Below are positions 1-33,204 of a stretch of DNA of 33,204 nt, one piece after another (within the stretch, counting starts at the first letter, position 1; each line of letters starts with the position of its first letter). This DNA is from Thermoproteota archaeon (GTDB taxonomy: Archaea; Thermoproteota; Thermoprotei_A; Sulfolobales; Ignicoccaceae): NCBI GenBank assembly GCA_013154085.1, contig JAADDE010000017.1, forward strand, positions 1 to 33,204, read 5' to 3'. The position numbers and the translations under genes are program-made. The notes under the pieces were generated by a model. It saw only the letters and a program-made list of their open reading frames with translations. It had not been told where the DNA came from and searched no databases.

Positions 1-1878
1 CACGTCGAGCGACGCTCTGGTCACCTTCTTAACCGCTGCGAGGGCCTCCTTGGGCTTTGACGATATTTTCTTGATAAGCAACCTTATTTCAGCATCGGCT
101 ATCCTCTTGGGCACGGCCCAGTTGACTAGGCCCCACGCCTCGGCCTCCTTGGCGTCGACCGTTTCGCCCAACATGACCATCTCGAGGGCCCTCCCCAGAC
201 CCGCCAGCCTCGGGAGCCTCTGGGTGCCCCCGCCGCCGGGAATTATTCCCACATTTATCTCAGGCTGGCCCAACAAGGAATCGTCCGTGGCTAGCCTTAA
301 ATCCGCCATCATGGCGACTTCCAGGCCTCCGCCCAGGGCATAGCCGGTGACGAAGGCTATCACGGGCTTGGAGCACTCGGCGATCCTCCGGCCCAGCTCT
401 ATGAAGGGACCCGCCACCTTCTCCGGGGCCTCCCTCGGATCTATGTCCTTCATCGCGGTCAAATCGAAGCCGGCGCTGAAGACTTCGCCCCCGTAGAGCA
501 CGACCGCCCTAACAGAGCTGTCGGAGCACGCCTCCTTTACGGCGTCTGAGGTCTTCTTGAGCATCTCCGGGGTGAGCGCGTTCCTCTGCTTGGGCCTGTT
601 GAATATTATCCACAGCGCCTCGCCCTCCTTCCTTACCTTTATTTCTCCCAGATCCTTCTCCTCGACCTCGTACTTGTAGAATCCTTCTCCGCACTTGACG
701 CCGCACTTGCCCTCCTCCACCATCCTTTCAAGTAGCCCAACCACCTCGTAGTCCTCCATACCGTACTTCTCGGCCTTCTCCTTTATGCTGTCCACGACGT
801 TATCCAAGCCCAAGCTGTCCCCCAGCTGCAGGATTCCTACCGGCAAGTTCAGGCCGAGCACGGTAGCCGTGTCCACGTCCTTCGGCGCGGCGACGCCGTT
901 CTCCACGAGCCATGCCCCCTCGTTGACGGCCATGTCCACTATCGCTATGTAGTCAACGCTCTTAGCTTCCGACACCTTAACTGCAGGCTTCTTGTACTTC
1001 CCCGGCGCGGGGTACTTGTAGAAGCCCTCCCCGCTCTTGACTCCGAGCTTGCCCTCTTCGAGCATCTTTTTGAAGAGCGGGCATATAGTTATCTTCATTC
1101 CCCTTTCTCTCATAGCCTCCATCAAGTGGACCAAGACGTCCAAGCCCACGTAGTCCGCCAGCTCGAAGGCGCCCATCGGGAAGCCCAGCTTGTACCTCAG
1201 CGCCGCGTCCACCTGCTCCTTGGTGTAAACTCCCCGCGCGACCAGCCAGCACCCCTCGTTGAGGAACCTTGCCATTATGCGGTTGACTATGAAGCCCGGC
1301 ACGTCTTTGTTTACTACGATAGGTATCTTCCCCATCCTCTTCGCCAGCTCAACCGTCGTGTCTACCGTCTCATCGCTCGTTTCCTTGCCTCTGACCACCT
1401 CGACGAGGCGGAGGATCACCGGAGGGTTGAAGAAGTGCATGCCCACTACCTTGTCCGGCCTCTTAGTAGCCTTAGCAATTTCCGTTATGGGGATTGAGGA
1501 TGTGTTGGACGCCAAGATAGCGTGCGGGGGAGCGTACTTGTCTATTGTGCTGAATATAGCTTGCTTCAGCTCGAGCTTCTCCGGAACAGCCTCTATCATG
1601 AAGTCTATGTCCTTCGCGGCCTCGGCGTAGCTCCTCTCGTCGCTGGGATCGGCGACCATGGTTTCTATTCTCTTGAGCACCTCTTCGGGGGGTTCGCTGA
1701 GCCTCCCCTTAGCGCTGAGCTTTTCGAGGCTCTCCTTTATCCTCTCCATAGCTCTGTCCAAGAATTCTTGCTTTATGTCGATGAGCCTCACCTGGAAGCC
1801 GCTCATGGCGGCGACTTGGGCGATTCCGTGGCCCATCACCCCGGCGCCCACTACCAGTATCTTCTTCACATCGCTCAA
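1..1878 (-). CDS. 3-hydroxyacyl-CoA dehydrogenase / enoyl-CoA hydratase fusion (crotonyl-CoA hydratase/3-hydroxybutyryl-CoA dehydrogenase), C-terminus cut by window edge
   Basis: Bifunctional enzyme that hydrates crotonyl-CoA and oxidises (S)-3-hydroxybutyryl-CoA to acetoacetyl-CoA. In autotrophic Crenarchaeota this serves the 4-hydroxybutyrate half of CO2-fixation cycles (family knowledge). 626 codons are visible. The N-terminal Rossmann motif GAGVMG is near residue 10, followed by the dehydrogenase motif HFFNPP and NRIM. Two successive 3HCDH C-terminal domains follow, each ending GxGFYKY. The crotonase domain starts near residue 425, with the oxyanion-hole motif SAGFDL. GGGLE and GQPE supply the two glutamates matching the catalytic pair of rat enoyl-CoA hydratase, so both activities look intact. 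The start is TTG at 1876-1878, giving SDVKKILVVGAG; GTG at 1869 is the alternative. A TATA-like element lies about 91 nt upstream inside the next gene. The crotonase C-terminus lies outside the window. Confidence in function is high; the cycle assignment is inferred from the organism type. Confidence 0.93.
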   Translation of the reverse strand, partial: MSDVKKILVVGAGVMGHGIAQVAAMSGFQVRLIDIKQEFLDRAMERIKESLEKLSAKGRLSEPPEEVLKRIETMVADPSDERSYAEAAKDIDFMIEAVPEKLELKQAIFSTIDKYAPPHAILASNTSSIPITEIAKATKRPDKVVGMHFFNPPVILRLVEVVRGKETSDETVDTTVELAKRMGKIPIVVNKDVPGFIVNRIMARFLNEGCWLVARGVYTKEQVDAALRYKLGFPMGAFELADYVGLDVLVHLMEAMRERGMKITICPLFKKMLEEGKLGVKSGEGFYKYPAPGKYKKPAVKVSEAKSVDYIAIVDMAVNEGAWLVENGVAAPKDVDTATVLGLNLPVGILQLGDSLGLDNVVDSIKEKAEKYGMEDYEVVGLLERMVEEGKCGVKCGEGFYKYEVEEKDLGEIKVRKEGEALWIIFNRPKQRNALTPEMLKKTSDAVKEACSDSSVRAVVLYGGEVFSAGFDLTAMKDIDPREAPEKVAGPFIELGRRIAECSKPVIAFVTGYALGGGLEVAMMADLRLATDDSLLGQPEINVGIIPGGGGTQRLPRLAGLGRALEMVMLGETVDAKEAEAWGLVNWAVPKRIADAEIRLLIKKISSKPKEALAAVKKVTRASLDV

Positions 1879-1930
1879 GGCGGGTTCCCTTATGCGGAGA
1901 GCGCGGCCGCGGAAAAAGGGTTGTGGGAGG

Positions 1931-2785
1931 TCAGCGGGGCGGAAGGAAGAGGTACGTCTTCAGTACTATAAAGGTCCTTCCATACCCGCTGAAGCCGCCG
2001 AGCAGGTCGACGTACTCAGCGATAACGGCATACGCGTCCTCATGGCGGCAAGTTTCTATCGCCATAACAAAGTACTCGTCGCTGGCGCTGTCAACCGCTA
2101 TGCCATCGGCTATAGCGTACACTCTGTTCACGCTGCCGACGAATAGGTACTTACAGTCGGGAGTGAAAGAGAGTACCTTAGGACTCCACTCGGCCGTGAG
2201 GTTCCAAAGCACTTGATTTTCCCTTATTAAGGCTACCCAGTCCGGCCCGGCGAGTGCCGTCGTGTCCCGGCAGAACGCCGCTTGATCGAACGACGCCTCA
2301 AAGAAGCCTTCGAGCGCTCCGTTGCGGGTGCTGAGGACAGCAATGCCGTTGTGTGTGGGCACGTATAGTCTGCCATTATATAATCCAAGCCAGGTCCAGC
2401 TACCGCCGCTGAAGGTCACTGCCGCGCTCCAAGCTATAGTTCCGTTCAGAAAGTATGCGGCGCAACGCTGTCCGCACAGATAAACCTTTTCTCCGTCGAA
2501 GGCTATTCTTTCGTAATCCCCATCCACGGTGAAGCTCGCCACCCTCTTTCTAAGCTCTCCGAGGGAGGTGTATACTATGACTTCGCCGTCTTTTAGCGCG
2601 GCGACCATCTTTCCGTGGGCCCACGCATCGTCGTAATGGAAGGGACCTACCGCCACGGAAGGCGCTCCGTCCCCGCATATGCCGACGACCTTGTAGGCGT
2701 AGTATCCATAAGTCGTGTATACATCTATCAGCTCCATCTCCGCCCAAGCAAAAGCCGCCGTTAGGAGCAGTACCAAGAGCCTCAT
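1931..2785 (-). CDS. secreted beta-propeller-like protein of unknown function
   Basis: 284 aa, unrecognised family. It opens with a short signal peptide (MRLLVLLLTAAFAWAE; probable cleavage after AWA), so it should be exported across the cytoplasmic membrane. The mature part has recurring beta-strand units of the type GxxVYLCG, GRLYVPTHNGIAVL and KYLFVGSVNRVYAI, which resemble blades of a WD/quinoprotein-like propeller. Six cysteines in the exported region suggest disulfides. The start is ATG at 2785, 42 nt downstream of the ksgA stop with no clear TATA box between, so it may ride on the DUF655-ksgA transcript. Its 3' end carries a TATA-like element for the next gene. Function is unknown and the fold call is by eye only. 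Confidence 0.75.
   Translation of the reverse strand: MRLLVLLLTAAFAWAEMELIDVYTTYGYYAYKVVGICGDGAPSVAVGPFHYDDAWAHGKMVAALKDGEVIVYTSLGELRKRVASFTVDGDYERIAFDGEKVYLCGQRCAAYFLNGTIAWSAAVTFSGGSWTWLGLYNGRLYVPTHNGIAVLSTRNGALEGFFEASFDQAAFCRDTTALAGPDWVALIRENQVLWNLTAEWSPKVLSFTPDCKYLFVGSVNRVYAIADGIAVDSASDEYFVMAIETCRHEDAYAVIAEYVDLLGGFSGYGRTFIVLKTYLFLPPR
1965..1974 (-). promoter_or_regulatory. TATA-like box inside the upstream gene, possible promoter of the CoA-fusion gene
   Basis: On the minus strand this reads CCTTTATAGT, close to the archaeal box A (TTTATA). It sits in the last codons of the secreted-protein gene. A start site about 25 nt downstream would give a leader of about 65 nt before the TTG at 1878. 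The only nearer candidate is a poor CTTTTTCC near 1910. The assignment is inferred. Confidence 0.35.
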
Positions 2786-2827
2786 TTCTCATCCGAGAGG
2801 TCCTCCTTCCGCAAGTACTTCAGTACC

Positions 2828-3574
2828 CTACTTGACGTCCCTCGTCAAGTAGGCTTCCCACAGTTGCTCTGGGGTCAGCTCCCTGACCCGCTCCTCGCCG
2901 CTCCACTGAGCGCCGCACCTAGGAAGCACCTTCTTGGCCTTCTTGTTCCTCTGCGAGAACACGCAAGCCAGGAAGCTGGAGAACTCGGGCGGGACGCTGC
3001 GGACCTTCTTGAGCACGACGTGCTTGCTCAGCACTTCCGGCCTCGGGTAGAAGGACTCGGGCCCCCAAACGGGGCCGGGCTCGGCTTCGCAACAGAGCCT
3101 TGCCAGCACTGTAAGCCTTCCGTACTCCCTGCTCCCGGGCCGTGCAAGCAGCCTCTCAGCTACCTCCTTCTGCAAGAGGAATACTGCGAGCTTCCAGCTC
3201 CCGGATGTGAAGGCCTTTGCCAAGAACGGGCCGCTTATGCTGTAAGGGAGCGAGCCGACCACAACCTCGGAGTCCAGCTCCACTTCCAAGGCGTCTGTGC
3301 ACAGTACCTTGACGTTGTGAATATCTAGCTCCTTGAGGAGCTCGCACAGCCTCTTATCCTTCTCAACTGCGGCGACAGCCTTGGCTTTTCGGGCAAGCGC
3401 CTTGGTAACGGTGCCCAAGCCGGCGCCTATTTCGATTACCTCCGCTCCCTCCGGAACCTTAGAAGCGAAGTACTCCACTATTTTGGGGTTTACGGTGAAG
3501 TTCTGGCCCAGCCTCTTGCTGGGCCTCAGGCCGATCTCGAAAAGCTTCGAGCGCGTCCAAGAGAGGAGGTCCAC
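2828..3574 (-). CDS. ksgA: rRNA small subunit dimethyladenosine transferase KsgA/Dim1
   Basis: Dimethylates two adjacent adenosines in the 3' terminal helix of 16S rRNA using S-adenosylmethionine. The 248-aa product has the family opening RPSKRLGQNFTVN, the SAM-binding EIGAGLG (residues 48-54), acidic motif II (VEKD) and motif IV as GSLPYSISGP (107-116). Most family members have NLPY at motif IV; here position 108 is Ser. Serine is tolerated at this position in the wider N6-adenine methyltransferase group, so activity is still expected. The start is GTG at 3572-3574, 12 nt after the DUF655 stop. The DUF655-ksgA pair is a conserved archaeal arrangement, which supports the call. The C-terminal domain is on the short side. 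Confidence 0.93.
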   Translation of the reverse strand: MDLLSWTRSKLFEIGLRPSKRLGQNFTVNPKIVEYFASKVPEGAEVIEIGAGLGTVTKALARKAKAVAAVEKDKRLCELLKELDIHNVKVLCTDALEVELDSEVVVGSLPYSISGPFLAKAFTSGSWKLAVFLLQKEVAERLLARPGSREYGRLTVLARLCCEAEPGPVWGPESFYPRPEVLSKHVVLKKVRSVPPEFSSFLACVFSQRNKKAKKVLPRCGAQWSGEERVRELTPEQLWEAYLTRDVK

Positions 3575-3586
3575 GGAGGACCACCG

Positions 3587-4225
3587 TCACGCTTGGGAGC
3601 CCTTGGTCCGGAGAGATGCCCTCAAGCGGGCCAAGTAGTTTAGGTAAGTCCCTCCGGGCTTCGGAGGCTCGGCGAAGAGGTAGTACTTCTCCTCGCCTTT
3701 TATCTCCTTGATTATCCTCTCCACGAGCGCCTCTACGGGGTGCTTGAGGTGGGTCCTCTTCGATATGTCCTCGAAGCTTTCGAAGGGCTTCGCCTTGCGG
3801 GCTTCGAGAATCTCTTGGAGGAGCTTGCGCCCCACTCCGGGCAGGAGCTCTATTGCGTGGAGCCTCAGCGTTATCGGCTCAGAGACGTTGAAGAATTCGA
3901 CGAATAGCCTTTCATTCTCTAAAATGATGTTTTTTATCACCTCCGGGAGGCTTGCTTGGGCAACCGAGGTGAGCTCGTCGTATCCTACGTAGTAGTACCT
4001 GTTCAAGAGCCTTTCATCAAGGGGCGTGAAGCTCACCTTCTCCCCCACGTCGAAGGAGACGTTGTACTTTGCGCTGAACTCCACCAGCTTAAACTTGTGC
4101 TCCTCTAGAGCCTGTATGAACGGCTTGTCGCGGTGCTCCGGGTGAGAGTCGAGGGGCCTTCCCGAGGGGAGGAAGTCCAGCACTCTCCCCTCTTTCGGGC
4201 GCTCCCTCCTCCTAGCTCTGCGCAA
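3587..4225 (-). CDS. DUF655 family protein (helix-hairpin-helix, ksgA neighbour)
   Basis: 212-aa member of the archaeal DUF655 family, a probable RNA- or nucleotide-binding protein usually encoded just upstream of ksgA. The N-terminus is very basic (MRRARRRERPKEGRVLDFLPSGRP). The middle has a small beta-rich section with the family's typical VGEKVSF and YYYVGYDEL. A helix-hairpin-helix follows (LLPGVGRKLLQEILEARKAKPFESFEDI). The start is TTG at 4223-4225, with a TATA-like CTTTTTAAG about 36 nt upstream; it leads the operon DUF655-ksgA. A ribosome-related role is inferred from the neighbourhood; the molecular activity is not known. Confidence 0.88.
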   Translation of the reverse strand: MRRARRRERPKEGRVLDFLPSGRPLDSHPEHRDKPFIQALEEHKFKLVEFSAKYNVSFDVGEKVSFTPLDERLLNRYYYVGYDELTSVAQASLPEVIKNIILENERLFVEFFNVSEPITLRLHAIELLPGVGRKLLQEILEARKAKPFESFEDISKRTHLKHPVEALVERIIKEIKGEEKYYLFAEPPKPGGTYLNYLARLRASLRTKGSQA

Positions 4226-4256
4226 CGCGGTTTACCCTAATGCCTTTCCCAAGCGG

Positions 4257-4268
4257 TCTTAAAAAGGG
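4257..4268 (-). promoter_or_regulatory. TATA box for DUF655-ksgA
   Basis: The minus strand reads CTTTTTAAGACC, an archaeal box A-like element about 36 nt upstream of the TTG start at 4225. It lies in a 92-bp divergent intergenic region shared with the Sec61beta gene. Confidence 0.5.
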
Positions 4269-4280
4269 GGAAGGAACAGT

Positions 4281-4290
4281 CTTTAATTTC
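4281..4290 (+). promoter_or_regulatory. TATA box for Sec61beta gene
   Basis: CTTTAATTTC lies about 33 nt upstream of the TTG start at 4318 and matches archaeal box A. It faces away from the DUF655 promoter in the same intergenic region. Confidence 0.5.
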
Positions 4291-4317
4291 CCCTTCAGAA
4301 TAGCTAGGGGCTAAGGG

Positions 4318-4506
4318 TTGGCGAAGAAGAAGGGAAGGAAGAGGAGGAAGGGCCAAAGCGGCTTGGTGACGGCCATAGGGCTGGTGAGGTTCTACGAAGA
4401 GGTCGACGAGAAGATAAAGGTGCCCCCAGAAGCGGTCATCGCCGCCGCTCTCGGCATCTCGCTGTTCGCAGCTATACTGGACTACATGCTGAAGTTCGCC
4501 CGATGA
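4318..4506 (+). CDS. secG: preprotein translocase subunit Sec61beta (SecG)
   Basis: 62 aa, the smallest subunit of the archaeal SecYEbeta translocon in the cytoplasmic membrane. The N-terminus is cytosolic and basic (MAKKKGRKRRKGQSGLVTAIGLVRFYEEVDEKIKV shortened: Lys/Arg-rich residues 3-12). It is followed by the family signature GLVRFYEE and a single C-terminal membrane helix (VIAAALGISLFAAIL). The start is TTG at 4318-4320. The TGA stop at 4504-4506 lies inside the C box of a candidate C/D sRNA. Length and layout match crenarchaeal Sec61beta closely. Confidence 0.9.
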   Translation: MAKKKGRKRRKGQSGLVTAIGLVRFYEEVDEKIKVPPEAVIAAALGISLFAAILDYMLKFAR

Positions 4507-4559
4507 GGTCCACGCCCTTCTCCGACCCGGTGAGGACTCTTCCTCCCGCAGCCGAGGGT
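4498..4559 (+). ncRNA. candidate C/D box sRNA with G-C type kink-turn (TGAGG/CCGA)
   Basis: The parts appear in C/D order. C box ATGAGGT is at 4503-4509, a 12-nt guide at 4510-4521, D' box CCGA at 4522-4525, a 4-nt spacer, C' box GTGAGGA at 4530-4536, a 15-nt guide at 4537-4551 and D box CCGA at 4552-4555. A terminal stem of CCC (4499-4501) with GGG (4556-4558) plus a G-U pair sits where a kink-turn external stem should be. Canonical boxes are RUGAUGA and CUGA. Here the fifth and sixth C-box bases (GG) pair with the first two D-box bases (CC), replacing the U-U pair, and this holds at both ends of the molecule. The stop codon of Sec61beta is part of the C box. No expression evidence; targets unassigned. 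Confidence 0.5.
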
Positions 4560-4623
4560 TTCGCGCCGACCCTCCCGCGTTTTGAACCCGCCCTAGCTAG
4601 AGGGCCCCAGAGGGCTCGAGGGT

Positions 4624-5325
4624 TTGCTCCGCGTCTACGTCGACGAGCGCGAGAAGAGGAGCGGCGTCCCAGAAATCTTGGTGAAGAAATATGGGATGGT
4701 CGTAACGTACAAGCCGCTACCGGTGGCCGACTATGTAGTATCTGAAAGGGTAGCCGTGGAGAGGAAGAGCGTAAGCGACTTGCTGAAGAGCCTTACCGAC
4801 GGAAGGCTCTTCAATCAAGCGAAGCGTCTAAAGGAAGCCTACCAGAAGCCCTTCATAATAGTGGAGGGAAGGTGGGACGGCGTAAGCAGGGCGGAGAGGG
4901 CTTCCAAGGCAGTGTCCTCAGCGCTGGCGTCGCTGGTCTACGATTTCGGCATAGGCGTAATCTACACCCTCACGAAAGAGGACACCGCAAGGGTGATAAG
5001 ATTCTTGGCGGAGAGGGAGCAAGGGGAGCGGAGGAGCAGGGTGCCGGTTAAGGCTATGGGGAAGCCTCCCATAGGCGATATCAAGCAGTGGCAGCTCTTC
5101 TTGGTCCAGTGCTTGCCGGGCGTGGGCCCGAAGCTGGCCGAGAGGCTGTTGGAAAGGTTCGGCAGCGTGAGGGCCGTGTTCAACGCGTCCGTCGCCGAGC
5201 TCAGCAAGGTTGACGGGCTCGGGCTGGGGAGGGCCCAGGAAATAGTGAAGATCTTGATGGCCCCGTGGAAGCCGGGCAAGAAGGGTGGGGGCTTAGACAA
5301 GTTCGTCGACAAGAAGGGGGGATGA
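4624..5325 (+). CDS. xpf: XPF/ERCC4-family structure-specific endonuclease (short crenarchaeal form)
   Basis: Nuclease that cuts 3'-flap and branched DNA during repair, usually with PCNA. The 233-aa product has the ERCC4 nuclease domain (about 1-135) with active-site residues D36 (VADY, where most members have GDY) and E46-R47-K48...D52 of the VERKSVSDL motif. A linker leads to a tandem helix-hairpin-helix domain (LPGVGPKLAERLLERFG, then VDGLGLGRAQEIVKIL). It lacks the helicase domain of euryarchaeal Hef, as expected for Crenarchaeota. The tail GGGLDKFVDKK may be a degenerate PCNA-interacting motif. The start is TTG at 4624, giving LRVYVDERE. Its TGA stop lies inside the C box of the second candidate sRNA. 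Confidence 0.92.
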   Translation: MLRVYVDEREKRSGVPEILVKKYGMVVTYKPLPVADYVVSERVAVERKSVSDLLKSLTDGRLFNQAKRLKEAYQKPFIIVEGRWDGVSRAERASKAVSSALASLVYDFGIGVIYTLTKEDTARVIRFLAEREQGERRSRVPVKAMGKPPIGDIKQWQLFLVQCLPGVGPKLAERLLERFGSVRAVFNASVAELSKVDGLGLGRAQEIVKILMAPWKPGKKGGGLDKFVDKKGG

Positions 5326-5379
5326 GCTGGAACCTCCGGCAGCGACTGCGGTGAGCGGCTCTGCCAGCCGCGACCCTTT
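5315..5379 (+). ncRNA. candidate C/D box sRNA with G-C type kink-turn (TGAGC/GCGA), guide complementary to a tRNA D-arm
   Basis: C box ATGAGCT is at 5322-5328, a 13-nt guide at 5329-5341, D' box GCGA at 5342-5345, a 5-nt spacer, C' box GTGAGCG at 5351-5357, a 12-nt guide at 5358-5369 and D box GCGA at 5370-5373. A 6-bp terminal stem joins 5315-5320 (AGGGGG) with 5374-5379 (CCCTTT, including two G-U pairs), offset exactly as a kink-turn with a 3-nt bulge requires. C-box bases 5-6 (GC) are complementary to D-box bases 1-2 (GC) in both box pairs. The second guide is complementary to GGCTGGCAGAGC, a consensus tRNA D-arm; the nucleotide opposite the fifth guide base from the D box would be G18. 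The C box contains the xpf stop codon. Confidence 0.6.
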
Positions 5380-5417
5380 CTAAGCCTCCGGGAGCTAAGG
5401 ACCTCTGGAATAGGGGA

Positions 5418-6515
5418 TTGCTGTACTCGCGCTATCCGTTCATCGGAAGCGTCTCCAAGCTGAGCAAGAAGGTGTTCGGCACCGAAATGGATCCGGAGGA
5501 GCTGCTCGAGATATATCCGGACGCTTTGGAGAAGGCTAGGGAGATCCTCCTAAGCGCGCTGGGCGAGAGGACGCAAGAGATCGCTTGCGACGACCTCTGC
5601 GCCGTCGTGGCGTACAGGCTTGCGATAGCAGTGGTCGCGTCGCTCGGCAGTAAGTGGCTCATAAATGCGTTTGCAGTGAGCGTAGCAAAGAAGGCATCCG
5701 AGTTCTTGAAGAAAGAGACTTTAGCAACGCTCACCGGCGTGGTGAGGCTCTGCGGCTTCGAAATTGAAAATCTGAGGGAGCCGCTTAAGATCCCCGTTCG
5801 GGAGAGGAGGGGTACGGTCTACGAGGAAGAGTACCCGGTCAGAATGTTCCTGACGGAGTACGTGAGGCTGGCAAAGAGGTTCTTGAGCGACCCCTCTTGG
5901 AAGGTCGTGAACAAAGCGCTGCTGGAGGGATTTGTCTACCTCACCCCGCCGGAGGTAGCCAGGCTGGCGGAGGAGGCAGTGGTTCAGAAGGTTCTGAACG
6001 ACATAAAGGAGCTGGGGAAGGTAGAGGAAGAGGCCCTTCCCGAGAGGCTCAAGCCTCTGGTGGAGGAGGTGAAGTCTAAGATCTCGAAGAGGCTCAGCAA
6101 ATCGTCGCTCGGCAGGCCGACGGGGCTGAAGAAGGAAGCATTGCCCCCGTGCATCAGGGCGATCTATGCCAAAGCGCTTCAAGGGGAGAACCTCTCCCAC
6201 CAAGAGCGCTTTGCTCTGGCCACCTTCCTCCTCAACGTTGGCTTAGACGTGGACCGCGTGCTGGAGATCTTCCAGAACATGCCGGACTACAACGAGAGGA
6301 TAGCTAGGTACCAAGTAGAGCACTTGGCCGGAATGAGGGGGTCGCACAAGAAGTACTCGCCCCCCTCCTGCAAGACCATGGTTTCGTGGGGGCTCTGCCC
6401 GGGGAGGGAGGAGTGCAAGAAACAGCACCCTCTCTCCGAGTACTACCGAAGGCTCACCAAGGCTCCCTCTCGGGAACCAAGCTCCTCACGCCCAAAGCCT
6501 CGGCAAGCCTCTTGA
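5418..6515 (+). CDS. priL: DNA primase large subunit PriL (Fe-S protein)
   Basis: Regulatory subunit of the archaeal/eukaryotic-type primase, needed with PriS for primer initiation. 365 aa: a helical N-terminal domain (about 1-220) followed by the conserved C-terminal Fe-S domain. Four cysteines suited to binding a [4Fe-4S] cluster are C245 (PPCIRAIY), C318 (SCKTMVSWG), C327 (LCPG) and C333 (EECKKQHP). The conserved SHQERFALATFLLNVG and DYNERIARYQVEHLAG segments lie between them. The start is TTG at 5418. A clear TATA box is not seen upstream, so it may be cotranscribed with xpf across the sRNA candidate. Its 3' end overlaps the convergent MBL gene by 62 bp. Confidence 0.93.
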   Translation: MLYSRYPFIGSVSKLSKKVFGTEMDPEELLEIYPDALEKAREILLSALGERTQEIACDDLCAVVAYRLAIAVVASLGSKWLINAFAVSVAKKASEFLKKETLATLTGVVRLCGFEIENLREPLKIPVRERRGTVYEEEYPVRMFLTEYVRLAKRFLSDPSWKVVNKALLEGFVYLTPPEVARLAEEAVVQKVLNDIKELGKVEEEALPERLKPLVEEVKSKISKRLSKSSLGRPTGLKKEALPPCIRAIYAKALQGENLSHQERFALATFLLNVGLDVDRVLEIFQNMPDYNERIARYQVEHLAGMRGSHKKYSPPSCKTMVSWGLCPGREECKKQHPLSEYYRRLTKAPSREPSSSRPKPRQAS

Positions 6516-7125
6516 ACCGCACGGCGTCCTCCACCGATCCCACTATAGCTCCCCAGTGCATGGGGATTGCCAGCTGGACGCCCCTTATCAGCTTGAGCGC
6601 CTCGGCCGCTTCCTCGGCAGTCATGACGTAGACTCCCGAAACCGGCAACATCGCCACCTCGGCCTCCACTTGGCTCATCTCCGGTATGACGTCCGTGTCG
6701 CCGGCGTGGTAGAACCTCAGCCCGCGGAGGCCTATGACGTAGCCGACCCTGCCGTCCTCCTTCGGGTGGAACACTTGCCCCGGAGCCCGGAACTTGTTGA
6801 CGTTGTACGCCGGGACCGTGTAGAAGGGAACGCCGAACACTTCCCCCTTCTCAAATGGCTCCACGAAGAGCTTCTCGTTCGGGAAGGGCGCCAAGCAGTC
6901 CCTAGCGACGTGGGGAGCAACGATTACCGTCTCGGGGCTGACTATCTGAACCAAGTCCTCCGGCGAGCAGTGGTCGAAGTGCTCGTGAGTTATGAAGACC
7001 ACGTCGGCCTTGTCGCCGCTGACCGCGGTTATTCTAAAAGGGTCTATTGCGACGACCAGCTCCCCGACGAGCTTGAAGCCCGCGTGGCCGAGCCAGGAGA
7101 GGCCTACTCCATCTATATCTATCAA
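6454..7125 (-). CDS. UPF0173 metal-dependent hydrolase (metallo-beta-lactamase fold)
   Basis: 223 aa, matching the UPF0173/UlaG-like branch of the MBL superfamily. It opens with the family signature LSWLGHAGFKL and has the di-metal motif THEHFDHCSPEDL (HxHxDH). Further ligands are in FYHAGDTDVIPEM and IPMHWGAIVGS. Substrate is unknown for this family. The start is TTG at 7123-7125 with a GGAG Shine-Dalgarno 5 nt upstream and an A/T-rich TATA-like stretch (AAATAATTTTTGG) about 33 nt upstream. The 3' 62 bp overlap priL on the opposite strand, though the C-terminal residues encoded there are not conserved-looking. Confidence 0.9.
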   Translation of the reverse strand: MIDIDGVGLSWLGHAGFKLVGELVVAIDPFRITAVSGDKADVVFITHEHFDHCSPEDLVQIVSPETVIVAPHVARDCLAPFPNEKLFVEPFEKGEVFGVPFYTVPAYNVNKFRAPGQVFHPKEDGRVGYVIGLRGLRFYHAGDTDVIPEMSQVEAEVAMLPVSGVYVMTAEEAAEALKLIRGVQLAIPMHWGAIVGSVEDAVRFKRLAEALGVRSLVPEREPW

Positions 7126-7172
7126 ATCTCCTTCCCGCTCCTTCTAGGAGCCAAAAATTATTTGTGGGCGCC

Positions 7173-7832
7173 CTAGCGGAGGCTGTTCACATATTCCACT
7201 ACGATCTTTTCGTAGTTCCGGTAGCTCTGCTCGAGCTCCTCAACCCTCGACGCCCACAGCGCTGTAGCCTCCTCGAGGGCCCTGAGCGCCTTCTCTCCTT
7301 GCAGCTTCACGTAGCAACCGAAGGCCCCCTCGGGCCCCCCGAGGGCCTTGAGCTCTTCTGCGATCTTCAGATAGTCGCTTACGCTCCTTATTTCGAGGAG
7401 CTTCTGGACCGTCTGAGGCGCGCGCTGGGGATCGGCGCACTGTATCCCTCCTATGAAGGAGGCCAAGACGGCTCTTGACGTGTTTAGGGCTCTGTAGTAG
7501 AACGCAGTGCAGTCCGCGTATAGGCGCATCTCGCCTAAGGCCGCAGTTGCGTTGACTGGCGGCACGAGCTTAGTGTTTAAGTCGCTGTCGAGCTTCGCCA
7601 CGACGTCCTTAAATGACGCGTAGCACCCCTCGAGATTTGCCTTTATGCCGATCAAATAGCTCTTCACGAAGCTTATATTTGCGAAGCGGGTGGAGGCCGC
7701 CTTGACGGCCGGGACGGGGCTGTGAAAAGCTTGGAGCAGCGCTTGGGTCGCATTCTCTAGGGAACCTATCGCTTGCTCCAAGGGCGCCGCTTGGAGAACG
7801 GCGGCGAGGAGCAGGAGGGCCACAAGCCTCAT
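7173..7832 (-). CDS. secreted helical protein with four cysteines, unknown function
   Basis: 219 aa, no family recognised. The start is placed at ATG 7830-7832 because this gives a clean signal peptide (MRLVALLLLAAVLQA, cleavage before APLEQ); a longer reading frame upstream only adds a basic extension. The mature part is mostly alpha-helical and charged, with the cysteines spaced in GCYASF, DCTAF, QCADP and GCYVKL, which suggests two disulfides outside the cytoplasm. The signal resembles that of the secreted protein at 1931-2785 (both begin MRL followed by a short hydrophobic run). An A/T-rich element near 7862-7875 may be its promoter. Confidence 0.7.
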   Translation of the reverse strand: MRLVALLLLAAVLQAAPLEQAIGSLENATQALLQAFHSPVPAVKAASTRFANISFVKSYLIGIKANLEGCYASFKDVVAKLDSDLNTKLVPPVNATAALGEMRLYADCTAFYYRALNTSRAVLASFIGGIQCADPQRAPQTVQKLLEIRSVSDYLKIAEELKALGGPEGAFGCYVKLQGEKALRALEEATALWASRVEELEQSYRNYEKIVVEYVNSLR

Positions 7833-7932
7833 TCGCTTACCCCTAGGGGAGAAGGCGGGGAGCATTTTCAAAAAGCCTCTCCGGCGTCCCGCCAAAAAAA
7901 GCCGGTAGGGCTTCCGGAAGAGGGATGAGCCG

Positions 7933-9144
7933 TTGCTCGCCGACGCGGCGCTGTTGCTGGCGGCGCTCTACCACGCCTTGGGAGCGCTCTACTACAAGGC
8001 CGCCGAAAAAGTTCCGAAGGAAAAGGTGTTCACCTTTCCATCCCTGGCGGTGCACGTGCCGGCATACAAGGAGGACCCGGAGATGCTCAGGAGGACCGTG
8101 GAGGCGATAAAGGTCCGGCTGAATCCGGAAGAAATAATTGTAATATCCGACTCTGAGAGCTTCGAGGTCCTCAGAAAGGCCCTTCCCGACTACGTGCTCT
8201 TACTTAAGGGGGCCGAAAAAGGAAAGGCATGGGCCCTAAATGAGGCCCTCAAGTACACTAGGTCTGAGTACGTGATGGTCTTCGACGCCGACTCATACCC
8301 CGACGAAGGATTTTCCCTCGTCAAGGCTCACTTCTCCGGGAGCCTTTGGAAGGGCTACTCCTCCGGAACGAGGTGGAGCGAGGCAATAGCGAAAGTGACC
8401 ACCTCGGCCTCTGTGGCCTTGGTTTACGGGAGGCGCAGGCTGGGCTTCCCCGTGTTCCCGCCGGGCTCCGGCCTCATGATAAAGAAGGAGCTCCTCGAAA
8501 GAGCTCGCTGGGATGAGAGGGCGCTCACGGAGGACCTCGAGCTGGCCGCGAGGCTGTTGGGAATGGGGGTGGAGGCGGAGGCGAACCCGTCGTTCGTGCT
8601 GGTGGAAGCTCCGCCCAGCTACGCGGCCCTCAAGAGGCAACAGGCCCGGTGGGCCTACGGCGCCGTCGAGGTCTTGAAGAGGCACTTTAAGTCGCTGATA
8701 AGGAAGCCTGAGAGCTTGTTCTACCTAACTCAGCACTTCGTAACGTGGCTCCCCCTGGCGGCGCTACTGCTCTCTCCTATGGGCTTGAGCCCCGCATCTC
8801 TGCTCTTCTACTACTCCTCAGTGGCGTTGCAAGCGTACTTCGCCAAGAGGGCTGAGAGGGCGTGGGGGATAGAGGTCGGACTGGCGGACTCGGCGAGGGC
8901 CTCGGCAGCCGGACTGGCCATGTCCATAAGGTTGCTGAGGTCTACCTTGGAGGCTTTGCTTGGCCTCGAACACAAGTGGGTCGTTACGCCGAAGGGGAAG
9001 AGGGCGCGCGTGGGCGGAGAGCTCAGAGGCTCGTGGGAGGAGGCGGTGCTCCTCCTAACGCCCTTAGCAGTGCCGCTTAACCCTATCTCCCTCCCGCTCG
9101 CTCTTCAGTACTTCGCCTCCGCCCTCTTCGTGATGCTCGAGTGA
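7933..9144 (+). CDS. membrane-bound family 2 glycosyltransferase
   Basis: 403-aa GT-A fold glycosyltransferase, probably acting on the cytoplasmic face of the membrane in glycan or lipid-linked sugar synthesis. It has an N-terminal hydrophobic segment, then VHVPAYKEDPEML (nucleotide-sugar site), VFDADSYPDEG (DxD metal site), the acceptor-site TEDLEL and the QQARWAYG form of the Q(Q)xRW motif. The latter is typical of processive enzymes such as cellulose or hyaluronan synthases. Further membrane helices lie near 265-300 and at the C-terminus. The start is TTG at 7933. Donor and acceptor are unknown. It stands alone, convergent with the DHH operon. Confidence 0.88.
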   Translation: MLADAALLLAALYHALGALYYKAAEKVPKEKVFTFPSLAVHVPAYKEDPEMLRRTVEAIKVRLNPEEIIVISDSESFEVLRKALPDYVLLLKGAEKGKAWALNEALKYTRSEYVMVFDADSYPDEGFSLVKAHFSGSLWKGYSSGTRWSEAIAKVTTSASVALVYGRRRLGFPVFPPGSGLMIKKELLERARWDERALTEDLELAARLLGMGVEAEANPSFVLVEAPPSYAALKRQQARWAYGAVEVLKRHFKSLIRKPESLFYLTQHFVTWLPLAALLLSPMGLSPASLLFYYSSVALQAYFAKRAERAWGIEVGLADSARASAAGLAMSIRLLRSTLEALLGLEHKWVVTPKGKRARVGGELRGSWEEAVLLLTPLAVPLNPISLPLALQYFASALFVMLE

Positions 9145-9167
9145 GCCCTCGGCGAAGAGCGACGTCC

Positions 9168-10169
9168 TCACCCTTCGGACCCGGATTCTGTCCTCACCGG
9201 ACTCCTCAAGGCCTCCACTATCCTCCTGCTGAGCCTGCCAAAAATCTTGTTCACCAGCGTTTCGTACGAAACCGCTGAGGGGAGTATCGCTCCAGCCGCG
9301 CCGGGATGGCCTCCGCCCCGGCCTCCCAAGTCCCTTGCCAGCTCCGACAAGAACTCGGAAAGGCTTATGCCCAGCTTTAAGAGCCTTGGGGAGGCTCTAG
9401 CGTAGACCCGTAGCTCTCCTTCCCTCCTGCTGACGACGAACGCCGCGTCGAGGCCCACGCACTGGACGAGGGCCCTCATTACGGCCCCTTCGTTGCTACC
9501 TATTTCGGTTATGCCTATTATATAGTCTTTCACCTTGCGGTGTACCAGCCTTTCGCAAGCCTTCACCTTGGCAACTCTTATACTCAAGTCCTCTTCCTCC
9601 TTTTCCGAGAGGAAGGAAATTGCCTTAGATAGCTTTGAGAAGCGCGTCAGATACTCCAGTGCTGTGAACGTCTGGGGGCGCGAGAGCCTCAGACCTTTGC
9701 TGTCCACGTATATGCCGACCATGAGCGCCTCGGCCAGCGCCTCGCTCAGCTCGAGGTTCCAGTCCCTCGCCAAGAGGGCCACTATCTCCGAGGTGGAGCT
9801 TGCCGAGGGATCTACTATACACTCGTCCAGGTCGCCCTCGGAGTGGTGGTCGACCCGGCAGTACTCGCGGAGGCTCACTCCCGGGAGCTGTGAGGAGGAG
9901 GCGGTGTCCACCACAACAGCGAAGTCCTCGCTGACGGGGCCGGGGGAGAACTCCAGGCCGAGCGCCCGCGCGAGTCTCTTTCCCGACGAGGAGAGTCCTC
10001 CGGGGGCGTACGGCTTGGCCCCCAGGCTCGCGAACAGCGCCGCTGAGGCCACCGCGTCCGGATCGGCGTGTCTATGGACCAGTACTGCCACCTTCTCCTT
10101 CTTCAGCCGCTCCCTCAGCTCCCTCCCCTTTTCCAGCAATTCTCCTCTCAAGCTCCTGCAGTCCCGCAT
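9168..10169 (-). CDS. DHH/DHHA1 family phosphoesterase (RecJ/NrnA-like)
   Basis: 333 aa. The DHH domain has LVHRHADPDA (motif I), VVVDTASS (motif II) and the name-giving VDHHSEGD (motif III). The DHHA1 substrate-binding domain ends with GGRGGGHPGAAGA. Members hydrolyse phosphodiester bonds of oligonucleotides, nucleotides or ssDNA ends; specificity cannot be read here. The start is ATG 10167-10169, which overlaps the DUF3194 gene by 98 bp. A TTG 9-10 codons in, or GTG just before the motif, are alternatives; the helix preceding motif I is usual in the family, favouring an upstream start. Third gene of pfdB-DUF3194-DHH, an order I recall as common in Crenarchaeota. Confidence 0.9.
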   Translation of the reverse strand: MRDCRSLRGELLEKGRELRERLKKEKVAVLVHRHADPDAVASAALFASLGAKPYAPGGLSSSGKRLARALGLEFSPGPVSEDFAVVVDTASSSQLPGVSLREYCRVDHHSEGDLDECIVDPSASSTSEIVALLARDWNLELSEALAEALMVGIYVDSKGLRLSRPQTFTALEYLTRFSKLSKAISFLSEKEEEDLSIRVAKVKACERLVHRKVKDYIIGITEIGSNEGAVMRALVQCVGLDAAFVVSRREGELRVYARASPRLLKLGISLSEFLSELARDLGGRGGGHPGAAGAILPSAVSYETLVNKIFGRLSRRIVEALRSPVRTESGSEG

Positions 10170-10389
10170 CGAGGGCCTCCTCCACCACCTCTTCGTAGGA
10201 GTGCTTGGACTTGAGGCCCTTAACCTCCAAGAAGGCGTCTACCTTCTTCTCTTCCCCGACATCCAAAGCTATCTCGAAATCTATGTCTTGGGCTCTTTCG
10301 CCGAGCTTGTCCTTGATTACCTCCTCGACCTTCTCAGAGGCCTTGAGGAGGGCTTCGGCGAGGCGTTCAACCTCCTCCAACGCCCCCAC
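10072..10389 (-). CDS. DUF3194 family protein
   Basis: 105 aa, matching the small archaeal DUF3194 family found next to prefoldin beta. The N-terminal half is helical (VERLAEALLKASEKVEEVIKD). A beta strand and helix follow (DFEIALDVGEEKKVDAFLEVKGLKSKHSYEEVVEEALDAGL, split here only for description). The last 20 residues are Gly/Glu low complexity, encoded where the gene overlaps the DHH start, so the tail may be free to drift. The start is GTG at 10387-10389, overlapping pfdB by 23 bp; TTG at 10380 is also possible. No function is known; translational coupling with prefoldin is inferred from the overlaps. Confidence 0.8.
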   Translation of the reverse strand: MGALEEVERLAEALLKASEKVEEVIKDKLGERAQDIDFEIALDVGEEKKVDAFLEVKGLKSKHSYEEVVEEALDAGLQELERRIAGKGEGAEGAAEEGEGGSTGP

Positions 10390-10723
10390 CGGAGAGGGCC
10401 TTCTGGAGCTGCTCCCTCAGCTTCTCCAGCTCATTCTTGATGAGCTCCTCTTGCTTCTTGAGGCCGGCCAGCTTTATCTCGATTAGGTCTATTCGGTTCT
10501 TTATCTCACTGACCACCTCCTCTTTCTTTGCTTTATATAGGACGTGGCCGACGTTCTTGTACAGCTCAACGTCGTCGGGGAGCTTCTCGAGCTCCTCCAG
10601 CACCCTCTTGAGCTCCTTGAGCTCTGCCTCATAGACGGTCCTCTGCTGGACTAGGTTTTGATAGAGCTCTTGCTGTTGCTGGTACTGGGCCAGCAACTTC
10701 TGGGCTTGAGCACTCAAACTCAC
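10367..10723 (-). CDS. pfdB: prefoldin subunit beta (GimC)
   Basis: 118 aa. Prefoldin is a hexameric cytosolic chaperone (two alpha, four beta) that hands unfolded proteins to the thermosome. The sequence is the expected coiled coil, with two long heptad helices flanking a beta hairpin. Key stretches are LLAQYQQQQELYQNLVQQR, the hairpin segment DDVELYKNVGHVLYKA and the second helix with LIEIKLAGLKKQEEL. The Gly-rich tail ends the protein. The start is GTG at 10721-10723, 27 bp from the divergent DMT transporter gene. It heads the operon with DUF3194 and the DHH protein. Confidence 0.93.
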   Translation of the reverse strand: MSLSAQAQKLLAQYQQQQELYQNLVQQRTVYEAELKELKRVLEELEKLPDDVELYKNVGHVLYKAKKEEVVSEIKNRIDLIEIKLAGLKKQEELIKNELEKLREQLQKALSGGGVGGG

Positions 10724-10750
10724 GCTCTCGTCCCGTCCGACGGGGGCATT

Positions 10751-11605
10751 ATGCCTCTAATAAAGGAGGGCGTCCTGCACGCCGTGCTCTTTGCACTTGC
10801 AACGCTCTCCATCGGGTCGTCGGCCATCCTGGTCCGCCTGGCCGGCGCGCCGGGTCCGGTCTGCGCCCTCTGGAGGCTGGTCCTCTCCTTGCCCATAGTA
10901 CTGCTCGCGGCCAGGCCCGGGGCGCCGGACGCCTTGAGCGTGCTCAGCGGGCTCGCCCTCGGCGCTCACTTCTCCTTGTGGATGGACTCCTTAACCAAGC
11001 TACCAGTGTTCATCAGTACAGCCGTCGTCACGACCTACCCGGCACTGCTGGCCCTCGTGGAGTTCGCGGAGGGAAGAGCCAAGCCGCAGGCCCTCTTAGG
11101 ATCTGCTGTGGCCACTGCCAGCACCTTCCTCCTGTTCGGCGTGGGGGACGGGTTGGACTCCGCGGGTCTGCTGGAGGCCTTCGCGGCCTCGCTGGCCGCC
11201 GCCGTCTACTTCCGCGTCGGAAGGGAGGTGAGGCGGAGGAGGGGCACCGGCGAGTACGCGTTCTGGGCGTACTCCTCTGCTGCCCTCGCCGTCGCCGCGT
11301 ACGACCTATACTCCGGCCTCAATCCCCTTCCCTACCTTCAGAGCTCCTTCGTGTGGTTTTTGCTACTGGCAGCCGTCCCGCAGCTCGGCGGCCATACGGT
11401 CATGAATTACCTAGTGAAGTACTACCACTCGCACGTAGTCAGCTCGATAGCATTTTTGGAGCCCGTCATAGCGGGCCTGCTGGCGTTTCTGCTCTTCGGC
11501 GAGGTGCCCCCTGCCTCCTCCCTCGGACCGTCGCTCGGGATACTGGCCGGCGTCTCCATGATCGTGCTGTCCGAGCGGAAACAGCAGATCCGCACCCCTT
11601 CGTAG
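10751..11605 (+). CDS. DMT-superfamily (EamA) transporter
   Basis: 284 aa integral membrane protein with two EamA repeats and about ten hydrophobic helices, typical of drug/metabolite exporters in the cytoplasmic membrane. Recognisable parts are LFALATLSIGSSAILVRLAG near the start, the first repeat end TTYPALLALVEF, and the second repeat end FLEPVIAGLLAFLLFGE with LGILAGVSMIVLSE. The start is ATG 10751 (MPLIKEGVLHAV); the reading frame runs further upstream but there it would cover the prefoldin gene. Substrate is unknown. A GGGCCC-TTC-GGGCCC hairpin lies about 27 nt downstream of the stop. Confidence 0.88.
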   Translation: MPLIKEGVLHAVLFALATLSIGSSAILVRLAGAPGPVCALWRLVLSLPIVLLAARPGAPDALSVLSGLALGAHFSLWMDSLTKLPVFISTAVVTTYPALLALVEFAEGRAKPQALLGSAVATASTFLLFGVGDGLDSAGLLEAFAASLAAAVYFRVGREVRRRRGTGEYAFWAYSSAALAVAAYDLYSGLNPLPYLQSSFVWFLLLAAVPQLGGHTVMNYLVKYYHSHVVSSIAFLEPVIAGLLAFLLFGEVPPASSLGPSLGILAGVSMIVLSERKQQIRTPS

Positions 11606-11631
11606 GGATCCGGGCTCTTCTGCGCTCATCC

Positions 11632-11646
11632 GGGCCCTTCGGGCCC
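11632..11646. repeat. perfect GC-rich inverted repeat (hairpin), possible transcript-end structure
   Basis: GGGCCC-TTC-GGGCCC forms a 6-bp all-GC stem with a 3-nt loop, 27 nt after the DMT transporter stop and followed at a distance by the T-rich CTTGTCTT. It could mark or stabilise a 3' end. It is the only strong hairpin in the 195-bp gap 11606-11800; otherwise that gap holds a TATA-like element and a possible 36-aa ORF. Confidence 0.35.
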
Positions 11647-11693
11647 ATCGAGCACCTTCGCCCTTGTCTTAATAGCCGGGCCGTGCGCGGACC

Positions 11694-11804
11694 TTGGAGC
11701 TTCTGGATGCAGAGTTCGAGAGACTCATTCTATCAGAAATGAGCACGCTCGAGAAGGAAATTGTCAAATACGAGGAGCTGATCAAATACGGGAGGATCGG
11801 CTAG
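11694..11804 (+). CDS. possible 36-aa small protein, unknown
   Basis: A short open frame starting TTG at 11694 and ending TAG at 11802-11804. The product is charged and helix-prone (ELLDAEFERLILSE, then MSTLEKEIVKYEELIKYG). A TATA-like CTTAATAG lies about 22-27 nt upstream, the spacing of a leaderless archaeal transcript. An internal ATG at 11739 would give 21 aa. The stop overlaps the stop of the convergent ThrRS editing gene through a CTAG tetranucleotide. No homolog is recognised, so this is a candidate only. Confidence 0.35.
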   Translation: MELLDAEFERLILSEMSTLEKEIVKYEELIKYGRIG

Positions 11805-12208
11805 TACCTCCTGCTGAGCTCGGCCAGCGGATGGCCGTAGACGTGGAGGACGAACTCCTTATACCACCCGAAAGGAGCGCATTCGACGTCTCCGAAGGCC
11901 TCCGAGAGCGCCTTGCATGCCTCCTCCGTCAGGGCCTCCGCGTCCTTTGGACTCGCCAGCTCGCTGGAGAGGTGAGCATAGGGGTACAGAACTACTGAGG
12001 ACGCCTTGATCCTTTCCATATGGACCTTAACGTCGTCCAGAAGCTTGGAGACGTTCTCGGCGCCGTCGCCTTTCTCTATAGTAAGAAATATTACGAGGGC
12101 GTTCTCTCTGCACCTCATCTCCTTGCTCTCTACATCCTTTGCGCTCCTCAACGCCTTCTTCACCGGCTTGTAGCAGAATTTCTTCGCATGCAAGAACAGA
12201 GCCTTCAA
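11801..12208 (-). CDS. free-standing threonyl-tRNA synthetase editing domain (ThrRS-ed, archaeal NTD type)
   Basis: 135 aa, equal to the archaeal N-terminal editing domain of ThrRS (a D-aminoacyl-tRNA deacylase-like fold) without the catalytic or anticodon-binding domains. It should hydrolyse Ser-tRNA(Thr) in trans. Residues matching the described active site of the Pyrococcus domain are all present: H79 in YPYAHLSSELASP, Y116-K117 in PFGWYKEF and E130 in HPLAELSRR. Many Crenarchaeota split ThrRS into catalytic and editing proteins, so a separate catalytic ThrRS is expected elsewhere. The start is TTG 12206-12208 with a TATA-like element about 25 nt upstream. Confidence 0.9.
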   Translation of the reverse strand: MKALFLHAKKFCYKPVKKALRSAKDVESKEMRCRENALVIFLTIEKGDGAENVSKLLDDVKVHMERIKASSVVLYPYAHLSSELASPKDAEALTEEACKALSEAFGDVECAPFGWYKEFVLHVYGHPLAELSRRY

Positions 12209-12228
12209 CGCGCCCGCCGGCGGATAAG

Positions 12229-12247
12229 CGATTAAGGAATAATATTG
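12229..12247. promoter_or_regulatory. divergent promoter region between ThrRS-ed and radical SAM gene
   Basis: GATTAAGGAAT reads as CCTTAATC on the minus strand, about 25 nt from the ThrRS-ed TTG. The adjacent AATAATATTG on the plus strand would place a transcript start near 12266, upstream of TTG 12301. Both assignments are inferred from spacing. Confidence 0.4.
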
Positions 12248-12300
12248 CCCTCTGCAGGGGAGCGCCCATCCGAGGCGGGTGGAACTTCGACGAGAAGCCC

Positions 12301-13482
12301 TTGCTGGTCTTCTGGGAGACCACCAAGGCGTGCAAGCTCGTGTGCAAGCACTGCAGGGCGGAAGCTATAGAGAGGCCTCTGCCGGACGAGCTCTCTCACG
12401 AAGAGGCTCTGGCGCTTATCGACCAGATAACGGAGTTCTCCAAGCCGTACCCGCACCTCATTATGACCGGCGGAGACGTGCTTATGAGAAAGGACTTCTG
12501 GGAGCTGGCTGAGTATTCCATCTCCAAGGGCATAAGGACTCTCGTGGCCCCCAGCGTAACTCCTCTGCTCACCGAAGAGAAAATCAAAAAGATGAAGGAG
12601 ATAGGGATAATAGGAATGAGCCTGTCCCTCGACGGCGCCAAGCCGGAGACGCACGACTCCATAAGGGGCATTCCCGGAATCTTCAAGAGAACGGTAGATA
12701 TAATGAACTTCGTTAAGAAAGAAGTAGGCATGTTCCTCCAGATAAACACCGCAGTTATGAGGACCAACGTGCTCGAGCTTCCAGACGTGTTCAAGCTGAT
12801 AACCGACGCTGGAGTTGACGCGTGGGAGGTCTTCTACCTAATCCTCACCGGAAGGGCGACCCGAGAGCTCGACCTAACGAAGGACGAGTACTGGGACGTG
12901 AGCAACTTCCTCTACGACGCGTCGAAGTACGGCAAGACCACAATAAGGACCACCGAAGGGCCCTTCTTCCGCGTCGTGTACCGCCTTAGGACCGTGCTCG
13001 AGGAGCTGGGCGAGGGGCCGGAGAAGCTCGGCGTCGGGGGGCTCTACTGGAGGCTCCGCGAGCGCTTGGAGGAGCTCATGGGCCCCGTGCCCGAGGGCCC
13101 TCCGAAGCAGAAGAGGGCGCCCTCAGCCTATACGCGGGACGGATACGGAATAATCTTCGTGGCCTACAACGGAGACGTCTACCCCTCCGGCTTCCTCCCG
13201 TATAAGGTGGGGAACGTGCGGGAGAGGAGCTTGAAGGAGATCTACCAGAAGAGCGAGGCTCTCATGAAGATAAGGGATCCGAGGAACTTCAAGCCGCCGT
13301 GCGGAACGTGCAAGTTCAACTTCATGTGCGGCGGATCGAGGGCGAGGGCCTACGCCTACTTCAAGGACCCCTTCGGCCACGACCCTGCCTGCAAGCTACC
13401 GGAGCTGGAGCTGGACCCAAGGGTTCTAGAGGAGGCCCTTAAACCCTTCGGGAGAGCGCCGAAAAGCTACACGAACGTCTGA
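12301..13482 (+). CDS. radical SAM/SPASM protein, AhbD-like (TIGR04053-like)
   Basis: Radical SAM enzyme with CKLVCKHC (CxxxCxxC, the first [4Fe-4S]) directly after the start. TIM-barrel motifs follow: MTGGDVLMRKD and SLSLDGAKPETHDSIRG. The C-terminal SPASM domain contains GDVYPSGFLPYKVGNVRE, CGTCKFNFMCGGSRARAYA and a final Cys in DPACKLPE, for auxiliary clusters. The family includes the haem-pathway decarboxylase AhbD and peptide-modifying enzymes; the substrate here is not determined. No in-frame ATG or GTG exists near the start. TTG 12301 is chosen, but residues just upstream (FDEKP) also look family-like, so a non-standard start (ATT 12244 or ATC 12271) is possible. The next TTG, 12139, lies inside the divergent gene. 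Confidence 0.85.
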   Translation: MLVFWETTKACKLVCKHCRAEAIERPLPDELSHEEALALIDQITEFSKPYPHLIMTGGDVLMRKDFWELAEYSISKGIRTLVAPSVTPLLTEEKIKKMKEIGIIGMSLSLDGAKPETHDSIRGIPGIFKRTVDIMNFVKKEVGMFLQINTAVMRTNVLELPDVFKLITDAGVDAWEVFYLILTGRATRELDLTKDEYWDVSNFLYDASKYGKTTIRTTEGPFFRVVYRLRTVLEELGEGPEKLGVGGLYWRLRERLEELMGPVPEGPPKQKRAPSAYTRDGYGIIFVAYNGDVYPSGFLPYKVGNVRERSLKEIYQKSEALMKIRDPRNFKPPCGTCKFNFMCGGSRARAYAYFKDPFGHDPACKLPELELDPRVLEEALKPFGRAPKSYTNV

Positions 13483-13498
13483 AGCCCGGGCGTTCCCC

Positions 13499-14632
13499 GT
13501 GAAGCTGCTCAAGTTCTCCAAGCTTTATGTTGGAGACGGCTCGGTTAGAACGAACGTCTATGTGGGGTTTGAAGGAAACGAGATAACCTACGTGGGGAGC
13601 GAGAAGCCGGAGGGGGAGCTTCTAGGCGAGTACCCCGTCGGTACCCCCGCTTTCGTGGACGCCCACTCGCACATAGGCATGGACCGCGCCGGAGAGCCGT
13701 GGTACGAGGAGGAAGCCAACGAGAGGATGGACAGCTTGTTGCCTTACTTAGAGGCTCAGAACAGCGTTTACATGGACGACAAGGCGTTCGAAGAGAGCGT
13801 CGAGTGGGGCGTGCTCTACTCGGTAGTCACCCACGGCTCGGGGAACATAATAGGCGGCAAGATGGCGCTCATAAGAAACTGGAAGAAGAACGTTGCTGAC
13901 GCATTCGTGAAGCACGTGGGCGTAAAGGCGGCTCTGGGCTACAACCCGAGGTCCACCACCGGCTGGAGGGGGCAGAGGCCCTCCACGAGGATGGGCGTTA
14001 TAGCTCTGTTCCGGGAAGCCTTCGACACTGCAATCAGCGAGCTCGAGGACCTAAGGCGTGGGAAGAAGGAGTGGAAGGACTTGAAGCCGCTGACCAAGGC
14101 GCTGGCCCCGGTGGTGGAGGGCAGGCTCCCGCTGAGGGTTCACGTACACAAGGAGGACGACATAGCCGTGCTCGTCTCTTTAGCAAACGCCTACGGCTTC
14201 AAGTACACGATCGAGCACGCGGCCGACGTGCACACGGAAGAGGGCTTCAGGATGATAAAGGAGAGCGGCGCGCCGCTGGTCTACGGCCCTCTGGATTCGC
14301 ACCCGTATAAGGTCGAGCTGAAGCACGAGAGCTACAAGAACGTTAGGCTCTTGATTAAGCACATGCCGGAGCTGACCGCCTTAATGAGCGACCACCCGGT
14401 GGTTCCGCAGAGGAACCTGCTTCTGCAGCTCCGCTTCTTCATGATGTACGGTATGGACTTTGCGAAGGCCATAAGGCTGATAACGAGCAGTCCAGCGAAG
14501 ATAGTTGGGCTCAACGCCGGTGAGGTGAAGCCCTCGAGGCTCGCCTCGTTCGTAGCGTGGAGCGGGGAGCCGTACGTGCTGGGCACCAAGCCCGAGCTGG
14601 TCGTGGCGGAGGGGGAAGTTAGGGAGGTCTGA
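13499..14632 (+). CDS. amidohydrolase family protein (imidazolonepropionase-related, COG1228-like)
   Basis: 377 aa metal-dependent amidohydrolase. Metal and active-site residues are visible: H56 and H58 in VDAHSHIG, H215/H217 in RVHVHKEDD, H240 in TIEHAAD and D298 in MSDHPV. The segment VVTHGSGNIIGGKMALI matches the subgroup's characteristic glycine-rich loop, and SPAKIVGLN plus the C-terminal beta sandwich (ELVVAEGEVREV) complete the fold. The substrate (a cyclic amide, peptide or similar) is unknown. The start is GTG 13499, 16 nt after the radical SAM stop, so the two are probably cotranscribed. The stop abuts the 3' CCA of the convergent tRNA-Ala. Confidence 0.87.
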   Translation: MKLLKFSKLYVGDGSVRTNVYVGFEGNEITYVGSEKPEGELLGEYPVGTPAFVDAHSHIGMDRAGEPWYEEEANERMDSLLPYLEAQNSVYMDDKAFEESVEWGVLYSVVTHGSGNIIGGKMALIRNWKKNVADAFVKHVGVKAALGYNPRSTTGWRGQRPSTRMGVIALFREAFDTAISELEDLRRGKKEWKDLKPLTKALAPVVEGRLPLRVHVHKEDDIAVLVSLANAYGFKYTIEHAADVHTEEGFRMIKESGAPLVYGPLDSHPYKVELKHESYKNVRLLIKHMPELTALMSDHPVVPQRNLLLQLRFFMMYGMDFAKAIRLITSSPAKIVGLNAGEVKPSRLASFVAWSGEPYVLGTKPELVVAEGEVREV

Positions 14633-14709
<77 letters not shown>

Positions 14710-14730
14710 GGGGTCGGGGTCCTCAGAAGG

Positions 14731-14743
14731 GTTTATATATTTT
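14731..14743 (-). promoter_or_regulatory. TATA box of tRNA-Ala
   Basis: The minus strand reads AAAATATATAAAC, a strong archaeal box A, centred about 28 nt upstream of the tRNA 5' end. It lies immediately after the stop codon of the nucleotidyltransferase gene. Confidence 0.75.
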
Positions 14744-15571
14744 TCAGAATATGACTTGGCCGACGTACCTCTTGTAGGCCTCTGCCCTGCCGCCGGGCTG
14801 GACGCTGCTCTCCACCACCGCGCTGAAGCTCTCCACCGCGCCCCCGGGCTCCACGGCGGACCTCTTGACCACCGAGTTGGCCTCTACGATGGATCCCCTG
14901 CCAACGTAAGCGGGCCCGATCAGCACGGCCCCAGGCTCCACGGAGGCCCCCCTCTCAATCACCACCCTCCCTTTGATCATGACTCCGTCCATCTCCTCCC
15001 CTATCATGCTGTATCCTCTGGTGAGCACGCTGAAGATGTCCGGGAAGATCTTGATAACGTCCTCGGGAGCGTCAACGTCGTGCCACGTTCCGTCGAAGTA
15101 GCTAACCTTGAGCTTGCCCTCTTTTATGAGGTTATTTATAGCAACCATGAGGTCCGACGTCTTAACCAGCTCGTCGAAGCACGTGTCGTCCAAGTAGAGG
15201 AGGCCTGCGAACACGTAGCTACCTTGAGGATCCCCTATCTTGCCGTGCCTGGATGAGGGCACGGAAGCTACCGCGCTGACGCTGCACGTCTCCCTCAAGG
15301 AGAGGTAGAAGCTCTTCTCGGCCACTATATCTCCATATGAAATCAGCAGCGGGAGGCCCAAGGCTTCGACCGCGTCCAGTATGGCTCCTATTACCCCGCT
15401 CCTCTTCTGCACAATCATTGGCACGTCGTCTACGGTCCACCCGGAAGTCAGGACGTGCACGTCGTAGCTTTCTTTCAAAGCCTCCAACGGATAGTCTATA
15501 ACCCTCTTGCCGAGGATGTAGGTCTTAAACCTCTCCGGCCTCTCGCCGCCGGCGAGGATTACTGCCCTCAA
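14744..15571 (-). CDS. NDP-sugar pyrophosphorylase-like nucleotidyltransferase with hexapeptide C-terminus
   Basis: 275 aa. The N-terminal domain begins RAVILAGGERPERFKTYILGKRVIDYPLEAL (described in parts: the LAGG loop, then a GKRVIDYP acceptor strand), continues with a uridine/thymidine-site ISYGDI and WHDVDAPEDV, and ends in a left-handed beta-helix (VVIERGASVEPGAVLIGPAYVGRGSIVEANSVV-type repeats). This is the layout of GlmU/RmlA-like sugar-1-phosphate nucleotidyltransferases. The usual GxGTRLxPLT loop is replaced by GGERPERFK, so substrate cannot be assigned. The start is TTG 15571, overlapping the purB stop by 4 nt (TTGA). Confidence 0.82.
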   Translation of the reverse strand: MRAVILAGGERPERFKTYILGKRVIDYPLEALKESYDVHVLTSGWTVDDVPMIVQKRSGVIGAILDAVEALGLPLLISYGDIVAEKSFYLSLRETCSVSAVASVPSSRHGKIGDPQGSYVFAGLLYLDDTCFDELVKTSDLMVAINNLIKEGKLKVSYFDGTWHDVDAPEDVIKIFPDIFSVLTRGYSMIGEEMDGVMIKGRVVIERGASVEPGAVLIGPAYVGRGSIVEANSVVKRSAVEPGGAVESFSAVVESSVQPGGRAEAYKRYVGQVIF

Positions 15572-16917
15572 GAGCTCACCACCCTCCTGGCGTACTCGAC
15601 TGCCCTCTCTACGAGGCGCGGAGCCATGCCTAAATAGCTCTCCGGGTCGCACAGCTCCTCCAGCTCCTCCCGGCTCAAGTGCTTGGAGATCTCGTGTCCG
15701 GCCTCCACAGCTTTACTCACGTCGCCGTGTTCACGGACGGCGTCCATGACCATTCTGTGCGCGTCGTTCCTCGCAACGCCCTTCTTTAGCGTCAGATATA
15801 TCATCACCCTCTCCGCCAGTATCTGGCAACCCGCCTCCCTCAAGTGCTTCCTTATCGCCTCTTCGTTCACCCTCAGCTTGTTGAGCAGGGACTTCATAGA
15901 CTTCAGCTGCTCGTCTACGGTGAGGAAGGCGTGGGGGAGGATTACTCTCTCCGAGGAAGAGTTCGTGAGGTCCCTCTCGTGCCAGAGGGGCACGTTCTCC
16001 AGCTCGCCGATCACAAGAGACCTCGCGACCTTGGCGAGCCCGGATATCTTCTCGGCGGTCACCGGGTTGGCTTTGTGAGGCATGGTGCTGGAGCCCACTT
16101 GTCTCCTCCCCACGCCCTCCACGAGCTCGCCGATCTCCGGCCTGCTCAGCTCTCTGACCTCCAGCGCAAAGCGGTCGAGCACCGAGGAGAGCGTCGCCAG
16201 CGCCGACACGAGCTCCGCGAACCCGTCCCGCGGGGCCACTTGCGTAGAGATGGCGTGGGGCTCCAAGCCCAAGATCTCGGAAACCTTCCTCTCCACCTCG
16301 AAAGCCAGCTCTCCCCACGAGGCCATGGTTCCGACCGCGCCACTGAGCTTCAGCCTCACGACCCTCTTCTCGGCGTCCTTCAGCCGCTCGTAGCTCCTAG
16401 CCAGCTCGTACACGTAGTTGGCAAACTTGAAGCCGAGCGTTATCGGCACAGCCCACTGGCCGTGCGTGCGGCCGACCATCGGCAAATCCCTATACCTTAT
16501 GCTCATTTCAATCATTTTCTCAATTATTTCCTTCAAATCTTTATATATCTTGCTGAGCGCCTCCCGGAACGTCAATGCCCAAGCGGTATCTACGACATCG
16601 TAGCTCGTAGCGCCTAGGTGCAAGTACTTCCCAGCTTCACCCATCCTCCTCCTCAATGCCTCGAGATACGCCATTATGTCGTGGCCCAGCTCCTTTTCGA
16701 GGGCCTCCACCTCCTCTACGCTGACGTCCTCAGCAGCCTTCAGCACCTCCTCCGGGTCGACTTCCGGTATAATGCCGAGCTCCTTCAGAGCCCTCAGCAA
16801 CGCATACTCGACCAGCGCTATCTTCTTCAGCCTCTCTTCGTGCGACACGATCTTCCTCATTTCCTCCGTGCCGTACCTCCACTCGAAGGGGCAGACGTGC
16901 ACGCGGGGCCCCGACAA
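15568..16917 (-). CDS. purB: adenylosuccinate lyase
   Basis: 449 aa enzyme of purine synthesis. It cleaves SAICAR to AICAR and adenylosuccinate to AMP, releasing fumarate. The N-terminus has PFEWRYGTEEMRKI. Conserved regions are LGATSYDVVDTA (C1), GRTHGQWAVPIT with the catalytic His (C2) and the fumarase/lyase signature GSSTMPHKANP (C3, flexible catalytic serine loop). Length fits the family. The start is given as TTG 16917; GTG 16902 (MHVCPFEWRYG) is a plausible alternative because the conserved part begins there. It is followed with a 4-nt overlap by the nucleotidyltransferase. Confidence 0.95.
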   Translation of the reverse strand: MSGPRVHVCPFEWRYGTEEMRKIVSHEERLKKIALVEYALLRALKELGIIPEVDPEEVLKAAEDVSVEEVEALEKELGHDIMAYLEALRRRMGEAGKYLHLGATSYDVVDTAWALTFREALSKIYKDLKEIIEKMIEMSIRYRDLPMVGRTHGQWAVPITLGFKFANYVYELARSYERLKDAEKRVVRLKLSGAVGTMASWGELAFEVERKVSEILGLEPHAISTQVAPRDGFAELVSALATLSSVLDRFALEVRELSRPEIGELVEGVGRRQVGSSTMPHKANPVTAEKISGLAKVARSLVIGELENVPLWHERDLTNSSSERVILPHAFLTVDEQLKSMKSLLNKLRVNEEAIRKHLREAGCQILAERVMIYLTLKKGVARNDAHRMVMDAVREHGDVSKAVEAGHEISKHLSREELEELCDPESYLGMAPRLVERAVEYARRVVSS

Positions 16918-16953
16918 TTAACCGGGGGAGAAAGGTAATGAGCGGGGAGAACC

Positions 16954-17466
16954 TTGAGGGCCGCCATGCTCATAGGGCCTCTTGTGGACGAATACGAAGT
17001 GGTGGTGCCTTGGAGCCTCTTAAAGGCAAAGGGAGTGGAAGTTGATATATTCTCCTTTGAGAAGGAGAAGCCGGTGAAGGGCAAGAGAGGCGTCGAGCTC
17101 GAGCTCTTGCCCAACAAGAGCTTCGAGGAGCTGAGCTCCGAGGAGTACGACATAGCCGTGATCCCCGGCGGCTTCGCGCCGGACAAGGTGAGGAGGGACC
17201 CAAACGTTAAGAGGTTCGTAAAAGAGATGGTCGAGAGAGGCAAGCTGGTGATTTCCATATGCCACGGAGGCTGGGTGCTGGTCTCGGCCGGCGTGGCCAA
17301 GGGAAGGAGGCTCACCGGAAGCGCCGGCATCTGGGACGACTTGAGGAACGCCGGTGCTGAGGTGGTCGACGCGCCCGTGGTGGTCGACGGAAACGTGATC
17401 TCGGTGAGGACGTGGAGGGATTTCCCGGACTTCGTGAAGGTGCTGGATGAGGTGCTGGGGAAGTGA
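16954..17466 (+). CDS. PfpI/DJ-1 family protein
   Basis: 170 aa, the usual length for PfpI-type proteins, which include intracellular peptidases and deglycase or chaperone-like enzymes. The fold signature is complete: an acidic residue near the N-terminus (LVDEYEVVVPW), the middle motif YDIAVIPGGFAPDKVRRD, and the nucleophile elbow ISICHGGWVL with the reactive Cys and following His. A C-terminal strand (VVVDGNVISVRTWRDFPDFV) completes it. The start is TTG 16954; ATG 16966 would trim the first strand. First gene of a tightly overlapping operon with cutA, gatC and nurA. Confidence 0.92.
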   Translation: MRAAMLIGPLVDEYEVVVPWSLLKAKGVEVDIFSFEKEKPVKGKRGVELELLPNKSFEELSSEEYDIAVIPGGFAPDKVRRDPNVKRFVKEMVERGKLVISICHGGWVLVSAGVAKGRRLTGSAGIWDDLRNAGAEVVDAPVVVDGNVISVRTWRDFPDFVKVLDEVLGK

Positions 17467-17771
17467 AGGTCATAATAACTACCTTCGGAAATCCGGAGGA
17501 CGCCAAGAGGATTGCAAAGAAGCTCGTGGAGGAGCGCTTGGTAGCGTGTGCGTGGGTGACCCAAAAGATAACTTCCTACTACGTCTGGGAGGGAAAGCTC
17601 CAAGAAGACGAGGAGGTGGTAGTGGTGCTCAAGGTACCGAACAAGACTTACGAGAGGGCCCTCGAGAGGCTGAAGGAGCTGCACCCCTACGAGGTTCCGG
17701 AAATAATGGCCTTCGAGCCTAATTACGTGCTCCCCGAGTACCTAAAGTGGGCTGAGGAGGTATGCGACTGA
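17463..17771 (+). CDS. cutA: CutA1 family protein (divalent ion tolerance)
   Basis: 102 aa trimeric ferredoxin-like fold protein named for copper tolerance in E. coli; its cellular role in archaea is not settled. Conserved blocks are ITTFGNPEDAKRIAKKLVEERLVACAWV, with the conserved Cys, then SYYVWEGKLQEDEEVVVVLK and LHPYEVPEIMAF. These match CutA across its length. The start is GTG 17463, overlapping the PfpI stop as GTGA. Its own end overlaps gatC by 10 nt, which indicates translational coupling. Confidence 0.94.
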   Translation: MKVIITTFGNPEDAKRIAKKLVEERLVACAWVTQKITSYYVWEGKLQEDEEVVVVLKVPNKTYERALERLKELHPYEVPEIMAFEPNYVLPEYLKWAEEVCD

Positions 17772-18049
17772 AGTTCGACGCCAAGCAAGGTGCAGAGCTG
17801 GCAAAGCTCAAGCTGAGCAACGAAGAGCTCGAGAGGCTCCAGAGGGACTTGGACGAGATTGCCGAGCTCGTCTCGGTCTTGCTGGAGGTCGACCTAGAGG
17901 GGGTGGAGCCCATGTACGCTCCCTCGGAGGCGGTGAGCGCGGCTAGGCCGGACGTGCCCGGCGAGACGCTGGGCGAGCGGTGGCTGGAGCTGGTCCCGAG
18001 GGTGGAGGAGCTGAACGGGAAGAAGTACGTAAAGGCGCCGAGACCATGA
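17762..18049 (+). CDS. gatC: Asp-tRNA(Asn)/Glu-tRNA(Gln) amidotransferase subunit C
   Basis: 95 aa. Small non-catalytic subunit that stabilises GatA/GatB in the tRNA-dependent synthesis of Asn-tRNA and/or Gln-tRNA. It has the family's helical hairpin LAKLKLSNEELERLQRDLDEIAELVSVL followed by the extended belt VDLEGVEPMYAPSEAVSAARPD and a C-terminal KKYVKAPRP. The start is ATG 17762, overlapping cutA by 10 nt. Its TGA overlaps the ATG of nurA (ATGA). gatA and gatB are not in the window. Confidence 0.9.
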   Translation: MRLKFDAKQGAELAKLKLSNEELERLQRDLDEIAELVSVLLEVDLEGVEPMYAPSEAVSAARPDVPGETLGERWLELVPRVEELNGKKYVKAPRP

Positions 18050-19146
18050 GCGACCCGTTCCTAGACCTCTTCTTGAGGAAGGTAAAGGAACTCAAGGTGC
18101 CGGCGGGGAGCGGGACCCGGCCCAAGATAGCTCTCCGGCCCCTCCCGGAGCCCAAGGGAAGCGCCGCGGGGGTTGACGGAGGGGGCGGAGCTGCGAGGGT
18201 CTCGGGGAAGAGCTTCAGGGTGGCGAGGGCCGTGGCAGTCGGCGAGGGCCACTTTGACAGAGAGCTGGAGCTGGAGCTGTCTCCGTGGGAGAGCTCGGCC
18301 GCCCTCGAGGCCTTGAGGAGCTCGGTCGAGCTAGAGGTCGCATCGAGAGTCAAGGGAAGAGTATTGCTCGACGGCTCGGCCTACACGCCGCTCTCCAAAT
18401 GGATCACTAGAGTGATAAGAGTTGCTATGGGGAGGGCGAAGCTTTCCGAAATAATAGCGCTTCCTAAGACTCTGGAGGCGCTGGGCAAGCTGGAGGAGCT
18501 GGGCAAGAAGAGGGTTACCTTCGTGTCCAAGTCTCCAATGATAAAGATCTTCAAGGAGTACTTACTCTTAAAGGAGCAAGGAGAGCTCTTCGAGAAGTAC
18601 GTGAGGGGGAGGCTGAGCAGAAAGGAGCTGAAGGAGCTGGGAAGGAGGCGTGAGCTCTTCGAGCCCTCAGCGGACGTCGACTTGATAGAAGGAGAGGGGG
18701 TGAGCGTGGGGCTCAGGCTGGGGCTCCAAGAGCCGCTCAAGAACTTGCTGTTGCCGTCGAAGTGGAAGAGGGTGCTCGATATGGCCCTCGAAAACTACAA
18801 GCTTTATACCAACGAGACCTACGACGGAAGGCTCCCGAAGGACTTGTGCTTCCTCGGGGCTCCCGTAGCTTGGTGGGCGAGCTACGGGAGGTGGAAGGTC
18901 CTCATAGAGGAGCTCGGCGACAAGCCCCTCTGCTTGGCTAGGTATAGGGAGGAGGTGGGCTCCTTCCCGGAGGGCTTGCCGGAGCTCTTGGCCGGCGCCG
19001 GCAGCACGTACAACGTCTGGCTGACCTTGGCTCACTCCTTGAGCACTCTAAAGGGTGAGCAGATGCTGGAGTACATAAAGCTGATGAGCATCCAGAAAGG
19101 TCTCGGACTCGACGAGATAAGGGAAGAGCTAATATACGTCATGTAG
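18046..19146 (+). CDS. nurA: NurA-domain nuclease
   Basis: 366 aa. NurA is a 5'-3' nuclease that works with the HerA translocase, and with Mre11-Rad50, in DNA end resection. The RNase H-like core shows the expected acidic residues: D44 in AAGVDGGGG, E88 in the following helix and D109 in VLLDGSAYTPL. A long helical insert (about 150-200) and a C-terminal segment (NVWLTLAHSLSTLKGEQMLEYI) follow. The start is ATG 18046, overlapping gatC by 4 nt. The usual partner herA is not in this window, so the gene sits away from it or herA lies elsewhere. The assignment rests on motif order. Confidence 0.75.
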   Translation: MSDPFLDLFLRKVKELKVPAGSGTRPKIALRPLPEPKGSAAGVDGGGGAARVSGKSFRVARAVAVGEGHFDRELELELSPWESSAALEALRSSVELEVASRVKGRVLLDGSAYTPLSKWITRVIRVAMGRAKLSEIIALPKTLEALGKLEELGKKRVTFVSKSPMIKIFKEYLLLKEQGELFEKYVRGRLSRKELKELGRRRELFEPSADVDLIEGEGVSVGLRLGLQEPLKNLLLPSKWKRVLDMALENYKLYTNETYDGRLPKDLCFLGAPVAWWASYGRWKVLIEELGDKPLCLARYREEVGSFPEGLPELLAGAGSTYNVWLTLAHSLSTLKGEQMLEYIKLMSIQKGLGLDEIREELIYVM

Positions 19147-19167
19147 GGTGGAGGGCGGGGACTGGGA

Positions 19168-19410
19168 GTGCTCTCCCTGCAGTTCCAAGATTACATAATA
19201 GTCGCCAACCCGGCTGACGTAATAACCCCCTACCAGACGCTGGCCACCCAAGGGATACTGACGCCGCTCCAGAACTTGATACAGAACACCATAGCCAGCT
19301 ACACGCCGGAGTACATAGTTCCCGCTACAATAATGTACGTCGTAATAGCAATGTTCATACTGGCCCTGTTCCTCTACATAGTGACGAGGATCGTGAGCCC
19401 CATAGTGTGA
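19168..19410 (+). CDS. small single-pass membrane protein, unknown
   Basis: 80 aa, unrecognised. The first 50 residues are polar and poor in charge (QFQDYIIVANPADVITPYQ, then LQNLIQNTIASYTPEYI). One strong C-terminal membrane helix follows (TIMYVVIAMFILALFLYIV) with a TRIVSPIV tail. The start is GTG 19168, 21 nt after nurA. The next small membrane gene starts 7 nt downstream, so both are likely in the nurA operon. A structural or envelope role is possible but not shown. Confidence 0.65.
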   Translation: MLSLQFQDYIIVANPADVITPYQTLATQGILTPLQNLIQNTIASYTPEYIVPATIMYVVIAMFILALFLYIVTRIVSPIV

Positions 19411-19417
19411 GGAAGCA

Positions 19418-19723
19418 ATGGCGGTACTGGTAGTTCCGGACTGGTTGCTGGTGTTTTTGGCCTACGCCAGCGCCCAAGCGTTTTGGTACAGGGCGCTAGC
19501 CTCCCTTATCATTAACTTAGTATACGGGATGAACCAAAAGAGCGGGTGCTGGTTTCTAGCCCTCGCCTTGGGCCTCGCGGTCGCGCTGTTCAACACAGCC
19601 TTGTTGCTGTCTATGGTTACGCTCACCTCGCCGCTGGCCGAGCCCTTACTGCTCTTCCCCCTCCTCGGCGCCCTCGTCCTCGAACTCCCACTCCTTTACC
19701 TCTTCGTCGATTGCCTTATCTGA
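19418..19723 (+). CDS. small membrane protein (three helices), unknown
   Basis: 101 aa, very hydrophobic, with about three membrane helices (VPDWLLVFLAYASAQ; CWFLALALGLAVALFNTALLL; EPLLLFPLLGALVLELPLLYL). The start is ATG 19418 with GGAAG just upstream, 7 nt after the previous gene, which supports it being real. The last 78 nt overlap the convergent acidic protein. Part of the third helix is therefore the antisense of a Glu-rich tail (GAG codons read as CTC on the other strand), and this end of the prediction is the least certain. Confidence 0.55.
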   Translation: MAVLVVPDWLLVFLAYASAQAFWYRALASLIINLVYGMNQKSGCWFLALALGLAVALFNTALLLSMVTLTSPLAEPLLLFPLLGALVLELPLLYLFVDCLI

Positions 19724-20170
19724 GAGCACTACATACATCCCGTCCTCGGTGTCCAAGAGCACAGCCTTGTAGTCGCCCTCCGGCCTGCCCTCGTAAACGA
19801 ACACGTTGTCCCCGAACTTCACCCACCTAAGCTTCTCCAAGTCGACTTCCTTCGGGCTGGTGCGGAGCACCGCCGCTCTCTTCAGCCTGACAGGCCACTT
19901 GGCGAGCTCTCCCTTGAGGCCCCTTCCCCCTCCGGCTCGGACCACGAGCTTCCCCGACTTGGCCTCGAACTCTACGTAGTAGCCCTCCACCAAGCCCTTC
20001 TCTTCCATCTCTATCAGCTCTCTGTGGAGCGCGTTCGTCAGCGCGTCGTACGCGTCTCCCTTAACCCTCTTCAAGTCGACCTCCGTGCTTTCTTTGAGCC
20101 TCAGAACGGGAAGCTTGACGCCGTCAACCGTCACCTCCCCGACCTCGTAGACCCTCTTCCTTGCCTTCAT
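19646..20170 (-). CDS. hypothetical protein, unknown function
   Basis: 174 aa, no recognised family. A soluble alpha/beta protein with a basic N-terminus (MKARKRVYEVGEVTVDGVKLPVLRL). It has a helix with LTNALHRELIEMEEKG, several strands (YYVEFEAKSGKLVVRAG; WVKFGDNVFVYEGRPEGDYKAVLLD) and a strongly acidic tail (EEVKEWEFEDEGAEEGEEQ). The start is ATG 20170. A TATA-like element around 20197-20205 is shared with the divergent aminotransferase. The acidic tail is encoded within the 78-bp overlap with the membrane protein gene. Confidence 0.7.
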   Translation of the reverse strand: MKARKRVYEVGEVTVDGVKLPVLRLKESTEVDLKRVKGDAYDALTNALHRELIEMEEKGLVEGYYVEFEAKSGKLVVRAGGGRGLKGELAKWPVRLKRAAVLRTSPKEVDLEKLRWVKFGDNVFVYEGRPEGDYKAVLLDTEDGMYVVLSDKAIDEEVKEWEFEDEGAEEGEEQ

Positions 20171-20196
20171 GGTCCCGCAAAGCTGTTATCGCCCCC

Positions 20197-20205
20197 GATT
20201 TTAGC
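20197..20205. promoter_or_regulatory. shared TATA-like element for divergent genes
   Basis: GATTTTAGC on the plus strand lies about 24 nt upstream of TTG 20224. Read on the minus strand as GCTAAAATC it lies about 31 nt upstream of ATG 20170. Both spacings fit archaeal promoters, and it supports choosing TTG 20224 for the aminotransferase. Confidence 0.45.
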
Positions 20206-20223
20206 CGCACGGGCCTGGGTCCG

Positions 20224-21342
20224 TTGTTCAGCGACTTGACCGCAGAATCTACGTTGAAGTTCGTTGCAAAAGCTAAATCCTTGGCGAAGGAGGTTAAAGC
20301 GAACTTGGGGCTGGGGGAGCCCGACAAGCCTCCTCCGAGGGCCCTGGTCGAACTGCTGAAGGACTCCACAAAGCTCAAGCCCACCTACACCCCTTCCGGA
20401 GGCCTTAAGGAAGCCCGCGAGGCCGTCGCGGAGTGGCTCTCCAAGAGGTACGGCGCGGACGTGGGACCGGAGGAGGTAATGATAACTCCCTCCGGCAAGG
20501 CCGCGCTCTTCTTAGCTCTCTCCTACGCGTCCACGCGCTACTCCTCAGCCAAGCTCTTCGACCCAACGTACTACAGCTATGAGCCCGTCCTGAAGGCTTG
20601 GGGCGTAAGCGTTGAGAAAGTAGGCATGATTAAGGGGGAGCTGTCCTACGAGTTTCCCGAGATAGAGGTCGGAAGGGAGGTGGTCGTGGTCAACACCCCG
20701 GCGAACCCCACGGGGGCCGTCTTGGGGGAAAGGCTCCTCGACTTGGTAGGGATGGCCGCTGAAAGGGGGGGCTTGGTGGTGTCGGACGAGCCCTACGACG
20801 TCTTCGTTTATGAGGGGAAGCACTACAGCGTGCTCCAGCACGAGAAGTGGAGGGAGGCCGCGATCTATGTGTACAGCTTCAGCAAAATCTTGAGCGTTCC
20901 GGGATGGAGGCTGGGAGCGCTGGTGGCAGAAAAGGAGGTGATCAAGAAGCTCTCCGCGGCGGCCTCCAACGTCTACGGATGTCCCTGCAAGTGGGAGCAG
21001 GTGGCTCTGGCGCGCTACCTGAGGGAGCACCCGGAGGACTTGGAGAGGCACGTCTCCGACATGGTCAGCGAGTACTCCCGGAGGAGGGATATGGTCGTCA
21101 GAGAGCTCGAGGGCGTGGCGAGCTTCGTCGGGGTGGGCAGGGGCTCGTTCTACGCCTTCCCCGAGTTCGAGGCCGACGGGGAGGAGCTGGCGCTGGAGCT
21201 GGCGAAGAGGGGTGTAATAGTCATACCCGGCTCTGTATTCTCCCCGGGGGCCCGGAGGAACTTAAGGATCAGTTACTCAGCCCCGTTAGAGGAGCTAAGG
21301 CTGGGCTTAGGGATCTTGAAGGAGGTAGTGAAGGAAGGTTAA
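20224..21342 (+). CDS. class I/II pyridoxal-phosphate aminotransferase
   Basis: 372 aa fold-type I aminotransferase. It has the substrate-side GLGEPDKPPP near the start, TPSGKAALFLAL, NTPANPTGAVL (Asn contacting PLP), SDEPYDVFVYEG and the Schiff-base lysine in SFSKILSVPGWRLGAL. The carboxylate-binding Arg is in NLRISYSAP. These match the aspartate/aromatic/alanine aminotransferase group; substrate is not assigned. The start is set at TTG 20224 (FSDLTAESTLKF) rather than the longer frame from 20161. The longer frame would overlap the divergent gene's start, and a TATA-like element sits 24 nt upstream of 20224. Adjacent glutamate synthase genes suggest a link to glutamate-dependent transamination. 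Confidence 0.88.
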   Translation: MFSDLTAESTLKFVAKAKSLAKEVKANLGLGEPDKPPPRALVELLKDSTKLKPTYTPSGGLKEAREAVAEWLSKRYGADVGPEEVMITPSGKAALFLALSYASTRYSSAKLFDPTYYSYEPVLKAWGVSVEKVGMIKGELSYEFPEIEVGREVVVVNTPANPTGAVLGERLLDLVGMAAERGGLVVSDEPYDVFVYEGKHYSVLQHEKWREAAIYVYSFSKILSVPGWRLGALVAEKEVIKKLSAAASNVYGCPCKWEQVALARYLREHPEDLERHVSDMVSEYSRRRDMVVRELEGVASFVGVGRGSFYAFPEFEADGEELALELAKRGVIVIPGSVFSPGARRNLRISYSAPLEELRLGLGILKEVVKEG

Positions 21343-21376
21343 AGAGACTTTAGTGGGTCCCACCGCGGGAACACTG

Positions 21377-22267
21377 TTGTGCGGCATAGCCGGCGTGATG
21401 TTTAGCAACAGAGAGGAGCACGTCGGCCAGTTCTTGTTCACGATGCTTAAGAGCCTCCAGCACCGCGGCATGGATTCGGCCGGGGTAGCCATATACCGGC
21501 CAGAGCCCAAGGACTGGCTCGTGAGGATAGTGGTCGAGGACGAGCCGGAAGAGGCTCTGAGCAAGATAAAGTACAGGTTGAACGTTACTAAGTATGAGAG
21601 GCCTAAGAAGCTGAACGACGGCACGTACTTGATAGAGTTCGTGGTTCCCGGTAGCATAAAGCTGGACGAGATCAGAAGCGTGCTGAGGAAGCTGGGCTTC
21701 CCCATACTCTCTTTGGGGAGGTACTCCGTAATTTCGAAGGACGTAGGCCTCGTCGAGGATGTAGATGGCGTCTTCAAGTTCAGCGAGTCCAAGGGCACCC
21801 ACGGGATAGGCCACGTGAGGTTCTCTACCGAGAGCGCAGTGGACGCGATACACGCGCACCCCTTCCAGACCCCCGAGTTCCCCGACATAGCAATAGTCCA
21901 CAACGGCCAGATCACGAACTACTGGAAGATGAGGGAGTACTTGGAGCTCGACGGCCACGTATTCCAAACGGACAACGATTCTGAGCTCATAATACACTAC
22001 ATAGTTAACAAGCTGAGAAAGGGGATGGGGCTCGAGGAGGCCTTGGAGAGTGCCGTCAGGGACCTAGATGGGCCCTTCGCGTTCCTCATTTCGATGCCGG
22101 AGGGGATAGGGATGGCCAGGGACAGGCTCGGCCTGAGGCCTCTGGTAGTGGCCGAGGGCGATGGGGTGCTGGCGGCCGCCTCTGAGGAGGTAGCGATAAG
22201 GAAAATCTTGCCCGAGAGCAAGATATACTACATGAGGCCCGGGGAGGTGAGAGTATGGACGCAGTGA
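21377..22267 (+). CDS. glutamate synthase, class II glutamine amidotransferase subunit
   Basis: 296 aa. An Ntn-type glutaminase domain that releases ammonia from glutamine for the synthase encoded next. The start is TTG 21377 because the following codon is Cys (CGIAGVMFSN), which must become the N-terminal nucleophile after Met removal. An upstream in-frame extension would bury it. Conserved parts are LQHRGMDSAG, GIGHVRFSTES, AHPF, the oxyanion-hole HNGQITNYW, TDNDSELI and MARDRLGLRPL. It overlaps the downstream synthase gene by 13 nt. In archaea this subunit is usually a separate gene, as here. Confidence 0.92.
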   Translation: MCGIAGVMFSNREEHVGQFLFTMLKSLQHRGMDSAGVAIYRPEPKDWLVRIVVEDEPEEALSKIKYRLNVTKYERPKKLNDGTYLIEFVVPGSIKLDEIRSVLRKLGFPILSLGRYSVISKDVGLVEDVDGVFKFSESKGTHGIGHVRFSTESAVDAIHAHPFQTPEFPDIAIVHNGQITNYWKMREYLELDGHVFQTDNDSELIIHYIVNKLRKGMGLEEALESAVRDLDGPFAFLISMPEGIGMARDRLGLRPLVVAEGDGVLAAASEEVAIRKILPESKIYYMRPGEVRVWTQ

Positions 22268-24405
22268 TTGATGCCTCCAAGCTGATGCCAAGAGAGATAA
22301 ATAGAAAGCTCAGGGAGTACGCCAAGGAATACAAGAGGATAATCATAAGAAATCCGAACGCCAAGCACTACATCGCCGCCGGGCTCGTGGCCGACGTCGA
22401 GGTGGTGATCGAGGGGAGCGCGGGGTACTTCTTGGGCACCATGATACACGGACCCAAGATACTGCTGGAGGGGAACGCCGGGTGGTACGTAGGGGACAAC
22501 ATGACGAGCGGCGAGATAGCGGTCAAGGGGCACGCGGGCAACGGCGCCGGGCAGTACATGTACGGCGGCACGCTCATCGTTGAAGGGGATGCGGGCGACA
22601 GATCCGCCGCCTTGATGAAGGGAGGTAGGGTAATAATAAAGGGAGATGCCGGCCTCATGACCGGACTGTACATGATGGGCGGAGAGGTAATAGTTCTGGG
22701 GAACGTCAACGACTACGCCGGCGAGATGATAATAAGAGGCAAGATCTTTGTCGGAGGGGCTGTGAAGAGCCTGGGCAAGAACGCCAAGGTTGAGGAAGCC
22801 CCGCCGGAAGAGGTGGAGCGCGTCAACTCCATATTGCGCAAGTACGGCCTTCCCACGAAGGACAGCTACTACGTCATTCTGCCCAAGAGCTTGAGGCCCG
22901 TCTACAAGCCCCCGAGCGGCACGCCGGCTATGAAGAAGCTCTTCCCCAAGTATCGTGTTGTGTTCAAGTACGACATCTGCATAGGGTGCGGCACCTGTGC
23001 AATGGTCTGCCCCGAGGGCGTCATAAAGATGAAGGGCTACAAGCCGGTGGCTGCCAGAGAAGCGGACTGCATAGGCTGCTACGCGTGCATGAACTACTGC
23101 CCCACGGACGCCGTAAAGGTGGAGCGCGTCGCTGAAAGCATGACCAACAGGGCGCGCATTGACTCTAGTACGTTCAACTACATGAGGCAGATGGCCTCAA
23201 TAGGCCACCCCCCAGTGATCGGCATGGGCGCCGAGAACAAGTACTTCCCCTCTCTGGACCAGCTCACCTTCATCCCCGGACAGACCTCGAGGCCTCCGAT
23301 AGACAGCTACCGCGAGCCGTGCGATACGGAGGTGGTCTTGGGAGACCGGTTCGCCGAAAGGCCGCTCAAGCTCAAGGCTCCGATAATGATAGGCGCCATG
23401 AGCTTCGGCTCAGTGAGCAAGGAAGTAAAGGTGGCTCTGGCGAAGGCTGCGGGCAGGCTGGGCATAGCCGCGAACACCGGGGAGGGCGGAATGCTCCCGG
23501 AGGAGAGGAAGTACGCCACGATACTGGTCGTCCAGTACGCCTCCGGCAGGTTCGGGGTCTCGGCCAGCTACTTGAGGGCCGGAGATGCCGTCGAAATCAA
23601 GATAGGACAAGGGGCGAAGCCCGGCATGGGCGGCTTGCTGTTGGGCGAGAAGGTCACTGAAGATATCGCGAAGATGAGGGGCATTCCCATAGGGGCCGAC
23701 GCCATAAGCCCGGCGAGGCACTTGGACATAGTGGGTCCGGAAGATCTGAAGATGAAAATAGAGCAACTGAGGGAAATAACAGATTGGAAGGTGCCTATAA
23801 TTGTAAAGTACGCGGCCGGCAGAGTGGCGGACGACGTCAAAATAGCAGCCAAAGCCGGAGCGGACATAATAGTCATCGACGGCAAGCCCTCCGGCACCGG
23901 CGCGACCCCTTACATAGTTACGGAGCACACCGGCTACGCCACGATGGCTGCTGTGGTGGAAGCCCACAAGGCGCTCAAGGAGATAGGCCTCAGAGACAAG
24001 GTCAGCTTGGTGGTGGGGGGAGGAATAAAGACCGGCGCGGACGCCGCTAAGGTCTTGGCGCTGGGCGCGGACGCCGTGATGGTGGCTTCGGCCACCCTCG
24101 TGCCTATAGGGTGCACGTACTGCGGCACGTGCCACAACGGCAAGTGCCCTTACGGAATAGCGACCCAGAAGCCGGAGCTGAGGAGGAGGATCAACGTGGA
24201 GCTGGCTGCGAAGAGGATAGAGAACTACCTAAAGGCCTTCATAGAGGAAATGTGCATGTTCGCACAGCTGGCCGGAAAGAGCAAGCTGAGCAACTTGGAG
24301 CGGGAAGACCTGAGGGCCCTAACCTTCGAGGCGTCCATGCTGACCGGCGTCAAGCTTATGGGCGTTGAGAGGCCGGCCTCTGACCTCCTGAGATCCGACG
24401 AATGA
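22255..24405 (+). CDS. glutamate synthase, GXGXG - ferredoxin - FMN synthase fusion
   Basis: 716 aa. Domains in order: a GXGXG beta-helix domain (about 36-190, repeats such as GSAGYFLGT, GNAGWYVGD, GHAGNGAGQ, GDAGDRSAA); a two-cluster ferredoxin domain (C242, C245, C248, C252 and C272, C275, C278, C282); and the FMN-binding synthase domain (about 330-716). The latter has GGGIKTGADAAKVLALGADAV and the Fe-S cysteine loop C620, C623, C626, C631 (CTYCGTCHNGKCPYGIATQKPEL in parts). It converts 2-oxoglutarate plus ammonia to glutamate, with electrons probably from ferredoxin. GXGXG is N-terminal here, whereas bacterial GltB has it at the C-terminus and archaea often encode it separately. The start is ATG 22255, overlapping the amidotransferase gene. 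Confidence 0.92.
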   Translation: MDAVIDASKLMPREINRKLREYAKEYKRIIIRNPNAKHYIAAGLVADVEVVIEGSAGYFLGTMIHGPKILLEGNAGWYVGDNMTSGEIAVKGHAGNGAGQYMYGGTLIVEGDAGDRSAALMKGGRVIIKGDAGLMTGLYMMGGEVIVLGNVNDYAGEMIIRGKIFVGGAVKSLGKNAKVEEAPPEEVERVNSILRKYGLPTKDSYYVILPKSLRPVYKPPSGTPAMKKLFPKYRVVFKYDICIGCGTCAMVCPEGVIKMKGYKPVAAREADCIGCYACMNYCPTDAVKVERVAESMTNRARIDSSTFNYMRQMASIGHPPVIGMGAENKYFPSLDQLTFIPGQTSRPPIDSYREPCDTEVVLGDRFAERPLKLKAPIMIGAMSFGSVSKEVKVALAKAAGRLGIAANTGEGGMLPEERKYATILVVQYASGRFGVSASYLRAGDAVEIKIGQGAKPGMGGLLLGEKVTEDIAKMRGIPIGADAISPARHLDIVGPEDLKMKIEQLREITDWKVPIIVKYAAGRVADDVKIAAKAGADIIVIDGKPSGTGATPYIVTEHTGYATMAAVVEAHKALKEIGLRDKVSLVVGGGIKTGADAAKVLALGADAVMVASATLVPIGCTYCGTCHNGKCPYGIATQKPELRRRINVELAAKRIENYLKAFIEEMCMFAQLAGKSKLSNLEREDLRALTFEASMLTGVKLMGVERPASDLLRSDE

Positions 24406-25393
24406 CCTCTTTCAATATTATCCCAGAAATTATCATTACAGCGATGCTCAAATATGCTATTTCTTCCAGCCTCCCCACCCTCGTTAGGGGAGCCATCAGT
24501 ATTGACGCTATTGCCATTGCGCTGTAGGTCAGCCCCAGCGATGCTCCCTTCGCCTCCGGAACCATCTTTGCGACCAGAGCTACCAGGCCCGCCTCATAGA
24601 ACGGGTACACGGGTATGGACCAGCTGATTAGGCACAGCGGCGGCGGAGCCAAAAGGGCTAAGGCCACCACTGCCGGATAGGCGAAAACCGAAGCTAAGAA
24701 GGTCCTTTCTGGGCCCCACCTCTCGAGCGCCTTGCCGGCCAGCAGGCCTCCCAAGAAGGCCGTTATTCCCGGGCCGACCGCGTAGGAGAGGACGAACGTC
24801 AGCTCGTCGGCCACGTTGTAGAACCTCCACGCGGTCAGCGCGTAGGCGACGTACTCTGCCCCCATAAAGAGGGCAAGCGGCGGGATGAACATCTTCAGCT
24901 TCGGCAAGGCCGCGAGGAAGTCTCCTCTTCCCTTAACGTTGGGAACGGAGTATATCACGAGGGCTGAGCCCGCGAGGATCGCCGAGGAGGCCACGGCGGG
25001 ACTCTTGAGATAGGGCATGGCCACGACTCCCAAGGCCCACCCTAAGGAGAGCGCGCCCACGGAGGCTCCCAGCTCCTCAGCCCCGAGCTCGTTCGCCGCC
25101 AGCAACGCAACCACGAAAGCCGCGTAGAAGAGCGAGAGGGTCAGGAACACCGTGAGGGGCGTGACGCCGAGGAGGGGGAAGAGGGCGGCGGCGGGAGAAG
25201 CTAGGGCGGCAGTTCTCATGCCCTTCTTGTCCGCCAGCCATCCGAAGAACACCGCCGGGCCGGCTGACGCCATCTCCGCTACGGCCACCGCTGTGGCGTG
25301 GCCCTCCCCTCCCCCGACCCTCGCGAGGGTGGTGAAGTAGCCATACGCCAAGGCCAGCAGGGACACTCCGACCAGCAACGCTCCCTTTCTCAT
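24356..25393 (-). CDS. major facilitator superfamily transporter
   Basis: 345 aa with about eleven hydrophobic helices. The MFS loop signature between helices 2 and 3 is visible as FFGWLADKKGMRTAAL (GxLADKxGxR), and a weaker repeat in the second half is GGLLAGKALERWGPERTF. The start is ATG 25393, which overlaps the stop of the upstream gene as ATGA; a TTG four codons earlier is less likely. The last 50 bp overlap the convergent glutamate synthase gene. Substrate is unknown. Confidence 0.85.
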   Translation of the reverse strand: MRKGALLVGVSLLALAYGYFTTLARVGGGEGHATAVAVAEMASAGPAVFFGWLADKKGMRTAALASPAAALFPLLGVTPLTVFLTLSLFYAAFVVALLAANELGAEELGASVGALSLGWALGVVAMPYLKSPAVASSAILAGSALVIYSVPNVKGRGDFLAALPKLKMFIPPLALFMGAEYVAYALTAWRFYNVADELTFVLSYAVGPGITAFLGGLLAGKALERWGPERTFLASVFAYPAVVALALLAPPPLCLISWSIPVYPFYEAGLVALVAKMVPEAKGASLGLTYSAMAIASILMAPLTRVGRLEEIAYLSIAVMIISGIILKEVIRRISGGQRPASQRP

Positions 25394-25836
25394 ACCTTCT
25401 TGCACTTCTCAACACCCATGTTCTTCAGCCTTTTTGTTAGTTTATCGAGAAGGTGAAAGGCTTTCTTCGACACCAGCATTCGGTAGGTCCTTCCGTCTCT
25501 CGACTTCAAGATGAACAGCACGGTGTTTTCGTATTCCCTCGCCAGCCCCTTTGCCGTGTGCTCCTCGACCCTCCAGCACTTAATTTCGTCAACCTTCAGC
25601 TCTAGGACTTTTTCCTTGGTGCCCCTCTCCTTCGTCCTCATTTTCTCTATTTTGTAGAGAAAGAGGTCTAGGTGCTTGGAGAGCCCCCGCCGCGACCTCC
25701 CGGCCCCGCGGGCGGCGAGCCTCTCCAGCAACAGCTTCTCCCCGTCGAAGGTTAAGTCGCAGTGCTCCACTTCTCTTCCCTTCATCAGTACGACGCTGTA
25801 TATTATCACCGGCGCCCCCGAGGGCTTCGAGGTCAA
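25390..25836 (-). CDS. hypothetical protein, unknown function
   Basis: 148 aa, not recognised. Highly charged and basic, with beta strands near both ends (VIIYSVVLMKGREVEHCDLTFDG; NTVLFILKSRDGRTYRMLVSKKAFHLL) that resemble a PH-like or similar small beta fold, though this is only an impression. The start is TTG 25836, with a TATA-like CCCTATAGCGG about 28 nt upstream. GTG 25809 and ATG 25785 are alternatives. It is translationally coupled to the MFS gene (ATGA overlap). Confidence 0.65.
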   Translation of the reverse strand: MTSKPSGAPVIIYSVVLMKGREVEHCDLTFDGEKLLLERLAARGAGRSRRGLSKHLDLFLYKIEKMRTKERGTKEKVLELKVDEIKCWRVEEHTAKGLAREYENTVLFILKSRDGRTYRMLVSKKAFHLLDKLTKRLKNMGVEKCKKV

Positions 25837-25867
25837 GCTTTCAAGAGTTCCAGCCCTCCGCTATAGG

Positions 25868-26818
25868 GTGCCCGGCGTGTTCCCGCTACCCCTTACAGAT
25901 ACCGAGTCCCTCAAAGCGAACGGAATTGAAATACTGAAGCTGGACGCAGATCCGGTATCTAAAAGGGAGAACTACATAAAGTCCTACTTGGCCGTGGGCA
26001 GAGAAGGCCGCGTGCTCTTCGAGACCGGTCCGGCTAAGTCGTTCGAGACCCTCATAGAATCCCTCAACAGCTATGGAATAAAGCTGAGCGAGGTGGATGC
26101 TGTATTCGTCACTCACATACACCTAGACCACGCCGGCGGCTTGGGGAAGGTCTTAAGGGAGTGCGGGTGCAAGGCTTACGTTCACCCAAAGGGAGTGAAG
26201 CACTTGGCGAACCCCTCCAAGCTCAATGAGGCTGCAAGGGCCGCGCTGGGCGAGGAGGTCTTTGAAGCCTACGGCCCCGCCGTGCCGGTCGAGGAGGAAG
26301 CCTTGGTCAGCACTGCCGACGGCGAAACCATAAATATAAAGGATGTAAGCGTTAGGGTGGTCCACACGCCAGGCCACGCTCCCCATCACCAAGCGTTCCT
26401 CCTCAACGGGGTGCTCTTCCCCGGCGACGCGCTGGGGGAAGTAACCACTTGGGTTGGGGCGTACACGCCGACCACTCCGCACCGAACAATCTTAAATATG
26501 GTAATAGATTCAATATTCAAGTTAATGGATCTTGAGCCGTGGGCCTCCGCGTACACCCACAGAGGCTTCGTAGTCGGCAAAGAGAACGTTCTGCTTCAGA
26601 TGGCCGGCTCCGTGGAGCAACTCCGCACGTGGCGCCAGACTGTGTGGATCAGAGCAAGGGAGTGCGGCGCAGACGTGTGGTGCCACTACGAGAGGCTGAA
26701 GAGGGCTGATCCGATGCTGAAGATGCTGGAGGAAGAGGTTGAAAAGAGCAGCTTGCTGAAGAACTCTATCCGCATGAGCATAGACGGCATCTACAAATAC
26801 GTCATGGGGATCAAATGA
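25868..26818 (+). CDS. metallo-beta-lactamase fold hydrolase
   Basis: 316 aa from GTG 25868 (a second GTG is three codons later). The di-metal motif is FVTHIHLDHAGGLGK (HxHxDH), followed by VHTPGHAPHHQAFLL and LFPGDALGEV with the bridging Asp. A long C-terminal helical region follows (SVEQLRTWRQTVWIRAREC through MLKMLEEEVEKSS), with a final His site in YTHRGFVVG. This is closest to the broad glyoxalase II-like MBL group; substrate is unknown. The frame is open further upstream, but there it covers the divergent gene. A TATA-like TGTATATTATC at 25795-25805 would give a 40-nt leader. The 3' end overlaps the convergent gene by 8 bp. Confidence 0.82.
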   Translation: MPGVFPLPLTDTESLKANGIEILKLDADPVSKRENYIKSYLAVGREGRVLFETGPAKSFETLIESLNSYGIKLSEVDAVFVTHIHLDHAGGLGKVLRECGCKAYVHPKGVKHLANPSKLNEAARAALGEEVFEAYGPAVPVEEEALVSTADGETINIKDVSVRVVHTPGHAPHHQAFLLNGVLFPGDALGEVTTWVGAYTPTTPHRTILNMVIDSIFKLMDLEPWASAYTHRGFVVGKENVLLQMAGSVEQLRTWRQTVWIRARECGADVWCHYERLKRADPMLKMLEEEVEKSSLLKNSIRMSIDGIYKYVMGIK

Positions 26819-27599
26819 TCTTTACGTAGTCGAACAGTCCGACTTTGAGCTTCACCTTTACTCTCAAGTTCGATCCCAAGCGCTCCTTAACGACTTTTGC
26901 TATCTCCTCCGCAACCTTGTAGCCGCTGAATATGCCTACCTTAGCCTCCGGCGACTTCTCGGCGAGTATGGTCACTTCAACAATATTGTTCGCGACGTCA
27001 ACAACAATCACATAGTCTTTCAGCACCAAGCCCCTCGACGCCAGTATCGCTTTCAGTATCTCATCGAACACTATATCCGCGATCAAGTAGATTACTTTGC
27101 CTTCCATACTTACTACGACCATGATCGGCTCTGGGAATTTTTCTTGCGACATTATTTTCATTAAGTGGTTTACTATCAGCTTCGCCGCGCCTTGTATGGA
27201 CGTGCCGACGGTGCCCTTCCTCTCTAAGCGGAACTTCAGCACCCAGAGGCCCGTATCCTTATCCTTCTCCTTAACTATGTCCGTTACTATGAAAGGCAGT
27301 CTTTCGGAAAACTCTGTTAAGCTCCACTTTATTTTGTTGTATATCTCATCGATAAGCGGCTTCCTCTCCTCCTTAGGCGCGATCTCCGGCGCTCCCCTCA
27401 CTGCCGACGATCTCAGTATAACCAAGTACGTGGAGTTTGCGTCGACCTCCTCTAAGTTGGTCTCGTTGAGTATGATGAGTACAGGCTCATCCTCCTCGAG
27501 GGGGATTATCCTCACCTCTTGGAAGGTCTTAACGAGCTCGGGGAGCTCCGAGCCTTTGGCAACGCCGAACACGTACTTCACGGTTCTCACCTTCGGCAC
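26811..27599 (-). CDS. hypothetical protein, unknown function
   Basis: 262 aa, not recognised. A soluble alpha/beta protein without signal or membrane segments. It has several strong strands (EPVLIILNET, STYLVILRSS, PIMVVVSMEGKVIYLIADIVFDEI, DYVIVVDVANNIVEVTIL) separated by charged helices, and a basic C-terminus (SNLRVKVKLKVGLFDYVKII). There is no catalytic motif I can name. The start is GTG 27599 (PKVRTVKYVFGV), 12 nt after the ThiI-like gene stop, so the two are likely cotranscribed. Its DNA is slightly more A/T-rich than the neighbours. Confidence 0.7.
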   Translation of the reverse strand: MPKVRTVKYVFGVAKGSELPELVKTFQEVRIIPLEEDEPVLIILNETNLEEVDANSTYLVILRSSAVRGAPEIAPKEERKPLIDEIYNKIKWSLTEFSERLPFIVTDIVKEKDKDTGLWVLKFRLERKGTVGTSIQGAAKLIVNHLMKIMSQEKFPEPIMVVVSMEGKVIYLIADIVFDEILKAILASRGLVLKDYVIVVDVANNIVEVTILAEKSPEAKVGIFSGYKVAEEIAKVVKERLGSNLRVKVKLKVGLFDYVKII

Positions 27600-27611
27600 G
27601 CTCGTGTCTCC

Positions 27612-28226
27612 TCATCCCATAGCGGTTAGGTCGGACGCTTTCCACATGCCCAGCTTCCTTGAGAAGTGTAAGTTCTTCCCTATTAAGTAGTCGAGCACGC
27701 GCCTCAGCTTGCCGGTCGGTGCCCTCGTGGCCACTGGGTCGGGCTTGAAGGGGCATTTCAACGTGCTTACGGCCTCTGCCAAAGGTTTTAATGGATGGTC
27801 GTGCTCCAAGTCCTCTTTATCAGAGCCGAAGAGCGGGCGCGCGACGGGCGCCCCAGAGGATATGAAGTGGGCGTTGCTGAGCGTCTGCGAGGCGACTTGG
27901 CCGAGCGAGTCCCCAATTACGACCCTACCGTGCTCGGACGCCCTCAAGACCATCCCTCTCTTGCAAGCCAGACATAGAAACCGCTCCATTTTATACTTCT
28001 TTAAGTCCTCGAGCATTTTCCTTAAGAAGGGCCTATGATCGTAAAGGAGTACATACGCCTCTGGGTCCAAAAGGTAGATCTGCTTCAAGGCTCTGAAGCT
28101 CGCAGTGGGGGATATGAGGAAGTGTGCATACCTCTTGGGCCTCAGCGTGGCAGCGAGGTAGAAGCTGTCCAGACCGCCAGAAAACAGCAAAATCTCCTCC
28201 AAACCAGAGCTCCCGCGTAGAGCCAT
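27612..28226 (-). CDS. minimal ThiI-like PP-loop ATPase (tRNA thiolation-type domain only)
   Basis: 204 aa. The ATP pyrophosphatase PP-loop is LLFSGGLDSFYLA near the N-terminus. The ThiI signature GDSLGQVASQTLSNAHFI is followed by PVARPLFGSDKEDL, as in the AANH domain of ThiI, the enzyme of 4-thiouridine formation in tRNA. The N-terminal NFLD and THUMP domains are absent. A CLACKR motif and a later Cys (TLKCPF) could serve sulfur chemistry. It may be a free-standing tRNA or other sulfur transferase; activity is inferred. The start is ATG 28226, sharing the palindrome CATG with the divergent hypD ATG. TTG 28202 would avoid this clash. Confidence 0.8.
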   Translation of the reverse strand: MALRGSSGLEEILLFSGGLDSFYLAATLRPKRYAHFLISPTASFRALKQIYLLDPEAYVLLYDHRPFLRKMLEDLKKYKMERFLCLACKRGMVLRASEHGRVVIGDSLGQVASQTLSNAHFISSGAPVARPLFGSDKEDLEHDHPLKPLAEAVSTLKCPFKPDPVATRAPTGKLRRVLDYLIGKNLHFSRKLGMWKASDLTAMG

Positions 28227-29361
28227 GAAAGGGGCTCAAGAGCTTGTGGAGCTGAGCGTTAGAGCTATAAGGAAGCTCCTCCCCCTCGCCTTAAAGAAGA
28301 AGAATAAAAACGTAATCAAGATAATGCACGTCTGCGGAACGCACGAGCACACAGTGACCCACAACGGGCTCCGGTCGCTGATGCCCAAGGGCCTGGAGCT
28401 GATAGCTGGGCCCGGGTGTCCTGTCTGCGTGACGCCGGCCAGCGCCGTGGACGCGCTGATAGACTTAGCACTGGACGGCGTTAGGGTCTACGCCTACGGC
28501 GACGTGTACAAGCTGCCGGGCACCAAGGGCTCGCTGGCCACCGCGAGGGCTATGGGCGGCGACGTGAAGGTAGTGTACGGATTCTTGGACGCTATAAAAG
28601 ATGCGAAGGAGCACCGGAAGGAATCGGTCTTCTTCGGCGTGGGCTTCGAAACCACGGTCGTAACCGTGGCGAGTCCTATATACGAAGGGCTCGTGCCGGA
28701 GAACTTGAAAGTTCTCCCAGCCTACCTCCTAACCGCCCCCGGGTTGAAGAGGGCAATCGAAGCCCATGAAGGCATTGGAATACCCTTGGACGGGATAATA
28801 GCTCCGGGCCACGTGTCAAGCGTGATCGGCGCCAACGCGTGGAAGTACCTCCCGGAGGAGTTCGGCTTCCCGACGGTCGTGGCCGGCTTTGAGGCGTTCG
28901 ACTACCTGCTGGCGGTCGTGGAGATACTGAGGCAGATAGTGAAGGGCGAGGCCAAGCTGGTGAACGAGTACTCGAGGGTGGTCAGGCCGGAGGGCAACGT
29001 GCACGCGTGGAAGAAGGTCATGGAGGTCTTCGAGGTCGTTGATGCGTACTGGCGCGGAATAGGGGTTCTGCCCAAGAGCGGGCTCAGGTTCCGGGAAAGC
29101 TACAAGGAGTACGACGCTCTAAGGGAATACGGGCTCGAGATCAAGCCAACGGAGAGGGAGCTCCCGCCCGGGTGCAAGTGCGCGGAGATAAACTTGGGAA
29201 TAGCGAAGCCTACAGACTGCCCGTACTTCAAGAAGAACTGCACCCCGACTCATCCCATCGGACCTTGCATGGTCAGCGACGAGGGAACTTGCTCCATATG
29301 GGCGAGGTTCGGCGGAGGGGGGCTCGTGGAGGAGCTCGCAAGAGAGGCCGGGATACTCTGA
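28225..29361 (+). CDS. hypD: hydrogenase maturation protein HypD
   Basis: 378 aa Fe-S protein that, with HypC and HypE, assembles the Fe(CN)2CO part of [NiFe] hydrogenase. Conserved features are IMHVCGTHEHTVTHNGLRSLMP (active-site Cys), GPGCPVCVTP, GFFGVGFETT-like VFFGVGFETTVVTVA, and the C-terminal cluster-binding cysteines in PPGCKCAEINLG, TDCPYFKKNC, GPCMVSDEGTCSIW. Length matches the family. It shows the organism uses a [NiFe] hydrogenase, consistent with H2 oxidation, but no other hyp or hydrogenase genes are in the window. The start is ATG 28225; GTG 28246 is an alternative that avoids overlap with the divergent gene. Confidence 0.95.
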   Translation: MKGAQELVELSVRAIRKLLPLALKKKNKNVIKIMHVCGTHEHTVTHNGLRSLMPKGLELIAGPGCPVCVTPASAVDALIDLALDGVRVYAYGDVYKLPGTKGSLATARAMGGDVKVVYGFLDAIKDAKEHRKESVFFGVGFETTVVTVASPIYEGLVPENLKVLPAYLLTAPGLKRAIEAHEGIGIPLDGIIAPGHVSSVIGANAWKYLPEEFGFPTVVAGFEAFDYLLAVVEILRQIVKGEAKLVNEYSRVVRPEGNVHAWKKVMEVFEVVDAYWRGIGVLPKSGLRFRESYKEYDALREYGLEIKPTERELPPGCKCAEINLGIAKPTDCPYFKKNCTPTHPIGPCMVSDEGTCSIWARFGGGGLVEELAREAGIL

Positions 29362-29393
29362 GCCCTCGGCCTGGCTACGCCGCTCGTCACCGC

Positions 29394-30476
29394 TCACGCG
29401 CGAGACTGCTCCTCATCGGGCCTCGGGAGCGCGTAGAGCTTGCCCTTGTACTCGACGAGGTAGACCTCATCTCCCTCCTCTAAGCCGTGTGGGCCCTCAG
29501 CCTCCACGAGCTCTCCCTCGGACCTCACCTTGAGCGGCTCCACGCTCTCAACCGTTCCCAGCCTGAGCCTCCTCTCGCCCAAGTACGCTATGTCGCCGCT
29601 CTTCCTCATGCTCCACCAGTCGTCGCTGGCTACCTTCACCTCCCTGTCGCTCGGAAGCAAGTACACGTGGAACTTCCCCCTGCTGAAGCCGGTGAATATG
29701 GCCGGCTCTCCTTTGAATATTAGGCCTTCTCCCTCCCTTATGCTCGGGAGCCTAACGCTTATTGTCAGCCTCGTCCTAACCTTGCCGTCCCTCCTCATTC
29801 CAACAACGCTGTGCGATTCAATTATCTTAGCCCCCATGTTGAAGCGCATGAGCTGGGCCGCTCTTTTGGCAACTTCCTTGCTGGTGAGCAATACATCCAA
29901 CCCCGTCCTCTGCTCCACCAGCTCCACTATGTCCTCGCCGCTACCCACCTTGGCAAACAGCTCGCCCGCCTCCCGGAGCTCCTCCTGCGTCACGTCCCCC
30001 CTCTCGCTCCTGATCTGGAGGACCGCGTCGTAGTCCTTCCCGCTCTTCATTAAGCACTTGGGACACGGCCTCTTTTCGACGTCAAGCTCTATGGGCAAGG
30101 TTTGGCGGGCCTCGGCGCCGCCCACCTTAACCAAGGCCGTCACCCTTGCTACGTACCTGCCTCCCCTCCGGCGCTCCACCCTCACGCCTTCCACTTCAAC
30201 TTCCTCCGCCGGTGGAATTGGGGATATGTTGGCCTCCACGGTTCTCTCCGCAAGCATCCTTATGGTCTCTTCCACGTCCCCAGTTCCCCTGACCCACGCG
30301 TTGTCGACCATGTAGGACGAGCATATGGGACAAACGACTATGTGCTTGCTCCCCTTAACCTCGAACAGCGGAGACTCCTCCACCAAGCACTTCAAGCACA
30401 GGTGGCCCACGACGGGGTTATCGGGGCTGTCCGGGGCTCCGCACTTGACGCAGAACCTCCTTCTTCTCCTCGCCAT
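29394..30476 (-). CDS. NMD3 family ribosomal export/assembly protein
   Basis: 360 aa archaeal NMD3, a large-subunit ribosome-associated factor. N-terminal zinc-binding CxxC pairs are seen in RFCVKCGAPD, HLCLKCLVEE, VVCPICSS and RPCPKCLMKSG. A mixed alpha/beta domain follows (SGEDIVELVEQRTGLDVLL; KIIESHSVVGM) and then C-terminal beta barrels (RLRLGTVESVEPLKVRSEG; EGDEVYLVEYKGKLYALP). The start is ATG 30476 with GGGAG upstream, supported by a TATA box at 30508-30517. The alternative ATG 30506, overlapping the preceding stop as TGATG, would add ten residues. The very 3' end is convergent with hypD. Confidence 0.9.
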   Translation of the reverse strand: MARRRRRFCVKCGAPDSPDNPVVGHLCLKCLVEESPLFEVKGSKHIVVCPICSSYMVDNAWVRGTGDVEETIRMLAERTVEANISPIPPAEEVEVEGVRVERRRGGRYVARVTALVKVGGAEARQTLPIELDVEKRPCPKCLMKSGKDYDAVLQIRSERGDVTQEELREAGELFAKVGSGEDIVELVEQRTGLDVLLTSKEVAKRAAQLMRFNMGAKIIESHSVVGMRRDGKVRTRLTISVRLPSIREGEGLIFKGEPAIFTGFSRGKFHVYLLPSDREVKVASDDWWSMRKSGDIAYLGERRLRLGTVESVEPLKVRSEGELVEAEGPHGLEEGDEVYLVEYKGKLYALPRPDEEQSRA

Positions 30477-30505
30477 TTCTCCCGCGCCCGGAGCTTCTGC
30501 CGGCA

Positions 30506-31162
30506 TCAGATATAAGGTTCGCACACCAGCCACTCCTCTTCGGGAGGTTTGAAGGAATAGCTCAGCACGAGCTCGTCGACGCTCAGCGGAAGGGGTGAGC
30601 AAGTCCTTACCTCCTTCACATTGTAGTTCTTGTTGTATACTATTCCTTCTTTTGTGATGAAGATTGCTGGGCCGCCCCTCTTCTTCAAGTACTCATAGTC
30701 GGACTTGAAGAGCTTGCTGACGTAGTTGCAAGTGATCATTTCTTTGTCTCCGGTATTTACGAGGATGTGCACCATCTCTCCGGGCACGCCCACCACGTCG
30801 CCCTCCTTTACTTCTACCAAGTACGCCCTCTCGTCGTCGTGTAGCAGAAAGGTCCCGTTGCCGCTGAGCACGCAGTAGAGCTCTGGCCAAGGCCTTCCCC
30901 ACGGCCCCTCCGGGTGCTTGTGGCCGTGGGTGCGTGCGTACTCTCCATCGGGAAGGAGCCCGGGCCTCAGCACCGTTAGGTCGACCCGGAGGGCGTTGGA
31001 GTGCGTGGGCAGTACGTCGCGGAAGACCTCGTAAACCACCTCAGAGCTCTCCGAGGGCTTCAGCATAACATCTTTCATTTCTTTGACGGTCCTCGGATTC
31101 GCAAACCTTATCCCCGCGGGGGTCAAGGCCACGCCGTCCCCCAGCAATACGTCCCTCAGCAA
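30506..31162 (-). CDS. cupin-type glucose-6-phosphate isomerase (archaeal PGI)
   Basis: 218 aa. Archaeal cupin PGI interconverts glucose-6-phosphate and fructose-6-phosphate with a metal held in a cupin barrel. The metal motif is THGHKHPEGPWGRPWPELYCVLSGNG, here split as GHKHP plus ELYCVLSG, followed by the second cupin motif GDVVGVPGEMVHILVNTGD. The N-terminal VVYEVFRDVLP strand matches the family. The start is TTG 31162; GTG within LGDGVALTP would be shorter. A strong TATA-like ACTATATATG lies at 31243-31252, 80-90 nt upstream, inside an overlapping ORF that may be a separate gene or a frameshifted N-terminus. Confidence 0.87.
   Translation of the reverse strand: MLRDVLLGDGVALTPAGIRFANPRTVKEMKDVMLKPSESSEVVYEVFRDVLPTHSNALRVDLTVLRPGLLPDGEYARTHGHKHPEGPWGRPWPELYCVLSGNGTFLLHDDERAYLVEVKEGDVVGVPGEMVHILVNTGDKEMITCNYVSKLFKSDYEYLKKRGGPAIFITKEGIVYNKNYNVKEVRTCSPLPLSVDELVLSYSFKPPEEEWLVCEPYI
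30508..30517 (-). promoter_or_regulatory. TATA box for NMD3 gene inside the cupin PGI 3' end
   Basis: The minus strand reads CCTTATATCT, centred about 36 nt upstream of ATG 30476. A transcript start about 25 nt downstream would leave a leader near 10 nt and excludes ATG 30506. Confidence 0.5.
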
Positions 31163-31343
31163 GCGGCGCCCCGAGGTCCTTCAACAAGACCCTTATGCAA
31201 GCTACCCAGCTGGGCGGGGGACCCGCCTCCGGCACCGGCCCGTCATATATAGTAAACACGTCGTGCTCGGAGATTACGCTCACCACCACCCGCGCTCCCA
31301 AGAGCGTGCAGACGTATCCCCTCCACACGACCTCCTTAATCAC
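31041..31343 (-). CDS. possible small protein overlapping the cupin PGI start (or frameshifted extension), unknown
   Basis: A 100-codon frame from GTG 31341-31343. Residues 1-62 look like real protein with codon use like the neighbours (VVWRGYVCTLLGARVVVSVIS, then HDVFTIYDGPVPEAGPPP). From about residue 63 the sequence turns into an out-of-frame reading of the cupin gene (RIAGGRRGLDPRGDK, CGT/AGA-rich codons). So either a short gene overlaps the cupin by 122 bp or a frame change joins the two. No family recognised. It fills the 181 bp between the cupin start and the UbiA gene. Confidence 0.4.
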   Translation of the reverse strand: MIKEVVWRGYVCTLLGARVVVSVISEHDVFTIYDGPVPEAGPPPSWVACIRVLLKDLGAPLAEGRIAGGRRGLDPRGDKVCESEDRQRNERCYAEALGEL

Positions 31344-31375
31344 TCCCCTGCCCCCATCCGAGCGGAGAGAGAAAA

Positions 31376-32281
31376 ATGAGGGGCGGGGCTGGAGCGAAAC
31401 TGGCCGCGTACGCTGAGCTGCTGAGGGTCCACAACTTGCTCGCTACTGCTTTGGCCGTCGTCGCAGGCTCTTTGTTGGTGAAGGAGGTCGAGCCGTTTCC
31501 TCTAATCGTCGCGGTAGCGTCGGCGACGCTCGTGGCCGCGGGAGGCTACGCCGTAAACGACTACTTTGACATCGAGATAGATAGAATAAACAAGCCCCAG
31601 AGGCCCATACCCAGCGGAAGGGTCGGCGCCAGGGAGGCCTATCTGCTGAGCACATTCCTCTTGGCCGCCGGAGCCCTCGTGGCGTTCTCGGTAGGCCTCG
31701 CGACGGGGTTGTTTGCAACGCTAAACGCGTTTCTGATGTATTACTACTCGAAGTGGATAAAGAGGACCGGGCTCTTGGGCAACATAGTGGTCTCTTTCTC
31801 AACTGCATCCACGATACTGTACGGCGCGCTGGCCGAGCTGGAATGGGCCGGCTCGCTCCACCAGCTGTGGACCACAGTCCCAGTGTTCGCAATGGTATTC
31901 CTCATGACTCTGTCGAGGGAGATCGTAAAGGGAGTGGAGGACTTCGTAGGAGACTCAAAGGCCGGCGTCAGAACCGTGGCAGTAATCAAGGGTCCTAGAA
32001 CCGCTCTGAAGGTCTCGCTTCTGTTGCTGGCTCTGTCAATCGGCTGCGGCTACATCGCCGCGTGGAGCGTCGGCCTGGGAGCGCTCTTCGTAGCTTCTAT
32101 AACAGTCGGCGGCGCGATTTCCTTGCTTGCGCTGTTCAAGTGTGCCAGCTCGCCGGATCCTGTTGCTTGCGCGAGTAAGCCGAGGCGGCTCATGAAGGTC
32201 GCGATGTTCTTGGGTCTGGTGGGCATTATAGCGGACCGCGCGCTCCCACACGTTCTTTATATCCAACCGCGTCGGGAGTGA
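31376..32281 (+). CDS. UbiA family prenyltransferase, probable digeranylgeranylglyceryl phosphate synthase
   Basis: 301 aa integral membrane enzyme that attaches the second geranylgeranyl chain to glycerol phosphate in archaeal ether-lipid synthesis. It has the first Asp-rich motif NDYFDIEIDRINKPQRP (N61, D65, D69) and the second motif DFVGDSKAGVRTVAV, amid eight to nine membrane helices. The first motif's NDYFDxExDxxNxPxRPIPSG form is typical of the archaeal lipid branch, which favours this over quinone or haem prenyltransferases. The start is ATG 31376, 32 bp from the divergent small ORF. The 3' end contains the TATA box of alba. Confidence 0.87.
   Translation: MRGGAGAKLAAYAELLRVHNLLATALAVVAGSLLVKEVEPFPLIVAVASATLVAAGGYAVNDYFDIEIDRINKPQRPIPSGRVGAREAYLLSTFLLAAGALVAFSVGLATGLFATLNAFLMYYYSKWIKRTGLLGNIVVSFSTASTILYGALAELEWAGSLHQLWTTVPVFAMVFLMTLSREIVKGVEDFVGDSKAGVRTVAVIKGPRTALKVSLLLLALSIGCGYIAAWSVGLGALFVASITVGGAISLLALFKCASSPDPVACASKPRRLMKVAMFLGLVGIIADRALPHVLYIQPRRE
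32256..32262 (+). promoter_or_regulatory. TATA box for alba
   Basis: TTTATAT lies about 35 nt upstream of the GTG start at 32294, within the last codons of the ubiA-family gene. A GAGG Shine-Dalgarno-like stretch is just before the start. Confidence 0.55.
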
Positions 32282-32293
32282 GGGGGATGAGGA

Positions 32294-32560
32294 GTGTCGA
32301 GGGACGTCGTCGTGGTTAGGGATAGACCTGTCGGCGAGTACGTGCTGAACGTAATAATGTTGCTGAACAGCGGTTCCGAGGAGGTGGAGCTGGTGGGCCG
32401 GGGTATGTACATTTCAAAGGCTGTCGCAGTGTTCAACGCACTGCGCGACAGGCTGGAGGAAACCCTAAAGGTGCTCGAAGTGGAAATAGGCAGCGAGGTC
32501 CGCGGGAGGACCCACCGGAGGGTTCCCTATATCAAGTTTCGGCTGACGCAAGGGATCTGA
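32294..32560 (+). CDS. albA: DNA/RNA-binding protein Alba
   Basis: 88 aa chromatin protein that binds DNA and RNA as a dimer. The fold signature is complete: VVVVRDRPVGEYVLNVIMLLNSG, EVELVGRGMYISKAVAVFNALRDRL, and the C-terminal beta hairpin arm EVRGRTHRRVPYIKFRL. In Sulfolobus Alba the first loop has KKP with Lys16 (acetylated) and Lys17; here it reads DRP, so the Lys16 equivalent is Asp and only one basic residue remains. This may be an Alba2-like paralog. The start is GTG 32294. The last 29 bp overlap the convergent reverse gyrase gene. Confidence 0.93.
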   Translation: MSRDVVVVRDRPVGEYVLNVIMLLNSGSEEVELVGRGMYISKAVAVFNALRDRLEETLKVLEVEIGSEVRGRTHRRVPYIKFRLTQGI

Positions 32561-33204
32561 AGGTCCTCAGGACCCCCTCTAATGCCGTGCCCAAGTCTCC
32601 CCGCGCAACCTCCATCAGCTCCTCAAGCTTCCTCGTGTACTCTACGCTAAGCAGCTCCGGGAACTCCTTGCGCACGTGCTCCCTAGCCTCCAAGCCCTTC
32701 TTGGTGGCAACTACGTAGTTCCTGGGGGTCAGCACGACGTAGCCGTGCCTCCTCAGGTTTTCTATGGTGCGGGCGTAGGTGCTCGGCCTGCCGACCCTCT
32801 TCTCCTTCATCCACCTAACTACCTCGTGGACCCTCGGCAGGGGAGAGCTGGAGGCCCTCCGCACCTCCGCACCGACCACCTCCGGCTCGCCCGTCTGGAC
32901 GATGGGCCTCGTGCGGAGCCTCCACACAGAGGTCCAGCCCTCTTCTAGGATGTCCGTAATTACTTCATTGGTTACTTTAATTCCCTCCACCTCATAAGTT
33001 ATTTTAACCTTCTTCACCTTGGCCTCCTTCATCTGACTCGCCATGAACCTCCTGAAGATTAAATCGTAGAGCTTCACAGCCATGTAATTTATACCGTAGA
33101 GCGTGAACTCGAGCCTCAGCTCCTCCGCGCTGAGGGGCCTCGTGGGCCTTATCGCCTCGTGGGCCCCTCCCTCGCCCCACCTCCTCGGGACGAACAGCCC
33201 CTCC
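32532..33204 (-). CDS. reverse gyrase, C-terminal part of the topoisomerase IA module (5' end outside window)
   Basis: About 224 codons visible, open to the window edge. The sequence contains the topoisomerase IA motif GAHEAIRPTRPLSAEELR near the edge. Then come LYDLIFRRFMASQMKEAKVK, typical of reverse gyrase rather than plain topoisomerase I, and the late motif VGRPSTYARTIENLRRHGYVV, with the C-terminal ELMEVARGDL. Reverse gyrase introduces positive supercoils and is a marker of hyperthermophiles. The helicase module and the active-site Tyr lie beyond the window, so topoisomerase I cannot be fully excluded. The C-terminal end overlaps alba by 29 bp. Confidence 0.85.
   Translation of the reverse strand, partial: EGLFVPRRWGEGGAHEAIRPTRPLSAEELRLEFTLYGINYMAVKLYDLIFRRFMASQMKEAKVKKVKITYEVEGIKVTNEVITDILEEGWTSVWRLRTRPIVQTGEPEVVGAEVRRASSSPLPRVHEVVRWMKEKRVGRPSTYARTIENLRRHGYVVLTPRNYVVATKKGLEAREHVRKEFPELLSVEYTRKLEELMEVARGDLGTALEGVLRTFRSLASAET

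Follow-up and report, generated by a model that had tools for sequence, protein, structure and literature searches.

Positions 5315-5379 of the window (the whole 33,204-nucleotide stretch of DNA analysed here) very likely encode, on the plus strand, a guide sRNA of the box C/D type for 2'-O-methylation, in which the U·U pair of the k-turn is replaced by a Watson-Crick pair. To judge from its guides, this sRNA very probably steers the methylating enzyme to tRNAs. At the level of genome sequence, the covarying replacement of U·U is genus-wide, running through the Ignicoccus sRNA complement; we infer that the source genome itself belongs to an Ignicoccus species, a sibling of Ignicoccus hospitalis.

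Architecture and conservation of the sRNA at 5315-5379

The element is built from four boxes, TGAGC/GCGA/TGAGC/GCGA, which an earlier note on this DNA had placed here and which are indeed found at 5323, 5342, 5352 and 5370. Box C, (A)TGAGC, occupies 5322-5327 (TGAGC at 5323-5327, preceded by A5322) and is followed by the 14-nt D' guide TGGAACCTCCGGCA (5328-5341), box D' GCGA (5342-5345), box C' TGAGC (5352-5356), the 13-nt D guide GGCTCTGCCAGCC (5357-5369) and box D GCGA (5370-5373), all on the plus strand, with D' pairing with C' and D with C. The note had the layout right, but its spacings of 13, 5 and 12 nt, which put one base more into the boxes, become 14, 6 and 13 nt when the C boxes are counted as 5 nt. 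Its 6-bp terminal stem (AGGGGG/CCCTTT) is likewise in register, with a 5' arm at 5315-5320 and a 3' arm at 5374-5379 read directly from the sequence, except that two of the six pairs are G·U and four are Watson-Crick. The gene is delimited by its box geometry, the terminal stem and an I. hospitalis ortholog, its mature ends being approximate; at about 65 nt with the stem, it lies within the 50-70 nt of archaeal box C/D sRNAs.

Numbering the k-turn as G1b A2b x3b x4b against y4n y3n G2n A1n, both motifs read G·A, A·G, then G-C at 3b:3n and C-G at 4b:4n. All four boxes carry the TGA...GA letters with cognate pairing, a feature controlled genome-wide below, and C/D and C'/D' can each fold into a k-turn/k-loop motif that contains tandem sheared G·A pairs. 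Each motif also has what defines a U4-type k-turn, namely tandem G·A pairs together with G-C or G·U at 3b:3n. The boxes TGAGC/GCGA depart from the consensus RUGAUGA/CUGA with its U·U, and because these consensus letters and the U·U are absent we file the sRNA as a variant rather than a standard member. An Rfam scan of the window returned only a tRNA and no guide RNA.

The C-box TGA (5323-5325) doubles as the stop codon of an ERCC4/XPF-family nuclease gene (4624-5325), and the primase large-subunit gene (priL) lies downstream of the sRNA. Overlap with gene ends is common among archaeal C/D sRNAs (PMC7994747). A related-locus search of genome contigs yielded distant nuclease relatives only. By DNA search, an ortholog was found in I. 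hospitalis at 74304-74372 (74309-74357 in the narrower delimitation), with 85% identity over the sRNA, identical boxes (TGAGC/GCGA in both motifs) and nearly identical guides; the terminal stem retains just its three inner G-C pairs, the far end not being conserved. In I. hospitalis the syntenic spot, downstream of the XPF gene, holds no sRNA. Rather, the sRNA sits just upstream of priL in both species, and its upstream neighbour in I. hospitalis is an unrelated gene. DNA matches to the sRNA also occur in two further genomes (G105:C139 and G106:C119).

Box searching placed two more such sRNAs in the window, each with TGAGG/CCGA twice. The sister sRNA at 4504-4555 (plus strand), whose C-box TGA falls where a small reading frame ends, has an I. 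hospitalis ortholog upstream of the XPF gene, in which the D box is CTGA and 3b:3n is G·U. The third sRNA (9149-9196, minus strand) has its ortholog at I. hospitalis 722266-722313, where the outer motif is the canonical TGATG/CTGA. The earlier note had rested its case largely on covariation between the sister sRNA and the one at 5315-5379. Between these two, 4b:4n does change from G-C to C-G, but 3b:3n is unchanged; covariation at 3b:3n comes to light only in a comparison that takes in the entire genome and I. hospitalis.

The variant box class across genomes

We scanned 1.18 Mb of the source genome (57 contigs, 82% complete) and 1.19 Mb of the single 1,297,538-bp contig of I. hospitalis. At sRNA spacings, the degenerate pattern RTGANN/NNGA gave 177 placements in the source genome, compared with 43-67 in simulated genomes, and the box combinations enriched among these placements were the complementary ones. 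We called an element cognate when, in both of its box pairs, 4b:4n was Watson-Crick and 3b:3n was Watson-Crick, U·U or G·U. Cognate four-box elements numbered 53 in the source genome against 1 in the reversed sequence, and 47 in I. hospitalis against 0. The genome-wide box search that the note had proposed as a check thus returns a large and specific class, and its claim that the variant boxes form a real class in this organism is borne out and extends to the genus.

Because the 53-element set was selected for pairing, two tests that were not carry more weight. When D boxes were permuted over all placements, outer Watson-Crick pairs averaged 22.8 (maximum 35) against 61 observed, and inner pairs averaged 19.0 (maximum 32) against 54 observed. 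A fixed-geometry TGAGS/SCGA pattern, blind to pairing, gave 38 matches in five Ignicoccus genomes, every one of them cognate (38/38, where chance predicts 25%), including 23 in which the two motifs of an element differ. In the source genome, elements with one box pair throughout use TGAGG/CCGA (n=13) or TGAGC/GCGA (n=1), mispaired boxes throughout (TGAGC/CCGA or TGAGG/GCGA) do not occur, and the exact canonical TGATG/CTGA four-box element is absent from the 1.18 Mb scanned. When each k-turn is scanned separately, elements with different box pairs in their two motifs are common. Among the 53 cognate elements, the outer k-turn has G-C at 3b:3n in 39 and G·U in 5, and at least three terminal pairs are found in 40.

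In the order at large, the canonical four-box element is the prevailing form: of 214 genomes, 153 carry it, with as many as 44 copies in one genome, whereas Ignicoccus genomes have 0-2 canonical and 2-16 variant elements each. Outside the genus, variants are sporadic among these 214 genomes; 26 of the 36 matches there are cognate, which indicates that the variant also exists at a low level in other families. A class-wide pattern search in 15 genomes beyond the order gave no match. Plausible pressures behind the shift in Ignicoccus are its high G+C content (58%) and growth near 90 degrees.

Orthologs reveal how the boxes change. We matched 52 placement pairs between the source genome and I. hospitalis by guide sequence. 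At 3b:3n, paired double changes convert one Watson-Crick pair into another in 6 cases and exchange a Watson-Crick pair with U·U in 7, and many further changes pass through G·U, whereas 4b:4n hardly varies within a family. Between orthologs that share their guides, U·U, G-C, A-U and C-G are all exchanged at 3b:3n. The sRNA at C6:3210, for instance, has U-A in its inner motif where its I. hospitalis ortholog has A-U.

Probable tRNA targets, proposed mechanism and alternative readings

Both guides of the sRNA at 5315-5379 are of the expected 10-14 nt, lie beside D or D', and are complementary to tRNA with the fifth base paired. The D' guide forms 11 Watson-Crick bp with tRNA-Asn(GUU), with G49 at the fifth base. 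The D guide forms 11 Watson-Crick bp with tRNA-Thr(UGU), and 11 bp including one G·U with tRNA-Asn; in both tRNAs the fifth base falls on G18. The earlier note had predicted a D-arm target read at G18 by the fifth-nucleotide rule, and a tRNA with a fitting D-arm exists in the genome, but the match was overstated by one base: the 12-mer GGCTGGCAGAGC is absent from every tRNA of the source assembly, its sole match being the guide itself, and what tRNA-Thr(UGU) contains is the 11-mer GCTGGCAGAGC, which tRNA-Asn matches with one G·U pair. In both guides, the first base beside the D or D' box is mismatched to these tRNAs. When guides were shuffled, at least 11 bp with any tRNA was reached by 0.3% (D') and 0.6% (D), and the product of these two fractions puts the joint chance of both guides matching tRNAs at about 2 in 100,000. 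The I. hospitalis guides retain the matches (10-11 bp); the D' duplex has one G·U, so that the guide change there preserves pairing. A second sRNA in the source genome (C26:1688-1737, plus strand) has a D' guide that pairs 10 bp with tRNA-Thr(GGU), also at G18. The reading in the note is supported, though it lacked the D' target at tRNA-Asn G49, the orthologs and the genus-wide extent.

ARAGORN calls the intron-containing D-guide target tRNA (source genome C30:35745-35843; I. hospitalis 389316-389420) Ser(UGA). The unspliced gene and the Thr-like body contradict this call, and the body together with the unspliced anticodon arm indicates Thr(UGU).

Guide function can also be assessed for the class as a whole. 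As targets we used the tRNAs of both species and the I. hospitalis 16S and 23S rRNAs, rRNA genes being absent from the source assembly, and counted a guide as matching when it formed an unbroken run of 11 or more Watson-Crick pairs that took in the fifth base. Such matches were made by 26 of 106 guides in the source genome (1 in the antisense, 0 in the reversed and 0-2 in the shuffled controls) and by 23 of 94 in I. hospitalis (1, 1 and 0-2, respectively).

Several other readings of the locus have to be weighed against these data. Chance resemblance in or beside coding sequence might be suspected, since the 5' end of the element overlaps the nuclease reading frame and the C-box TGA is its stop codon; yet no more than roughly one such element per genome arises by chance, and the I. 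hospitalis ortholog keeps boxes and guides beside an unrelated upstream gene, making coincidence exceedingly improbable. Slightly less remote, but still very doubtful, is a cis-acting role, in which a pair of L7Ae-binding k-turns in the priL leader or at the end of the nuclease mRNA would regulate that gene. The position of priL directly downstream in both species would suit such a role, as would the known regulation by L7Ae through leader k-turns (PMC5539422, PMC6298567). However, a leader k-turn needs neither two full box pairs nor two conserved 13-14 nt guides that match tRNAs in fifth-base register, and overlap with a gene end is normal for an archaeal C/D sRNA (PMC7994747).

More serious, though in our judgement unlikely, is the possibility that the sRNA is real but works on other targets, as an orphan guide or as a tRNA-folding chaperone without methylation. 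The guide matches, at 11 bp, fall short of full length, and most tRNA-directed sRNAs of Pyrobaculum combine one targeting with one orphan guide (Lui et al. as cited in PMC7994747). Against this stand the low joint chance of two tRNA matches, their persistence in I. hospitalis, including the guide change kept as G·U, and the second sRNA directed at the same G18 in tRNA-Thr(GGU). A methylation guide for tRNAs is accordingly the reading we prefer.

How would such a guide work without its U·U pairs? L7Ae, Nop5 and fibrillarin are all encoded in the genus. Altered specificity of L7Ae is disfavoured as an explanation, as the protein is of the ordinary archaeal type, with a usual-looking NExxK region and VPSK loop; no protein change would thus be needed. 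The k-turn of the U4 snRNA 5' stem-loop, which has a strong preference for G-C or G·U at 3b:3n, is bound by the 15.5K/L7Ae family, and k-turns with a Watson-Crick 3b:3n pair are not folded by metal ions alone (PMC4382518). Since folding by ions alone is barred, and since U4 is folded by an L7Ae-family protein, the variant should still be a protein-dependent k-turn. The simplest account would be a standard C/D RNP on U4-like k-turns. L7Ae would bind both motifs and fold them on binding, as with U4-type k-turns, and Nop5 and fibrillarin would then assemble. The D guide would direct 2'-O-methylation of G18 in tRNA-Thr(UGU) and probably tRNA-Asn, and the D' guide would direct methylation of G49 in tRNA-Asn. 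Overlapping the 3' end of the nuclease gene in the source species, the sRNA is probably released from, or processed alongside, the nuclease mRNA.

With regard to expression of the class, an I. hospitalis RNA-seq study reports 128 C/D sRNAs, with GA/AG k-turn motifs sought by hand (PMC4644070). One of these, sR21, is described there with a D' guide to 16S A535 (E. coli numbering) and a D guide near G515 that is compromised by three G·U pairs. This description fits the I. hospitalis locus 151590-151642, with boxes TGAGG/CCGA and TGAAC/GTGA. Thus, sR21 is very probably a variant-box member, which provides indirect evidence that variant-box elements are expressed.

Two sRNAs in tandem, about 5 nt apart, are conserved in both species (source genome C11:26154-26256; I. 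hospitalis 823961-824062), an arrangement that suggests dicistronic processing. Two tandem sRNA-like elements (C15:33074-33181) lie just upstream of tRNA-Leu(CAG) at 33224, and two sRNAs on opposite strands (C16:28541-28645) stand tail to tail, 6 bp apart. A variant sRNA adjoins the L7Ae gene on the opposite strand (C3:34245-34696), and in I. hospitalis, too, there is one close to L7Ae (202302-202348).

Comparison with known systems

Guide sRNAs of this kind are known; the box variant is new. The sRNA at 5315-5379 resembles archaeal box C/D sRNAs in its four boxes, two 12-14 nt guides, short D'-C' spacer and terminal stem, and also in fifth-base rRNA/tRNA targets and the presence of L7Ae, Nop5 and fibrillarin in the genome. 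Archaeal C/D k-turns are described as strongly U:U at 3b:3n and G:C at 4b:4n (PMC5689011), whereas those of Ignicoccus are mostly G-C, but also A-U, C-G and G·U, at 3b:3n, and may be C-G at 4b:4n. The 128 sRNAs from I. hospitalis represent the same genus, and the available text gives a canonical consensus and does not remark on U·U replacement or covariation (PMC4644070). In the open-access article texts searched, we found no account of a genus in which covarying Watson-Crick pairs have replaced U·U throughout.

U·U counts as a hallmark of C/D k-turns, yet most Ignicoccus guides lack it while keeping cognate pairing and targets. The genus is thus a natural mutational experiment on what the L7Ae/Nop5/fibrillarin machine needs, and its orthologs, in which U·U and Watson-Crick pairs give way to each other by compensatory change, put k-turn rules from in vitro work to a direct test. 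There is a practical consequence as well: SnoReport 2.0 demands at least one uridine at the U·U position (PMC7994747), and in genomes of this sort dozens of guides may escape annotation pipelines. Taken to its full extent, the proposal is that Ignicoccus has converted its whole guide k-turn code from U·U to a freely covarying Watson-Crick 3b:3n pair, convergently with U4 snRNA, that a functional C/D methylation RNP can do without U·U, and that the sRNA at 5315-5379 methylates two sites in tRNA-Asn (G18 and G49); we consider this combined proposal evenly poised between right and wrong.

Among known guides, one from S. acidocaldarius directs methylation of U34 and G18 in tRNA-Gln(UUG) (PMC7668247). 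It is similar to our sRNA in acting at tRNA position 18 and at two sites in one tRNA, and differs in the tRNA and in the second site. The box structure itself resembles the U4 k-turn, which shares the G-C type at 3b:3n with the Ignicoccus motifs. UGAGG/CCGA is the human U4 sequence. Unlike the Ignicoccus sRNA, U4 is a eukaryotic spliceosomal RNA that has a single such k-turn and does not act as a guide; we take the resemblance to be convergent and make no claim of homology to U4.
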